64,000 nt of DNA from an uncultured Actinomycetes bacterium (GTDB lineage Bacteria; Actinomycetota; Coriobacteriia; Coriobacteriales; Atopobiaceae). The stretch is taken from the NCBI GenBank assembly GCA_900315165.1, contig OMXZ01000006.1, positions 1-64,000 on the forward strand. Reading direction: 5' to 3'. Positions 1 through 64,000 of the stretch are shown here, piece after piece. The first letter of the stretch is position 1. Each line of letters begins with the position of its first letter. A program made the translations under genes and the position numbers. A model generated the notes under the pieces. That model was not told where the DNA came from and did no database searches. It saw only the letters and a program-made list of their open reading frames with translations.

Positions 1-5
1 GGGCT

Positions 6-1313
6 TTAGGGGGTCAGAGCGGAAGCGCATCCTGGCCCCCCTTCGTCCTGTGCGGAGCCAGACCCCGACGGGCCCGAAGTTGCCGCATCATTTGAGGTCG
101 TGCCGGAGGAGGCAGGCGCACCCGACGCGGCCGAAGTTGCCGCATCATTCGCGGGCCTGCGCACGATCGTCGCCTTCGTCGCCCCGCCGCCGCTTATGCG
201 CATGAAGCGCGTCGACTGGTCAACCCAGCGGTTCACGGTGGGCGCGGACCAGTTGAGCGCCGCCATCACCTCGTCGCGGAAGCACTCGGTGCCGTCTCCG
301 ATCAGCTTCTCGCACACGGCATCCAGGGAGGTGACCTTGCCAAGGTTCTCGGCCTCGGTGCGCAGCTTCCTGGCCTCGGACACGCCGCCGTAGTTGGGCT
401 TGCAGTCCTCGAGCAGGCCGGTGGAGTCCGTGGTGTGCAGCGGGAAGGTGAACCACAGGTCGAGCGGCGCCTTGGGCGGGAACTCTCGCAGCGTGAAGCT
501 CATGCGCCAGCCGGTCAGGTGCTGCGTCTCGGCGAGCTTGTACGACTGCCGCGCCATCTCCAGCGTGCCCGGCTCCAACACGAGCTCGGTCATGTCGAGC
601 ACCGCGTCGGGCGCACGCCCGAACACGCCGGAGCCGCTGCCACGGTCGATGGCGGACTTCAAGCCCTGGGCGCCCTTGCTGTGGTGGTGGCTGATGACGA
701 CCGTGCAGCGCAGGTTCACGCAGATCTCGTCCAGGCGTGCGAAGAACTCGCGGATGTCCTTGGCGTTGTTCTCGTCGCCGTCCTGGACCATGTAGGCCGG
801 GTCGATGATCACCATGCCGAAGTCTCCCGCCTTGCAGCGGCAGAAGAGCTCGCCCGTGATCTCCTCCAGGCCGCACGACTTGCCGCGCAGGGGCCACACG
901 GTCAGGTTCTCGCGCACGACCTTGGCGTCGGCGCTCTTGGCGATGCTCACGGTCGATATGCGCTTCTGCAGCGTGCGGTGGTCTGTCTCCAGGTCGATGT
1001 AGAGCACCTTGCGCTGGGCGCACTTGAAGTCGATCCACCAGCCGCCGGTCGCCACGCTCACGGCCAGGTTGATGAGGCCCCACGTCTTGTTCGCCTTGGA
1101 CGGCCCGGTCAGCAGCATCTTGTGCGTCTCCAGGAGCACGCCCTCCACGATCTCGGCCGGCATCTCGGGCAGCTCGGCGGGGATGACGATGGCCTGCTCG
1201 AATGCGGGCAGGCGCGAAGATCCAGAAGTTGCCGCAATATCATCGGAGACGACGGAGGCCGCGTCGTTCGCGGCCTCCACGTCGTGCATGTATGCGTCCT
1301 TGCTCACGCCCAT
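6..1313 (-). CDS. RepA/DnaB-like AAA ATPase (AAA_25 type) of a mobile element
   Basis: A 435-residue P-loop ATPase resembling the RepA-like hexameric helicases that phages and integrative elements use for their own replication. Residues 70-77 (GPSKANKT) form Walker A, and a hydrophobic strand ending at Asp171 (VIIDPAY) is Walker B; SHHHSKGAQG further on fits the sensor/loop region. The N-terminal 40 and C-terminal 45 residues are low-complexity Ala/Ser/Thr/Gly segments. The ATG at 1313 is chosen because the primase stop overlaps it as TGATG, which implies translational coupling; an upstream reading in this frame is antisense-like primase shadow. Function as a replicative helicase is inferred from family and from the adjacent primase. 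Confidence 0.8.
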   Translation of the reverse strand: MGVSKDAYMHDVEAANDAASVVSDDIAATSGSSRLPAFEQAIVIPAELPEMPAEIVEGVLLETHKMLLTGPSKANKTWGLINLAVSVATGGWWIDFKCAQRKVLYIDLETDHRTLQKRISTVSIAKSADAKVVRENLTVWPLRGKSCGLEEITGELFCRCKAGDFGMVIIDPAYMVQDGDENNAKDIREFFARLDEICVNLRCTVVISHHHSKGAQGLKSAIDRGSGSGVFGRAPDAVLDMTELVLEPGTLEMARQSYKLAETQHLTGWRMSFTLREFPPKAPLDLWFTFPLHTTDSTGLLEDCKPNYGGVSEARKLRTEAENLGKVTSLDAVCEKLIGDGTECFRDEVMAALNWSAPTVNRWVDQSTRFMRISGGGATKATIVRRPANDAATSAASGAPASSGTTSNDAATSGPSGSGSAQDEGGPGCASALTP

Positions 1314-2401
1314 CAGCGCCACCTCGTGTACCAGAGCTTGTAACCGGTCGTGATCGAGGGATCCCTCTGCTCGAAGTCCCACTCCTTGCCGCGCATGGCC
1401 ATGAGGTACTCGTCGGCGTCCTTGGCGCCGTTCGGGTACGGGGGCATCACGGCATGGGGCACCTTGAGCAGGTCCAGGTCGTGGCGGATCCTGTCGCGTG
1501 TCCTGCGCCCCTCGTCGTCCTCGTCCATGGCCACGGTTATCTTCTTGGGCCGAAGCTCGGGAGGCGTCGCGTGGAGCACCTGCGCCAGGCGCTTGGCGTT
1601 CGACACGCCGCCCAGGGCCATGGTGTCGCCGCCGGTGATCTTCGCCAGCGCCATCGCGTCGATCAGCCCCTCGGTCACGTAGACCTGCTCGGCCGATGCC
1701 GAAAGGAGCCATTCGCACCACAGGGGCGTCGCCAGCCCGCGTGGCCGCCATTCCTTGTTGCGCGCGTCGCCAGGCTTGCAGACCGTGCGCACCATGCAGT
1801 AGTTGGCCGTCGAGAAGTCCCTGTTCCAGAACGGGATCGTGATGAAGCCGAAAGCCTTGGGCTCGTACACGCGGAACTCCGGCATGATCTCCCTGGGATC
1901 CTTGGTGAAGCCCAGCCCGAAGGTGGCCGCGTCGCCGTCGTCCAGCCCGCGCCAGCGCAGGTAGCGCCGGCCGATGTCGTTCTCCGCGTAGTAGAGCTGC
2001 CCGAAGGCGTTGCCGCACGCCTCGGCGCAGTCGGCGCCGCCGGCCTCGCGGGGAGGGTCGAACAGTGGCCTGGGCCTGCGCTTCGGCCGCTGCCTCGGCC
2101 TCCTCGGCTCGTCATCGTCGCTGAGCCGGTACCCGACGGCGTCCGCCACGGCCCTGGCCTGCTCGGCGAAGCCGTCTATGCCGTCGAGCTCGGCGATGAG
2201 CGAGAACACGTCCCAGGTCTTGCCGCACCCGAAGCAGTGCACGGTGTTGTCGTTCTCGTAGTAGTGCGCGGAGGGGTCGCGGTCGTCGTGGTTGGGCGAC
2301 GGGCACCGGAACGACCTCCGCAGGTCGGTGATCCCGCAGCGCACGCTCAGCAGCTCGGGCATGAGCCCGCGCAGCGCGTCGCGGTCGCCTTCACTTATCA
2401 T
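1313..2401 (-). CDS. CHC2 zinc-finger/TOPRIM primase of a mobile element
   Basis: A 362-residue DnaG-like primase. Cys33, His38, Cys56 and Cys59 (CPSPNH ... CFGC) make the CHC2 zinc ribbon, and a TOPRIM-type segment follows (VYVTEGLIDAMAL, then AMDEDDEG with acidic metal ligands). It would make RNA primers for element replication together with the ATPase downstream. The start is ATG 2401, whose first codons overlap the stop of the preceding HTH gene (ATGATAAGTGA, 11 bp); a longer reading begins 15 codons earlier but lacks this coupling. It is shorter than chromosomal DnaG (about 600 aa) and lacks the DnaB-binding C-terminus, as expected for an element-borne primase. Confidence 0.85.
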   Translation of the reverse strand: MISEGDRDALRGLMPELLSVRCGITDLRRSFRCPSPNHDDRDPSAHYYENDNTVHCFGCGKTWDVFSLIAELDGIDGFAEQARAVADAVGYRLSDDDEPRRPRQRPKRRPRPLFDPPREAGGADCAEACGNAFGQLYYAENDIGRRYLRWRGLDDGDAATFGLGFTKDPREIMPEFRVYEPKAFGFITIPFWNRDFSTANYCMVRTVCKPGDARNKEWRPRGLATPLWCEWLLSASAEQVYVTEGLIDAMALAKITGGDTMALGGVSNAKRLAQVLHATPPELRPKKITVAMDEDDEGRRTRDRIRHDLDLLKVPHAVMPPYPNGAKDADEYLMAMRGKEWDFEQRDPSITTGYKLWYTRWR

Positions 2402-2603
2402 CGTCAAACGCACCTTCCTCCTCGAACAGCTCGCGCCAGTCGCCATGCCAGCCGACGGCGGCGGCTATCGCCTTCCCACGCTTGGGATAGGGCGGCTCCA
2501 GTCCGCGTACGATGCGTGACATCGCCGGCCTTGCGATGCCGGTCTTTCTGGAAATTTCGGCTTGGGTGCCGCGCTTCTCGCAGATCCTCTCAATGCGAAG
2601 CAT
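2391..2603 (-). CDS. small HTH regulator of the mobile element
   Basis: A 70-residue protein with a Cro/C1-like helix-turn-helix (TQAEISRKTGIARPAMSRIV) followed by an acidic tail ending in DDDK. The ATG at 2603 is preferred over the longer reading because GAGGGGG sits 8 nt before it. Its stop overlaps the primase start, so the two are co-translated. Probably it controls the replication genes, but no operator was identified. Confidence 0.7.
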   Translation of the reverse strand: MLRIERICEKRGTQAEISRKTGIARPAMSRIVRGLEPPYPKRGKAIAAAVGWHGDWRELFEEEGAFDDDK

Positions 2604-2630
2604 GCACAACACCCCCTCGGACACCTGACG

Positions 2631-2927
2631 TCAGAACCGCGGGCTCCCGTCCGGCATGCGCATGCAGCGCTCGTCCAGTTCTCGCCTCAGTTCCATCGGG
2701 ATGAGCTGCTCCATGGACACGCCCAGCGCGTAGCACAGGCATACCAGCTCGTCGGCCCTCAGTCCGCGCTCGCCTCTGAGCACCTTGCCCAGGTGCGATT
2801 TGTCCATGCCAGCCCGCCGGGCGAGCTCCACCACCGAGAAGCCTCGCACCTCGCGCATGCGTGCCAGCCGCTCCGTGATGTACTGGGCGTGGGTCAACGT
2901 CTTTGTCGCGTGCTGCGTTTGCACCAT
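2631..2927 (-). CDS. XRE-family transcriptional regulator
   Basis: A 98-residue XRE-family protein. A full HTH_3 domain spans roughly residues 25-80 (FSVVELARRAGMDKSHLGKV and the following helices). ATG 2927 is chosen because AAGGAG lies 7 nt upstream; the reading that extends to 3053 has no ribosome site. It lies 27 bp ahead of the smaller HTH gene, and the pair resembles repressor/Cro-like control genes of integrative elements. Which of the two represses is unknown. Confidence 0.75.
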   Translation of the reverse strand: MVQTQHATKTLTHAQYITERLARMREVRGFSVVELARRAGMDKSHLGKVLRGERGLRADELVCLCYALGVSMEQLIPMELRRELDERCMRMPDGSPRF

Positions 2928-3251
2928 GTGCCTTCTCCTTACCTTGCGACTCCGATACGTTCCGGTGGGTCGCAGAAGGCACATCCGAAGCAGATTGCGG
3001 CTGGTAACGGCATCGTTCGCCAATGCCCGCAATGCGGGTGGCCGCGCACGCAAATGCGGCGCAGACGCTCAAGACGGGGCAGATGCGCCGCGTCACGGGG
3101 GAAATGCTGCATTTCAGCTGCGTCCGATGGGCGGTACCCCCCGCGCCCGTCGGAATACCTGAATAGGATAAGGGAGGGAGGCACAAATCGCTTTTCGCCA
3201 AGCCGCTCGCTGGCCTGGGAGCGCTCGTCTCGCGCGGGCATGATCCAGCCG
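2928..3251. other. 324-bp gene-free stretch inside the mobile element
   Basis: I see no convincing gene here. It lies between the excisionase-like gene and the XRE regulator, both on the minus strand, so it should carry the regulator's promoter, but no consensus -35/-10 pair stands out. A 118-aa reading on the minus strand has no recognisable domain and an arginine-rich composition typical of shadow frames. Confidence 0.4.
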
Positions 3252-3485
3252 TCATGAGGCGTCCGCCGGCTTGCACGACATGGCCTGTTCGGCAAACTGG
3301 CGGTTCACGTACGCCTCGCAGGCGGCCGTGCTCGTGCGCCATGCGTTGCGCAGGCGGAAGGCATCGAGCTCGCCGTCGACCACGAGGCGGTACACGGTCG
3401 AGTACGACGTGTGCAGGAATTCGGCCGCCTCTGCAAGTGTGATGACCTTGGCGCTGGCGGTCCTTTGGTTCGGTCCATCTTTCAT
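3252..3485 (-). CDS. excisionase-like HTH_17 DNA-binding protein
   Basis: A 77-residue protein with the MerR-like winged helix of the excisionase family: ITLAEAAEFLHTSYSTVYRL, then VVDGELDAFRLRNAWRTS, the typical turn and wing. Such proteins bend DNA at attachment sites to favour excision or act as small regulators. AGGAG lies 6 nt before ATG 3485. It is the element gene nearest the tRNA, as xis genes often are, which fits a role in excision, but no cognate integrase is visible. Confidence 0.7.
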   Translation of the reverse strand: MKDGPNQRTASAKVITLAEAAEFLHTSYSTVYRLVVDGELDAFRLRNAWRTSTAACEAYVNRQFAEQAMSCKPADAS

Positions 3486-3866
3486 CGGTTGCTCCTATTC
3501 CGTTCGGTTTCAGGGGCCTCCGATTATGTGCAGGGGTTTCAGCGCTGTCCGCAAAAGCTTCGATAATCGCCGCGCATGCTCCCAAGATGGCGTCGTTTGC
3601 TCCGATTTTCGGAGCATGGGCAGGAAGGGCGGGGCAAACCGTCTCGGTAGATGCGCAGGCATGCCCAACACCATGAAGGGCCCACAATGAGGTGTGGTGA
3701 GGGCGAAGGGGAGCAAGATCGGTTCGGCCTCAGGTCGTCACAAAACGCACAGGATGAGAGCAGTGACAGGAGAGCCGGGAGGGCGGTCCTCGAGCCAAAA
3801 TGCCTATACGAACAAATGTTTTTGGTGGTAAAATGGTGGCAACGAAGCTGGCAGGTTGGTGGCAAA
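3486..3866. other. gene-free junction between the mobile element and tRNA-fMet
   Basis: No gene is recognised. The sequence near 3830-3865 repeats the string tggtggcaa twice, which could be arm-type recombinase sites, but this is speculative. Minus-strand reading frames that run through here also read through the tRNA gene and are spurious. Confidence 0.35.
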
Positions 3867-3900
3867 GAAAAATCCCCGACCCGTTTTCGCAGGTCAGGGA
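3867..3900 (-). terminator. intrinsic terminator after tRNA-fMet
   Basis: On the minus strand a 9-bp stem (TCCCTGACC pairing with GGTCGGGGA, one G-U pair) with a 10-nt loop is followed by TTTTTCTTT. It begins 9 nt after the tRNA CCA end, so it should end the tRNA transcript and insulate it from the mobile element. Confidence 0.8.
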
Positions 3901-3909
3901 CCGAAGTTT

Positions 3910-3986
3910 TGGTCGCGGGGGCAGGATTTGAACCTACGACCTCCGGGTTATGAGCCCGGCGAGCTACCAGACTGCTCCACCCCGCA
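3910..3986 (-). tRNA. initiator tRNA-Met (fMet, CAU)
   Basis: A 77-nt cloverleaf with anticodon CAT and encoded CCA. The anticodon stem has the three consecutive G-C pairs (CCGGG/CCCGG) specific to initiators, and A11-U24 in the D stem is the bacterial initiator form. The top of the acceptor stem is U1 opposite G72, rather than the usual unpaired C1/A72. It has its own strong promoter upstream and a terminator downstream, so it is a single-gene transcript. Confidence 0.95.
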
Positions 3987-4016
3987 ATGTCTGGACGCGC
4001 CTTCGCGCGAGAGAAA

Positions 4017-4045
4017 AATATACGCTGCTGTTCGCCCCCTGTCAA
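4017..4045 (-). promoter_or_regulatory. sigma-70 type promoter of tRNA-fMet
   Basis: On the minus strand a perfect TTGACA (-35) is followed by a 17-nt spacer and TATATT (-10). The -10 box ends about 30 nt before the tRNA 5' end. It is the closest match to consensus in the window, as expected for a stable-RNA gene. Confidence 0.85.
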
Positions 4046-4162
4046 AGCTGTACGCCAATCATGGAGCGAAATCCATAATTACAGACAGCTGGGCAGAGAT
4101 GCGTTGTATCGTGACAGACAGAACAGTACCGCAAGGCTCCATCAGACCGGAAGGGATGCAAC

Positions 4163-4789
4163 ATGAACGTCCGCCTCATCAGCCTGCTCATCGGCTACGC
4201 ACTCGGCTGCATCCTGACCGCCGACGTGGTCTCGCGACGCTTCGCCCACAAGTCCGCCTTCGACCTGGGCCGCGGCAACCCCGGCATGGCCAACATCGGC
4301 CACGAGCTGGGCACCAAGGCCGCCGCTTGCGTCCTGGCCGGCGACATCGCCAAGACCCTCGCCGCCTGGCTCATCGCCCGCGCCCTCTTCCCCGCCGCGG
4401 CCGACATCGCAGGACTCTGGGCGGGCCTCGGCTCGACCCTTGGCCACGACTTCCCCGCCTGGCACCGCTTCCGCGGCGGCAAGGGCGTCACCACCACTTG
4501 CTCCGCCATCATTCTGGCCGCCCCCGTGATCGGCATCGTCTCCTGCCTGCTCGGCTTCGCAACGGTCGTGGCCACGGGCTACCTCTGCTGGGGCGCCATC
4601 GCGATCACGGCCTTCTACCTGGTCCTCGTTGCCATCTTCAAAGGCGGGGTCGAGCGCGTTGCCATCGCCGCAGCCCTACTCGTCCTGATGGCAATCGCCC
4701 ACGGCAGCGCCGTCGCCGGTATCAAGACGGGCGCCACGCCGCGCGCCTCCCTCGCGGACAAGGTCCGCGGCAAGCTGGGTATCAAATAA
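4163..4789 (+). CDS. plsY: PlsY-like glycerol-3-phosphate acyltransferase family protein, divergent
   Basis: A 208-residue polytopic membrane protein of the PlsY family, which transfers acyl groups from acyl-phosphate to glycerol-3-phosphate. Motif 2 is well kept (GHDFPAWHRFRGGKGVTT, about residues 94-111). Motif 1, normally SGNxGATNxxR, reads RGNPGMANIGH here, and motif 3, normally HRxNIxRLxxGxE, reads HGSAVAGIKTGAT, so several residues known to matter in PlsY are replaced. Five to seven hydrophobic segments are visible. GGAAGGG lies 7 nt before the ATG. It may be a second PlsY paralogue with altered substrate or activity; orthologous PlsY function should not be assumed. Confidence 0.75.
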   Translation: MNVRLISLLIGYALGCILTADVVSRRFAHKSAFDLGRGNPGMANIGHELGTKAAACVLAGDIAKTLAAWLIARALFPAAADIAGLWAGLGSTLGHDFPAWHRFRGGKGVTTTCSAIILAAPVIGIVSCLLGFATVVATGYLCWGAIAITAFYLVLVAIFKGGVERVAIAAALLVLMAIAHGSAVAGIKTGATPRASLADKVRGKLGIK

Positions 4790-5012
4790 CGCCTCGCAGC
4801 TAGCCTGCGAACGCCAGCCATTGGGATGCGCAACCCCTCCGCCGTTTGCCGCGGAAAATCGACCGTCTCCCCGTGCGCGACACGAGAGCGACCGCATACC
4901 GCCGCGTAATCCCGTCCGCCAGCCGCCCCGCATTACTCTAAGTATGAAGTGCGCGCCGCGCTTCTTGCATGGTACACACACGGTACAGTCGGACGTATCA
5001 AAGGAGGTCGTG

Positions 5013-5555
5013 GTGGGCGTCGTTTTTCTCGGCATCATTGCCGTGGCGTTGCCCGTCGCCGCCTTCGCGATCGAGTGGTCCGGCGACACCGGCCTGTCCG
5101 AACGCCACCACAGCCACCACGACACCTATTTCGTCCCGCGCTCGCTCACGACCTCGCTCGTCCTGATGATGCTCTTTGCCGGCACGCTCGGCGTCGTCGT
5201 GGGCTGGCTCTGCTCGGTGGGCGTCTTCGCCGCGAGCCCCCTGGTCGTCTTCTCCTTCTTCTGCACCTTCGTGGCCGTGTCCTTCGCGATGTGGCTCGCC
5301 ATCCGTCGCTACTGCGTGGTGACCTACGCGGACCGCCTGCGCGTGACCCCCTTCGTCGGCGCGCCCAAGACGGTCATGTACGCCGAGATCGACCGCATGG
5401 TCTGGCAGCAGCGCTCCGCGACCACCGGCTATCGCAACCTGCGCATCTACGCGGGGCAGACGGAGGTCTTCCTCTGGGGGATCATCGACCTCGAGCAGAT
5501 CCTCGGCCGCATCGATCGCTTCGACGTGCTGGAGGCCGGCGGCGACGCAGCCTAG
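5013..5555 (+). CDS. small membrane protein with C-terminal PH-like domain
   Basis: A roughly 180-residue protein of unknown function. One transmembrane helix is at the N-terminus (VVFLGIIAVALPVAAFAI) and two or three more follow a His-rich linker (ERHHSHHDTY). After RRYCVVTYADRLRV the rest (to LRIYAG and beyond) looks like the beta-rich PH-like domain of small bacterial membrane proteins. The start is taken as GTG 5013 (GTG 5010 is equally possible) because AAAGGAGG lies just upstream; the ATG reading from 4821 adds 64 residues of shadow-like sequence without a ribosome site. It sits between the PlsY-like gene and purL, with no clear functional link to either. Confidence 0.6.
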   Translation: MGVVFLGIIAVALPVAAFAIEWSGDTGLSERHHSHHDTYFVPRSLTTSLVLMMLFAGTLGVVVGWLCSVGVFAASPLVVFSFFCTFVAVSFAMWLAIRRYCVVTYADRLRVTPFVGAPKTVMYAEIDRMVWQQRSATTGYRNLRIYAGQTEVFLWGIIDLEQILGRIDRFDVLEAGGDAA

Positions 5556-5706
5556 CCGCGGCAGATGGCGCACGGAGCGCACGCGCGCCGCGGTGAACGT
5601 CCCGCCTGCGGTACGTGTCAACTTGAGGAACATACCCCATTTCCCGCCCGCGCACCGTATCATGGATATATGACAATCGCTCACCCGTCGAAAGGCAGGC
5701 TTGTCC

Positions 5707-8700
5707 ATGGTTTCGCGCGTATACGTAGAGAAGAAAAAGGGCTTCGACGTCGAGGCCACGCAGCTGCTCGCCGAGCTCCGCGACATCCTCGGCATCGCCG
5801 GCCTCACGGGGTTGCGCATCATCAACCGCTACGACGTGGAGGGCATCGACGCCGAGCTCTTCGGCCGCTGCATCCCGACCGTCTTCTCCGAGCCACAGGT
5901 CGACACCGCCACGAGCGACATGCCCGAGACCGCCGCGGGCGACCACGTCTTCGCCGTGGAGTACCTGCCCGGCCAGTTCGACATGCGCGCCTCCTCGGCC
6001 GCCGAGTGCGTGCAGCTCATCAGCCAGGGCGAGCGCCCCGAGGTCCGCTCCGCCAAGGTCTACGTGCTCACGGGCGACCTCACCGATGCCGACGTCGACG
6101 CCGTCAAGCACTACGTGATCAACCCGGTCGAGGCCCGCGAGGCCTCCCTCGCCCCCAAGGACACGCTCAAGATGAACCTCGCGGCCCCCGACTCCGTCGA
6201 AACGCTCGTGGGCTTCTGCGAGCTGGACGAGGAGGCCCTGGCGGCCTTCATCCATGACCGCGGCCTCGCGATGGACCTGGCCGACATCGAGTTCTTCCAG
6301 GACTACTTCAAGAAGGAGCAGCGCGACCCCACGATCACCGAGGTCCGCGTGATCGACACCTACTGGTCGGACCACTGCCGCCACACCACCTTCGGCACCC
6401 AGCTCGACCACGTCGCGATCGACGACGAGGTCGTGCGGGCCGCCTTCGACCGCTATCTCGAGATCCGCCACGAGCTCGGTCGCGACGAGAAGCCCGTCTG
6501 CCTGATGGATATGGGCACGATCGGCGCCAAGTACCTCGAGCACACGGGCCAGCTCAAGAACCTCGACAAGTCCGAGGAGATCAACGCCTGCACCGTCAAG
6601 TGCAAGGTCCAACCACCCGACCGAGATCGAGCCCTTCGGCGGCGCAGCCACCTGCATCGGCGGCGCCATCCGCGACCCGCTCTCCGGCCGCAGCTACGTG
6701 TACCAGGCCATGCGCGTGACGGGCGCGGGCGACCCGCTCGTGCCCGTGGCCGAGACCCTGCCCCACAAGCTGCCCCAACGCAAGCTCGTGACCACGGCAG
6801 CCGCCGGCTACTCCTCCTATGGTAACCAGATCGGCCTGGCCACGGGCCAGGTGAGCGAGCTCTACCACCCAGGCTATGTGGCCAAGCGCATGGAGATCGG
6901 CGCGGTCGTCGGCGCCACGCCCGCCGACCACGTCCGCCGCGAGACCCCCGCGCCCGGCGACGTGATCATCCTGCTCGGCGGTCGGACCGGCCGCGACGGC
7001 ATCGGCGGCGCCACCGGTTCCTCCAAGGCCCACACCGAGGACAGCCTCGAGGAGTGCGGCGCCGAGGTCCAGAAGGGCAACGCCCCCATCGAGCGCAAGC
7101 TCCAGCGCCTTTTCCGCCGCAAGGACGCCTGCCGCCTCATCAAGCGCTGCAACGACTTCGGCGCGGGCGGCGTGTCGGTCGCCATCGGCGAGCTGGCCGA
7201 CGGCCTGCATGTGAACCTCGACCTCGTCCCCAAAAAGTACGAGGGCCTCGACGGCACCGAGCTCGCCATCTCCGAGAGCCAGGAGCGCATGGCCGTCGCG
7301 CTCGCGCCCGAGGACGTGGACGAGTTCATGAAGTACGCGCACGAGGAGAACCTCGAGGCCACCGCCGTGGCCGAGGTCACGGCCGACCCCCGCCTCGTGA
7401 TGGATTGGAAGGGCACCACGATCGTCAACGTGAGCCGCGCCTTCCTCGGCTCCAACGGCGCCCCCAAGCACCAGGACGTCCACGTGGAGGTCCAGGGCGC
7501 CTGGGTGCCCGAGTGGGCAGGCTCGACCTGGGCCGAGCGCTTCGAGAGCCTCGTGACCGACGAGAACGTCGCCTCCAACAAGGGCCTATCCGAGCGCTTC
7601 GATTCCACCATCGGCGCGGCCACCGTCCTTATGCCCTTCGGCGGCGCCCGCCAGCTCACAGCCCCCATGGCCATGGTCGCCAAGCTGCCCGTCTTCGGCG
7701 AGACGACCACGGTGTCGGGCATGGCCTGGGGCTTCAACCCCTACCTCATGAGCGCCAACCAGTACACCGGCGCCTACCTAGCCGTCGTCGAGTCGGTCTC
7801 CAAGATGGTGGCCGCCGGCTTCGACCATCAGGACCTCTATCTCACCTTCCAAGAGTACTTCGAGCGCTTGCGCACCGAGCCCGAGCGCTGGGGCAAGCCG
7901 ACCGCCGCGGTACTTGGCGCCCTGGCCGCCCAGCTCGACCTGGGCATCGGCTCTATCGGCGGCAAGGACTCAATGTCCGGCAGCTTCGAGGACCTCGACG
8001 TGCCGCCCACGCTCGTCTCCTTCGCGACGGGCCTGGGCAAGCTCGACCGCGTGGTTTCCCCCGAATTCAAGCGCGCCGGCTCGCGCCTCGTGCTCCTGAC
8101 CCCGCGCTACCACGCCGACGGCATCACGCCCGAACCGGCCAGTCTACTCGCGGTGTACGACCGCATCCAGGAGCTGGTCGACGCCGGCGACGTACGCGCC
8201 GTCGCCACGCCGGGCTACGGCTGCCTGGCCGAGGCCGTCTTCAAGATGTGCCTGGGCAACCGCATCGGCTGCGACCTGTCCGGCCTGGCCGACCCCGCCG
8301 AGCTCTTCCGCCCGCTCTATGGCAGCTTCGTGGTGGAGCTGCGCGACGACGCGCTCATGCCGCTGCCCTCCGCCCGCTACCGCGTGCGCGAGATCGGCGA
8401 GACGACCGAGGCCTACACGCTGGTCGTCGGCGGCGAGGCGATCGCGCTCGACGCGCTGGAGGACAAGTGGGCGGCCAAGATGGAGCCCGTCTTCCCCTAT
8501 CGCGCCAAGGGCGAGCCCGTGGAAAAGCTCACCTACCGCGCCGATTCCTATGTGACCCGCGGTTCGACCAAGCCCGTCTTCGCCCACCCGCGCGTCGTGA
8601 TCCCCGTCTTCCCGGGCAACAACTGCGAGTACGACAGCGCCGCCGCCTTCGAGCGCGTGGGCGCCAAGGTCACGACCCTCGTGATCAACAACCTGACCCC

Positions 8701-9385
8701 GCAGGCAGTGGCCGAGAGCTGCGAGGCGCTCGTCCGCGAGATCGGCAAGAGCCAGATCGTGATGCTGCCCGGCGGCTTCTCGGGCGGCGACGAGCCCGAC
8801 GGCTCCGCCAAGTTCATCACGGCCTTCTTCCGCGCGCCTGCCGTCACCGAGGCGGTCCGCGACCTGCTGCAGAACCGCGACGGCCTGATGCTTGGCATCT
8901 GCAACGGCTTCCAGGCCCTGGTCAAGCTAGGCCTCGTGCCCTATGGCGACATCCGCCCGATGGACGCGGACTGCCCGACCCTCACCTTCAACACGATCGG
9001 CCGACACCAGAGCCGCCTCGTGCGCACCCGCGTCGCCAGTGACCTCTCGCCCTGGCTGTCGCGCTGCGAGCTCGGCGACATCCACACGGTCGCGATCTCC
9101 CACGGCGAGGGCCGCTTCGTCGCGCCGCAGGCCGTGCTCGACCAGCTCGCCGCATCGGGCCAGATCGCCACGCAGTACGTGGACGCCGAGGGCAACCCCT
9201 CCATGGACCTCGACGTGAACCCCAACGGCTCGCTGCTCGCGGTCGAGGGCATCACGTCGCCCGACGGCCGCGTCTTTGGCAAGATGGGCCACACGGAGCG
9301 CTGGAGCGCGGGTCTCTACCAGAACGTCCCCGGCGACAAGTACCAGCCCATCATCCAAGGCGGTGTCTCGTACTTCACGAACTAG
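5707..9385 (+). pseudogene. purL: phosphoribosylformylglycinamidine synthase (single-chain PurL-PurQ), interrupted
   Basis: Fourth step of IMP synthesis: FGAR + Gln + ATP to FGAM. Bases 5707-6610 encode the first 301 residues (MVSRVYVEKKKGF to INACTVKCKV). The rest continues from 6611 in another frame, from NHPTEIEPFGGAATC to the end at 9385. About 20 residues expected between them (the segment before ETHNHP) are absent, so this is a short deletion with a frame change, not a slip site. The C-terminal glutaminase is intact: VFPGNNCEYDSA, the LGICNGFQ nucleophile Cys, and SHGEGRF. GAAAGGCAGG precedes ATG 5707. Total length would be about 1,250 aa, as in the single-chain class of Clostridia and Bifidobacterium. 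It is either a real mutation or an assembly fault. Confidence 0.85.
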
Positions 9386-9465
9386 CGCCTGCGATTCATC
9401 GTAATAGGGTGCAGGTTGCGAGACATCTTCTGTAACCCGCACGCATATGCACTGCCATGCCGCAC

Positions 9466-9625
9466 CGGTGACGACAAGCTCGTAGCCGCAGACAACGAGT
9501 TCGTAGTGCCTGACAACGATGACGTTGTTTTGCGAGCTACTGGTCCTCTCAGCTCACAGATTGACGGTGCTGTTGTTTGCGGCTACGAGTTCGTTGTTGA
9601 TGCCTACGAAGTCTTTGTCGGTGGC
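9466..9625. repeat. R1 intergenic inverted repeat, copy 1
   Basis: Two imperfect arms of about 70 bp (9470-9538 and 9551-9621) face each other across a 12-nt centre, closing with GAGCT/AGCTC. Each arm contains degenerate tandem units built on acaacgagttcgtag. Related elements occur at 20345-20492 and 53977-54157. It lies after purL in a gene-free 446-bp interval; a 163-aa plus-strand reading through it is an artefact of the repeat. Confidence 0.75.
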
Positions 9626-9683
9626 AGCGTATTTGTTGTCAAGATAGAGGGGCAGCGACTCGGCCGCGTGCGGGTCGGGCGGA

Positions 9684-9830
9684 CTTTTGCGCCTGAGGCG
9701 ACCGGAGGGCCGTGCGGGAGGCCGCATCTGTCTGAGGCGCGAAGCGCCGAGTTATGCGGCTTGCGCGGACCGGAGGGAGCCTCGCTTAGGCGCAAGGGAG
9801 CCCGGCCCGTGCACGGCCGGGGCGCGTCAG
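9684..9830. repeat. R2 palindrome-rich intergenic repeat, copy 1
   Basis: Bases 9762-9812 match 49 of 51 positions of the reverse complement of 53898-53948. The surrounding sequence is full of short inverted repeats: GCCGCAT...ATGCGGC enclosing GGCGC-gaa-GCGCC, CTTGCGC...GCGCAAG, and CCCGGCCCGTG...CACGGCCGGG. It abuts the 3' end of the GH5 gene, so it may also serve as the barrier between the convergent purL and GH5 transcripts. Confidence 0.75.
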
Positions 9831-9831
9831 G

Positions 9832-11358
9832 CTACCCCTCAGCGACCGAGACCGAGGTGACCGTGGGATTCGCGCCCTTGAAGATGCCGCCGATCGTGAT
9901 GGTCTGACCTGCGCCGATGTGCACCGCCCAATCGTCAGTCGGCGTGACAGTGACCGTCGACCCGCTCGCGGAGTAGGTTCCGTTCCAGCTCTGGTCGACC
10001 GCGACGTCGGAGGCGAAGGTCAGCGTGATCGTCCAGCCACTGGTCGCCGCGGAGCCGCCGTTGCCGACCGTGATATCCCACTGCGCGAATTGCGAGCTGC
10101 CATCCGACCAGGAGTTTGACTTGGCACAGGCAACCGTGATGTCGCCAGCCGTCGCCTTGAGCTGGCCCGATGAAGAGGAGCCGGAAGACGAACCGGATTC
10201 ATCGGAGGTGGATTCATCGGATTCGGAGGAGCCGGAATCGTCGGCCGGCGCGAGGCCCGCATGCGCCTCGAGGACGCCCTTGAGCCAGACGCCCTCCTCG
10301 GAGAGGTCGGCCGCATCCCAACCGCCGGTCTTGTCGCAAGGCGGCAGGATGAGCGCGGAGCTCTCGTTCTTGTTGGAAAGGCTCCAGCATAAAAAGCCGA
10401 TCTGGTTGGCGTCGAGGAAGTCGATCCATTCGTCGGCCGAGGCGGTGTCGCACAGGCCGTTGCCCGAGGCATCCGTGATACCGAACTCGCTCACAAACAG
10501 CGGCGTGCCGGCATCGATCGCGCGCTGGGCCTTGTCGCGCAGGTCCTGCTTGTGGGTGCCCGCGTAGAAGTGCAGGGCATAGACCGTGTTGGCATCGTCC
10601 ACGGGGGCAGCGGCTACTTGGTCGACGTCCTGGCTCCAGGTGGTTGTGCCGCAGATTACGAGCGCGTCGGGTGCGGCGTCGCGGATGGTCGGCGTGACCT
10701 GATCGGCATAGCTGCGCACGTCTTCCCAGGTCACGTTGCCGTTAGGTTCGTTGCAGATCTCGTAGATCACATTGCCGTGGTCACCATAGCGGTCACAGAC
10801 GGTCGCGAAGAAGTCCTGCGCCGCCGCGAGGTTGGGCAGGGGGTTCTGATCGTGCAGGACGTGCCAGTCGACGATCGCGTACATGTCGAGGTCGTTCGCG
10901 GCCTGGACGCCCGTGTCGATGGTCGCGAGCAGCTCGTCGTGGTCGCCGTCGGTCAGCCAACCGCCGCTCTCATCCGTATAGCAGGCAAGGCGGACGGCAT
11001 TGGCACCCCAAGCCTGCCAGCTCGCAAAGGCGTCCCTATTCACGAACTGGGGAAACCACGCGATGCCATGGGTCGAGACGCCGCGCAGTTGGAAGGGCAT
11101 ACCCGCCTCGTCCACGACATGCGTGCCGTCGACTCGCAGCCTGCCATGGGCTGAGTAGGTGTTGGCGACCGGGGACGCCGCGGCGGAACCGTCAGACCCG
11201 GTGGCGTCGGCAGAGCCAGCCGGCGACCCGCCTGCCGACCCGCCCGCGGAGCCGCTCCCCCCGCGCGCCGCGGGTGCCTTGGCACAACCCGCGAGCAAGG
11301 CAGCATCTCCCAGGGCAACAAGGGAAAGCGTTCCGAACGACCTGCGGCTGAGTTGCAT
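9832..11358 (-). CDS. secreted GH5 endoglucanase lipoprotein with CBM2-like domain
   Basis: A 508-residue lipoprotein. The signal peptide ends in the lipobox LAGC (Cys25), followed by a Gly/Ser/Ala linker. The catalytic GH5 domain covers about residues 65-365, with acid/base Glu204 in ICNEPNG and nucleophile Glu291 in FVSEFGIT. A Ser/Asp/Glu linker then leads to a C-terminal beta-sandwich resembling CBM2 (WDITVGNGGSAATSGWTITL, then SWNGTYSASG). It probably hydrolyses beta-1,4-glucan or mannan at the cell surface. GAAGGGAAC lies just ahead of the ATG. The gene is divergent from the acyltransferase at 11454; their promoters must share the 95-bp interval, where a TATACT on the minus strand is a candidate -10. 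Confidence 0.88.
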   Translation of the reverse strand: MQLSRRSFGTLSLVALGDAALLAGCAKAPAARGGSGSAGGSAGGSPAGSADATGSDGSAAASPVANTYSAHGRLRVDGTHVVDEAGMPFQLRGVSTHGIAWFPQFVNRDAFASWQAWGANAVRLACYTDESGGWLTDGDHDELLATIDTGVQAANDLDMYAIVDWHVLHDQNPLPNLAAAQDFFATVCDRYGDHGNVIYEICNEPNGNVTWEDVRSYADQVTPTIRDAAPDALVICGTTTWSQDVDQVAAAPVDDANTVYALHFYAGTHKQDLRDKAQRAIDAGTPLFVSEFGITDASGNGLCDTASADEWIDFLDANQIGFLCWSLSNKNESSALILPPCDKTGGWDAADLSEEGVWLKGVLEAHAGLAPADDSGSSESDESTSDESGSSSGSSSSGQLKATAGDITVACAKSNSWSDGSSQFAQWDITVGNGGSAATSGWTITLTFASDVAVDQSWNGTYSASGSTVTVTPTDDWAVHIGAGQTITIGGIFKGANPTVTSVSVAEG

Positions 11359-11453
11359 GATGTTCCCTTCTCGAAGTTATCCCCAGTATATTCACGGGGG
11401 TCGGGGAACTTGCTACTATGAGCCAGGTGAATCGCCAAAAGGAAAGACGGACA

Positions 11454-13835
11454 ATGGCCCAGAGCGAGCAGATGGATAGACAGGGCGCCGCGGCACGGCG
11501 GGAGGCCACGACTCGACGGGGCACTACAACGTCACATGACACCGCAAGACGAAGGGACGCCGCCGCCCAACAAGAGCGGCCCCACCGCCGCGTCGACGCG
11601 GTCGACGGTCTGCGCGCCCTCTGCGCCCTCGCCGTCGTCGGCTACCACATGGGCCTCAAATGGATGACGGGCGGCCTGCTCGGCGTCACGGTCCTCTTTG
11701 TGCTAACGGGCTATTTCACGACCAACAGCCTGCTCGCCGAATTCAGCCGCACGCATGGCAGCGTGAGCTTGAAGGATTACTTCGGCCGCCGCATCCGCCG
11801 CCTCATCCCCCAGGCCTACGCCTGCATCGGCATCACCGCGGCGCTCTGTACCATCTTTAACCACATCCTGCTCACCAAGATGCGCCCAGATGTCGTACCC
11901 GCGCTTTTCGGCTACCTCAACTGGTCCAAGATCCTGACCAAGGTCTCTTACTTCGCGGCGGCGGGCGCGCCCTCGCCCCTCACGCACTTCTGGTCGCTCG
12001 CGATCGAGTGGCAGTTCTACCTGGTCTGGGCACCGCTCTTGGTCCTGTTGCTCCACTTCCACACGCCCAAGAAGGGCATTCGCGTTTTCTTGCTCGTCGG
12101 TGCCGTCGCGTCCGCCGTGCTGATGGCCGTGCTCTACACGCCGGGCGAGGACCCCTCCCGCTCCTACTACGGCACCGACACCCGCGCGGTAAGCCTGCTG
12201 GTCGGCTGCTGGCTCGCCTTCGTGGCCCCGATGCGGAAAATCTCAGCGGTCGACCTCGGCCGCGACGGGCGGACGCGCACGCGGGTCGACGCGACAGGCA
12301 CCCTTGCCATCGTCGCCATCGTTATCCTGATGGTCTTCACCAAGGGCTATACCAATTTCAGCTATTACGGAGGCATCGCGCTCGTCTCCGTCCTGGCCGC
12401 GGTCGCACTCGGCTGCCTTTTGCCCGACGGCACCATCCTCTCGCGCGTCCTCTCGCTGCCGCCCCTCGTCTGGATCGGCCAACGGTCCTACGCCCTCTAT
12501 CTCTGGCATTACCCCATCGTCCTTCTTACTGCGCACCGCGGCGCCGCCACTGCCACCCCCGTCTGGCTCTATCTGCTCCAGCTCGCGCTCAGCATCGCGG
12601 CGGCGGAGGTCTCCTACCGGTTCGTCGAGCGGCCCTGCGGCGAGCGCGGCGCCCTGACCGGCGCCCTGCGCGACTTTGCGGGCGCACTACGATCGGGCGG
12701 GTTTGCCGATTGGTTCCGGGCGCATACGGTCCCCTTCGTCTCCATCGCAGCCGTCCTCGCGGTCGGCCTCATCGGCCTCGTCGCCGCCCCGTCCGTCGAC
12801 GCCGCGGGCGGCACCGGAGCCCCCGGCGAGGAGCGCGCGCAGGCCTCTGCCATCCGCCTGCCCTCCGGCGAGGGCGAGCACGACATCACGATCATCGGCG
12901 ACTCCGTGCCCCTCGGCGCGGCCGACGACATGGCCAAGGCCTTCCCCTACGCACTCGTCGACTGCAAGGTGAGCCGCCAGATGAGCGCGGGTGCCCAGCT
13001 CCTGGCCGATTACGTCTCGCAGGGCGTCGTAGGCGACACGGTCGTCTCCTGCTTGGGGACCAATGGCTCGCTCACGGAGGAAGACATCGACGCCTTCGTC
13101 CAGGCAGCGGGCTCGGACCGCACTGTCTGGCTCGTCAACAACCGCGTCCCCAGCGGCCCCCAGGACGCCAACAACGCGCTGCTCGCCTCCTATGCCGACG
13201 CGCATGACAATGTGAACCTCATCGACTGGTACGCCACCAGCGCGGGCCATGACGACTGGTTCTGGGATGACGGCACCCACCTACGTCCCGATGGGGCTGC
13301 CGCCTATACCCAGATGCTGGTCGACGCCCTCGGCTACTCGGCGCCGGCCACCCGTCCGGCCTTCTTCTCCGCGCTCATCCTCGGCGACACCGTCGCCCTG
13401 AATGCCGTGGACGACCTGTCCGCGGCCTTCCCCGCCGGCGCCGTGGACTGCAGCCAGGGCCGCGGCGCCAAGGGTCTCTCCGAATCCCTGCAGGGCTACA
13501 CCGACCAGGGCAGCCTCGACGGCGGGACCGACGTCGTCATCTCGATCGGCGCGGAGGCCCCTCTCAACAAGGACGACCTGCAGAAGGTGATCGACAAGCT
13601 TGACGACGCCCAGCCCATCTGGCTCGTCACCGTCCGCACCAGCGGCGACTGGCAGGATGCCAATAACAAGATCCTCGCGCAGCTCGCGGAGGAAAACGAC
13701 AACGTCCGGCTAATCGACTGGTACGCCGCCAGCGAGGGCCATGGAGAGTATCTCGAGGACGACGGCACGACCTTGACCGCCGACGGCGCCAAGGCCTTCA
13801 CGGCGACCGTCACCCAGGCGCTCGGAGGCGCGTAG
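11454..13835 (+). CDS. OatA-like acyltransferase-3 / tandem SGNH protein
   Basis: A membrane acyltransferase of the OatA type, which O-acetylates peptidoglycan or surface glycans. After a basic, Gln/Arg-rich cytoplasmic N-terminus, an Acyl_transf_3 domain with about 10 helices begins at RVDAVDGLRALCALAVVGYH and keeps the second motif RRIRRLIPQAY. The C-terminal half has two SGNH-like repeats. The first keeps GDSVP (nucleophile Ser) and DGTHLRPDG (Asp/His). The second reads GDTVA and DGTTLTADG, so both Ser and His are lost. The start is ATG 11454 (AAAGGAAAG upstream; an ATG 12 codons earlier is possible). Its stop is 4 bp from the convergent peptidoglycan-binding gene. Confidence 0.88.
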   Translation: MAQSEQMDRQGAAARREATTRRGTTTSHDTARRRDAAAQQERPHRRVDAVDGLRALCALAVVGYHMGLKWMTGGLLGVTVLFVLTGYFTTNSLLAEFSRTHGSVSLKDYFGRRIRRLIPQAYACIGITAALCTIFNHILLTKMRPDVVPALFGYLNWSKILTKVSYFAAAGAPSPLTHFWSLAIEWQFYLVWAPLLVLLLHFHTPKKGIRVFLLVGAVASAVLMAVLYTPGEDPSRSYYGTDTRAVSLLVGCWLAFVAPMRKISAVDLGRDGRTRTRVDATGTLAIVAIVILMVFTKGYTNFSYYGGIALVSVLAAVALGCLLPDGTILSRVLSLPPLVWIGQRSYALYLWHYPIVLLTAHRGAATATPVWLYLLQLALSIAAAEVSYRFVERPCGERGALTGALRDFAGALRSGGFADWFRAHTVPFVSIAAVLAVGLIGLVAAPSVDAAGGTGAPGEERAQASAIRLPSGEGEHDITIIGDSVPLGAADDMAKAFPYALVDCKVSRQMSAGAQLLADYVSQGVVGDTVVSCLGTNGSLTEEDIDAFVQAAGSDRTVWLVNNRVPSGPQDANNALLASYADAHDNVNLIDWYATSAGHDDWFWDDGTHLRPDGAAAYTQMLVDALGYSAPATRPAFFSALILGDTVALNAVDDLSAAFPAGAVDCSQGRGAKGLSESLQGYTDQGSLDGGTDVVISIGAEAPLNKDDLQKVIDKLDDAQPIWLVTVRTSGDWQDANNKILAQLAEENDNVRLIDWYAASEGHGEYLEDDGTTLTADGAKAFTATVTQALGGA

Positions 13836-13839
13836 CCCC

Positions 13840-14751
13840 TTACTCGTCGAAGGCGGCGCAGATGGAGTCGAGCAGCATGACGGCGAAGGTCTGCGCGTCG
13901 CCCGTCGTGAAGGTGCCGTCGTAACCGAGGCCGTAGGGCAGCTCGATGCGGAGGACGGGCGGCTTTCCCTTGGCGAGACCGAGTGCCGCGCGGATGCGCA
14001 TGGGCAGGGTCTCGACGTCGTCCATCATGAGGTTCTGCTGGGTGGAGTCGTCGGGCAGCGGCGTCGAAGCCAGTTGGAAGACGGCCGTGACGCCGGGGGT
14101 CGCGTCGTCGAGCGACCCGATCAGGTCCAGGCCGCTCGCATCGGTCGTAGCCGAGGCGAGGTTCCAGATGCGGCCCGCGACGTTGCGCGCGATGGGATCG
14201 TCGCCCGTGATCTGCAGGCGCTGCGACTCCAGCACGCCGGCCGCGCGCGCAAAGCCCATGCCGCCCATCGGGTGCGGACCCGCCGCCGGCTTGCCCGCCC
14301 ACACGTGATGCAGGCGGTCGATCGCGTCGAATGTGTCCTGGAAACACATGCCGTCGGCAAGTGCGCCCTGGCTTTCCTGGAACTCCTTGACAGCCGCCTC
14401 GGTGTAGACGCCGTAATAGCCGTCGGGCTCGCCGCAGGAGAAGCCGAGGATGTTGAGGCACTTTTGAAGCTTGAGCACATCTGCCCCGTGGAAGTTGGGC
14501 AGGCGCAGGTAGAGCGTGCGGTCTCCCATCTGATAGCCCGCGTCCACAAGCGCCGTCCAGGTCTCGGTGTCGATCTCGCTGCCGAGGTCCATCCCCTGGT
14601 CCAGACGGAAACGCGCGACCGCGGCCGCCGTTGAGGGGCCGAAGGTCCCGCCCTCGACCTCCGTCGCATCGATCTTATAGCCGAGCGAGCCGAGGCGCTC
14701 CTGTATGTCTTCGACGGCGACGCCCGAGGCGCCCTCGCGGATGGGTTCCAT
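13840..14751 (-). CDS. peptidoglycan-binding domain protein
   Basis: A 303-residue protein with two PG_binding_1 repeats: residues about 4-72 (VEDIQERLGSLGYKID...FGPSTAAAVARFR) and about 82-150 (VLKLQKCLNILGFSCGEPDG...YTEAAVKEFQ). The remaining 150 residues are not recognised; in CwlM-like actinobacterial proteins an amidase_3 fold follows such repeats, but its DPGHGG zinc motif is not seen here. No signal peptide is visible, so it may be cytoplasmic like CwlM, or exported by another route. The polyprenyl synthase gene upstream is on the same strand 20 bp away, which suggests a shared transcript tied to envelope synthesis. Confidence 0.75.
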   Translation of the reverse strand: MEPIREGASGVAVEDIQERLGSLGYKIDATEVEGGTFGPSTAAAVARFRLDQGMDLGSEIDTETWTALVDAGYQMGDRTLYLRLPNFHGADVLKLQKCLNILGFSCGEPDGYYGVYTEAAVKEFQESQGALADGMCFQDTFDAIDRLHHVWAGKPAAGPHPMGGMGFARAAGVLESQRLQITGDDPIARNVAGRIWNLASATTDASGLDLIGSLDDATPGVTAVFQLASTPLPDDSTQQNLMMDDVETLPMRIRAALGLAKGKPPVLRIELPYGLGYDGTFTTGDAQTFAVMLLDSICAAFDE

Positions 14752-14771
14752 CTCTCTCCCCTTCGGTGCGG

Positions 14772-15821
14772 CTAGCCCGCACGCCTCACAAAGAAGTCCG
14801 CCATGGAGACCAGGACTTCGTAGGTGTCGTTCACATACTCTTCCGGCGTCAGACGCGACTTGGCGTCCTGCACCAGGCGGACGGCCTCGTTCCAGGTGTA
14901 GTCGATTGCCCCGGCCTGATCCATCAGCTCGACGGCGCGGGCGAGGCGGTCCTTGTCCGCCGTATGGCCCATCAATATCTCAAGCAGCTCGTCACGCTCG
15001 CCACCCTCGAGGGTGTTCAGGGCGTAGACCACGGCGAGCGTGCGCTTGCCCTCGGTAATGTCGTTGCGGAAGTCCTTGCCCTGGCTCTCGGCATCGCCCA
15101 CGAGATTGAGCAGGTCGTCCTGGAGCTGGAAGGCGAGGCCCGCGTCCAGGCCGAAGCTCCGCAGCTCATGCACCTGTTTCTTGCTGCCGCCGCCGCAGAT
15201 GGCGCCCATGGCGAGGGGGCTCGCGGCGGAATAATAGGCCGTCTTGTGCCAGGCCATATAGCGGTAGTCGTCAGGCGTCACATCCCAGCGGCCGTCGCGG
15301 ACCCAGGCGAGGTCGAGCGCCTGCCCCTCCACGGTCATATGCTCCATCTGGGCAAGCTCGGCCAGCAGGCGGAGCTTGACGTCGTCTGCGTAGTCCGCGC
15401 CGAGAATCGCCTCGTAGGTCGCGACGATGCCCAGGTCGGCGTCGTTAATCGCGGGGCCAACCCCCTCGACCAGATGCAGACAGGGTTTGCCGCGGCGCAG
15501 CTCACCCTCGTCGGCGATATCGTCGTGGATGAGGGCCGCCGTCTGGAAATACTCCACGGCATAGGCGATGGGCAGGGCGTCCTCGGGATCGCCGCCTACC
15601 GCCTCGCAGCCCAACATGGCGAGGATGGGGCGGGTGCGCTTGCCGCCGCGCGCCGTGAAGCGCCGCAGGGGGCAGTAGAGCGCACGCTCGAGGTCGTCGT
15701 AGAGGCTGCTCGAACGCACGGCATGGGGGCCGCGGTCGTAAAGGTAGTTCTCCACCGCCCTGCGGTGCCTGCCCATGTAGGCCAAAAAGCGATTGCCCGT
15801 ATTGCCCAGATCCTCGCCCAC
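14772..15821 (-). CDS. polyprenyl synthetase (geranylgeranyl/longer-chain diphosphate synthase)
   Basis: A 349-residue trans-isoprenyl diphosphate synthase that extends allylic diphosphates with IPP. The first aspartate-rich motif is DDIAD in LIHDDIADEGELRRG, and the second is QLQDDLLNLVGD; GGKRTRP is the IPP-binding segment. Product length cannot be read from sequence with confidence. The start appears to be GTG 15821, 10 bp after the galE stop, with AGGG within the galE end; an ATG 15 codons later is an alternative. It lies in a run galE - polyprenyl synthase - peptidoglycan-binding protein. Confidence 0.88.
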   Translation of the reverse strand: MGEDLGNTGNRFLAYMGRHRRAVENYLYDRGPHAVRSSSLYDDLERALYCPLRRFTARGGKRTRPILAMLGCEAVGGDPEDALPIAYAVEYFQTAALIHDDIADEGELRRGKPCLHLVEGVGPAINDADLGIVATYEAILGADYADDVKLRLLAELAQMEHMTVEGQALDLAWVRDGRWDVTPDDYRYMAWHKTAYYSAASPLAMGAICGGGSKKQVHELRSFGLDAGLAFQLQDDLLNLVGDAESQGKDFRNDITEGKRTLAVVYALNTLEGGERDELLEILMGHTADKDRLARAVELMDQAGAIDYTWNEAVRLVQDAKSRLTPEEYVNDTYEVLVSMADFFVRRAG

Positions 15822-15830
15822 GTCAGATCC

Positions 15831-16886
15831 CTAGCCCTCGTAGCCGTCGGGGTTCTTGGACTGCCAGTTCCAGGAGTCGCGGCACATGTCGTCCAGGTCG
15901 TAACGGGCCGTCCAGCCCATCTCGCGCTCGGCCTTGGAGCAGTCGGCGTAGTTGGCCACCACGTCACCCGCGCGGCGCGGGCCGATCTGGTAGGGCAGAT
16001 CGCGCCCGCAGGCGCGCGAGAAGGCGTGGATCACGTCGAGCACGCTCGAGCCCTTGCCCGTGCCGAGGTTGAAGACCTCGACGCCCGTCCTGCCGTTCAT
16101 CCAGGCCAGCGCGGCCACATGGCCCGAGGCCAGGTCCATCACATGGATGTAGTCGCGCACGCCCGTGCCGTCCGGCGTGGGGTAGTCGTCGCCCCACACG
16201 CGCACGAACTCGCGCTTGCCCACGGCGACCTGCGCCACATAGGGCACGAGGTTGTTGGGGATGCCCTTGGGGTCCTCGCCGATGAGCCCGGAGGGATGGG
16301 CGCCGATGGGGTTGAAGTAGCGAAGCAGCACGACGTCCCACTCGGGGTCGGCCGTATGGAGGTCGGTCAGGATCTGCTCGATCATCCACTTGGTCCAGCC
16401 GTAGGGGTTGGTCGCGGGCTTCTTGGGGCTCTCCTCGGTCAGGGGTAGGCTGTCGGGCTCGCCGTAGACGGTCGCGGAACTGCTGAAGATAATCGACTTG
16501 CAGCCATGCGCGCGCATGACGTCGACCAGGGTGAGGGTGTTGCCGATGTTGTTGGTGTAGTACTCGATCGGCTTCTCGACGGACTCGCCCACGGCCTTGA
16601 AGCCGGCAAAGTGAATCACGCGGTCGATCGCGTTGTCCGTAAAGACCTGCTCGAGCGCGGCGCGATCGTTGACGTCGGCCTGATAGAAGCGGAGGTTAGC
16701 CGCGGCCTCGGGACCCACGATCGCCTTGATGCGGTCGACCGCCTTCTCGGAGGAATTGGACAGGTCGTCGACGACCACCGCATGATAGCCCTGCTGGAGC
16801 AGCTCGACCACGGTGTGACTGCCGATGAAACCGGCGCCGCCCGTCACGAGGACGCAGGTGTCGGCGGGTACTTTCTTTTCGCTCAT
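15831..16886 (-). CDS. galE: UDP-glucose 4-epimerase
   Basis: A 351-residue extended short-chain dehydrogenase that interconverts UDP-glucose and UDP-galactose with bound NAD. The N-terminal nucleotide motif is TGGAGFIGSH and the catalytic pair is in NPYGWTKW (YxxxK). The segment GEPDSLPLTEESPKKPAT is typical of GalE. ATG 16886 is chosen because AGGAGA lies 6 nt upstream; a longer reading has no such site. A TATACT on the minus strand at 16934-16939 is a plausible -10 box about 50 nt upstream, although its -35 is poor. Confidence 0.93.
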   Translation of the reverse strand: MSEKKVPADTCVLVTGGAGFIGSHTVVELLQQGYHAVVVDDLSNSSEKAVDRIKAIVGPEAAANLRFYQADVNDRAALEQVFTDNAIDRVIHFAGFKAVGESVEKPIEYYTNNIGNTLTLVDVMRAHGCKSIIFSSSATVYGEPDSLPLTEESPKKPATNPYGWTKWMIEQILTDLHTADPEWDVVLLRYFNPIGAHPSGLIGEDPKGIPNNLVPYVAQVAVGKREFVRVWGDDYPTPDGTGVRDYIHVMDLASGHVAALAWMNGRTGVEVFNLGTGKGSSVLDVIHAFSRACGRDLPYQIGPRRAGDVVANYADCSKAEREMGWTARYDLDDMCRDSWNWQSKNPDGYEG

Positions 16887-17023
16887 GGAGTGTCTCCTGA
16901 ATGTCTGATGTACGTGCGAACCGTAACTTCCCCAGTATACGGGAGTCGTGTGGCGGTCGCATGGGTCGCGCGGCGAGCGTGCCGCCGAGCGGGTAGACGT
17001 AAGATGGGAGCGAGGTGAGGGAC

Positions 17024-17758
17024 ATGCCGGACGGGATGAGCGTATGGGAGGCCTTCTGGCTCTCGGGGCAGCTGTGGTGGCGCTACCCGGGGTCGGGATT
17101 CGCTCTCTTCTCCCCCGCGCATCTTGCGGCGGTCGCCTGCTGTGCCGCACTGGTCGCCGCGCTGGTCCGCCATGCCGACCGGCCGGGGCTCGTGCGCGCC
17201 GTCGCCGTCGTTCCTCTCTGCTCGCTCGCGCTGACCAACGTGCTGACAGCCGCCCAGGGTGTCTACGACCCCGCGCGCGCCCCGCTCTATCTCTGCAACC
17301 TCTGCGAGCTCATCGTTCTGATCGACTGTCTGCGTCCCAATGCCCTCTGCGGCGAGTGCTCCTTTGCCCTCGGGCTGCTCGGCGGCATCTCCGCGATACT
17401 CTTTCCCGGTTGGAGCCAATGCCCCATCTGGACACTGCCCAGCGTGACGGGCTTCCTCGAACATAGCTGTCTCGTCGCCTACCCGCTCATGCGCATCCGG
17501 ACGGACGCGCTGCAACCTCGGATGCGACGGGCGTGGATGCCGATGGTGGGCGGCGGTGCCCACATGCTGGCGGTCATCCCCTACAACCTGCGCTTCGATA
17601 GCAACTTCGATTTTGTACCCGACCCCCTGGGGACCGAGCCGCTCGAGACCGTCTTCCACGCCTGCGGCAATCCCGCCTATACCCTGCTCGTCTTTGTCGC
17701 AGGCTGCGCACTCGTCCTGGGCGAGTACAAGCTCTGGGACAGAAAGGTCGGACACTAG
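17024..17758 (+). CDS. TIGR02206 (YwaF-type) integral membrane protein
   Basis: A polytopic membrane protein of the TIGR02206/YwaF family, whose function is unknown. Family landmarks are FSPAHLAAV near the N-terminus, LYLCNLCELIVLID, and LLGGISAILFPGW; about six hydrophobic segments are present. The ATG at 17024 is chosen because GAGGTGA lies 8 nt upstream; a GTG at 17015 overlaps that ribosome site. It is divergent from galE and convergent with glgP. Confidence 0.8.
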   Translation: MPDGMSVWEAFWLSGQLWWRYPGSGFALFSPAHLAAVACCAALVAALVRHADRPGLVRAVAVVPLCSLALTNVLTAAQGVYDPARAPLYLCNLCELIVLIDCLRPNALCGECSFALGLLGGISAILFPGWSQCPIWTLPSVTGFLEHSCLVAYPLMRIRTDALQPRMRRAWMPMVGGGAHMLAVIPYNLRFDSNFDFVPDPLGTEPLETVFHACGNPAYTLLVFVAGCALVLGEYKLWDRKVGH

Positions 17759-17783
17759 TGTCCGACCTCCACTTCACAGCAAA

Positions 17784-17857
17784 CGAGCCCGTCTTGTGCA
17801 GGCTCGCTCGCTGGAGGAGGTATGGGCGGCGGCGGAGGGGGGAAGGCTCCGCCGTCG
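17784..17857. terminator. two hairpins between the convergent TIGR02206 and glgP genes
   Basis: One stem is CGAGCC/GGCTCG (17784-17806) and the other is an 11-bp stem with one mismatch, CGGCGGCGGAG/CTCCGCCGTCG (17827-17857). Neither has a T tract, so factor-independent termination is uncertain, but the position between two converging genes fits. Confidence 0.45.
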
Positions 17858-17867
17858 CAAGGGGGTC

Positions 17868-20114
17868 TCAGAGATGCCAGATGTCCTCGTTGTACTGGCG
17901 GATGGTGCGGTCGGACGAGAAGAAGCCGGCCTTGGCGATGTTGACGAGGCAGGAACGGGCCCAGGCGCGGTCGTTCTCGTGCGCCATGAGGAGTTCGGCC
18001 TTGGTCGCGCAGTAGCTCTCGAAATCGGGCATGGTCATGAACCAGTCCTTCTGGGTGAGGTTGGCGTAGAGCCGCGAGAGGACCACGCCGTCCGCATCGT
18101 CGACCATGGCGGGACTCACGATGAAGTCGAGCGCCTCGGACAGGCGGGCGTCCTTCTTGTAGTAGTCCGCCGGGTCGTAGTCGCCCTTCTTGTAGAGGGC
18201 GATGACCTCGTCGGAGCTGAGGCCGAAGGTGTAGATGTTGTCCGGGCCCACCAGCCCCGCGATCTCGACGTTGGCACCGTCCATCGTGCCGAGAGTGACC
18301 GCGCCGTTGAGCATGAACTTCATATTGGACGTGCCCGATGCCTCCTTGGAGGCGAGCGAGATCTGCTCGGAGATGTCGCAGGCGGGGATCAGACGCTCCG
18401 CAGCTGTGACGTTGTAGTTCTCGAGCATCACGACGCGCAGCCAGTCGCGGGCATCCTCGTCGCGCTCGACCAGGCGGCCCAGCGTGATGATGGCGTGGAT
18501 GATGTCCTTGGCCGCGATGTAAGCGGGGGCCGCCTTGGCGCCGTAGATCAGCGTGATCGGGCGCTGCGGGTAGACGCCGTCCTTGATGTCGAGGTAGGTA
18601 CGGATGGCCCACAGCAGGCTCAGCTGCTGGCGCTTGTACTCGTGCAGGCGCTTGGACTGCACGTCGAAGACGGACGAGGTGTCGAGCCGCACGCCCTGGT
18701 GCGCCTCCAGCCAATCCGCGAAACGCTCCTTATTGGCCTGCTTGACCTCGGCCAGAGCTGCGAGCGTGGCGTCATCGTCCGCGTAGGCGAGCAGGCGCTC
18801 AAGCTGAGTCGCGTCCGTCTTCCAGCCCTCGCCGATACGCTGGTCGATCAGGGACGTGAGACCGGGGTTGCACTCGATAAGCCAGCGGCGGAACGTGACG
18901 CCGTTGGTCTTGTTATTGAACTTCTCGGGATAGAGCTGGTAGAAGGGGGCGAGCTCGGTCTCCTTGAGGATCTTGGTGTGGAGCTCGGCCACGCCGTTGA
19001 CGGAATGGGCCACATGGATGTCGATGTGGGCCATGTGAACGTTGTCGCGATCGTCCACGATGCGGACCACGGGGTCGTCGGTCGCCTTGCGCACGCGCGC
19101 GTCCAGGTCACGGATGATGGGCATAAGCTGCGGGGCGACCTTTTCGAGATAGGAGGCGGGCCAGGTCTCGAGCGCCTCAGCGAGGATGGTGTGGTTGGTG
19201 TAGGAGCACACGCCGCCGACGATCCGGGTCGCCTCGTCCTGGGCGATGCCGCGCTCCATGAGCAGGCGAATCAGCTCGGGGATGACCATCGTGGGATGGG
19301 TGTCGTTGATTTGGACCTGGGCGTAGTCCGCCAGGTCGTGCAGGTTGCTCCCCCGCTCGACTGCCTCGTCCAGCAGGAGCTGGGCGGCGTTGGCGACCAT
19401 GAAGTACTCCTGGTAGACACGCAGGAGACGGCCGGCGTCGTCGCAGTCGTCGGGATAGAGGAAGAGCGTGAGGTTTTTGGCGATGTCCTGCTTGTCGAAG
19501 CCGATACCGCTGTGCAGGACGCTCTCGTCCACGCTGTCCACGTCAAAGAGGCGCAGGCGGCCGCACTTGGAGCCGTAGCCCGTGACGTCGATCTCGTACA
19601 TGGTGGAGGTCAGGTCGAAGCCGCCGAAGTGAACGGTGTAGTGGCGGCCGGTCGGCTTGAGGAAGCTCTCGCGCCCCCACTTGAGCCAGAGGTCGGGCAC
19701 CTCAGCCTGCTTGCCCCATTCGAAGACCTGGCGGAAGAGACCGCAATGGTAGGCGAGGCCAACGCCGTCCGCGGGAAGCCCCAGCGTCGCGAGGCTATCG
19801 AGGAAGCAGGCGGCCAGACGGCCGAGACCACCATTGCCGAGGGAGGGCTCGTGCTCGTACTCCTCGAGCTCGGCCAGGCTCTTGCCCGCCGCGGCGAGCT
19901 CGCCGCTCACGGCATCGTACAGGCCCAGGTTGATGAGGTTGTTGGAGAGCAGCTTGCCCACGAGGAACTCGGCGGAGATGTAATAGAGCTTCTTTTTGCC
20001 CTCGTTGTAACCGCGGTCCTCAGCGGCGGCCGTCGTATAGCGCATAAGTGCGTTGAAAAGCTCAAGGTCCGTGCACGACGCGAGGGGTTTGTCCGAGTAG
20101 TCCTGAAGCTGCAT
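17868..20114 (-). CDS. glgP: glycogen/alpha-glucan phosphorylase
   Basis: A 748-residue family GT35 phosphorylase that releases glucose-1-phosphate from glycogen or maltodextrin. Substrate-channel signatures are present (SLGNGGLGRLAACFLDS, and the PLP-lysine region GTSNMKFMLNGAVTLGTMDG). The N-terminus is short, without the eukaryotic phosphorylation and AMP site. ATG 20114 is supported by AAAGGAA 6 nt upstream; a longer reading starts 14 codons earlier. A promoter with a 28-bp palindromic operator lies about 140 bp upstream, which suggests control by a LacI-type sugar regulator. Confidence 0.95.
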   Translation of the reverse strand: MQLQDYSDKPLASCTDLELFNALMRYTTAAAEDRGYNEGKKKLYYISAEFLVGKLLSNNLINLGLYDAVSGELAAAGKSLAELEEYEHEPSLGNGGLGRLAACFLDSLATLGLPADGVGLAYHCGLFRQVFEWGKQAEVPDLWLKWGRESFLKPTGRHYTVHFGGFDLTSTMYEIDVTGYGSKCGRLRLFDVDSVDESVLHSGIGFDKQDIAKNLTLFLYPDDCDDAGRLLRVYQEYFMVANAAQLLLDEAVERGSNLHDLADYAQVQINDTHPTMVIPELIRLLMERGIAQDEATRIVGGVCSYTNHTILAEALETWPASYLEKVAPQLMPIIRDLDARVRKATDDPVVRIVDDRDNVHMAHIDIHVAHSVNGVAELHTKILKETELAPFYQLYPEKFNNKTNGVTFRRWLIECNPGLTSLIDQRIGEGWKTDATQLERLLAYADDDATLAALAEVKQANKERFADWLEAHQGVRLDTSSVFDVQSKRLHEYKRQQLSLLWAIRTYLDIKDGVYPQRPITLIYGAKAAPAYIAAKDIIHAIITLGRLVERDEDARDWLRVVMLENYNVTAAERLIPACDISEQISLASKEASGTSNMKFMLNGAVTLGTMDGANVEIAGLVGPDNIYTFGLSSDEVIALYKKGDYDPADYYKKDARLSEALDFIVSPAMVDDADGVVLSRLYANLTQKDWFMTMPDFESYCATKAELLMAHENDRAWARSCLVNIAKAGFFSSDRTIRQYNEDIWHL

Positions 20115-20251
20115 CGCGCATTCCTTTCGTGCCGGGCCCCGTCGGGCCAACGTCAAGCGCCGTCAATCCGTCATCGATCAGGTCTTGGTTCGCCTTCTGG
20201 ATGTCTTCCGGCAACCGTCGAGCCGTCGCCAGGCATCCTTCGCCATCAAGC

Positions 20252-20290
20252 AATCTATCAGACTGGAAACGTTACCGCAAGCGTTTCCAG
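20252..20290 (-). promoter_or_regulatory. glgP promoter with embedded palindromic operator
   Basis: On the minus strand TTGCGG (plus 20275-20280) and TAGATT (20252-20257) are separated by 17 nt. A palindrome with perfect 9-bp arms, CTGGAAACG and CGTTTCCAG (20263-20290), encloses the -35 box, so a bound regulator would block RNA polymerase. The AACGTT-like half-site resembles LacI-family operators. The regulator is not in the window. Confidence 0.65.
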
Positions 20291-20344
20291 CTGCTTCTGT
20301 CACCACTACCACTCGCCCCGGATTTTCGACCGCTCGCCGTCTGT

Positions 20345-20492
20345 GACGAAAACTTGTAGCTGTCGACAACGACCTCGTAGGCGCGAACGACGAGCTCGTC
20401 GAACCGTGAGCTGGAGGGGCTCCCGGCTCACAGAATGACGTTGTTGTCGGTGGCTACGTGGTCGTCGTGGGCTACAAGCTCGTTGTATGCCG
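20345..20492. repeat. R1 intergenic inverted repeat, copy 2
   Basis: It has the same plan as the copy at 9466: arms built on acaacgacctcgtag-type units, and an apex GTGAGC (20406-20411) / GCTCAC (20426-20431). It lies upstream of the glgP promoter on the non-transcribed side. The 51-bp R2 block is absent here. Confidence 0.7.
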
Positions 20493-20595
20493 CATCCTGC
20501 AGACGCACATTTGTGTGCCTTTTGCAGGGGTCCGGCGAAAGCCGGCGATGTTTGCGGGGCGGCGCGACGGGCCGGACGCGCCCCTGCGCAACGGC

Positions 20596-20798
20596 ACGCA
20601 GGTTGCAGGGGAATCCCGAAAAACCGACGCCGAATGCACGGGCTGCCCCTCCTCTCGCTAGGCCGAGCGTGCAAAAAGGGTGCAGTTACTGTGATTCACG
20701 CAAAATGGGGCATAAATGAACGATTCGCCTAAGCGGCCGTCGGTGGGTCCGCGCATTCGCATGTCATTCTTCGGGGATTCCCGGCAATCTGCGCTTCT
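20596..20798. repeat. imperfect inverted repeat in a gene-free region
   Basis: Bases 20596-20641 and 20752-20798 are inverted copies of each other over about 46 bp with roughly three quarters identity, sharing ggggattccc and gcaa.ctgcg cores. The 110 bp between them include no gene. The whole interval 20115-20998 (884 bp) carries no recognisable protein gene: it holds the glgP promoter, the R1 repeat, this inverted pair and a terminator. Short plus-strand frames here show no domain and no ribosome site. Confidence 0.45.
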
Positions 20799-20883
20799 TT
20801 GCACCAGGTCATGGAGCCGACCCACAGCGGCGACCGCAGTTCAGGCTTGCAAGCGCAACCGGCCCAGATAAGCCGTGCAGATG

Positions 20884-20912
20884 AAAAAGCGGCAGGCCCG
20901 AAGACCTGCCGC
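20884..20912 (-). terminator. intrinsic terminator of the nfnA-nfnB transcript
   Basis: On the minus strand an 8-bp perfect stem GCGGCAGG/CCTGCCGC with an 8-nt loop TCTTCGGG is followed by TTTTTC. It lies 86 bp after the stop of the large subunit gene. Confidence 0.88.
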
Positions 20913-20998
20913 CCGACGGCGCTTGTGTTGCCGACGCGGTGTCGAACGCGGCGCCAGTCGCACATCACTGGACGTACAGCGTTGGCCTCACGTTTGCG

Positions 20999-22393
20999 CT
21001 ACGCGAGAGCCGCGGTCATGGAAGCCGCGGCGCGCTTGCCGGCGCCCATGGCCAGGATGACCGTGGCGGCACCGGTGACGATGTCGCCGCCCGCCCAGAT
21101 GCGGGGGTTGGAAGTGCGGCCATCCTCGTCGGCGACGACGTAGCCCCACTTGTTGAAGTCGCAGCCGCCGATGAGCTTGGCCGTGACGTTGGCGTTGGTA
21201 CCGATGGCAGAGATGGCCACGTCACACGGAATCTCCTCGACCGCGCCCTCGATGGGGATGGGGCGACGGCGGCCGGACTCGTCGGGCTCGCCCAGCTCCA
21301 TCTTCTGGATCTTGACGCCGCAGACGTTGCCGTCCTCGCCCTTGAGGAACTCGAGCGGGGCGGAAAGCTCCATGACCTCGACGCCCTCCTGCTTGGCGTG
21401 GTGCAGCTCGGCCTTACGGGCAGGCATCTCGGCCTCGGTACGACGATAGGCGATAATCGCACGCTTGGCGCCGAGGCGCTTGGCGGTGCGGACCGCGTCC
21501 ATGGCGACGTTGCCGCCACCGAAGACCACGACGGTCTCGGCGTGCTTGGTCGGCGTGTCGTACTCGGGGAAGCGGTTGGCCTTCATTAGGTTCACGCGGG
21601 TGAGGTACTCGTTGGCGAAGAAGACATTGGGGAGGTTTTCGCCGGGGATGCCCATGAGCTTGGGCAGGCCCGCGCCCGTCGCGATGTAGAGGGCGTCGAA
21701 CTCCTTGAGCAGGTCCTCAGCGTTGCCGAGGTTGCCGATGACGGAGTTGTACTCGAACTTGACGCCCAGGGTCTTGAGGCCGTCGATCTCGCGCTTGACG
21801 ACCGCCTTGGGCAGACGGAACTCGGGGATACCGTAGACCAGCACGCCGCCGCCCGTGAAGAAGGCCTCGAAGACGGTGACGTCGAAGCCGTTGCGGGCCA
21901 GCTCGCCGGCGCAGGTGATGCCGGAGGGGCCGGAGCCGATGACGGCGATCTTCTTGCCGTTGGCAGGCTTCACATCGGGCGCGGAAGCGAGCTCGGGCTG
22001 GTCGCCCAGGAAGCGCTCCAGCTGGCCGATGGCGACGGGCTCGCCCTTCTTGCCGCGAACGCACTTGCCCTCGCACTGGCTCTCCTGCGGGCAGACGCGG
22101 CCGCAGATGGCCGGCAGCATGGACTGCTCGTGGATGATGTCGAGGCCATCGCCGTACTTGCCATCGTAGATCTTCTCGATGAAGCCGGGGATGTTGATGT
22201 TGACGGGACAGCCCTCGACGCACAGGGGCTTCTTGCAGCGCATGCAGCGCGAGGCCTCGGCGTGGGCCATCTCCTCGGTGTAACCCTTGTCGACCGGGCG
22301 GAAATCGATAGCGCGCTCGATCGGGTCTTCCTCATTGTACGGAGTGCGCGGCAGCTTCATATCCGCCACCCAGCGACCATTTACTTCTGGCAT
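20999..22393 (-). CDS. gltA: GltA-like large subunit (NfnB / NADPH-dependent glutamate synthase-type flavoprotein)
   Basis: A 464-residue iron-sulfur flavoprotein. The N-terminus has the two-cluster ferredoxin-like fold of GltD/NfnB (RCMRCKKPLCVEGCPVNI, then AICGRVCPQESQCEGKCV), followed by an FAD-binding motif (AVIGSGPSGITCAGEL) and an NAD(P) motif (VVFGGGNVAMDAVRTA). Paired with the PyrK-like subunit it most likely forms NfnAB, which couples NADH, NADPH and ferredoxin, although many databases call it homotetrameric glutamate synthase. No GOGAT large subunit is nearby, which favours Nfn. Its ATG lies inside the end of the upstream gene (13-bp overlap), with GGAGG 10 nt ahead. Confidence 0.88.
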   Translation of the reverse strand: MPEVNGRWVADMKLPRTPYNEEDPIERAIDFRPVDKGYTEEMAHAEASRCMRCKKPLCVEGCPVNINIPGFIEKIYDGKYGDGLDIIHEQSMLPAICGRVCPQESQCEGKCVRGKKGEPVAIGQLERFLGDQPELASAPDVKPANGKKIAVIGSGPSGITCAGELARNGFDVTVFEAFFTGGGVLVYGIPEFRLPKAVVKREIDGLKTLGVKFEYNSVIGNLGNAEDLLKEFDALYIATGAGLPKLMGIPGENLPNVFFANEYLTRVNLMKANRFPEYDTPTKHAETVVVFGGGNVAMDAVRTAKRLGAKRAIIAYRRTEAEMPARKAELHHAKQEGVEVMELSAPLEFLKGEDGNVCGVKIQKMELGEPDESGRRRPIPIEGAVEEIPCDVAISAIGTNANVTAKLIGGCDFNKWGYVVADEDGRTSNPRIWAGGDIVTGAATVILAMGAGKRAAASMTAALA

Positions 22394-23223
22394 GCGCAGT
22401 TCGCCTCCTCGTAAGCGTGCAGGGCCTGGCCCTCTTCGGTGCGGTACGCGGCCTGACGCGCGCGCAGGTCGTTCCAGTCGACCTTGGTGGCGTCGAAGTC
22501 CGGGCCGTCGACGCAGGCGAACTTCGTCTCGCCGCCGACCTCGACGCGGCAGCAGCCGCACATGCCGGTGCCGTCGACCATGATCGGGTTGAGCGACGCC
22601 ATGATCGGGGTGTCGTACTTCTCGGCCGTGAGGGTCGAGAACTTCATCATCGGGACGGGGCCGACGCAGAAGATGTGGTCGGTCTGGCCAGCCTGGAGCA
22701 GGCGCTCCAGCGGCGCGGTGACGACGCCCTTCTCGCCATAGGAGCCGTCGTCCGTGGTGATGTGGATGTGGTCCTCGGGCAGGATCTCGCGGAACTGGTC
22801 CTCGAGCAGCAGCAGGTCCTTGGTGCGGGCGCCCATGATGGCGTGCACCTCCTTGCCCTGCTGGACGAGCAGGCGGGTGATCGGGAAGGCAATGGCCAGG
22901 CCGACGCCGCCGCCGATGACGGTCCAGACGCCGTCGCCGAACTCGCTGGGCTTGCCCAGCGGGCCTGTGACGTCCTCGATCGAGTCGCCGACCTCATACG
23001 TGGAGAGCATCTTGGTAGTCTTGCCGACCACCATGAAGATGAACTCGACCCAGCCCTCGTCGGCGTTCCAGTCCGCAAACGTGAAGGGCACGCGCTCGCC
23101 CGTCTCGTTCGCACGCACCATCAGGAACTGGCCAGCATGAGCATACTTGGCCATCTTCGGTGCCTCGATGCGGAACTTGAACACCTTCTCCGAGAACTGC
23201 GTCTTTTCGAGGATTTTGTACAT
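22381..23223 (-). CDS. PyrK-like FAD/NAD-binding [2Fe-2S] subunit (NfnA-type)
   Basis: A 280-residue ferredoxin-NADP reductase-like subunit. The FAD region is near the N-terminus (GQFLMVRANETGERVPFTFAD), the NAD site is at VIGGGVGLAIAFPITRLL, and the C-terminal cysteines GMCGCCRVEVGGETKFACVDGP ligate a [2Fe-2S] cluster. The family includes NfnA, sulfide dehydrogenase beta and PyrK. The overlap with the GltA-like gene supports one complex for ferredoxin-linked NADPH supply in an anaerobe. GAGGAG lies 7 nt before the ATG. Confidence 0.87.
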   Translation of the reverse strand: MYKILEKTQFSEKVFKFRIEAPKMAKYAHAGQFLMVRANETGERVPFTFADWNADEGWVEFIFMVVGKTTKMLSTYEVGDSIEDVTGPLGKPSEFGDGVWTVIGGGVGLAIAFPITRLLVQQGKEVHAIMGARTKDLLLLEDQFREILPEDHIHITTDDGSYGEKGVVTAPLERLLQAGQTDHIFCVGPVPMMKFSTLTAEKYDTPIMASLNPIMVDGTGMCGCCRVEVGGETKFACVDGPDFDATKVDWNDLRARQAAYRTEEGQALHAYEEANCACQK

Positions 23224-23357
23224 TAACGAACTCCTCTCCTAGCAGCACTACGGCGGCCCGCGTTCCCTAAGTCGCGGGCACTACACAACCTTTCCGATTC
23301 TAACTCACGTCAACCTGAAAAACCTTCCGCATCACACGGCAATTTGGCAGGCGTCGG

Positions 23358-23933
23358 TTAGCGCCAGGCGGCCTTGCCGGCAAGGCAGGACTCCACGCAG
23401 GCGGCGCCGTCGGCGGCGAGCAGCTCGAACTCCTCCACATAGGCGCCCTTGAGCTGGCGCAGGACATACGTGGCGACGTCCATCTTGCCGGGCGGGCGGC
23501 CGATGCCGCAGCGCACGCGGGCGAAGTCGCGTGTGCCGAGCTTGTCGGCGATCGAGCGCAGACCGTTGTGGGCGTTGAGGCCGCCGCCCCACTTGGGCGC
23601 GACCTGGCCCGTAGGCAGGTCGACCTCGTCGTGCACGACCAGGATCTCGGCCGGCTTCACATGGTGGGCGCGGGCGAGCTTGGAGAGGGGACCGCCGCTT
23701 GTGTTCATGAAGTCCTGCGGCTTGGCAAGCAGGACCTCGCGTTTCTCGCCATGGGACGTGACCTCAATGGTCGCGACCTGGCAGCCCGCCTCGCTCTTCC
23801 AATAGCGGACGCCGTAGTCGGCGGCCAAACGGTCGACCACGGCAAAGCCGATGCTGTGGCGCGTGAGCTCGTACTCCTTGCCAGGGTTGCCCAGGCCGCA
23901 GACGATGCGGATGTCCTTCGGTCCCGCCGCCAT
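23358..23933 (-). CDS. pth: peptidyl-tRNA hydrolase
   Basis: A 191-residue Pth that recycles peptidyl-tRNA dropped from ribosomes. Family signatures are in order: CGLGNPGKEYELTRHSIGF (catalytic His), KPQDFMNTSGG, HDEVDLPTG (Asp) and GGLNAHNGLRS. Its ATG starts one base after the stop of the GH2 gene, so it is translated from the same message. In related bacteria pth follows glmU-prs; here the GH2 gene has been inserted between prs and pth. Confidence 0.95.
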   Translation of the reverse strand: MAAGPKDIRIVCGLGNPGKEYELTRHSIGFAVVDRLAADYGVRYWKSEAGCQVATIEVTSHGEKREVLLAKPQDFMNTSGGPLSKLARAHHVKPAEILVVHDEVDLPTGQVAPKWGGGLNAHNGLRSIADKLGTRDFARVRCGIGRPPGKMDVATYVLRQLKGAYVEEFELLAADGAACVESCLAGKAAWR

Positions 23934-23934
23934 G

Positions 23935-26367
23935 TCAGCCCACCTCGATGGCGATGTCGGCGGAAGCCATGCCCAGGTCGCTCGTCACGGTCAGCCGAAC
24001 GCGCCCCTCGGCGCCCGCGCGGACGATCGCCTGCGCGCGGCCGTAATAGCTCGTGTAGGACCCCGTCGTGAAGCGCTCCTCCGTGCGTGGGCGGGCGCTG
24101 CCGAACGCGAGCAGCTCGCCCCCCTCGGCCTGCGCCTGGAGCGGCAGGTCGGCGTTGGATTCCGCGATCCCTTCGTCCCCGATCCACACGTCGAAGTAGA
24201 CGAGGCCGCCGGGGCGCACGCTCCCTTGCTCGGGACGGACCTGCGTATGCAGGTCGGACGCCGTCCGTAGTTCGCTTCGGGCAATCTCGTGGTCATCCTC
24301 ATCCAGAGCCACGGCGGTCAGGACGCCCGGCTCATAGCGGGTCAGGAAGGTCGTGCGCCCGTCGCGGCAGCGGCGGCGTGCCACGAGCTCGCCGTTGAGC
24401 CAGAGCTCAACGTGCTTACAGGGGAAGTAGACCTCGACCGGGGCCAGGTTGCCCTCGCAGCCTCGCCAGCTCCAGCTGGGAATCGAGTTGGTACCGCGCC
24501 AGGTCGCGCGCTGGACCTCGACGCCAGGATGGTTGGGCGGCTTGACGCTGATGGCTGGGCGCTTCAGCACCTTCCAGACCGATTGCGCCCAGAAGAGGTC
24601 GCCAGTGGGGTTGCCCAGGATGTCATGCGCACCGGTGTCGGCAAGCAGCCAGGGATAGGGCTTCTCGAAGCCGCGCTCGTCCTTCTCCCAGGTCCAGCCG
24701 CCCGAGCCGGTCTCGCCCAGGTAGTCCCAGGCGGTCCACATGAAGTCGCCGATCAGGTAGGGGTATTTCTCGACCATGGCCCAGTTTTTTGCGATGTCCT
24801 GTGGGAAGGTCTCGGAGCCCACGATCAGGCGGTCGGGATGGACCCGGCCCTCGAGCGGGTAGCGGCCCGAGGCGTAGTTGTAGCCCGCGATGTCGAGCGA
24901 ATCGAGCGCAGGCGAGACGAGCCGGTCGGCAAAGGGCAGATCGCAGGCGTGGTTCATGAGGCCACCGACCCTGTCCGCGATCAGGTTGAAGAGCAGACTG
25001 CCCGTGGCGTTCATGCTCTCGTCCATACCCGTCTCGCGGCCGCCTCCCTCCTTATAGGTGTCGGTACCCGTGCAGGAACCGAGCAGGATGGCCAGGTTGA
25101 TGCCCGCGCCGACGGGACGGCTCGGGTCAAGGCGGTGCATCTCGTCCACCAGGCCGCGCATGGTCTGCACGCCGCGGTTATCGCAGGGCTCCGAGACCTC
25201 GTTGGCAACGGAGTACATAATCACGCTGGGGTGGTTGAAGTCATGCGCGACCATGGCCGCGAGGTCCTCGCCGTGGTGCTCGGGCCAGTCGTCCGCATAG
25301 TCCGCCGGGCTCTTGTGGCGATACCACATGTCCCAGGCCTCGTCCATCAGATAGACGCCCAGCTCGTCGCAGGCGTCGAGCAAGCCGCGGCTGGCGGGAT
25401 TGTGGGATGAGCGAATCGCGTTGAAGCCCGCCTCCTTGAGCATGCGGACACGGCGGTAGTCGGCCTCATCGGGCGATGCCGCGCCGAGGATGCCGTGATC
25501 GTGATGGATGCAGCCGCCGCGCAGCAGGGTCTCGTGACCGTTGACGAAAAAACCGCCCGGGCCCCACGCAAGGGACCGTACGCCAAAGCGGACCTCGGCG
25601 ACCTCGGCCTCCGCCCCCTCCCCCGCCACGGTCGCGCGGCAGGTGTAGAGGTAGGGCATATTCGCGCTCCAGAGCCGCGCGTCAGAAATCTCGATCTCGC
25701 AGGGGTCGCCCGCGCCGGTCGCGACGACGGCGCCGTCCGCATCCAGAATCTCGATCCGAGCCTCGGCTCCCGCACCGGTCACCCGCACGCGCGCAGGCTC
25801 GCAGGACAGCGTCTCCACGCGCAGGTCCCAGGGGCCGATGCCGATGGCGCCCGGCGCACCCAGCCACAGGTCGACGGGACGATAGATGCCGCCGCCCGCA
25901 TACCAACGCGACGCCGCCTGCTCCTCCGTGGAGCACTGCACCTCAACTACATTCCTCTCGCCTGGCTTCAGCACGTGGTCGATCCGGACCGTGAAGGGAC
26001 GATAGCCATAGGGAACCTGCGCGAGCGACTCGCCGTTGACCAGGACCTCCGCGTGCGACATCACACCGCCGAACTCGAGCTCTGCGCGACGGTCGGCCCA
26101 ATCGGCGGGCACGTCGAACCCCTTGGTATAGCGATAGCGGCCGCCCTCGTAATAGGCGCCGCCTGCCCCGCTCGGCGCATCCGCGCGCCGCCCCTCGGTC
26201 TGCATCGCGTCGTGCGGCAGCGTCACAAGCACAGGGGCATACCCCTCGGCCGTCACATCGCCGCGTCCGATTTCGGCTGCGGCCTCCGTCGCACTGGCCG
26301 CCGCTCCCGTGTCCCCCGTCGCGACCTTCTCAAAGAGCCAACCGCGATTGAAGTCGTACCTCTGCAT
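23935..26367 (-). CDS. glycoside hydrolase family 2 protein (beta-galactosidase/glucuronidase type)
   Basis: An 810-residue GH2 enzyme, probably cytoplasmic since no signal peptide is present. The sugar-binding domain is N-terminal (MQRYDFNRGWLFEK, DVPADWADRRAELEFGG), followed by an immunoglobulin-like domain and the TIM barrel with acid/base Glu in SVANEVSEP and nucleophile Glu in VGSETFPQD. HHDHG and RSSHNPA are typical GH2 barrel motifs. C-terminal beta domains follow, as in longer GH2 enzymes. Sugar specificity cannot be assigned from sequence alone. AGGGG lies 5 nt before the ATG. It stands between prs and pth, directly coupled to pth. Confidence 0.88.
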   Translation of the reverse strand: MQRYDFNRGWLFEKVATGDTGAAASATEAAAEIGRGDVTAEGYAPVLVTLPHDAMQTEGRRADAPSGAGGAYYEGGRYRYTKGFDVPADWADRRAELEFGGVMSHAEVLVNGESLAQVPYGYRPFTVRIDHVLKPGERNVVEVQCSTEEQAASRWYAGGGIYRPVDLWLGAPGAIGIGPWDLRVETLSCEPARVRVTGAGAEARIEILDADGAVVATGAGDPCEIEISDARLWSANMPYLYTCRATVAGEGAEAEVAEVRFGVRSLAWGPGGFFVNGHETLLRGGCIHHDHGILGAASPDEADYRRVRMLKEAGFNAIRSSHNPASRGLLDACDELGVYLMDEAWDMWYRHKSPADYADDWPEHHGEDLAAMVAHDFNHPSVIMYSVANEVSEPCDNRGVQTMRGLVDEMHRLDPSRPVGAGINLAILLGSCTGTDTYKEGGGRETGMDESMNATGSLLFNLIADRVGGLMNHACDLPFADRLVSPALDSLDIAGYNYASGRYPLEGRVHPDRLIVGSETFPQDIAKNWAMVEKYPYLIGDFMWTAWDYLGETGSGGWTWEKDERGFEKPYPWLLADTGAHDILGNPTGDLFWAQSVWKVLKRPAISVKPPNHPGVEVQRATWRGTNSIPSWSWRGCEGNLAPVEVYFPCKHVELWLNGELVARRRCRDGRTTFLTRYEPGVLTAVALDEDDHEIARSELRTASDLHTQVRPEQGSVRPGGLVYFDVWIGDEGIAESNADLPLQAQAEGGELLAFGSARPRTEERFTTGSYTSYYGRAQAIVRAGAEGRVRLTVTSDLGMASADIAIEVG

Positions 26368-26452
26368 GGAGTCCCCTCTCTCATCAACAACCCCACTCTA
26401 CCAAATGGCCCGGACAGCCATGACGAGGCATAGTGCCGGCACGTTGCGCGGT

Positions 26453-26487
26453 AAAAAAAAGCTCCCCCGGCATTGTCGGAGGAGCTT
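26453..26487 (-). terminator. intrinsic terminator after prs
   Basis: On the minus strand AAGCTCC pairs with GGAGCTT, with further inner GC pairing, and a run of eight T follows. It lies 70 bp after the prs stop, so prs and the GH2-pth pair are separate transcripts. Confidence 0.9.
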
Positions 26488-26556
26488 GAGTTCGAATGTG
26501 AGTGGGCGCAGCAGGCCAAAGCGACCGAAGCCGCTCGAGCGTACGGCCGTGCGAGA

Positions 26557-27564
26557 CTACAGCTCGCCGCCGCCGCCAAAGATGGTGGACGTCGGCTGGT
26601 TGGTATAGACCTTGTAGATGGCCTCGGCCAGCTCGTCGGCGACCGAGATGGTCTTGATCTTGGAGCCCGGCTGGTTGGCGACGGCACAGGGAATCGCGTC
26701 GCTCACGCAGACCTCCTCGATCGGGGCGGCCTGCAGGCGCTCGATGGCGGGACCGGAGAAGATGCCGTGGGTCGCGCAGACGTAGACCTCGCGGGCGCCC
26801 TGCTTCTTGAGCTCGGTGACGGAGCCGCACAGGGTGCCGGCGGTATCGATCATGTCGTCGTTGACGATGCAGATCTTGTCCTTGATATCGCCGATGACGG
26901 CCATGACCTGCGAGACGTTGTGCTTGGGGCGGCCCTTGGCGGCGATGGCGAGGCTGCAACCCAGCATGTCGGCCAGCTTCTTTGCGGCCTTGGCGCGGCC
27001 GGCGTCGGGCGAGACGACCACGACGTCGTCGAGGTTCCAGCCCTTCTCCTCAACCATGGTGGTGTAGTACTTGCCGAAGAGGTCGAGGGCGGTCAGGTGG
27101 GTCACGGGGATATCGAAGAAGCCCTGGATCTGGCCCTGGTGCAGGTCGAGCGTGATCACACGGTCGACGCCTGCGGACTCGAGCAGGTTGGCGACCAGGC
27201 GCGCGGTGATCGGCTCGCGCGAGGCGGCCTTGCGGTCCTGGCGGGCGTAGGCGTAGTGCGGGATGACGGCGGTGACGCTCGCGGCGGAGGCGCGATGCGC
27301 CGCGTCGGTTGCGATCAGGAGCTCCATCAGGAGGTCGTTGATGTTGCCGCCGGCGATGGACTGGATGATGAAGACCTCGTCGCCGCGGACGGACTCCTCG
27401 AAGCGGGCGTAGATCTCGCCGTTGGCGAACTTCTCGAGCTTGAGGCCCGAGAGCTCCAGGTGCAGGATATCCGCGATCCTCTGGGCAAGCTCGGGATTGC
27501 CGCTACCGGTGTAGAGCTTGATCTCCTTGGTGGCAACGATGGGCTGGTTGAGATTTTCGTACAT
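26557..27564 (-). CDS. prs: ribose-phosphate pyrophosphokinase
   Basis: A 335-residue PRPP synthase (ribose-5-phosphate + ATP to PRPP + AMP), feeding purine, pyrimidine, His, Trp and NAD synthesis. Signatures are DLHQGQIQGFFDIPVTHL (ATP/metal loop), VVVSPDAGRAKAAKKLA and the PRPP loop VNDDMIDTAGTL. AAGGAGGGG lies 5 nt before ATG 27564; a longer reading extends into the glmU end. It follows glmU with a 133-bp gap, the common glmU-prs order of Gram-positive bacteria. Confidence 0.95.
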   Translation of the reverse strand: MYENLNQPIVATKEIKLYTGSGNPELAQRIADILHLELSGLKLEKFANGEIYARFEESVRGDEVFIIQSIAGGNINDLLMELLIATDAAHRASAASVTAVIPHYAYARQDRKAASREPITARLVANLLESAGVDRVITLDLHQGQIQGFFDIPVTHLTALDLFGKYYTTMVEEKGWNLDDVVVVSPDAGRAKAAKKLADMLGCSLAIAAKGRPKHNVSQVMAVIGDIKDKICIVNDDMIDTAGTLCGSVTELKKQGAREVYVCATHGIFSGPAIERLQAAPIEEVCVSDAIPCAVANQPGSKIKTISVADELAEAIYKVYTNQPTSTIFGGGGEL

Positions 27565-27697
27565 TGCTTCCCCTCCTTGAAGCGCTGTAAAAGCGTCCCT
27601 CATGGTATCCGAGCGGCCGCAAAGCCACCCCCGCAATCGCCCCCGTTCGGAGAACCCCATCATTTTTGCATGGAGCGTCTCGGGTGCGCGCCCGCTA

Positions 27698-28669
27698 TCA
27701 GTTTGTAATCGTTTGACCAATCGCGACCGTCTCTTCCACGGTACACCCGTCGGCCACGGTCGTGTCGGTCAGGCGAACATTGGGGCCCAGCGTACAGGCC
27801 TCGCCCACGGTCGTCTTTCCCCAGAGCATCGTCATGGGGAGAAGGACCGTGTCGCGCCCGACCGTCACATCGGCGCCGGCCCAGACCATATCGGGGTCGA
27901 GCATGGAGACGCCCCCGGCCATGAGGCGGCCGTTGATGCGGTGCTGCATGACCTTGGTGGCCTCCGCCAGCTGCACACGGCTGTTGACGCCGAGCAGCTC
28001 GGTGTAGTCGTCGACGTGCACCGCCGCGACCGGCTCGCCCATGCCCACGTAGATGCCCACCATGTCGGTGAGGTAGTACTCGTGCTGGGCGTTGTCGTTG
28101 CCGATCTTGTCGATATTGGCGGCAAGGCGGCCGCCGCAGAAGCAATAGACGCCGGAATTGCACTCGGTCAGGCGCTCGCGCTGCTCGGGGGTGCAGTCTT
28201 TGTGCTCGATAATGCCACGGACGCTACCGTCCTCGGCGAAGTCGAGGCGGCCGTAGCCCGTGACGTCGGGCGGGGTCATCGTGAGCACCGTGCAAGCGTT
28301 GTGGGCCTCCCTCGTGCGCGCGATGAGGTCGCGAATCGTCTCGGGACGCAGGAGGGGCGAGTCGCCCGACAGCACGACGACCGGGCCGTCGAAACTGCCC
28401 AGCGCGTCGCGGACGCACATCACGGCATGGCCCGTGCCCAGGCGTTCGGTCTGCTCGACGAAGGTCACGTCCTCCCCAGCCAGGCAGGCGCGAACCTCGT
28501 CGGCCCCGTTGCCGACCACCACGACGATGCGGTCGACCCCCGCCTCGCGCGCGGCGCGGACGGACCACCAGACCAGCGGCTTGTCGAGGACCTTGTGAAC
28601 GACCTTGGGATGATGGGATTTCATACGGATGCCCTCGCCGGCGGCGAGGACGATCGCGGTAACGGGCAT
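27698..28669 (-). CDS. glmU: GlmU-type GlcNAc-1-phosphate uridylyltransferase without acetyltransferase half
   Basis: A 323-residue protein that makes UDP-GlcNAc from UTP and GlcNAc-1-P. The uridylyltransferase domain (residues 1-230) is intact: LAAGEGIRMKSHHPKVVHKV, GTGHAV, SGDSPLL and the metal site in ECNSGVYCF. The linker and first coils of the left-handed beta-helix are present (MLDPDMVWAGADVTVGRDTV), but the gene ends near the position equivalent to E. coli residue 335, before the acetyl-transfer His. Full GlmU is about 450 aa. No frameshift remnant of the missing part follows. ATG 28669 is the first residue that matches the family. The missing step may be done by the beta-helix protein at 37703. 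Confidence 0.88.
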   Translation of the reverse strand: MPVTAIVLAAGEGIRMKSHHPKVVHKVLDKPLVWWSVRAAREAGVDRIVVVVGNGADEVRACLAGEDVTFVEQTERLGTGHAVMCVRDALGSFDGPVVVLSGDSPLLRPETIRDLIARTREAHNACTVLTMTPPDVTGYGRLDFAEDGSVRGIIEHKDCTPEQRERLTECNSGVYCFCGGRLAANIDKIGNDNAQHEYYLTDMVGIYVGMGEPVAAVHVDDYTELLGVNSRVQLAEATKVMQHRINGRLMAGGVSMLDPDMVWAGADVTVGRDTVLLPMTMLWGKTTVGEACTLGPNVRLTDTTVADGCTVEETVAIGQTITN

Positions 28670-28710
28670 GGCGGCAGCCTCCTGCGACTCTTGCGTGAAA
28701 CGCATAAAAA

Positions 28711-28784
28711 TGGCTGGGGCAGAGGGGATCGAACCCCCATTCACGGCACCAAAAACCGTTGTCCTACCATTGGACGATACCCCA
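28711..28784 (-). tRNA. tRNA-Gln (UUG)
   Basis: A 74-nt cloverleaf with anticodon TTG in the loop TTTTGGT, acceptor stem TGGGGTA with U1-A72, and CCA encoded in the gene. The TTCGATC T-loop is present. It lies in the 5' side of the glmU transcript, 41 bp before its ATG, so it may be processed from a longer message. Confidence 0.95.
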
Positions 28785-28795
28785 GTGCAGAGCAC

Positions 28796-28804
28796 ATTCT
28801 ATCA
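28796..28804 (-). promoter_or_regulatory. extended -10 promoter element of tRNA-Gln
   Basis: On the minus strand TGATAGAAT, an extended -10 (TGn plus TAGAAT), lies 11 bp ahead of the tRNA 5' end. No good -35 box is visible at 17 nt. Confidence 0.5.
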
Positions 28805-28850
28805 GGTTGGGCGGGCACGCGGGCGGCGCGAGCGCGACTCTACTTCTTCA

Positions 28851-28878
28851 CGTGACACTCCCCCCGTCCCCTGTCACG
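28851..28878 (-). terminator. hairpin after tsaB-rimI-tsaD
   Basis: CGTGACA and TGTCACG form a 7-bp stem around a 14-nt G-rich (minus strand) loop, 10 bp after the stop of the fused tsa gene. No T tract follows, so it is only a possible terminator. Confidence 0.4.
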
Positions 28879-28888
28879 CGGGTGCGGC

Positions 28889-31318
28889 CTACTTCTTGGC
28901 GGGCCAGCCCGGCGCGATCAGCGGCGGCTCGGGGCTCGCCCAGCTGCCCAGGCGGGCGTTGGGGTCGGCGTCGAGCGTGAGCGGCGCCGTGACGCCGGCA
29001 CGATAACTGCGCAAAGCCACGGCCGCGATCATCGCGCCGTTGTCGCCACAGACCTTCATGGGCGGCACCGTCACGCGCACGCCGCGGCGGCCAAACTCCT
29101 TGCGGTAGGCCTCACGGAGCTGCGGGTTTGCCGCCACGCCGCCGCCGACGCAGAAATCGTGCACGCCGGTCTGCCTGACCGCCTCGACCGCCTTGGCCAC
29201 CTGCACGTCGATGACCGCCGCCTCGAAGCTCGCGGCAAGATCGGGCAGGTTGACGGGGCGCCCCGCCTTGTTCTCTCCCTCGATATAGGTGATGACCGAG
29301 GTCTTGAGGCCCGAGAGCGAGAAGCGGAAGTCGTGGCTGTGCATCATGGCGCGCGGGAAGTGGATGGCGCGGGGGTTGCCTTGTGCGGCCAGGCGCGAGA
29401 TCACAGGGCCGCCGGGGTAGCCCAGGCCGAGCGCCTTGGCGACCTTATCGAAGGCCTCGCCCACGGCGTCGTCGATCGTGGAACCCAGCACCTCGTAGTC
29501 GCCCCAGGCGCGCACATGGACGAGCAGTGTGTTGCCGCCCGAGACCAGGCTGGCCACAAAGGGCGGTTCCAGGTCGGGGGTCTCGAAAAGGTTGGCGAAG
29601 AGGTGGCCCTCCAGGTGGTTGACTGCGATGAGGGGCAGGTCGGCGCCCGTGCAGAGGCCCTTGGCGAAGGCAACGCCCACGACCAGGGCGCCCACGAGGC
29701 CCGGGCCAGCCGTCACGCCGACGGCTGCGAGGTCGGACGGTGCGAGCGTGTCGCAGCCGAAATAGGCACCGGCCTGCGCCATGGTCTCCTCATACACGCC
29801 GACGATCGCCTCGGTGTGCTTGCGACTCGCGATCTCGGGCACCACACCGCCGAAGCGCGCATGGAAGTCGATCTGGGTCGCGACGACGTTGGCGCAGATG
29901 TGGCCCTCGCCGTCAATCACGGCCATGGCCGTCTCGTCGCAGGAGGACTCGATAGAGAGGATCAGAGGCGCAGCGGCGGCAAGACGGTCGCGCACCTCGT
30001 CGCTCCGATCGCTGACGGGCGTCGGCCAAGGACGGATAGAAGCCCGCGGCTCAGGTCGCTCCCCCACCAGGCGCTCGTCGGCCTGCAGGGGCAGGTCGGC
30101 CCGCATGATGAGCGCGTCCTTGCCCTCGCCATAGTAGCCTGGGCGACGGCCGACCTCGGCGAAGCCGAGTACCGTGTAGAGCGCGATCGCGGCGTCGTTA
30201 CCGGCCCAGACCTCAAGCGACACGGTAGTCGCGCCCAGCATCTGGGCGTCGTAGGCCACGCGCGAGACCAGGCGGCTCGCGGCGCCGGCGCGACGGTGCC
30301 CATCGTCCACGGCCACGTCGTAGATCTCGAAATCGGACCCCGCGAGCGTGCCGCCCGCGTAGCCGATCACGCGGCCCTGGTCATGCGCGACCCACCAGGA
30401 GCGGCCGGGCTGCGAGAGCTCCTCGAAGAAGGACTCGCGCTTCCAGGGGGTGTGAATGCCGTTCGTGAAGATGCCCGCCTCGAGTGCCGCCACGGCGTCG
30501 AGATCGTTCACGGACATAGGGCGCAGCTGTAGGTGGATGGAGGCCAGCGCGTCGTCCACGCCCGTGACCTCGACGGAGGCCGGAGCGGAAAGGCCGAGAC
30601 GCTTGCGCTCGTTTTCCTCCGCGTCGGACAGGCGCGTATAGACGGGCAGGACGAGGGCGGGGTCCCCGTTTCCGACGCGAGTGCGGCCCTCGGGGGAGGC
30701 GGCGGCACGCACGAGGCCCTCGCCCGTCGGCAGCCAGAGCGTCTCGTCCGCGAAGGACGCGAAGCCCGCCGCCTCGAATCGGGCCCGGTACTTGGCCAGA
30801 CCGCCGCCCGCGAGCTGCAGGTCGGCCTTGTCCTCGCGCGCCGCCCAATCCGCGACGCAGACATCGGCCTTCACGACTGTCTCGGCCTCGAAGGTGCGAT
30901 GGGCGCCTTCGTCGTCGAGCAGATAGATGCCAGGATAGACCTCGCCACGCATGGCGTCGGCAGCCACTGCCAGCTTGCCGCGCACGCCCGTCGCCCAGGC
31001 ATTCCAGGCCACGGCGTCGAGGGCCGAGGTGCCATAAAGCGGCTTGCCGAGGCCGCAGGCCAGGCCCTTGCCTGTGGCGATGCCGATGCGGACGCCCGTG
31101 AAGGAGCCAGGGCCGCGGCCCACCAAGACGGCGTCGACGTCGCCCATCCCATAACCCGCCTGGGCAAGCACGTCCGAGCAGGTGGAGACGAGCTCGACGT
31201 TGGCCTTGCGGCGACAGAGGTGGTCACCCGAGGCAAGCACCTCCACGGCGCCGCCCTCCACGCGCGCCACAGCGCAGGCGAGCATATCGGTCGATGTATC
31301 AAGAGCCAGAACCAGCAT
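28889..31318 (-). CDS. tsaD: TsaB-RimI-TsaD triple fusion, tRNA t6A37 synthesis and ribosomal acetylation
   Basis: An 809-residue fusion of three usually separate proteins. Residues 1-230 are TsaB (LVLALDTST, GRGPGSFTGVRIG). Residues 262-410 are a GNAT acetyltransferase of the RimI type (RRAGAASRL acetyl-CoA loop, GNDAAIALYTVLGF). Residues 452-800 are TsaD (SIESSCDETA; metal-binding HLEGH at 568-572; GDNGAMIA near the end). Together with TsaE, encoded just upstream, it supplies the threonylcarbamoyl transfer step of t6A37 in ANN-decoding tRNAs; RimI would acetylate S18. The fusion keeps TsaB and TsaD at 1:1. AAAGGAAG lies 7 nt before the ATG. Confidence 0.93.
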   Translation of the reverse strand: MLVLALDTSTDMLACAVARVEGGAVEVLASGDHLCRRKANVELVSTCSDVLAQAGYGMGDVDAVLVGRGPGSFTGVRIGIATGKGLACGLGKPLYGTSALDAVAWNAWATGVRGKLAVAADAMRGEVYPGIYLLDDEGAHRTFEAETVVKADVCVADWAAREDKADLQLAGGGLAKYRARFEAAGFASFADETLWLPTGEGLVRAAASPEGRTRVGNGDPALVLPVYTRLSDAEENERKRLGLSAPASVEVTGVDDALASIHLQLRPMSVNDLDAVAALEAGIFTNGIHTPWKRESFFEELSQPGRSWWVAHDQGRVIGYAGGTLAGSDFEIYDVAVDDGHRRAGAASRLVSRVAYDAQMLGATTVSLEVWAGNDAAIALYTVLGFAEVGRRPGYYGEGKDALIMRADLPLQADERLVGERPEPRASIRPWPTPVSDRSDEVRDRLAAAAPLILSIESSCDETAMAVIDGEGHICANVVATQIDFHARFGGVVPEIASRKHTEAIVGVYEETMAQAGAYFGCDTLAPSDLAAVGVTAGPGLVGALVVGVAFAKGLCTGADLPLIAVNHLEGHLFANLFETPDLEPPFVASLVSGGNTLLVHVRAWGDYEVLGSTIDDAVGEAFDKVAKALGLGYPGGPVISRLAAQGNPRAIHFPRAMMHSHDFRFSLSGLKTSVITYIEGENKAGRPVNLPDLAASFEAAVIDVQVAKAVEAVRQTGVHDFCVGGGVAANPQLREAYRKEFGRRGVRVTVPPMKVCGDNGAMIAAVALRSYRAGVTAPLTLDADPNARLGSWASPEPPLIAPGWPAKK

Positions 31319-31341
31319 GTGTTTCTTCCTTTAGTAATTTA

Positions 31342-31824
31342 TTAATTGAGGGCTGAGACAATCTCGGCGGCCCGGTCGCACCGCGGCACGAGCCGGATCT
31401 CGCGACGGGGCTCCTCGCCCGGTGCCGCCTCGTCATCCAGACGGCTCAGGTACACGTCCAGACGGTCGTCGCCGATCTCGTCGGCGAATTGCTCGCCCCA
31501 CTCGATCGCGCAGACGCCGTCGGCGCCCAGCACGTCAAAAAGACCGGTGTCCTCGAGCTGGTCGGGGTCCTCCAACCGGTACAGGTCGAAGTGGTAGAGG
31601 GGCATGTCGGTCCCCTCGTAGACCATCTCGATCGTGAAGGTGGGGCTCGTGACGTCGTCGGTCACGCCGAGGCCCGCCGCCAGACCCTTGGTGAGCTGGG
31701 TCTTGCCCGCCCCCAAGTCGCCCGTAAGCACCAGCACGTCGCCCGGCGCAAGCAGGCCCGCCAGCCGGCGGCCGAAGTCGATGGTTTCCTGCGCGGACGC
31801 GGTCCGAAGGACAAACTCACCCAT
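31342..31824 (-). CDS. tsaE: TsaE, ATPase of tRNA t6A synthesis
   Basis: A 160-residue P-loop ATPase that drives turnover of the TsaBD complex. Walker A is GDLGAGKTQLTKGL, followed by VTSPTFTIEMVY and YHFDLYRLEDPDQLEDTG, and IEWGEQF, all family marks. ATG 31824 overlaps the stop of the uracil-DNA glycosylase gene as TGATG, with AGGAGGG 6 nt upstream; longer readings in this frame are shadows of that gene. Its partner fusion begins 23 bp downstream. Confidence 0.93.
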   Translation of the reverse strand: MGEFVLRTASAQETIDFGRRLAGLLAPGDVLVLTGDLGAGKTQLTKGLAAGLGVTDDVTSPTFTIEMVYEGTDMPLYHFDLYRLEDPDQLEDTGLFDVLGADGVCAIEWGEQFADEIGDDRLDVYLSRLDDEAAPGEEPRREIRLVPRCDRAAEIVSALN

Positions 31825-32438
31825 CACATTCCCTCCTGGGCAGGATGGTCCGCGAGCCATTGGCCGAGCGCGCGGAAGTCCTGCTCGAGATACTGCTGCC
31901 ATTCGCGGTGATAGAGGGCCGAGGCCGGATGCAGGACCGGCAGCACCGTGAAATGGCCCGTCTGATAGAAGTTGCCGCGCAGGCTCATCATCCCAGCCTC
32001 CGTATGGAGCACGAAGTGGGCCGCGAAGCGCCCCAGGCACACGATCACGTCGGGCCAGATGCTGCGGATCTGCTCGCGCAGGTAGGGCGAGCAGAGCTGG
32101 ATCTCCTCCGGGCGCGGGTCGCGGTTGTTGGGCGGCCGGCACTTGAGCACGTTGGCGATATAGATGTCCTCTCGGCGCAGGCCCGCCAGCTCGAGCAAGG
32201 AGTCCAGGTTGTGACCCGCCGCGCCCACGAAGGGCTCGCCCTGCAGGTCCTCGTTCTTGCCGGGGGCCTCGCCGATGAACATCACGCGGGCGTGCGGGTT
32301 GCCCACGCCGAAGACCAGCTTGGTGCGGGTCTCGCCCAGGGGGCACAGGTGGCAGTCCCCCAGCACGGCGCGGACCTCCTCCAGCGTCACCTCGCGCGGC
32401 CGCTGGTGGTCGTGGCCGGGTATGCGCATGACGGCCAT
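31824..32438 (-). CDS. family 4 uracil-DNA glycosylase (iron-sulfur)
   Basis: A 204-residue [4Fe-4S] uracil-DNA glycosylase that removes uracil from DNA. Four cysteines with the family spacing are seen: CHLC near the N-terminus, then KCRPPN and LCSPYL. The catalytic motif is [17 protein letters not shown], and the C-terminal motif is LHPASAL. ATG 32438 is preferred (GGAGG 5 nt upstream) over a reading 27 codons longer. It lies between alr and tsaE with coupling to tsaE. Confidence 0.92.
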
Positions 32439-32481
32439 GGTTCCCTCCTCCGTAAAGAGGCTCGGGCGGGGCTTTTTGGGC

Positions 32482-33639
32482 CTAGACATAGATCTTCTCG
32501 AGCCTGAGGCCAAAGTCACACGTGACCTCGTAGTTGATGGTGTTGCGGGCGGCCGCCATGTCGTCGGCGGTGATCTCGTCGTCGCCGTCGCGGCCGATGA
32601 TCGTCACGTAGTCGCCCACCCCGACCGGGCTCACCGGCTGGTAGGTCCGGGCGGTGTTGACGGGGACGGCGAACATGAACTGGTCCATGCAGATCCGGCC
32701 GACCTGCTGCATGCGCCGGCCATTCACGAGGACCTCCATGCGGTTGGAGAGGTCACGGGCCAGGCCGTCGGCGTAGCCCACGGGCACCGTGGCCACCTGC
32801 ATACCGCGGGCGGGCACGCGCCAGGTCGCCCCATAGCCCACACCGGCGCCCACCTGCGGATAGGTGGTGCGGATCACGCGGGCACGGACGCTCATCACGG
32901 GTTCCAGCTGGATGCGGCCGCGGGTCGTGTCGGCGGGATGCAGGCCATAGAGGCCGATGCCCGCACGGCACATGTCGAAATGCTGCTTGGGGTGCAGGAC
33001 CGTGCCGGGGGTGTTGTCGCAGTGGACGAGGCCCGTCTCGAGGCGGGCGTCGCGCAACGCCTGGACCGTCTCGGCAAAGCGGTTAGCCTGAAGCTCGAAG
33101 TCCCAGTCGCCCGGGGCGTCGGCAGTCGCGAAGTGCGTGAAGGTGCCCGCACACTCGAGCCCGCGGTGGAAGTCGATGGTCTGACGGAACTCCACCGCGT
33201 CCTGCGGTGTGACGCCGATGCGGGTCATGCCCGTGTCGACGGCCAGGTGATACTTGCCCACCTTGTTCAAGGCGGCGGCGCGCTCGCCATAGGCAAGCGC
33301 GAACTCGACCTCATAGATAGACGGCATGATGTCGTTTTCGAGCAGGGTGTCGATCGACTCGACCGGGCACTGGTTGAGCATGAGAATCGGCCACTCGATA
33401 CCCGCCTGACGCAGCTCGACACCCTCGGCCACCGTGGCCACGGCGAACTGTGTTGCCCCGGCGGAATGCATCGCCTTGGTGCACGCAACGGCCCCGTGGC
33501 CGTAGGCGTCCGCTTTCACCGCGCACATCAATTGGACGCGCGAGCCGATGATCTGTTTGAAGGCGTGCGTGTTGCGACGCACGGCGCCCAAGTCGATCTC
33601 TTCCCACGCCCACCTGTCGTCCGGGCTTGTGACCTGCAT
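32482..33639 (-). CDS. alr: alanine racemase
   Basis: A 385-residue PLP enzyme that makes D-Ala for peptidoglycan. The PLP lysine is in [12 protein letters not shown] and the catalytic tyrosine in [19 protein letters not shown] and [10 protein letters not shown] are conserved barrel segments. ATG 33639 follows GGGAG by 6 nt; a start six codons earlier is less likely. It follows nnr by 45 bp in the same operon, the common acpS-nnr-alr-tsaE order. Confidence 0.95.
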
Positions 33640-33684
33640 GTGAAGCTCCCTTGTCAATCCCTCTTGCGGTCCGTTATCGTACGC

Positions 33685-35286
33685 CTACTCGGCGTCGTAA
33701 GAAATCTGGCGCTCGATCGCGTCCTCGGCCAGGCCCACGGCCTCGATCAGGTCGCCCGCCATCACGCCGCGCGAGCCGTAGCGCTCCGAGGCGATGGCGC
33801 CTGCCTGGCCATGGACCTCGCAGGCGAGGGCACACAGGAGCGGGAGGCTCTCGACGCCTGCATGAGAACCGGCCATCATGCCAGCGATGATGCCGCCGAG
33901 CACGTCGCCGGAGCCAGCTGTGGCGAGGGCAGCGGGGCCGGGCTTGGGCAACAGGGCCAGCTCGGTGCTCACGCAGGCCGTGGCGCTGCCCTTGGCGACG
34001 ACGCAAAGCTCGCTGCCGCCGTCAGCCCAGACGATACGGCGCGCGGCCTCCATCTGGGCAGTGAGCGAGTCAGGCGGGGTGTCGGCCAGGCCCACGAGGC
34101 GTCCGAGCTCGCCTCGGTGTGGCGTGAGGACCAGCGGATCCTTGCGGCGCAGAAGCTCGGGGAAGTCGTCGAGCTTGCCCGAGGTGAGCCGGGCCAGACA
34201 GTTCAGGCCGTCCGCGTCGATGACCAGCGGCACCTCGGTCTCGAGCAGGCGCGAGACCACCGAGACCGTCGCCGCGTTGACCCGCATACCGGGGCCGACC
34301 AGGGTCACGGTGCGCTTCTCGGCAAGCGTCTCGACGGCGTCGCGCGCCTTCTCCGAGAAGCATCCGTCCTCCCCGCTCGGCAGGCCGATCACGGGAATCT
34401 CGAGCATGTGGGTCTGGACGATACCCGCAATGGCGGAGGGCACGGCCAGGGTCACATAGCCGGCACCCGCACGGGCGGCGGCCTTGGCGGCCATCATGGC
34501 GGCTCCGGGATAGCGGGCAGATCCGCCCACCACGAGCACCGACCCGCGGGAGAACTTGTCGACCGCCGACGAGGGCGGCTCGATGACCTCGATATAGTCC
34601 TCGAGGTCCGGCCGCCAGGCCACAGGATCGGCCTCGCGCGCGAGGCGCTCGGTCTGCTCCGCGAGCGGCGCGACGACGATGGCGCCGCAGGCGTCACGGC
34701 CTGCATCGGACAGCAGGCCGGGCTTGAGCGTGAGCATGGTGACCGTCACGTCGGCAATCACACAGGCGCCGGCAGCGAGGCCCGTCTGGGCGGAAAGGCC
34801 GCTCGGGACATCGGCCGACACCACGCGGGCACCGGAATTGTTGACCACATCGATCCAGACGCCGAAGGGGGCGCGGACCTCCCCGCGGAAGCCCGTGCCG
34901 AGCATCGCATCGATTACGACATCGGCCTGGGCGAAAAGGGCCTCGAGCTGATCACGCGGCGGGGCGACCATCACACCCACGCCCTCCTTGCGGGCGCCCT
35001 GCGCCACGACGCGGGCCAGGTCGCTATGGATGGCGTCGACCTCCACCGGCGTGACGACGGTCACGCGCACGCCGCGCTTCATGAGGGCCTCGGCCGCGAC
35101 CCAGCCGTCGCCGCCATTGTTGCCGAGGCCGGCCAGGACGGCGACCTCCTTCACGTCGGGCATCCTGAGCACCTCATGGGCGAGGGCCGATCCCGCACGG
35201 TGCATCAGCTCGGAGATGCTGACCCCCACGCGCGTGAGCGCGTCCTCTACCTGCCGTACGTCCTCGACGTTGAGCACTGGCTGCAT
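33685..35286 (-). CDS. nnrD: bifunctional NAD(P)H-hydrate epimerase/dehydratase
   Basis: A 533-residue repair enzyme for hydrated NAD(P)H. The N-terminal half (to about 215) is the NnrE epimerase: [47 protein letters not shown]. The C-terminal half is the NnrD ADP-dependent dehydratase: [37 protein letters not shown] and [20 protein letters not shown] 35286 has GGAG 8 nt upstream; seven further residues in the longer reading lack support. Confidence 0.94.
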
Positions 35287-35331
35287 AGTGGCGACTCCTT
35301 CGGACAATCCGAGGCACGGGAATCCGCGCCG

Positions 35332-35829
35332 TCAGTTCATAGGACTTTGTTGACGCTGTTCGAGCTCGTCGAGCACGGTGCGCGCGGCGCGGAAGGTGTC
35401 ACGCAGCTCCGCCTCGGGATCTTTCTTTTCCTCCACCTTCGGGCGCACCTCGTCCGTCACCGCGACGGCGTTGGCCACAGCCACGTCGTGGGTGGGTGCC
35501 AGCGACAGGGCGATCTCGTGCACGCCCTGCTCCTCGGCCATCCGCGCCGCCGCCCCGGCGAGCTCGGCATGGGGCCTGCCCGTTTCATCATAGGAGACGG
35601 TCACGTCGTGCAGGCCGACACCAGCCGATCCCTCGGCTCCGAGCGCCTTGAGGACGGCACCGCGGGCCGCGATCAGCGCGGCATAGCGCGAGGCAGGCCG
35701 GGCAGTCCCGTCGCAGTAGGCGCGCTCCCGCTCGGTAAAGACGCGCGGAACGAACGCCGGGGTCCTCCCCATCGTCCGTTCCATGCGTGCGATCTCCAGC
35801 ATATAGACGCCGATGCCAGCCGAGGCCAT
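35332..35829 (-). CDS. acpS: holo-ACP synthase (AcpS)-like protein lacking metal ligands
   Basis: A 165-residue AcpS homologue recognised from [14 protein letters not shown], the [14 protein letters not shown] helix and its place between glmS and nnr. AcpS normally starts with a GIGxDI motif whose Asp binds Mg2+, and carries KEA with a second ligand Glu. Here these read GIGVYMLEI (Asp to Tyr) and RGAVLKA (Glu to Gly). Both catalytic metal ligands are therefore absent. A 40-residue charged C-terminal tail ([13 protein letters not shown]) is not typical. It is either inactive or repurposed; another phosphopantetheinyl transferase would then be needed elsewhere. Overlapping longer frames are glmS shadows. 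Confidence 0.75.
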
Positions 35830-35843
35830 GCCGCGTAACGCTC

Positions 35844-37691
35844 CTACTCGACGGTGACGGACTTGGCCAGGTTGCGGGGCTTGTCCACGTCGCAACCGCG
35901 CTCGAGCGCCACGTAGCGGGCGAGCATCTGGAGGTGGACGATGGCCACGACAGGCACGAGCTCCTCCTCGGGCACGGGCGGGATCCACAGCGTGTCCTCG
36001 CACTGCTGCGCGACCTCGACGTCGCCGTCGGTGGCCACCGCGATGCAGTGGGCCCCGCGGGCCTGGACCTCCTGGATGTTGCTCACGGTCTTGTCGTGCA
36101 CGTGGTCGGCGGGCACGATCGCCACCACGGGGAAGCCCGGCTCGAGCAGAGCGATGGGGCCGTGTTTCATCTCGCCGGCGGGATAGGCCTCGGCGTGCAG
36201 GTAGCTGATCTCCTTGAGTTTGAGGGCACCCTCGTAGGCGGTCGTGGAATTGACGCCGCGGCCCAGGAAAAGGGCGGAGTGGGCCTTGCGGAAGGCCTTG
36301 GCCACCTTCTTGTCCTGCCAACGCCGGGACAGGACCTCGCGGATGAGGTCGGGCAGCTGCTCGAGGTCGTGGTAGCGACGCTGGATCTCGCCCGTATCCA
36401 TGCTGCCGTTGGCGTAGGCAAGGCGCAGGGTCATGAGGCTGGCCGCCACGATCTGGGCCGTATAGGCCTTGGTCGAGGCCACGCAGACCTCGGGGCCGGC
36501 CTGGACGTACATGGTGCCGTCGGACTCGCGCGCGGCCGTGGAGCCCAGCACGTTGGTGATCGCGAAGACCTTGCAGCCCATCGCGCGCATGCGCTTGGCG
36601 GCGGTCAGGGTGTCGGCCGTCTCGCCCGACTGCGTGACAATCACGCAGAGGGTGTGGTCCGTGATCATGGGCTCCTTGTAGTTGAGCTCGGAGGCATACT
36701 CGCACACGGCCTGAATCTTCGCCCAGCGCTCGATCAACTCGCGCGCAATCAGGCATACGTGATAGGAGGTGCCGCAGGCCACAAGATAGACGCGGTCGAT
36801 GGAGGCGAGCTCCTCCTTGGTCATGGAAAGCTCGTCGAGTTCGATGCCATGCTCGGTCAGACGGCCCTTGAGCAGGCGCTCGATGGCCTCGGGCTGCTCG
36901 GAGATCTCCTTTGCCATGAAGTCGGAGTAGCCGCCCAGCGTGGCCGCCGAGGCGTCGAAGTCGATGTCGAGGGTCATGGGGTGGTCGTTGGGCAGGCCGT
37001 CGGCATCGTACACCTGCACGGAGCCGTCAGCGGAAAGGCGGGCCAGCTGGCCGTCCTCCAGGCTGATGACGTGCTTGGTGACGCCCGCGAGCGGCATGGC
37101 ATCGGAGGCGGCATAGGCGCCGTCGGGCGTGCTGGCCACGACGACCGGCGACCCCTGGCGCGCGACGACGATCTCGCCCGGCGCGTCGGCGCACTCCACT
37201 GCGAGCGCCCAGGACCCGCGCAGGCGCGCAAGCGCGTTGCGGGTGGCGGCGACCAGGTCGCCCTTGGCGGGGCCGGCCCAGGCGTCCTCAATCAAGTGGG
37301 CGATGACCTCGGTATCGGTGTCGGTCGCGATGGTGTGCCCATGCTGACGCAGGTAGGAGCGGATCTCCTGGAAGTTCTCGATGATGCCGTTATGGACGAT
37401 GGCGATGCGGCCGGTGCAGTCCAGGTGCGGGTGGGCGTTGCGGTCGGTGGGAGCGCCGTGGGTGGCCCAGCGCGTGTGGGCGATGCCCTGGGTGCCCACC
37501 AGGTTGGCCGTCTTGCAGCGCTCGGCCAAAGTGGCGACACGGCCCGAGCACTTCACGCCGTGGAGCTCGCCGTCGGGAGACAGGACCTCGAGACCCGCCG
37601 AGTCATACCCGCGGTACTCGAGCGCTGCGAGCCCCTCGAGCAGGAACTGCTGGGCCTGCTTCTTGCCGGTGTAGCCTACGATTCCGCACAT
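35844..37691 (-). CDS. glmS: glutamine-fructose-6-phosphate aminotransferase
   Basis: A 615-residue enzyme that makes glucosamine-6-phosphate. The N-terminal glutaminase begins CGIVGYTGKK with Cys as nucleophile; two SIS sugar-isomerase domains follow (VACGTSYHVCLIARELIE; LFLGRGVNSTTAYEGALKLK), ending in NLAKSVTVE. AGGAGG lies 7 nt before the ATG. The stretch upstream is coding, so there is no glmS ribozyme. Confidence 0.96.
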   Translation of the reverse strand: MCGIVGYTGKKQAQQFLLEGLAALEYRGYDSAGLEVLSPDGELHGVKCSGRVATLAERCKTANLVGTQGIAHTRWATHGAPTDRNAHPHLDCTGRIAIVHNGIIENFQEIRSYLRQHGHTIATDTDTEVIAHLIEDAWAGPAKGDLVAATRNALARLRGSWALAVECADAPGEIVVARQGSPVVVASTPDGAYAASDAMPLAGVTKHVISLEDGQLARLSADGSVQVYDADGLPNDHPMTLDIDFDASAATLGGYSDFMAKEISEQPEAIERLLKGRLTEHGIELDELSMTKEELASIDRVYLVACGTSYHVCLIARELIERWAKIQAVCEYASELNYKEPMITDHTLCVIVTQSGETADTLTAAKRMRAMGCKVFAITNVLGSTAARESDGTMYVQAGPEVCVASTKAYTAQIVAASLMTLRLAYANGSMDTGEIQRRYHDLEQLPDLIREVLSRRWQDKKVAKAFRKAHSALFLGRGVNSTTAYEGALKLKEISYLHAEAYPAGEMKHGPIALLEPGFPVVAIVPADHVHDKTVSNIQEVQARGAHCIAVATDGDVEVAQQCEDTLWIPPVPEEELVPVVAIVHLQMLARYVALERGCDVDKPRNLAKSVTVE

Positions 37692-37702
37692 ATCACGACC
37701 TC

Positions 37703-38365
37703 CTATGCCAACGGCACGATGTTGTCCGCGTCCTTGTAGATGTGGTCGGCGGGAATGAAGCCGCGCACGCGTGAGAGCGGGTACACGCGGGTATGCCTGC
37801 CGATCACCGTTCCCGGGTTGAGCACGCTGTTGCAGCCGACCTCGACCCAGTCGCCGAGCATGGCGCCCATCTTGCGCAGGCCCGTCTCGATCCGCTCGTC
37901 GGCGGATTTGACGACCACATCGCTGCGGTCGCTCTTGAGGTTGGACGTGATGGCGCCGGCACCCATGTGGGCGTGGTAGCCGAGGATGGAGTCGCCCACG
38001 TAGTTGTAATGAGGCACCTCGGCATTGTCGAAGATGATGACGTTCTTGAGCTCGGCGGAGTTGCCCGCCACGGACCCTTTGCCGACGATCGCAGGGCCGC
38101 GCAGGAAGGCGCCATGGCGCACCTGGGCCCCGTGGTCGATGATGATGGCCTCGCCCAGGTAGGCCGAGTCAAAAACTGTGGCGTCCCTGGCGATCCAAAC
38201 ACCCTCCTTGACCTCGTCGAACTCGTCGGCGGGAAGGGTGGGCCCCAGAGCCAGGATGAAATCCTTGATGCCCGCGAGCGCCTCCCAGGGATACTCGAAC
38301 TGCGTCAGGTAGTCCCCGGCGATGCTGTGGGAAAGGTCGTAGAGGTCGGTGATTCTTGCCTGCAT
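37703..38365 (-). CDS. stand-alone left-handed beta-helix acyltransferase, likely GlcN-1-P acetyltransferase
   Basis: A 220-residue hexapeptide-repeat protein. The N-terminal 70 residues are helical and unlike GlmU; the rest is beta-helix. The core PHYNYVGDSILGYHAHMGAG followed by AITSNLKSD aligns with the GlmU acetyltransferase site (HLTYLGDAEIG... NIGAGTITCN), including the catalytic His and the Tyr three residues on; a hexapeptide coil VGCNSVLNPGTVIG follows. It sits between glmM (10 bp upstream) and glmS (11 bp downstream). Together with the truncated GlmU at 27698 this points to acetylation of glucosamine-1-phosphate. Activity is inferred; another sugar acyltransferase role is possible. 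Confidence 0.8.
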   Translation of the reverse strand: MQARITDLYDLSHSIAGDYLTQFEYPWEALAGIKDFILALGPTLPADEFDEVKEGVWIARDATVFDSAYLGEAIIIDHGAQVRHGAFLRGPAIVGKGSVAGNSAELKNVIIFDNAEVPHYNYVGDSILGYHAHMGAGAITSNLKSDRSDVVVKSADERIETGLRKMGAMLGDWVEVGCNSVLNPGTVIGRHTRVYPLSRVRGFIPADHIYKDADNIVPLA

Positions 38366-38374
38366 GTCCGCCCC

Positions 38375-39730
38375 CTACTCCGCCGCGAGGCCGCGGTCGC
38401 GGATGACCTGGATCAGGCGGTCGACGCAGTCCTCGCAGATCTCGTCCGTGGCGGCCTCGACCATCACGCGAATCTTGGGCTCCGTGCCGCTCGCGCGCAG
38501 AAGGACGCGGCCATCGCCGGCGAGCTCGCGGGTGACCTTGTCGACCGCGGCGAGGACCTCGGGATCCTCCTGGGCGGCTTGCTTGTCTGTGACCACGACG
38601 TTCTTGAGGCACTGGGGGTACTGCTGCATCTCGCCCGCGAGCATGGACAGGGGCAGCTTCTTCTCGAGCATGGTCATCATCACCATGAGCGAGGTCAGGA
38701 TGCCGTCGCCCGTGGTGGCATACTTGCCGAAGATGATGTGGCCGGACTGCTCGCCGCCCAGGACGAAGTGGTTGGCCATCATGTTCTCGGCGACGTATTT
38801 GTCGCCCACGTCCGTCTTTTCCGTGCGGATGCCCAGCGCCTCGCAGGACTTGTGGAAGCCCAGGTTGGACATGACCGTGGTGACGATGGTGTTGCCGTCG
38901 AGCTGGCGGGTCTCCTTGAGGTACTTGCCGCAGAGGAAGAGGATGCGGTCGCCGTCGACGACCTCGCCCTTCTCGTCCACCGCCAGGCAACGGTCGGCGT
39001 CGCCGTCGTAGGCAAAGCCCGCGTCGAGGCCGTTGTCCACGACGTACTTCTGCAGGCCCTCGATATGGGTGCTGCCGCAGTGGTCGTTGATGTTGACGCC
39101 GTCGGGCTGGTTGTTGATCACGTAGACCTTGGCGCCCAAGGCCTCATAGACGGCGCGCGCGATGTTCCAGGAGGCGCCGTTGGCGCAGTCGAGGCCCACC
39201 TTCATGCCGTTGAAGGCGCGGGTGGGAATGCTCATCAGGTAGCCGATGTAGCGGTTGCGGCCCGCGGCGTAGTCCACCACGTTGCCCATGTGCTCGCGCG
39301 TGGCATGCGGGAGCTCCCCGACCTCGCCGTCGAGGTAGGCCTCGATCTTCTCCTCGATCTCGGGCTCGATCTTCTGGCCATTGGCGCGCATGATCTTGAT
39401 GCCGTTGTCGTAGAAGGGGTTGTGCGAGGCGCTGATCATGACGCCGCAGTCGAACTCGCCGGTGCGGCAGCAATAGCTGACGGACGGCGTGGTGGTGACG
39501 TGCAGCAGGTAGGCGTCGGAGCCCGATGAGGTGATGCCGCTGGACAGGGCGTACTCGAGCGTGTAGGAGCTGCGGCGCGTGTCCTTGCCGATCACGATGC
39601 GAGCGCGGCCGTCCTCGTGGCGCTGGCCGTAGTACCAACCGATATAGCGACCGACCCGGAAGGCCTGCTCGGCGGTCAGGACCACATTGGCCTCGCCGCG
39701 GAAGCCGTCGGTGCCGAAATACTTGCCCAT
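38375..39730 (-). CDS. glmM: phosphoglucosamine mutase
   Basis: A 451-residue alpha-D-phosphohexomutase that converts glucosamine-6-phosphate to glucosamine-1-phosphate. The phosphoserine loop is ISASHNPFYDNG, the metal loop is DGDADR, the sugar loop is GGEQSGHI and the phosphate site is RASGTEPKIRVMVE. GKYFGTDGFRG is the normal N-terminus, so ATG 39730 is chosen over a reading nine codons longer. It heads a run of nine same-strand genes with gaps of at most 46 bp. Confidence 0.95.
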   Translation of the reverse strand: MGKYFGTDGFRGEANVVLTAEQAFRVGRYIGWYYGQRHEDGRARIVIGKDTRRSSYTLEYALSSGITSSGSDAYLLHVTTTPSVSYCCRTGEFDCGVMISASHNPFYDNGIKIMRANGQKIEPEIEEKIEAYLDGEVGELPHATREHMGNVVDYAAGRNRYIGYLMSIPTRAFNGMKVGLDCANGASWNIARAVYEALGAKVYVINNQPDGVNINDHCGSTHIEGLQKYVVDNGLDAGFAYDGDADRCLAVDEKGEVVDGDRILFLCGKYLKETRQLDGNTIVTTVMSNLGFHKSCEALGIRTEKTDVGDKYVAENMMANHFVLGGEQSGHIIFGKYATTGDGILTSLMVMMTMLEKKLPLSMLAGEMQQYPQCLKNVVVTDKQAAQEDPEVLAAVDKVTRELAGDGRVLLRASGTEPKIRVMVEAATDEICEDCVDRLIQVIRDRGLAAE

Positions 39731-39915
39731 AGGTACGCTCTCCTTTGCGCGACACAAACATACGCACTCTATAGTAGCCGTCCCTCCTCGCCCATGAGGG
39801 GCGGGCGGGCGTCTGTCGGTAAAAACCAGAACCGTCGGACAGGGGGCAGGCCGCTTCGAGCCCGACGCCCATACCGCAACGCCCAGGTGACCCGCTCTCC
39901 CCCACCTGGCGATAG

Positions 39916-39945
39916 AAAAGACCCGCCGGCCGGAGCCGACGGGTC
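39916..39945 (-). terminator. intrinsic terminator of rplM-rpsI
   Basis: On the minus strand an 11-bp stem (GACCCGTCGGC/GCCGGCGGGTC, one U-G pair) with a 4-nt loop is followed by TTTTC. It lies 28 bp after the rpsI stop. Confidence 0.85.
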
Positions 39946-39972
39946 TCGTTCGCGAACGTATGCGTCCGAAGC

Positions 39973-40365
<393 letters not shown>

Positions 40366-40368
40366 GGC

Positions 40369-40809
40369 TTAGGCCCTCCAATCGATCTTGACGGGGTTCT
40401 GGGCGGTGTGCGGGTGCTCGGGGCCGGCGTAGACCTTGAGCTTCATACCCTGCTGACGGCCGAGGGTGGTCTTGGGGAGCATGCCCTTGACCGCGTGCTC
40501 GATTACGCGCTCGGGGTGCTTCTCCATGGCCTCCTTGAACGACTCGAAGTGCATGCCGCCCAGCCAGCCGGAGTAGCGCCAATAGCGCTTGTGCTCGGCC
40601 TTGACGCCGGTCAGGCGGACCTTGTCGGCATTGATGATGACGACGAAGTCACCCGTGTCGGCGTTGGGGGTGTACTGGGGCTTGTTCTTGCCGCGCAGAG
40701 CATTGGCCGCGGTCGTCGCGAGGCGACCGAGGGTCGCGCCATCGGCGTCGATGAGCACCCACTTGCGCTCGACTTCGCCGGCCTTGGCGTAATGAGTCGA
40801 CTTCTTCAC
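40369..40809 (-). CDS. rplM: 50S ribosomal protein L13
   Basis: A 146-residue L13 recognised from [17 protein letters not shown] and YRYSGWLGG-like and GMLPK segments. The start codon is GTG (40809) with GGAGG 6 nt upstream. L13 often represses its own operon; the roughly 95-nt leader before the gene contains inverted sequence around tctctgac...gtcagtccagaga that could be a binding site. Confidence 0.96.
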
Positions 40810-40909
40810 TTGACTCCTCCACTTACCTACAGGTGCGAGACCGTCTCTGGACTGACGACCTCTGAATTTGCTTGTCAGAGATTACGGGGCTCTGCAAAGC
40901 AGCCTTCCA

Positions 40910-40937
40910 AGTATAGCGCGCCGAAATCCACACGTAA
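40910..40937 (-). promoter_or_regulatory. promoter of rplM-rpsI
   Basis: On the minus strand TATACT (plus 40910-40915) has a weak -35, TTACGT, 16 nt upstream. It lies between the acyltransferase stop and rplM and gives a leader of about 95 nt. Confidence 0.6.
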
Positions 40938-40963
40938 GCGCACATTTTATTCCCACAAATGGG

Positions 40964-42127
40964 CTAGGGGGCTGGGGCCACCGGGTCAACCGGGGTCTGC
41001 GCCCGCGGGCCGGCATCGGTCCGCCGCCGGCCGATCAGCCAGGGCAAATGACGCTGGATCAGCAGGTCGACGGGAACGATCAGCGCAATCGAAACGAGCG
41101 CGAGCGAGCAACCAGCCGCGAGCTGGACGGGCAGGACCGCAGCCGCCACATCGACGCCAAGCAGCGAGAAGAGCACGAGTTTGCAGAGATTCATTGCGGG
41201 GGCGGACAGAGCGTAATAGACGATGCTGTCCCTACCGACATACTCGAGGGGCGGGCACGTCTCGATCGCACGAGCAATCAGGATGACCGCGCTTGCGCCC
41301 AGGTAGGCGACGACCACGGTGAGGCCGGCGCTCACGGGTGCCGGCGTCCCGTTGACAACGCAGACGAAATCGCGGCTGATCAGTGTGTCTGGCAGGACGG
41401 TCCGTGCAACGAAAGCGAAGGCGACCGCAAAGCCGAGGCCCGTCAAAGCCGCCTGGGGGCGCTCCGCCTTGGCGAACACGTCGCGCAGGGCGACGCCGAT
41501 CAGGATGTAGCCCGCCGCCTCGACGCCGCGGACGAGATGGAAGGGCAGCTTGAGGGCCGGGCCGACGACCCACCAGAGCTGGACGGCGACCGTGAGGGCA
41601 AAGCCCAACAGTTGGCAGACATTGATACGGACCTGATCGCTTGCATCCTCAAGCGCCCTGAGAACGCCGAAGGCGAAGAGCTGACCCCAAAAGTAGGCCC
41701 AGAGGAACCAGAGCCCTTCCCCCATCACGAGCACATCCCACGCCGTCTGCCCCACGTCGGAGGTAGCCGCCCCGAAGGTTGCCGCAAGCTCGGGATGAGC
41801 CGTCAGCATGAGGGGCTTTGCGAGGTAATAGAGGGAGAAGACGTAATAGGGCACGAGCAGGGTCCGGGCACGACGAGAGGCAAATCCTCGGAAGTCGCGA
41901 CCGCGGACGTTCAAGACCAGCCCGCCCAATATGAAAAAGAGGGGCATGTGGAAGAGGTAGAGTCCCGTGTGCAAGTCATCGAGTGCGGGGAACCATACGC
42001 TGGTGCCGTTGCCCGTCGTCAAATGGCCGAGCGCGACAAGGACGATGGCCAGGCCGCGGGCCAGGTCGATCCAGCGCAGGCGGACCTGGTCCCCGCCCGC
42101 TGGCATCTGCGTCGCTCCGCTCGTCAC
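40964..42127 (-). CDS. acyltransferase-3 family membrane protein
   Basis: A 387-residue integral membrane acyltransferase (Acyl_transf_3). Family features are RLRWIDLARGLAIVLVALGH at the start (cytoplasmic Arg and membrane His), FHMPLFFILGG and SRRARTLLVPYYVFSL, with about ten hydrophobic segments. There is no extracytoplasmic SGNH domain. The start is GTG 42127, overlapping the stop of the patatin gene as GTGA, so translation is coupled. Its acceptor (glycan, lipid or peptide) is unknown; coupling to a patatin phospholipase suggests acyl-chain transfer between lipids and another acceptor, which is inference. Confidence 0.85.
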   Translation of the reverse strand: MTSGATQMPAGGDQVRLRWIDLARGLAIVLVALGHLTTGNGTSVWFPALDDLHTGLYLFHMPLFFILGGLVLNVRGRDFRGFASRRARTLLVPYYVFSLYYLAKPLMLTAHPELAATFGAATSDVGQTAWDVLVMGEGLWFLWAYFWGQLFAFGVLRALEDASDQVRINVCQLLGFALTVAVQLWWVVGPALKLPFHLVRGVEAAGYILIGVALRDVFAKAERPQAALTGLGFAVAFAFVARTVLPDTLISRDFVCVVNGTPAPVSAGLTVVVAYLGASAVILIARAIETCPPLEYVGRDSIVYYALSAPAMNLCKLVLFSLLGVDVAAAVLPVQLAAGCSLALVSIALIVPVDLLIQRHLPWLIGRRRTDAGPRAQTPVDPVAPAP

Positions 42128-43038
42128 GCTTCCTCATCCCCGGGATGCAGCCATGCGTCGAGCTCGGCCAGGCGCCCTTCTGCCTGCCGACGTCCCTGCA
42201 GGTAGAGGTCGAGCAGGGGCCAGCCGTCGTGCTCCGCCGTGCCGACCTCGACAGGCTTGTCCGGTGCGAAGACGAAAGCCTGGCCCGACTTCTCGAGCTG
42301 CCAGAGCAGGTCGCGCTGAGCGTTGTAGCGGATGTGGCGCGTACGGAGCGCCTCGATGAAATAGGGATAGTCGTCGTAGCGGCGCGAACGGATCGCGACG
42401 TTCTGGACGGAGGCGTCCTTCTGATAGCCACGGTCCTGCGTAGCAATCACAAGGGCACGAATTGCCGGGACATAGCCCTCGGGCAACTCGGCCGGGGCGC
42501 TCGGGAGGCCAAGCGCGGCCTCGAAGGGGATGGAGTCGGTCGTGCCGCCATCGAGGTAGCGGTGGCCGCCGATCTCCACCATGGTCGACACAAGGGGCAG
42601 GCTGGCGGAGGCGCGGACGCAAGGCACGTCGTCGGGCAGGGTACGCACGGGCAGGTAACCCGCGGTGCCGAAAACGACGTCGGAGGCAACGGCGTACATC
42701 TCCATCGGATTGGCGTTGAAAGTGTCGTCGTCGCAGGGGTCGAGCTTGTTCTGGACCTCCTCATAGACGAAGTCGCCGCCAGTCAGATTGCCGGTGCGCA
42801 CGAAGGACATGAACGACATGAAGCGGCGATCGTCGCGGAAAGTCAGCATGATGCGCATGGTACGGCCAATCTGGTGGCTCTTGAAACTCACGGCGTTCAT
42901 GGCGCCCGCCGACGTCCCCCACACGCTCGCAAAGTCGTCGCCGAAGCCATTCTCCATCAGGACGTCCAGGATACCCGCGGTGAAGATGCCGCGATACCCC
43001 CCGCCCTCGAGCACCAGCGCGATCCGATCCTCAGCCAT
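42124..43038 (-). CDS. patatin-like phospholipase
   Basis: A 304-residue Ser-Asp dyad hydrolase of the patatin family. The oxyanion loop is LEGGGYRGIF, the nucleophile Ser43 is in GTSAG, and the catalytic Asp is in DGGTTDSIP. The C-terminal 100 residues match the extended bacterial form with DUF6363-like helices. ATG 43038 has AGGAG 5 nt upstream; a longer reading runs into the hairpin repeats and is rejected. It follows the ribosomal operon end on the same strand and overlaps the acyltransferase gene. Confidence 0.88.
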   Translation of the reverse strand: MAEDRIALVLEGGGYRGIFTAGILDVLMENGFGDDFASVWGTSAGAMNAVSFKSHQIGRTMRIMLTFRDDRRFMSFMSFVRTGNLTGGDFVYEEVQNKLDPCDDDTFNANPMEMYAVASDVVFGTAGYLPVRTLPDDVPCVRASASLPLVSTMVEIGGHRYLDGGTTDSIPFEAALGLPSAPAELPEGYVPAIRALVIATQDRGYQKDASVQNVAIRSRRYDDYPYFIEALRTRHIRYNAQRDLLWQLEKSGQAFVFAPDKPVEVGTAEHDGWPLLDLYLQGRRQAEGRLAELDAWLHPGDEEA

Positions 43039-43074
43039 AGCGTCTCCTTCTCTCGCGCAGCATTCTACCCTGAC

Positions 43075-43142
43075 GGAGACCCCACTGCGTGTGCGCACGG
43101 CGCACTCCGAATGACGCCGTGCGCACACGCAGTGGGGTCTCC
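43075..43142. repeat. long perfect hairpin H1 (28-bp arms)
   Basis: Arms 43075-43102 and 43115-43142 are perfect 28-bp inverted repeats around the 12-nt loop cactccgaatga. It is the nearer of two hairpins between rplX and the patatin gene. There is no T tract, so if it ends transcription it does so by structure alone. It may instead be a mobile palindromic unit. Confidence 0.85.
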
Positions 43143-43167
43143 TCCCCGTTCGGGCTCGATAACAGCA

Positions 43168-43239
43168 GGGACCCCTCCTCCGCATGTGTGCGGCGTGTCA
43201 TTCGGAGTGCACGCAGCGCGCATGTGGAGGAGGGGTCCC
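43168..43239. repeat. long hairpin H2 (30-bp arms), loop complementary to H1
   Basis: Arms 43168-43197 and 43210-43239 match at 26 of 30 positions around the 12-nt loop tcattcggagtg, the exact reverse complement of the H1 loop. The unit as a whole resembles an inverted, diverged copy of H1. It begins 28 bp after the rplX stop in the direction of transcription. Confidence 0.85.
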
Positions 43240-43267
43240 GTCGGTTCCCTATGTCAGTGGGGATCGC

Positions 43268-43585
43268 TTAGAACTGCGCGCCGCACTTCTTGCAGACGCG
43301 GACCTTCTTGCCCTCGGCGTTGTGGTCGTGACCGACGCGGGTGGCCTTGCCGCAGGAGGGGCAGACGAGCGCGACGTTGCTCACGTCGATCGCAGCCTCC
43401 TTCTCGACGATGCCGCCCTGCTGGTTGGCCTGGGTCGGCTTGGTGTGGCGCTTGACGATGGCCACGCCCTCCACGACGACCTTGCCCTCGGAGGGCAGGG
43501 CGCGCAGGACCTCGCCACGCGTGCCCTTGTCCTTACCGGAGAGGACCTCGACCTGGTCGCCCTTCTTCACGTTCATTTTCGGCAT
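43268..43585 (-). CDS. rplX: 50S ribosomal protein L24
   Basis: A 105-residue L24 with the KOW motif KKGDQVEVLSGKDKGTRGEV, GIVEKEAAIDVSNV, and a C-terminal zinc-ribbon-like pair of CxxC motifs (CPSCGK, CKKCGAQF). It is the last gene of this ribosomal operon, where rplE would normally follow; the long hairpins come next. GGAGG lies upstream of the ATG. Confidence 0.96.
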   Translation of the reverse strand: MPKMNVKKGDQVEVLSGKDKGTRGEVLRALPSEGKVVVEGVAIVKRHTKPTQANQQGGIVEKEAAIDVSNVALVCPSCGKATRVGHDHNAEGKKVRVCKKCGAQF

Positions 43586-43598
43586 CTCTCGCGCCTCC

Positions 43599-43967
43599 TT
43601 ACAGCGTCTCGGGTGCGAGCGAGACGATCTTCATGTAGTGCTTCTCGCGAAGCTCGCGGGCGACGGGTCCGAAGATACGGGTGCCCTTGGGCTCGCCTTC
43701 CTTGTCGACGAGGACGCAGGCGTTCTGGTCGAACTTGATGTAGCTGCCGTCCTTGCGGCGGGTCTCCTTGACGGTGCGCACGACCACGCAGCGGACGACG
43801 TCGCCCTTCTTGACGGAGCCGCCGGGAGTGGCCTCCTGGACTGCCGCCATGATGACGTCGCCGATGCCGGCGTAACGACGCTTGGAGCCACCCATAACCT
43901 TGATGCACTTCACGCGCTTCGCGCCGCTGTTATCGGCGACGTTCAGCTGTGTCTCCATCTGGATCAT
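43599..43967 (-). CDS. rplN: 50S ribosomal protein L14
   Basis: A 122-residue L14 of normal length, from [19 protein letters not shown] through [17 protein letters not shown] to [12 protein letters not shown]. It sits at the subunit interface near L19. The 13-bp gap to rplX indicates one message. Confidence 0.97.
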
Positions 43968-43982
43968 TTCATGCCTCCCAAA

Positions 43983-44249
43983 CTACTTAGCGCGCTCGAC
44001 GATCTCGACCACGCGCCAGCGCTTGGTCTTCGACAGCGGGCGGGTCTCCATGACGCGGACGGTGTCGCCGAGGCCGCACTCGTTCTTCTCGTCGTGGCAG
44101 TGCAGCTTCTTGCTGATGGTCATCATCTTGCCGTACTTGGGGTGGTGCTTGCGGTACTCGATCTGCACGGTGATGGTTTTGTCGCCCGAGATAGAGACGA
44201 CCTGACCGGTGCGGACCTTACGTGCGTTCCTGGTTTCGGTATCAGCCAT
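43983..44249 (-). CDS. rpsQ: 30S ribosomal protein S17
   Basis: An 88-residue S17 (OB fold, primary 16S binder). Conserved segments are [36 protein letters not shown] and [17 protein letters not shown]. It lies 15 bp ahead of rplN. Confidence 0.97.
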
Positions 44250-44262
44250 GTCTCACTCCGGT

Positions 44263-44475
44263 CTACTTCTCCGCAGCCGCGCCGGCTGCGATCTGACGTG
44301 CGCGCATCTCGGTCTGCACGCGGGCGATGTCGCGCTTGACGGTGGTCACGCGCGCCGTGTTGTCCAGCTGGCTCGTGGCCATCTGGAAGCGGAGGTTGAA
44401 AAGCTCCGCGCGGCACTCGTCGAGCTTAGTCGCCAGCTCGGCATCAGAGAGCGCCTGGATGTCCTTGTACTTCAT
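44263..44475 (-). CDS. rpmC: 50S ribosomal protein L29
   Basis: A 70-residue L29, two helices: LSDAELATKLDECRAELFNL and TTVKRDIARVQTEMRAR, with an Ala-rich tail. It lies at the exit tunnel next to L23. It is 5 bp after rplP. Confidence 0.96.
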   Translation of the reverse strand: MKYKDIQALSDAELATKLDECRAELFNLRFQMATSQLDNTARVTTVKRDIARVQTEMRARQIAAGAAAEK

Positions 44476-44480
44476 AGTGG

Positions 44481-44905
44481 CTACTCCTCCTCGGCGAAGT
44501 CGGCGCGAGTGACGATCTTGGTCTTGATCGGCAGCTTGTGCTGGGCGAGACGCAGGGCCTCCTTGGCAGTGGCCTCGTCGACGCCGGCGATCTCGAACAT
44601 GATGCGGCCGGGCTTAACGACGGCGACCCACTCCTCGGGGTTGCCCTTGCCCTTGCCCATACGGGTCTCGGCGGGCTTCTTGGTGATGGGCTTGTCCGGG
44701 AAGATGGTGATCCAGACCTTGCCGCCACGCTTCATGTAACGGGTGATGGCGATACGCGCGGCCTCGATCTGGCGGTTGGTGATCCAATCGCGCTCGAGGG
44801 CCTGCAGGCCATACTCGCCGAAATAGAGCTTGGTATTGCCCTTTGCCTGGCCCTTCATGGAGCCACGCTGCACCTTGCGGTGCGCAATTCGCTTAGGCGC
44901 GAGCA

Positions 44906-44906
<1 letters not shown>
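44481..44906 (-). CDS. rplP: 50S ribosomal protein L16
   Basis: A 141-residue L16 starting [20 protein letters not shown], with [20 protein letters not shown] and [11 protein letters not shown]-type ([13 protein letters not shown]) loop that helps tRNA accommodation. Its ATG overlaps the rpsC stop as TAATG. Confidence 0.97.
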
Positions 44907-45634
<728 letters not shown>

Positions 45635-45637
45635 TCC

Positions 45638-46000
45638 CTACGCCTCCTTCCGGGGTGCGACGATGACGGTGATGTGGCTCGTGCGCTTGTTGATGCGGCT
45701 CGCGGAGCCCTTGGCGCGCGGACGGATGCGCTTGAGCGTGGGGCCCTCGTCGACGTAGGCGTACTTGACGTAGAGGTTGTCGGCACGCAGGCCGTTGTTG
45801 TTCTCGGCGTTGGCGACGGCGGACTGCAGGGTCTTGGCGACCGGCTCGGCGGCGGCGCGGGTCGAGAACTGAAGAATCTCGAGCGCGCGGTCGACCTGCT
45901 TGCCGCGGATCTGATCGACGACCATGCGGACCTTGCGCGGAGCCATGCGGACGTACTTGGCGGTCGCGGAGACCTGGACCTCGTTTTCGGTGTTAGCCAT
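45638..46000 (-). CDS. rplV: 50S ribosomal protein L22
   Basis: A 120-residue L22. [20 protein letters not shown] and the beta-hairpin that lines the exit tunnel ([20 protein letters not shown]) are present; the C-terminus is [11 protein letters not shown]. It lies 17 bp after rpsS. Confidence 0.97.
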
Positions 46001-46017
46001 TTCTCTCCTCAGCCCCC

Positions 46018-46278
46018 TTAGTCAGCCTTGTGGCCGCGGAAGGTACGGGTCGGGCTGAACTCGCCCAGCTTGTGACCGACCATGGACTCGGTGATATAGA
46101 CGGGGACGTGCTTGCGGCCGTCGTGGACGGCGATCGTGTGGCCGACCATCTCGGGGAAGATGGTGGAGCTGCGCGACCAGGTCTTGATGACCTCTTTCTT
46201 GCCGGACTCGTTCATCGCGGTGACGCGCGCGAGAAGGCGGGTCTCCACGAACGGGCCCTTTTTCAGGCTTCTGCTCAT
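46018..46278 (-). CDS. rpsS: 30S ribosomal protein S19
   Basis: An 86-residue S19: [35 protein letters not shown] and [14 protein letters not shown]. It sits on the 30S head by S13. It lies 21 bp after rplB. Confidence 0.97.
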
Positions 46279-46299
46279 ACTTCGAACTCCTACTCTGCG

Positions 46300-47136
<837 letters not shown>

Positions 47137-47165
47137 TTCTTACAATCCCTTCTTTTCCGTTGGCC

Positions 47166-47292
47166 GTCCGCTTCGGGATGGGGCCTCGCGGCCCCGGCGG
47201 ACGACACCGGACGTACTTCCTACCACGGTGCCGCGCGTATCCATCACACGCGGCAAGAGGACCCGCACGCCCCATCGGGTAAGGCGTGCGGG
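47166..47292 (-). other. three consecutive hairpins between rplW and rplB
   Basis: In transcription order (minus strand): a 10-bp stem CCCGCACGCC/GGCGTGCGGG (47262-47292), a 9-bp stem with one mismatch around GCCGCG/CGCGGC (47230-47254), and a two-part stem GTCCGC/GCGGAC plus GGGGCC-GGCCCC (47166-47202). None has a T tract. The position suggests attenuation, RNA processing or protein binding inside the operon; the rest of the 163-bp spacer has no gene. Confidence 0.6.
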
Positions 47293-47299
47293 GAACTCA

Positions 47300-47605
47300 C
47301 TACTCAGCGTCAGCAGCCTGCTGGCCGGCGAAGATCTCGATCTGCTCACCAGCGGCAAGCGTCACGATGGCCTTCTTCCAGGTACGGGTCTGACCAGCCT
47401 GATAGCGCACGCGCTTGGTCTTGGGCTTGACCCAGCTGGTGTTGACCTTGGTCACATGCACGCCGAAGAGCTTCTCGACGGCGGCCGCGATCTCCTCCTT
47501 GGGAGCAGTACGGGCAACCTCGAAGGTGTACTTGCCCTGCTCCATCATGTCGAACGAACGCTCGGTGACGACCGGGCGGATGATGACCTCGTAGGCGGAC
47601 TTCAT
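47300..47605 (-). CDS. rplW: 50S ribosomal protein L23
   Basis: A 101-residue L23: VIIRPVVTERSFDMMEQGKY, VEKLFGVHVTKVNTSWVKPK, and a tail of EQIEIFAGQQAADAE. It is the docking site for trigger factor and SRP at the tunnel exit. Its ATG overlaps the rplD stop as TAATG. Confidence 0.96.
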   Translation of the reverse strand: MKSAYEVIIRPVVTERSFDMMEQGKYTFEVARTAPKEEIAAAVEKLFGVHVTKVNTSWVKPKTKRVRYQAGQTRTWKKAIVTLAAGEQIEIFAGQQAADAE

Positions 47606-48228
47606 TATGCAAGCACCTCCTCGAAGTACTTGGCGACCTCGCGGCTCATGACCAGGGCCTTGTTGTCGATGAGGTTACGGGTGTTGGCCTCGGACTCGGC
47701 AACGAGGATCACGTTGGGGATGTTGCGGAAGGCCAGGTAGGTCTCGACGTCGTCGTCGGCGACCACGACGGTCACGCGCTTGTCGGTGAGTTCGAGGGCC
47801 TTCACGACCGCAGCCGCGGCCTTGGTCTTGGGCTCGAGCGCCAGGGAGTCGAGCACGATGAGCTCCTCGTCGGCCAGCTTGCCGGAGAGGACCGAGCGCA
47901 TCGCGAGCTTGACCTCCTTGGAGTTGGAGCGCAGCGCGTGGCTGTGGGGCGTGGGCCCGAAGATGATGCCGCCGTGACGGAACTGGCCGGCGCGGTCGGA
48001 GCCCTGGCGGGCACGGCCGGTGCCCTTCTGGCGGAAGGGCTTCTTGCCGCCGCCGGAAACCTCGTGGCGGTTCTTGGTGCTGTGGGTGCCCTGACGCATC
48101 GAGGCCTCGTAAGCCACGACGACCTGGTGCACGACGGGGATGTTCGGCTCGATGCCGAAGACCTCGGAGGAGAGCTCGGTCTCGCCGGCCTGCTTGCCCT
48201 CCACGTTCTTCATCTGAATCTTAGACAT
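47605..48228 (-). CDS. rplD: 50S ribosomal protein L4
   Basis: A 207-residue L4. The tunnel-lining loop is present ([20 protein letters not shown] then [16 protein letters not shown]), with a C-terminal Rossmann-like domain ([14 protein letters not shown]). ATG 48228 has AAGGAGG upstream; the longer reading is rplC shadow. In many bacteria L4 represses the S10 operon through its leader. Confidence 0.96.
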
Positions 48229-48239
48229 GGGGGTCCTCC

Positions 48240-48860
48240 TTAAGCCATGCGGACTTGAACGATGGCGTTCTTGCCGCCGGGGACGGCGCCCTTGACGAGC
48301 ATCAGGTTCTGCTCGGCGTCGACGCGGACGAGCTTGAGGTTCTTGACCGTGACGCGCTCGTCGCCCATGTGGCCGGCCATGTGCAGGCCCTTGCGGACGC
48401 GGGCGGGATAGGCGCACTGGCCAATGGAACCGGGCTTGCGCTGGTTGCGCGAACCGTGGGCCATGGGGCCGCGGGAGAAGTTCCAGCGCTTGATGGTGCC
48501 CTGGAAGCCCTTACCCTTGGACGTGCCGATGACGTCGACGGCCTTGACCTCGGCGAAGTCGGCCACGGTGACCTTGTCGCCGGTGGCGTACTGGCTGGCG
48601 TCCTCGACGCGGACCTCGCGCAGATAGCGCATGGGCTCGACGCCGTGGGCGGCGAAGTGACCCGCCATGGGCTTGTTGACGTGCTTTGCGGTGATGTCTC
48701 CGAAGCCAATCTGGACGGCCTCATAGCCGTCGGTCGCCTTCGTCTTAACCTGCGAGACGGTGCAGGGGCCAGCCTGGATGACGGTGACGGGGACGACGTT
48801 GTCGTCCTCATCCCAAACCTGGGTCATCCCGAGCTTGCGGCCAATGATGGTGCTGACCAT
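48240..48860 (-). CDS. rplC: 50S ribosomal protein L3
   Basis: A 206-residue L3: IIGRKLGMTQVWDEDDNVVP, DVIGTSKGKGFQGTIKRWNF, GSRNQRKPGSIGQCAYPARV. It is the first gene of this operon; rpsJ, which usually precedes it, is absent and glpK lies upstream. A promoter about 220 bp upstream gives a long leader. Confidence 0.97.
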   Translation of the reverse strand: MVSTIIGRKLGMTQVWDEDDNVVPVTVIQAGPCTVSQVKTKATDGYEAVQIGFGDITAKHVNKPMAGHFAAHGVEPMRYLREVRVEDASQYATGDKVTVADFAEVKAVDVIGTSKGKGFQGTIKRWNFSRGPMAHGSRNQRKPGSIGQCAYPARVRKGLHMAGHMGDERVTVKNLKLVRVDAEQNLMLVKGAVPGGKNAIVQVRMA

Positions 48861-49079
48861 GCTCTTTCCTTACCTTCGGTGGTCATGGGACCTCAGGCGC
48901 TCTCGCGCCCATCGGGGTCGCCATAGCGTGCGCTACCGAACCCCACCCCAGCGGACCACATCCTGTGGGACGCCGCCCTTTCGGCTGGTTTGGTCTGACA
49001 CCGCGCTTCCGCTTTCCGGCCAGCACACCGGTCCGTTTCGCACAGCAAGACAGACTACCCCCGAAGAAGCAGCCTTGCT

Positions 49080-49108
49080 AGTGTACACGCTTCCGAGCGT
49101 CTCCACAA
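49080..49108 (-). promoter_or_regulatory. promoter of the rplC operon
   Basis: On the minus strand TTGTGG and TACACT are separated by 17 nt. The predicted start lies about 215 nt before the rplC ATG, leaving a long, GC-rich untranslated leader (48861-49070) that could carry L4- or L3-mediated control. The 289-bp interval holds no gene. Confidence 0.65.
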
Positions 49109-49149
49109 TCTCTACGCGGGACTTTTTTTGGGCAGAGCTGCGGGTATGC

Positions 49150-50646
<1,497 letters not shown>

Positions 50647-50676
50647 GGCTTTCCTTCCCGAGGGGTTGTGTGATTC

Positions 50677-51021
50677 CTACATTGAACGGCTCGCGACGAC
50701 GTCGACGCCCGTGCCGCAGACGTCCGCGAGCACGACGTCGCCGACGTGCACGGGGGCCTGGACGCAGACGTCGTCGAGCGCCGCAACGATATCGAACATC
50801 TTGCCCTTGGGCACGTCGCCCGCCGTCTTGACGGGCAGGCTGGGGTGGGCTGCCCCCTCGATCCGGACGGTGGTGGTGACGATGCGGACGGGGTTGGTGA
50901 GCTCCGACTTGCCATAGACCGCGCCGCGGGGGCATTTGTTGCCCGTGACGGCGTAGCCGTTTTCCTCATCCACCTGCAGGTGGCAGCCGTTGGGGCACAT
51001 GGTGCAGATGACCTCGGTCAT
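50677..51021 (-). CDS. DUF1667 cysteine-rich protein of the glycerol operon
   Basis: A 114-residue protein of family DUF1667. Four cysteines near the N-terminus (C6, C9, C13, C30; ICTMCPNGC ... NKCPRG) look like iron-sulfur or zinc ligands, followed by TNPVRIVTTTVRI and PKGKMFDI, the family core. Its ATG overlaps the stop of the FAD oxidoreductase gene (ATGA). The family regularly accompanies anaerobic G3P dehydrogenases and probably passes electrons from them; the exact role is unknown. Confidence 0.85.
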   Translation of the reverse strand: MTEVICTMCPNGCHLQVDEENGYAVTGNKCPRGAVYGKSELTNPVRIVTTTVRIEGAAHPSLPVKTAGDVPKGKMFDIVAALDDVCVQAPVHVGDVVLADVCGTGVDVVASRSM

Positions 51022-52313
51022 GCCTCTACCTCCTCTGCCCGGACCTCGACCGTGCGACCCGCGTAGGGCGCCAGGTCATCGGCGGCGAGCTTGATGTGTT
51101 CCATCTCGCCGGGCGCCATGCGCTGGCGGCGGAAGCTCTTGACCTCCTGGCCGTCGCAGGTCACGACGATGCGGCTCTTGCCCAGGGGACGGCGCACGCG
51201 GAACGAGACGGAAGAGGTCTCCCCCGGGACCAGGCGCATCCGCTGGGGGACGGTGTAGCCGACGTCGCTGCCGGCGGAGAGCTCGACCGTCGGGGCAGCC
51301 GTCTCGGCGCCCACCTGCACATAGGCCGCGGCCGAGGCGCCAGCCCGCTCGGCCTCCTCGCTCACGAAATCGACCAGGTCGTGGACCTGCACGACGTTGC
51401 CGCAGGCGAAGATGCCCGGGGCCTGGGTCTCCATGTTCTCGTAGACCACGGCGCCCTTGGTATGCGGGTCCATCGGGATGCCCGCCTGGCGCGTGAGCTC
51501 GTTTTCGGGAATGAGGCCGACGGACAGCAGGATCGTGTCGACGTCGAAAGTCATCTCCGTGCCCGGCACCGGCTTGCGGTCGGGCCCGATCTGGGCCACC
51601 ACAGCCTGCTCCACGCGGTCGTGACCCTTGATGTCTACGATGGTATGGGAGAGGTAGAGGGGGATGTCGAAGTCGTTCAGGCACTGCACGATGTTGCGGG
51701 TGAGGCCGCCGGAATAGGGCATGAGCTCGACGCAGGCGAGGACCTTGGCGCCCTCCAGCGTCATGCGACGGGCCATGATGAGGCCGATGTCGCCCGAACC
51801 CAGGATCAGCACGCGCTTGCCGACCATGTAGCCTTCCATGTTGATGTAGCGCTGCGCAGCGCCGGCCGTGTAGACGCCCGCGGGGCGAGTGCCGGGGATG
51901 CTGATCGCGCCGCGAGTGCGCTCGCGGCAGCCCATGGCCAGCACAACGGCATGGGCGCGGACGATCTGGTAGCCGTCCTTCGTGCTGGCAGTGTGCACCG
52001 CATGCACGGGCAGACCCCCGTCCGCGGCGGGGCCGGGCTCGACCGCAAGCACCATCGTGTCCAGCCGGACCTCGCAACCCGTCTGGGCAAGCAGGTCCTC
52101 GAAGCGCTCCGCGTACTCGGGACCCGTGAGCTGCTCGCCGAAGCGGTGCAGGCCGAAGCCGTTGTGGATGCACTGGTTGAGGATGCCGCCCAGCTCCTGG
52201 TCGCGCTCGACGACCAGCACGCGGCGCAGCCCCTGCTGCCAGGCGGCGTTGGCCGCAGCGATGCCGGCAGGTCCGCCACCCACCACCACGAGGTCGTAAA
52301 TCTCGTCGGTCAT
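51018..52313 (-). CDS. FAD/NAD(P)-dependent oxidoreductase of the glycerol operon
   Basis: A 431-residue pyridine-nucleotide-disulfide-type flavoprotein. The FAD motif is VVVGGGPAGIAAANAAW, a conserved Cys lies in GGILNQCIHNGFG, and the NAD motif is LILGSGDIGLIMARRM; IFACGNVVQVHDLVD binds FAD late. The last 100 residues are a beta-rich appendage. It probably re-oxidises the G3P dehydrogenase, in the manner of GlpA-associated flavoproteins in anaerobes. ATG 52313 follows the upstream stop by 5 bp; longer readings are shadows of that gene. Confidence 0.86.
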   Translation of the reverse strand: MTDEIYDLVVVGGGPAGIAAANAAWQQGLRRVLVVERDQELGGILNQCIHNGFGLHRFGEQLTGPEYAERFEDLLAQTGCEVRLDTMVLAVEPGPAADGGLPVHAVHTASTKDGYQIVRAHAVVLAMGCRERTRGAISIPGTRPAGVYTAGAAQRYINMEGYMVGKRVLILGSGDIGLIMARRMTLEGAKVLACVELMPYSGGLTRNIVQCLNDFDIPLYLSHTIVDIKGHDRVEQAVVAQIGPDRKPVPGTEMTFDVDTILLSVGLIPENELTRQAGIPMDPHTKGAVVYENMETQAPGIFACGNVVQVHDLVDFVSEEAERAGASAAAYVQVGAETAAPTVELSAGSDVGYTVPQRMRLVPGETSSVSFRVRRPLGKSRIVVTCDGQEVKSFRRQRMAPGEMEHIKLAADDLAPYAGRTVEVRAEEVEA

Positions 52314-52318
52314 TATCC

Positions 52319-53764
52319 TTACGCTCCCCTCTTGGCCTGGGAGTCGAGGACGCTGCTGCCGTCCTCGTCCTGCAGCACGTCGAGCGGGTCCATCCCCAGC
52401 TCGCGGCAGATGATCTCCAGTACGCGTGGCCCGCAGAAGCCGCCCTGGCAACGGCCCATGCCCGTACCCGCACGGCGCTTGACGCCGTCGATGGTCGTCG
52501 CGGGCACCTCGGTATGGAGGGCCCAAACAATCTCGGCTTCCGTGACCGTCTCGCAGCGGCAAATCACATGGCCGTAGAGCGGGTTTTCAGCTATGAGGGC
52601 GGCACGCTCCTCGGGCGTCTTTTCCGCGAAACGGATGTGGGTGCGGCCGTCACGGTAGTCCTGTTTACGATCGCCCACCACGCCAAGGCGGACAAGGATG
52701 TCGCGTGCCTCCTCGGCGACCGCCGGCGCGCAGGAGAGGCCCGGGGACTTCATGCCCGCCAGATCCACGAAGCCGGGAACATCGGGAGCCTCGCCGATGA
52801 CGAAGTCGCCGGAGTCCACGTTGGCGCGGACGCCCGCAAAGTTGCGTATGTTGTCACTCAGGTCGAGCGAGGGCACGGACAGGCGCGCCTGGCTGGCCAC
52901 GAAGTCCTGGCCGGCCGCGGTGCAGGCGGTGTTGTACTCCTGGTCGTCCGGCAGCGGCTCGGCGTCGGGACCCACGATCACGTTGCCGTGGACCGTCGGC
53001 GCCACGAGCACGCCCTTGCCCTTCTCGTTGGGGCACTGGAAAACGACCGTATTGACCAGGCCCGCCGCGCTATGGTCGAGCAGGTAGTACTGGCCGCGGG
53101 TCGGTGTGATGTGGAAGGCGTGGCTAGCGATCAGGTCGTGCACATGCGCCGCGTCCACGCCGGCGGCGTTCACGACCGCACGCGCCTCGACCTCGCCTTG
53201 CGGCGTCGTCAGGACAAAGGTTCCGTCCTCGGCCTTTTTGATGGCCGTGACCGGCGCACGAAGCTTGAGCTCCACGCCATTGCGGACGGCGACCTCGGTC
53301 ATCGCGATCGCGTATTCCCAGGGGTTCACGATAGCCGCGCTCGGCGCCCAGAGCGCACCAGCTATGGACGGTGCCAGGTTGGGCTCCTTCTCGTGCGCCT
53401 GCTCGGCGTCAAGTAGTTCCATGCCCGGCACACCGTTCGCCACGCCGCGGTCGTACAGGGTCTGGAGCCGCGGCAGGTCGCCCTCGTCCAGCGCCACCAC
53501 CATGCTGCCGCATTGGCGATAGCCCACGTCGAGCCGCTCGCAGATCTCCTTGGCCAGCTCCACGCCGCGCACGTTGAGCCTGGCCATGACGGTACCGGGC
53601 TCCGGGTCGTAGCCCGCGTGCAGGATCGCGCTGTTCGCCTTGGTCGTCCCGTCGGCCACATCGTTTTTGGCCTCGAGGATCACGACGCCGGTCTCATAGC
53701 GTGAGAGCTCATAGGCAGTCGCGGCGCCAATCACACCGCAGCCGATTATCGCAACGTCGTACAC
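52319..53764 (-). CDS. FAD-dependent glycerol-3-phosphate dehydrogenase (GlpA-like) with BFD-type [2Fe-2S] domain
   Basis: A roughly 481-residue DAO-family flavoenzyme. The FAD motif is VYDVAIIGCGVIGAATAYEL; SAILHAGYDPEPGT and TPTRGQYYLLDH are G3P-dehydrogenase-like; GMKSPGLSCAPAVAE closes the FAD domain. The C-terminus has a BFD-like cluster site (VICRCETVTEAEI ... GMGRCQGGFCGP). GTG 53764 is chosen: AAGGGGGAGG sits right before it, homologues begin at this point, and the predicted transcript starts near 53794. ATG 53788 and 53800 are alternatives. It likely oxidises G3P to DHAP; a broader hydroxyacid role cannot be excluded. Confidence 0.85.
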   Translation of the reverse strand: MYDVAIIGCGVIGAATAYELSRYETGVVILEAKNDVADGTTKANSAILHAGYDPEPGTVMARLNVRGVELAKEICERLDVGYRQCGSMVVALDEGDLPRLQTLYDRGVANGVPGMELLDAEQAHEKEPNLAPSIAGALWAPSAAIVNPWEYAIAMTEVAVRNGVELKLRAPVTAIKKAEDGTFVLTTPQGEVEARAVVNAAGVDAAHVHDLIASHAFHITPTRGQYYLLDHSAAGLVNTVVFQCPNEKGKGVLVAPTVHGNVIVGPDAEPLPDDQEYNTACTAAGQDFVASQARLSVPSLDLSDNIRNFAGVRANVDSGDFVIGEAPDVPGFVDLAGMKSPGLSCAPAVAEEARDILVRLGVVGDRKQDYRDGRTHIRFAEKTPEERAALIAENPLYGHVICRCETVTEAEIVWALHTEVPATTIDGVKRRAGTGMGRCQGGFCGPRVLEIICRELGMDPLDVLQDEDGSSVLDSQAKRGA

Positions 53765-53800
53765 GCCTCCCCCTTCGACGTTCGTCATCAGTGCAGGCAT

Positions 53801-53829
53801 ATGATAGTCAGACTATCACCCTATGACCA
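53801..53829 (-). promoter_or_regulatory. promoter and palindromic operator of the glycerol operon
   Basis: On the minus strand TGGTCA and TATCAT are 17 nt apart. A perfect palindrome, GATAGTC-A-GACTATC (53803-53817), fills the spacer and touches the -10 box, a typical repressor site. The regulator is unknown. Confidence 0.55.
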
Positions 53830-53897
53830 TCTCTTCTCGGTAGAAGGTCGATACCTACGGTAAGGAGAGCATTCGCGCTCCGCAGCGCTCCTGGCGC

Positions 53898-53948
53898 GCA
53901 CGGGCCGGGCTCCCTTGCACCTAAGCGAGGCTCCCTCCGGGCCGCGCA
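53898..53948. repeat. R2 repeat, copy 2 (inverted relative to 9762)
   Basis: These 51 bp match the reverse complement of 9762-9812 at 49 positions. The block lies beside an R1 element, as at the first locus. No gene is present between 53830 and 54254; the interval consists of this block, the R1 element and the transketolase terminator. Confidence 0.8.
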
Positions 53949-53976
53949 GCTCCCGACGAATTCCGAGCGGCACCCG

Positions 53977-54157
53977 GCGACAGCCACGCAGCCCATGACG
54001 ACGAGCTCGTAGCTGTTGACAACAGGCACGCAGTCCCCGACGACAAGCCCGCCGTTTTACGAGCTGGGAGCCCCGCCAGCTTCCAAAACGGCGTCGTCGT
54101 TGTCCGCGGCTGCGTGGTAGTCGTCGGGCGCTGCGTGGCCGTCGTCGGCCGCGAGCG
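53977..54157. repeat. R1 intergenic inverted repeat, copy 3
   Basis: Arms of about 70 bp carry gacgacgagctcgtag-like units. The apex is a strong stem: CGCCGTTTT (54050-54058) with AAAACGGCG (54085-54093), and inside it AGCTGG (54062-54067) with CCAGCT (54076-54081). Confidence 0.75.
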
Positions 54158-54197
54158 GGGGGCGCATTTACGGGCGGTTTGCCCATTCATACAAACA

Positions 54198-54231
54198 AGC
54201 CCGCTCTGCAGGGCTAACTGCAAAGCGGGCT
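54198..54231 (-). terminator. intrinsic terminator of the transaldolase-transketolase operon
   Basis: On the minus strand AGCCCGCT pairs with AGCGGGCT, extended inside by TGCAG/CTGCA around a short loop, then TGTTTGT. It lies 24 bp after the last stop. Confidence 0.8.
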
Positions 54232-54254
54232 CGCGGACGCACAGCGAAACGGGG

Positions 54255-55196
54255 CTACTTCAGGAAATCACGCACCTGGGCTGCGACACCAGCGCCGTCC
54301 AGGCCATACTTGGCAAGCAGGTCGAGCGCAGGGCCGGACTCGCCGAAGACGTCGTTCACGCCAACCTTGCGGACGGGCGTCGGACGCTTCTCTGCCAGTG
54401 CACCGAGCACGGCATCGCCCAAGCCGCCGATCACGGAGTGCTCCTCGACGGTCACGACGCGGCCGGTCTTTTCGGCGGACGCGAGCACGAGCTCCTCGTC
54501 GAGCGGCTTGATGGTATGGATGTTGATGACCTCGGCATCGATGCCCTCGGCAGCCAACGTCTCGGCTGCCTCGAGCGCGGAGCCGACCATCAGGCCGGTC
54601 GCGATGATGGTCACATCGGAACCGGTGCGCTCGACGATGCCCTTCCCCAGCTCGAATTTGTACGTCACGGGATCGTGAATCACGGGTGCGGCAAGGCGGC
54701 CGAAGCGCATATACATGGGCCCGACGTAGTCGTAGGCGGCCTTGACCATCGCGCGGGCCTCGACGTCGTCAGCCGGGCAGCACACCGTCATGCCGGGGAT
54801 GGTGCGCATGAGGGCGATGTCCTCGTTGCACTGGTGGGTGGCGCCGTCCTCGCCCACGGAGATGCCGGCGTGCGTGGCGCCGATCTTCACGTTGAGGTGC
54901 GGATAGCCGATGGTGTTGCGGACCTGCTCGAAGGCGCGGCCGGCGGCAAACATCGCAAAGGTGCTGGCAAAGGGCTTACGGCCGGTGGTGGCAATGCCTG
55001 CGGCGACGCCCATCAGGTTGGCCTCGGCGATGCCCACGTCAATGAACCGCTCGGGGTGCGCGGCCTTGAACTTGCCGGTCTGGGTGGCCGCCGCGAGGTC
55101 GGCATCGAGGACGACCAGGTCGTCATGGTCGTCGCCCAACTCCACAAGGGCCGCGCCGTAGCTGGCGCGCGTCGCTATCTTCTGCACGTCGCTCAC
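54255..55196 (-). CDS. transketolase, C-terminal subunit
   Basis: A 313-residue protein with the pyrimidine-binding and C-terminal domains of transketolase. DVGIAEANLMGVAAGIATTG carries the glutamate that activates thiamine diphosphate, followed by THAGISVGEDGATHQ and a C-terminal TVEEHSVIGGLGDAV. Its ATG overlaps the stop of the N-terminal subunit (ATGA). The two-gene form is common in Actinobacteria and Firmicutes and runs the non-oxidative pentose phosphate pathway together with the transaldolase upstream. Confidence 0.93.
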   Translation of the reverse strand: MSDVQKIATRASYGAALVELGDDHDDLVVLDADLAAATQTGKFKAAHPERFIDVGIAEANLMGVAAGIATTGRKPFASTFAMFAAGRAFEQVRNTIGYPHLNVKIGATHAGISVGEDGATHQCNEDIALMRTIPGMTVCCPADDVEARAMVKAAYDYVGPMYMRFGRLAAPVIHDPVTYKFELGKGIVERTGSDVTIIATGLMVGSALEAAETLAAEGIDAEVINIHTIKPLDEELVLASAEKTGRVVTVEEHSVIGGLGDAVLGALAEKRPTPVRKVGVNDVFGESGPALDLLAKYGLDGAGVAAQVRDFLK

Positions 55197-56023
55197 AGTT
55201 CCTCACCTGCCTTCACGAGCTCGGCCATTGCCTGCTCGTATTGCTCGTCATTGGGGGCCTTGCCGTGCCAGCCCACCTGGCCCTCCATGAAAGAGACGCC
55301 CTTGCCCTTGACTGTCTTGCAGATGATGGCCGTGGGGGCGCCCTTGGTCGCGCGGGCCTCGGCGAAGGCGGCGCGCAGCTGGTCGAAGTCGTTGCCGTCG
55401 GCGACGTTGACGACATGGAAGTTGAAGGCGCGGAACTTCTCGTCGATCGGGTAGGCCGCATTGACCTCCTCGATCGTGCCGTCGATCTGGAGGTTGTTGT
55501 TGTCCACGATCAGGCAGAGGTTGTCCAGCCTGTGGTTGCCCGCGAGCATCGCGGCCTCCCAGACCTGACCCTCCTCGATCTCGCCGTCGCCCAGCAGGGT
55601 ATAGACGCGGTAGTCGTCGCCGAACATCTTGGCCGAAAGCGCCATACCCACCGCGACCGACACGCCCTGGCCCAGCGAGCCGGTGGACATGTCGATGCCC
55701 GGGGTGTCGTTCATATTGGGATGGCCCTGCAGGTGCGAGCCGATATGGCGCAGCGTGGTCAGGTCCTCGCGGGGGAAATAGCCCCTCTCGGCCAGCGTCG
55801 CATAGAGGCCGGGCGCCGTGTGACCCTTGGACAGGACGAAGCGGTCACGGGCGGGGTCCTGCGGGTTGGCGGGGTCGACGTGCATCTCCTCGAAATAGAG
55901 GTACGTGAAGATCTCGGCCGCCGAGAGCGACCCGCCGGGATGGCCCGACTTGGCGGCGTGGACGCCCTCGATGATGCCCTTGCGGACCTCGACGGCGATC
56001 TTCTTGAGCGCGAGATTGTCCAT
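55193..56023 (-). CDS. transketolase, N-terminal subunit
   Basis: A 276-residue ThDP-binding half of transketolase. SGHPGGSLSAAEIFTYLYF and LSKGHTAPGLYATLAERG are the substrate-facing segments; GDGEIEEGQVWEAAMLAGNHRLDNLCLIVDNNN (here in parts: GDGEIEEGQVWEAA and IVDNNNLQIDG) is the ThDP/Mg motif. It follows the transaldolase gene by 3 bp. Confidence 0.93.
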   Translation of the reverse strand: MDNLALKKIAVEVRKGIIEGVHAAKSGHPGGSLSAAEIFTYLYFEEMHVDPANPQDPARDRFVLSKGHTAPGLYATLAERGYFPREDLTTLRHIGSHLQGHPNMNDTPGIDMSTGSLGQGVSVAVGMALSAKMFGDDYRVYTLLGDGEIEEGQVWEAAMLAGNHRLDNLCLIVDNNNLQIDGTIEEVNAAYPIDEKFRAFNFHVVNVADGNDFDQLRAAFAEARATKGAPTAIICKTVKGKGVSFMEGQVGWHGKAPNDEQYEQAMAELVKAGEEL

Positions 56024-56026
56024 GTC

Positions 56027-56734
56027 CTACTCCTCCGGAAGGATGTGGAAGCCGAGCGAGGAGATGTCCTTGGCGAAGCCCTTGACCGTATCGACCGAGA
56101 GGTCGAACGGCGCACGGCCGCGGTTGAACCACTTCTCGAGCACGTTGTTGGGCACGGTGATGATCTCGACGCCCAGCTGCTCGGCCTGAATGATGTTGTA
56201 GACCTCGCGGGTCGAAGCCCAAAGTATCTCGGTCAGGGGGCGGTCCTCCGTGATGGCCACGGCATGCTTGATCGTGGGGATGGGGTCGCTGCCGGCGTCG
56301 GAGATGCGGCCGGCGAAGATCGACACATAGCCGGGGACGGCGGGGTTGAGGGCCTCGACGACCTTATCCACCTGCTCCTCGGTGAAGACAGCCGTGACGT
56401 TCACGTGGACGCCCTGGTCCGAGAGCTTCTTGATCAGGTCGTAGGTCGGGGTACCGTCGGTCTTGAGGCAGGGAATCTTGACGAAGACGTTGTCGCCCCA
56501 GGTCTTGATCTCGAGGGCCTCCCTCTCCATGCCCTCGTAGTCGTCGGCGAAGACCTCGAAGGAGACGGACTTGTCGGGGATGGCCTCGAGGACCTTGTGG
56601 GCGAAGTCGCGGTAGTTGGTGACGCCGCCCTTCTTCATGAGGGACGGGTTGGTCGTGAAGCCGTCGACCCCCTTGGCATTCATCTCGAGCATGCCCTCGA
56701 GGTTGGCCCCGTCGGCAAAGATCTTTATGGACAT
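56027..56734 (-). CDS. tal: transaldolase (FSA/TalC type)
   Basis: A 235-residue class I aldolase of the small transaldolase/fructose-6-phosphate aldolase group. FADGANLEGMLEMNAKGVDG then FTTNPSLMKKGG form the phosphate/substrate side, and the Schiff-base lysine is in NVFVKIPC. ATG 56734 has AAAGGGG 6 nt upstream; a start six codons earlier is less likely. It leads the transaldolase-transketolase operon. Confidence 0.88.
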   Translation of the reverse strand: MSIKIFADGANLEGMLEMNAKGVDGFTTNPSLMKKGGVTNYRDFAHKVLEAIPDKSVSFEVFADDYEGMEREALEIKTWGDNVFVKIPCLKTDGTPTYDLIKKLSDQGVHVNVTAVFTEEQVDKVVEALNPAVPGYVSIFAGRISDAGSDPIPTIKHAVAITEDRPLTEILWASTREVYNIIQAEQLGVEIITVPNNVLEKWFNRGRAPFDLSVDTVKGFAKDISSLGFHILPEE

Positions 56735-56855
56735 GTGGTACCCCTTTCGCAACGCGCGAACGTAAATAACCTCCGCTCAGAAGGTTACTACCTCGCGGGC
56801 GTCCGCGGGGGCCGATACGGCAAACGGGGGTTAATGTGCGGACATGCCACCGCCC

Positions 56856-57758
56856 TTAGCCCAGGCGGCCAAAGCCCTGCCCGAACGCTTCGTGCACCTC
56901 GCTGATCGTAACGATAGCGTCGGGGTCGAGGCGGGCGACGAGCTCCTTGAGGCGCATCGTCTCGGATCGGCCCAGCACGCACAGGAGCACGGGGCGCTCG
57001 TTGCCGCTCCAGACGCCGCGCGCCTGAAGCTCCGTGCAGCCTCGCCCGAGGTCGTACATAATCGCGTTGGCGATGGCCTCGTGCTGGTCGGAGATGACGT
57101 AAGCCACACGTTCGGTGCGCGGGCCGTCCACGACCATGTCGATCATGCGGCTGCTCACGGCGAGCGCGATCACGGCGTAGAGGGCGTTCTTGAGCGAGAA
57201 GACGGGCACGGATGCGAGGATGATCAGGCCGTCGACCGCGAGTGCCACGGTACCGACGGAGGCGCCGGTCCGTTTGGCGATCATCTGGCAGATGATGTCG
57301 GTGCCGCCCGTGTTGCCGCCGGTGAGGAAGACGAGGCCGATGCCGCCGCCCACGAGCACGCCGCCCCAGATGGCAGAGAGCAGGAGGTCGCCCGAGCCGA
57401 GGTTGGGCAGGAAGGGCACAAGCGCGTCGGTCAAAAAACCCGATGCGAGGATGCCCGCAATCGAAAGGGTCACATAGGTACGGTCATGCGTGCGGAGCTC
57501 GACGTACACCAGGAGCAGCACGTTCATCAGGATGGTCTGGATGCCGACGGGCAGAAGGATGCCCGCCTGCTTGGCCACCGCGTAGACGATGGTCGCGATG
57601 CCCGTGAGGCCGCCGGCGGCAAGGCCATTGGGCACCTCGAAGCAGTCGATGCCGAGGGCGTAGATGAAGGAGCCCGCCACAATCAGCGCGGCGTCGCGCA
57701 GGGTGCTGCCTATGGGTCTGCGCCTGGCGCGCCTGTCTTGTTGAGAGAAGCTCTGCAC
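56856..57758 (-). CDS. YitT family membrane protein (DUF161/DUF2179)
   Basis: A 300-residue protein with five or six membrane helices (ALIVAGSFIYALGID, GGLTGIATIVYAV, VFLTGGNTGGTDIICQMI) and a C-terminal DUF2179 domain (RVAYVISDQHEAIANAIM, GRSETMRLKELVARLDPDAI). Function is unknown; the C-terminal domain is thought to bind small ligands. It starts at GTG 57758, immediately after the prfB stop TAG, with GGAGG in the prfB end, so it is co-translated. Confidence 0.88.
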   Translation of the reverse strand: MQSFSQQDRRARRRPIGSTLRDAALIVAGSFIYALGIDCFEVPNGLAAGGLTGIATIVYAVAKQAGILLPVGIQTILMNVLLLVYVELRTHDRTYVTLSIAGILASGFLTDALVPFLPNLGSGDLLLSAIWGGVLVGGGIGLVFLTGGNTGGTDIICQMIAKRTGASVGTVALAVDGLIILASVPVFSLKNALYAVIALAVSSRMIDMVVDGPRTERVAYVISDQHEAIANAIMYDLGRGCTELQARGVWSGNERPVLLCVLGRSETMRLKELVARLDPDAIVTISEVHEAFGQGFGRLG

Positions 57759-58874
57759 CTACGCCTCCTCTCCCCCGCCGATCGCCCAGCGGTGGTAGCC
57801 GATGACGAAGGGGTCGAGGTCGCCCTCCTTGAGGACGGAATCCACGTTGCCCGTCTCGACGCCCGTCCGCAGGTCCTTGACCATCTGGTAGGGATAGAGC
57901 ACGTAGCTGCGGATCTGGTTGCCCCAGGAGATGTCGGACTGGGGGCCGCGGATCTCGTCGATCTCGCTCGCGCGCTTCTGCAGCTCGAGTTCATAAAGCT
58001 TTGAGCGCAGGATGTTCATCGCGAAGGCCTTGTTCTGCAGCTGGCTGCGTTCGTTTTGGCAAGTCACAACGATACCCGTCGGCAGGTGCGTGATGCGGAC
58101 GGCGGAGTCGGTGGTGTTGACGCCCTGGCCGCCGTGGCCGTGGCTGTGGTAGACGTCGATGCGCAGGTCGTCCGGATCGATGTCGACCTCGACCGTGTCG
58201 GGCAGGACCGGCAGGACCTCCACGCCGGCGAAGGTGGTCTGGCGGCGCTTTTTGGCGTCGGTGGGCGAGATGCGGACCAAACGGTGGATGCCGTGCTCGG
58301 CGCGAAGCATGCCGTATGCGTTGGGACCGCTCACCGTGATGGTCGCGCGGTCGAGGCCGATCGCCTCGCCGGGCGTCGCGTCATTGACGGTGACCTTCCA
58401 GCCGCGGCGATCGCAATAGGCCAGGTACATGCGGAAGAGCATCTCGCACCAGTCCTGCGCCTCGAGGCCGCCCTGGCCCGGGTTGATGTTGACGATGGCG
58501 TCACCATGGTCAAGGTCGTCGGTGAACCAGCTCGCGAGCTCGAGCTCGTCGAGTTCGCGGTCGAGCTGGTCGCAGATCTGCGCGGCCTCCGCGAGGGTCT
58601 CCTCATCACCCAGCTCGCCACCCAGCTCGAGCGCTGCCTCGGCGTCGCCGACGGCCGCGTGGGCGCGCTCGACGGCGGCCACGTCACCTTTGGCCTGGGT
58701 CAGGCGGGCCATCGTGTCCTGGGCGGCCGCCGCGTCGTCCCAGAAACCGGACGCCGCGCTCTGCCGCTCGAGTTCCGCGACGAGCCCGCGTTTCTCCTCG
58801 ATATGCAGGTAATCTTCGATGCCGGCAAGCCGCTTCTTCAGCCCGTCGATCCTATCCTGCGAAATGTCTGCCAT
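57759..58874 (-). CDS. prfB: peptide chain release factor 2 with SPT in place of SPF
   Basis: A 371-residue RF2 that releases protein at UGA and UAA. The N-terminal coiled domain, ATPGEAIGLDRATITV, the GGQ motif (residues 248-250 in GHGGQGVN) and TTDSAVRITHLPTGIVV are present. The tripeptide that reads the stop codon, normally SPF in RF2, is SPT at 203-205 (codon ACC, plus 58260-58262). The residue after GGQ is Gly rather than the more usual His or Ser. The gene is in one frame, so the programmed +1 frameshift found in many prfB genes is absent. YitT follows directly. Confidence 0.93.
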   Translation of the reverse strand: MADISQDRIDGLKKRLAGIEDYLHIEEKRGLVAELERQSAASGFWDDAAAAQDTMARLTQAKGDVAAVERAHAAVGDAEAALELGGELGDEETLAEAAQICDQLDRELDELELASWFTDDLDHGDAIVNINPGQGGLEAQDWCEMLFRMYLAYCDRRGWKVTVNDATPGEAIGLDRATITVSGPNAYGMLRAEHGIHRLVRISPTDAKKRRQTTFAGVEVLPVLPDTVEVDIDPDDLRIDVYHSHGHGGQGVNTTDSAVRITHLPTGIVVTCQNERSQLQNKAFAMNILRSKLYELELQKRASEIDEIRGPQSDISWGNQIRSYVLYPYQMVKDLRTGVETGNVDSVLKEGDLDPFVIGYHRWAIGGGEEA

Positions 58875-58912
58875 ACTTCCCCTCGCACTAAACGTAAGAA
58901 CGGTGTGTCGGT

Positions 58913-59104
58913 CTGGCCGCTCTGGGACCCACGGCTTCGGGCCCCCTTGCGGCCATTGTGAGCCTGGACCCCCCCGAGGGAAGGCGCGCGAGCCTCGTCT
59001 GGCAGCGCTTTATGCTGCGTTTCGAGGCTGCGCCTTCCCTCGGGGGATTCGTTAGGCGAGCTGGCCGCAAGGGGGCCCGAAGCCGTGGGTCCCAGAGCGG
59101 CCAG
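58913..59104. repeat. nested 192-bp palindrome between secA and prfB
   Basis: The outer arms (58913-58955 and 59062-59104) are perfect 43-bp inverted repeats. Inside are perfect 17-bp arms (58971-58987 and 59030-59046), then 7-bp arms (58991-58997 and 59023-59029) and a small GCAGC/GCTGC stem. It begins 12 bp after the secA stop and ends 39 bp before the prfB ATG. It could fold into a very long RNA hairpin or a DNA cruciform. Confidence 0.9.
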
Positions 59105-59115
59105 CCCGCCCCCGC

Positions 59116-62148
<3,033 letters not shown>

Positions 62149-62325
62149 ACCCGTCCTTCACTTCGCCGGGCTGAGAGCCCGCTGCCGATGGTCCCGGCGC
62201 GCGATGCGTGCACAGTGCCCGCGCGCCGCATAATTTCACATTCTCTAAGGTATCGCCTCGTGACCCGCGATATACCCGCAACCCGCTCCGCCCATCAAAT
62301 AAACGCGCTTCACCCGCAAGACGAA

Positions 62326-62367
62326 CGCTCCCGCCGCATGCGCCCTGCGACGATATGGGCGGGAGCG
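62326..62367. other. hairpin between the BTAD regulator and secA
   Basis: CGCTCCCGCC and GGCGGGAGCG form a perfect 10-bp stem around 22 nt, downstream of the regulator gene. No T tract follows, so it may be a weak terminator. The rest of the 268-bp interval must hold the secA promoter, which I could not pinpoint. Confidence 0.45.
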
Positions 62368-62416
62368 ACAGGTTGTGCTTCGCCGTGGCGCCCGGCGCGC
62401 GGTAGCGGGACCGTGC

Positions 62417-64000
62417 CTACGCGAGCGCCGTCATACCACCGTCCTCGCCGCCCATGGGGAACAACGACGCCGCAAGCTCGCGCAAGGTGCGCGAGGGCGG
62501 CAAGCCCACAGTCGCGATGAGGTGCGCGCTGTACTGCGCATAAGCCTGCTGGCCCTCCGCAGTACGGCCCGCAAGGCACAGGGACTCCATAAGTACCGCG
62601 ATGGCGTCCTCGCGGATGCGGTCGGCGGCATGGGCATCCTGGGCGAACTGCACCGCCAGCTGACGGCGCTCCGTCGCCGTCGCGGCGCGCGCACCCGCGA
62701 CCATCGCGGTGGCGAACATGCCCCTCAGCTCATCCCGGCGCGTTGTCGCCTCGGGGACATCCCCCACCACCGCGCAGTCGAGGTCGCCACGATAGAGCGA
62801 GCGCGCCTGGCTCGCCCGTTCCACGACCGCCTCGTGGAGCCCTTCGTTCATCGTCGCCTTGGACACCGCCTCCTCAAAAAGGTCGATGTCGCACGTTACG
62901 ACCGCCGGGTCGAAGGCGATGGTACCCTCCGCCTTGTTGAGCCTGAAGATGTCGAATCCGTTGCGCTGGCATCCGAAAAGCGAGCGCGTCGTGCTGATGG
63001 ACTCGTAGAGGCGCTGGGACCCGGAGCGCGCATCATGCGACGGCCACACGGCCTCGATCAGCTCGCCGCGGCGCAGCGTGTGACCGGGGGCCATCCCGAG
63101 CAGAGAGAGCAGGGCGATCGCATGCCTGCGCGAGAAGCCTTCCTGAGCGACCTGGCGACCGTCAAGCGTGGCGGAAAAGCCACCCAGTAGGGTGAGGTAG
63201 ACAGCATGGTTTCCGGATTTCGTATCGTCGTCGAGCATGAGGGGTCCTTTCGATGGGGCAGCGTCCGCAACGCCGGCCTTGTAGTCAGTCTTGCCCGTAG
63301 TCTTGTCCTTGCCCGGGGGGCCGGCCTTGTCGACCGAACCGAAGCCCGCCTCGCCCAGTGCACGGCGCCAGGCGCGGGGCAGCTGCAGGGCAAAAAGCCC
63401 CGAGATCGCCCCGCAGTCGTTCGCGAGCACGTACGTCAGCCACAGCGCGTCATGCGAGAGGTGCGCACGTGACAACGTCTGCAGGCGCAGCGCCTCGCGC
63501 GGCACAACCGGGCGCGGCCCGTCATCGACCTCCCCGTTCAGGGGGCCGTCGCAGCCCGCCGCGACGAGCAGGCGTGCGAGGTCGCAGGGAATAGAGCGGA
63601 GGTCATCGGCGCTCATCGCAAGCTCCCGGAGAAAACCCGGCTCGCCCTTCGCCGTCAGGGCGACCGCGTCAATCAGGAGGGCGACCTGTCTGAGGTAGCG
63701 GTTTTCCGTTCCCCGCAGTATGACGGCGGCGTGCGAGGCGCGGACGTGCGCCGGGACCCAGCTTTTCCTCCGCAGGTCGCTCACGGCGCCGACAACCAGC
63801 AGCGCCGCCTGCACCGCAAGGTCGCCGCACCGCTCCGCCTGAGACTCCGCTTGATCGAGCAGGGCACCCGACTGCCCGCCCGCGATCACTGCAAGCACCT
63901 CGGGTATGGCGCGCTGGTAGGCGACATAGCGCTTCTCGCGGGTTTCCTCGAGCAGGCGGCGCGAACGTTCGAACACGGGCTCGAGGCCGGGAGACGGCGT
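62417..64000 (-). CDS. BTAD/SARP-type transcriptional regulator, 5' end outside the window
   Basis: The open frame runs off the right edge: codons upstream of the GTG at 63976 stay open to 64000 and continue beyond. Visible residues comprise a long helical N-terminal part, a low-complexity linker (GPPGKDKTTGKTDYKAG), a winged-helix DNA-binding domain of the OmpR/SARP type (YLTLLGGFSATLDGRQV ... LIEAVWPSHDARSGSQRLYE), and a BTAD domain of TPR-like helices (FEEAVSKATMNEGLHEAVVE to AYAQYSAHLIATVGLPP). Such proteins activate secondary-metabolite or surface gene clusters in actinobacteria; targets are unknown. It may start much earlier, as similar proteins of 800 or more residues exist. Confidence 0.82.
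   Translation of the reverse strand, partial: TPSPGLEPVFERSRRLLEETREKRYVAYQRAIPEVLAVIAGGQSGALLDQAESQAERCGDLAVQAALLVVGAVSDLRRKSWVPAHVRASHAAVILRGTENRYLRQVALLIDAVALTAKGEPGFLRELAMSADDLRSIPCDLARLLVAAGCDGPLNGEVDDGPRPVVPREALRLQTLSRAHLSHDALWLTYVLANDCGAISGLFALQLPRAWRRALGEAGFGSVDKAGPPGKDKTTGKTDYKAGVADAAPSKGPLMLDDDTKSGNHAVYLTLLGGFSATLDGRQVAQEGFSRRHAIALLSLLGMAPGHTLRRGELIEAVWPSHDARSGSQRLYESISTTRSLFGCQRNGFDIFRLNKAEGTIAFDPAVVTCDIDLFEEAVSKATMNEGLHEAVVERASQARSLYRGDLDCAVVGDVPEATTRRDELRGMFATAMVAGARAATATERRQLAVQFAQDAHAADRIREDAIAVLMESLCLAGRTAEGQQAYAQYSAHLIATVGLPPSRTLRELAASLFPMGGEDGGMTALA

Follow-up and report, generated by a model that had tools for sequence, protein, structure and literature searches.

Why should two long hairpins, separated by 25 nt, carry loops that are exact reverse complements of each other in the gap that follows a ribosomal protein operon? 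This question is raised by H1 and H2, located next to rplX in the window, by which we mean the whole stretch of 64,000 nt that was analysed. The original prediction had offered several answers: kissing loops or a long alternative pairing in RNA, a palindromic mobile unit, or a transcription barrier. We propose here that H2 and H1 probably form a transcription-boundary element, the loops of which would be mirror images as inverted copies, and the arms of which would be kept at the DNA level.

Anatomy and gene context of the hairpin pair

Re-computation confirmed the tandem arrangement, the arms (28/28 and 26/30), the 25-nt gap and the exact reverse complementarity of the loops, and H1 and H2 indeed appear as related inverted units. 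The features of the locus are as follows.

43075-43142, + strand: H1, perfect 28-bp hairpin, loop orientation opposite to that of H2; absent from the closest relative
43103-43114: H1 loop, 12 nt, CACTCCGAATGA, exact reverse complement of the H2 loop on the + strand
43143-43167: spacer between H1 and H2, 25 nt
43168-43239, - strand: H2, long hairpin 28 nt past the rplX stop, at the site of the operon terminator; sense loop CACTCCGAATGA
43198-43209: H2 loop, 12 nt, TCATTCGGAGTG on the + strand; includes CGGAG, a C-GNA-G triloop motif on the + strand
43268-43585, - strand: rplX (ribosomal protein L24), final gene of the S10-type operon here (Pfam ribosomal_L24 and KOW; open reading frame list)
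42124-43038, - strand: patatin-like phospholipase gene, next and co-directional (Pfam Patatin and DUF6363)
43062-43067, - strand: TAGAAT, candidate -10 box for the patatin-like gene, separated from the H1 end by 7 nt; a -10-like match only

The two arms of H1 (43075-43102 and 43115-43142, 28 nt each) are 100% complementary, the 30-nt arms of H2 form 26 Watson-Crick pairs out of 30, and these two hairpins are the strongest inverted repeats within the 64-kb window. A random exact match between two 12-nt loops has a chance of about 1 in 1.7e7 (4^12). The predicted RNA of the region was much more stable than shuffled sequences (z = -11.7), H2 forming a stable GC-rich hairpin of -52 kcal/mol in minus-strand RNA. 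Its GC-rich outer stem, of 13-14 bp, has the usual size of a terminator, to which an inner stem and the 12-nt loop are added. Within the window, only tRNAs reached the Rfam gathering score; H1 and H2 gave none, and their sub-threshold matches were to unrelated microRNA models.

The original prediction had placed the pair after rplX. This location stands, with one precision: both rplX and the patatin-like gene are on the minus strand, so that H2 comes first in transcription. The order is thus the rplX stop, 28 nt, H2 (shortly downstream of the operon's last gene), 25 nt, H1, 7 nt, TAGAAT (43067-43062) and the patatin start at 43038. A consensus promoter scan listed no full promoter at the TAGAAT site, the context of which, GGGTAGAAT, is common to the closest relative (G034, or RUG025); the latter also carries an 89% identical relative of the patatin-like gene. 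Gene order itself is modified at this place, the ribosomal operon being interrupted after rplX (window 40369-43585) and followed by the patatin-like gene, an acyltransferase-3 gene and rplM instead of rplE. In G034, patatin likewise follows rplX, with rplM about 4 kb beyond, and in another genome (G033) rplE is retained some 300 nt past the rplX terminator.

The window belongs to G000, a 2.3-Mb draft of 80 contigs from a metagenome-type assembly. Its named relatives include rumen actinobacterium RUG025 and Olsenella MAGs, which points to a family of Coriobacteriia close to Olsenella. The loop 12-mer occurs at two places in this draft, H1 and H2 only, and BLAST of the region against the same 2.3 Mb returned itself and chance-level short matches only; beyond sequence search, long hairpins were surveyed in sampled stretches covering about a quarter of the genome. 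Other palindromic sequences were encountered in G000: dispersed MITE-like palindromes on GACAAAAGGGGACGTTTCCC (L087 3513-3578, L092 2445-2501, L094 8344-8399), REP-like repeats ACCAACGATACGGGGGTGCGG in inverted pairs (L094 12175-14990, L139 1561-1706, L143 4223-4274), and recurring long imperfect inverted repeats with CGACGACAAG or TACGAG-type words (window 9492-9597 and 54018-54125; L089 18033-18142). Four long hairpins of G034, listed under G034/G140 (L168 1511-1590, L174 1507-1586, L187 1478-1569, L182 1486-1561), share a 24-nt loop, TCAYGGGCTTCGCGNCCRATAGTC, with differing arms, each just past a gene end; an 18-nt-loop version exists in G000 (L100 19485-19560).

The rplX terminator slot and a similar module in the family

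In our sample of 140 genomes, most family members have, 20-30 nt beyond the stop codon of rplX, a plain intrinsic terminator with a stem of 8-14 bp and a T-rich tail, and rplE, where it is present next, begins a few hundred nt past this terminator in most of the family. A long hairpin takes the place of the plain terminator in G000, in G034 and in most species of genus g33. The gene order of G034 is rplX, one hairpin (L054 4823-4892, loop CGCTTCGCAAGA), then patatin. This hairpin aligns with H2 at the same gene order, which indicates vertical descent for the two and places H2 in the terminator slot. In both, the outer stem of 13-14 bp is followed by an A.C mismatch, then by CAUG/CAUG, a stretch of disturbed pairing and an inner stem that carries a loop of 12 nt. 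G034 retains this layout and the arm part GCACACATGCG, whereas letters of the arms and loop have otherwise changed; 8 of 12 loop letters are common to both hairpins. No counterpart of H1 was present in G034, the sole close relative with the rplX-patatin order.

With regard to its position, H2 would be the terminator of the S10 operon in an extended form. Like intrinsic (Rho-independent) terminators, it has a GC-rich stem within 20-30 nt of the stop codon, and it replaces a plain terminator at the orthologous place. Unlike them, the elements described here have arms of 28-30 bp, a conserved apical module, a U-poor tail and Watson-Crick-only stems, along with an inverted second copy at the promoter that follows. 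The tail after the H2 stem is only TGCTGTTA, a consensus scan lists no terminator at H2, and tails following long hairpins have a mean of 3.7 T out of 8, versus 4.8 for plain ones (p = 0.005, obtained on related sequences that are not independent). Classical intrinsic termination by H2 may thus be weak. Hairpin clusters lacking a U run have nevertheless been described as terminators (PMC8355165).

A module, TTCC-TNC-GAGAAGT-G-CGC-TNC-GCG-RA-ACTTCTC-TNC-GGAA, was found in genus g33 (31 genomes) and in some g34, at 0-14 copies per g33 genome. It constitutes the conserved apical part of hairpins whose outer arms vary by site and pair nearly perfectly, and it sits in the rplX terminator of most g33 species. 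Covariation in the long rplX hairpin of g33 was marked, with 98.5% of cells paired, both-side changes at 18 of 27 pairs, and values that none of 500 shuffles reached for four of the five measures. The g1 module (H2 and L054) bears no more than a resemblance to the g33 module (AAGTRCGCTTCGC), short of proven homology, and the two may be convergent. As observations on the module itself, this dispersed terminator-tip element with three C-TNC-G sites (L207-L310, in g33 and g34) has no Rfam entry, and one contig (G097 C1) bears a run of three copies with a period of 78 nt, at 46174, 46252 and 46330. A conserved short motif recurring in terminator hairpins recalls the uptake-signal pairs of Neisseria and Haemophilus (PMC2267715), from which the module differs by its 0-14 copies per genome at most, its asymmetry and its location at the tip; nothing points to an uptake motif spread over the genome.

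Placement of the module was oriented. Among the 74 copies with paired arms, 65 were in sense, lying past the end of a gene on their own strand, in most cases by 8-60 nt; nine were antisense, 45-137 nt upstream of the start of the next gene, several being then followed by -10-like boxes, and none lay in a divergent gap. Genes around the copies were called using a simple GC3 script, and -10 boxes were judged by eye. Without the 18 rplX copies, sense and antisense stood at 47:9 (binomial p = 2.6e-7, a value which is too small, as copies that are partly orthologous are treated as independent). Between species, 72 g33 copies fell into 26 orthology clusters. One species, G093, carries a plain rplX hairpin (L250), whose outer stem is that of the module-bearing hairpins and whose loop has 5 nt. 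We considered it as an empty insertion site and rejected this candidate: G093 is nested among module-bearing species in the rplX-region tree, so that loss of the module by deletion appears at least as likely. Directly after this plain terminator, about 90-200 nt past rplX, are several GTACCTGGTACAAGTGGGGC palindromes.

At four loci of the g33 genomes, the gap between co-directional genes holds a sense copy followed by an antisense one; ten such pairs were counted, with a core spacing of 69-90 nt. The H2-H1 pair has the same layout, with a core spacing of 95 nt. Several g33 species keep such pairs at orthologous boundaries, both members being intact. The pair-search pattern matches both orientations, and orientation was assigned together with the placement and pair listings.

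RNA switch, mobile palindrome or folded DNA

Complementary loops could kiss, or H1 and H2 could open and pair with each other, and such an RNA switch would control the rplX and patatin transcripts. In line with this, a 12-bp duplex of the exactly complementary loops reaches -18.8 kcal/mol, and the two units are able to pair over 46 nt at 72%. However, separate hairpins (-126 kcal/mol) are favoured by about 26 kcal/mol over the inter-unit structure (-99.5 kcal/mol) and are the first to form during transcription, G034 has a single hairpin, and loop complementarity is exact in only two of the ten g33 pairs, the eight others presenting 1-3 loop mismatches. The kissing or alternative pairing put forward in the original prediction is thus not supported, and we regard such a switch as extremely improbable.

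Mobility was the second suggestion. A REP/BIME-type palindrome, mobilised by a RAYT (Y1) transposase, would insert at gene ends in inverted pairs, and inverted pairs, sites downstream of genes and dispersed g33 copies with differing flanks are indeed what we observed. Palindromes of the REP, BIME and REPIN types, GTAG- or CGTC-tagged, likewise lie downstream of genes, often in pairs of opposite orientation, and CGTC-tagged REPs have been described without a dedicated transposase (PMC3733652). The present stems are, by contrast, much longer: REP stems measure 5-13 bp, with a GTAG or CGTC tag at one end, and those of CGTC REPs 8-9 bp with loops of 4-5 nt (PMC3733652), as compared to arms of 28-30 bp and a 12-nt loop here. 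Moreover, outer arms differ at each site, the H1/H2 unit is unique in the 2.3 Mb of G000, with a single pair, and many g33 sites are orthologous between species. Copy number was unrelated to Y1 genes across the 31 g33 genomes (rho 0.07, p 0.70), and two genomes (G084 and G096) carry module copies without a Y1 match. The H1/H2 pair is not a classical REP; mobility by REP/RAYT was rejected on the absence of correlation with Y1 genes, established in g33 only, and the mobile-unit reading as a whole seems to us quite improbable.

Related candidates were also abandoned. Phage, plasmid and viral collections returned no match, and an origin from phages or plasmids was dropped. The search for the loop 12-mer elsewhere, as had been advised, revealed no further copy in its own genome; the exact 12-mer is present in 12 other family genomes, never in a hairpin, and in 10 matches among viral contigs, none in a hairpin, so that it was not retained as a family-wide motif. 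The flank CYGAC, which stands beside several hairpins, also precedes plain terminators (e.g., L027) and, at H1, is part of the promoter region shared with G034; its reading as a target site was therefore dropped.

The nature of the stem pairs bears on the selected form. Selection on a sense RNA hairpin should lead to G.U far above A.C, which was seen in 29 plain rplX terminators (346 Watson-Crick, 26 G.T and 2 A.C) and was absent in 73 g33 elements (1567 Watson-Crick, 8 G.T and 8 A.C; Fisher p = 0.002 for G.T against A.C, also too small given partly orthologous copies). Every wobble-type mismatch in H2 and L054 reads A.C in sense and G.T on the opposite strand, a pattern that speaks against the sense RNA as the only target of selection. 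The equality of G.T and A.C in long arms suggests that these were shaped at the DNA level, and not only as RNA: either template switching would rewrite both arms together, or the folded DNA itself would be used. Template switching has been described as a process by which RNA hairpins can be created and maintained (PMC8794818) and which, between inverted repeats, homogenises arms and inverts spacers (PMC8604942). Perfect arms, compensatory changes and a possible spacer inversion are features that the present elements share with the quasi-palindromes perfected in this way, but a mutation process alone leaves the gene-end orientation and the conserved tip motif unexplained.

The use of folded DNA deserves attention with respect to the unpaired sites. 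On the sense strand, the three unpaired sites of the g33 module read C-TNC-G in 56/62, 53/62 and 55/62 cases, N being free, which corresponds on the opposite strand to C-GNA-G, as a GNA triloop and a GNA/GNA internal loop. C-GNA-G is an exceptionally stable triloop and internal-loop motif in DNA. The + strand, antisense to rplX, could thus fold as single-stranded or extruded DNA, and this hairpin or cruciform would be recognised as DNA by gyrase, a nucleoid protein or another hairpin-binding enzyme at transcription/supercoiling boundaries, RNA termination being secondary. The motif at all three g33 sites, CGGAG on one strand in both window loops and CGAAG in the loop of G034, the lack of G.T excess (8:8 versus 26:2) and the greater stability of H2 on the + strand, by 12.5 kcal/mol (RNA parameters), are in line with this proposal. 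By contrast, template-switch homogenisation without function also predicts strict pairing (PMC8794818, PMC8604942), the elements are positioned and oriented relative to gene ends as an RNA element would be, and a search covering Y1 transposases found no cognate protein. We hold such a DNA site to be possible, albeit unlikely, and CGNAG to be a lead towards a DNA function rather than its demonstration. It is just as tentative to propose that boundary elements of this family constitute a class of their own, made of DNA hairpins with a CGNAG tip on one strand (and, for g33, a GNA/GNA internal loop), whose folded DNA would be bound by a putative protein, whose sense/antisense pairs would mark both sides of a transcription unit boundary and which would have replaced ordinary terminators.

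A candidate transcription-boundary element

The third suggestion, a transcription barrier, fits best with the observations: H2 lies in the terminator slot of the S10 operon, and further gene boundaries also have sense/antisense pairs. From a mechanistic point of view, H2 would end the rplX transcripts and cap them against 3' decay. H1 would be another such unit, inverted and placed directly upstream of the next gene's promoter, where, judging from its position only, it may block or terminate transcription coming in the opposite direction from the patatin promoter region, or back up H2 against read-through. The mirror-image loops would result from inverted copies, or from the inversion of one loop by template switching, and kissing would not be needed. 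Near-perfect arms would be made and maintained at the DNA level via hairpin fold-back, as the pair statistics suggest.

Alternatively, only H2 may matter, H1 being a local duplicate of the terminator hairpin, devoid of its own function, with arms perfected and loop inverted through polymerase template switching. Its absence from G034, its perfect arms and a loop identical to that of H2 are in accordance with the homogenised arms and inverted spacers reported in PMC8604942. Several g33 species, however, retain pairs at boundaries that are orthologous, neither member being degraded, and we find a functionless H1 rather unlikely.

Terminators are usually viewed as independent, sequence-free hairpins. 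Here, a conserved and oriented tip module is carried across a genus by otherwise unrelated terminators and recurs in sense/antisense pairs. This offers a testable case for the origin and upkeep of long terminator hairpins, by template switching versus selection, and for the two-sided insulation of highly expressed operons.
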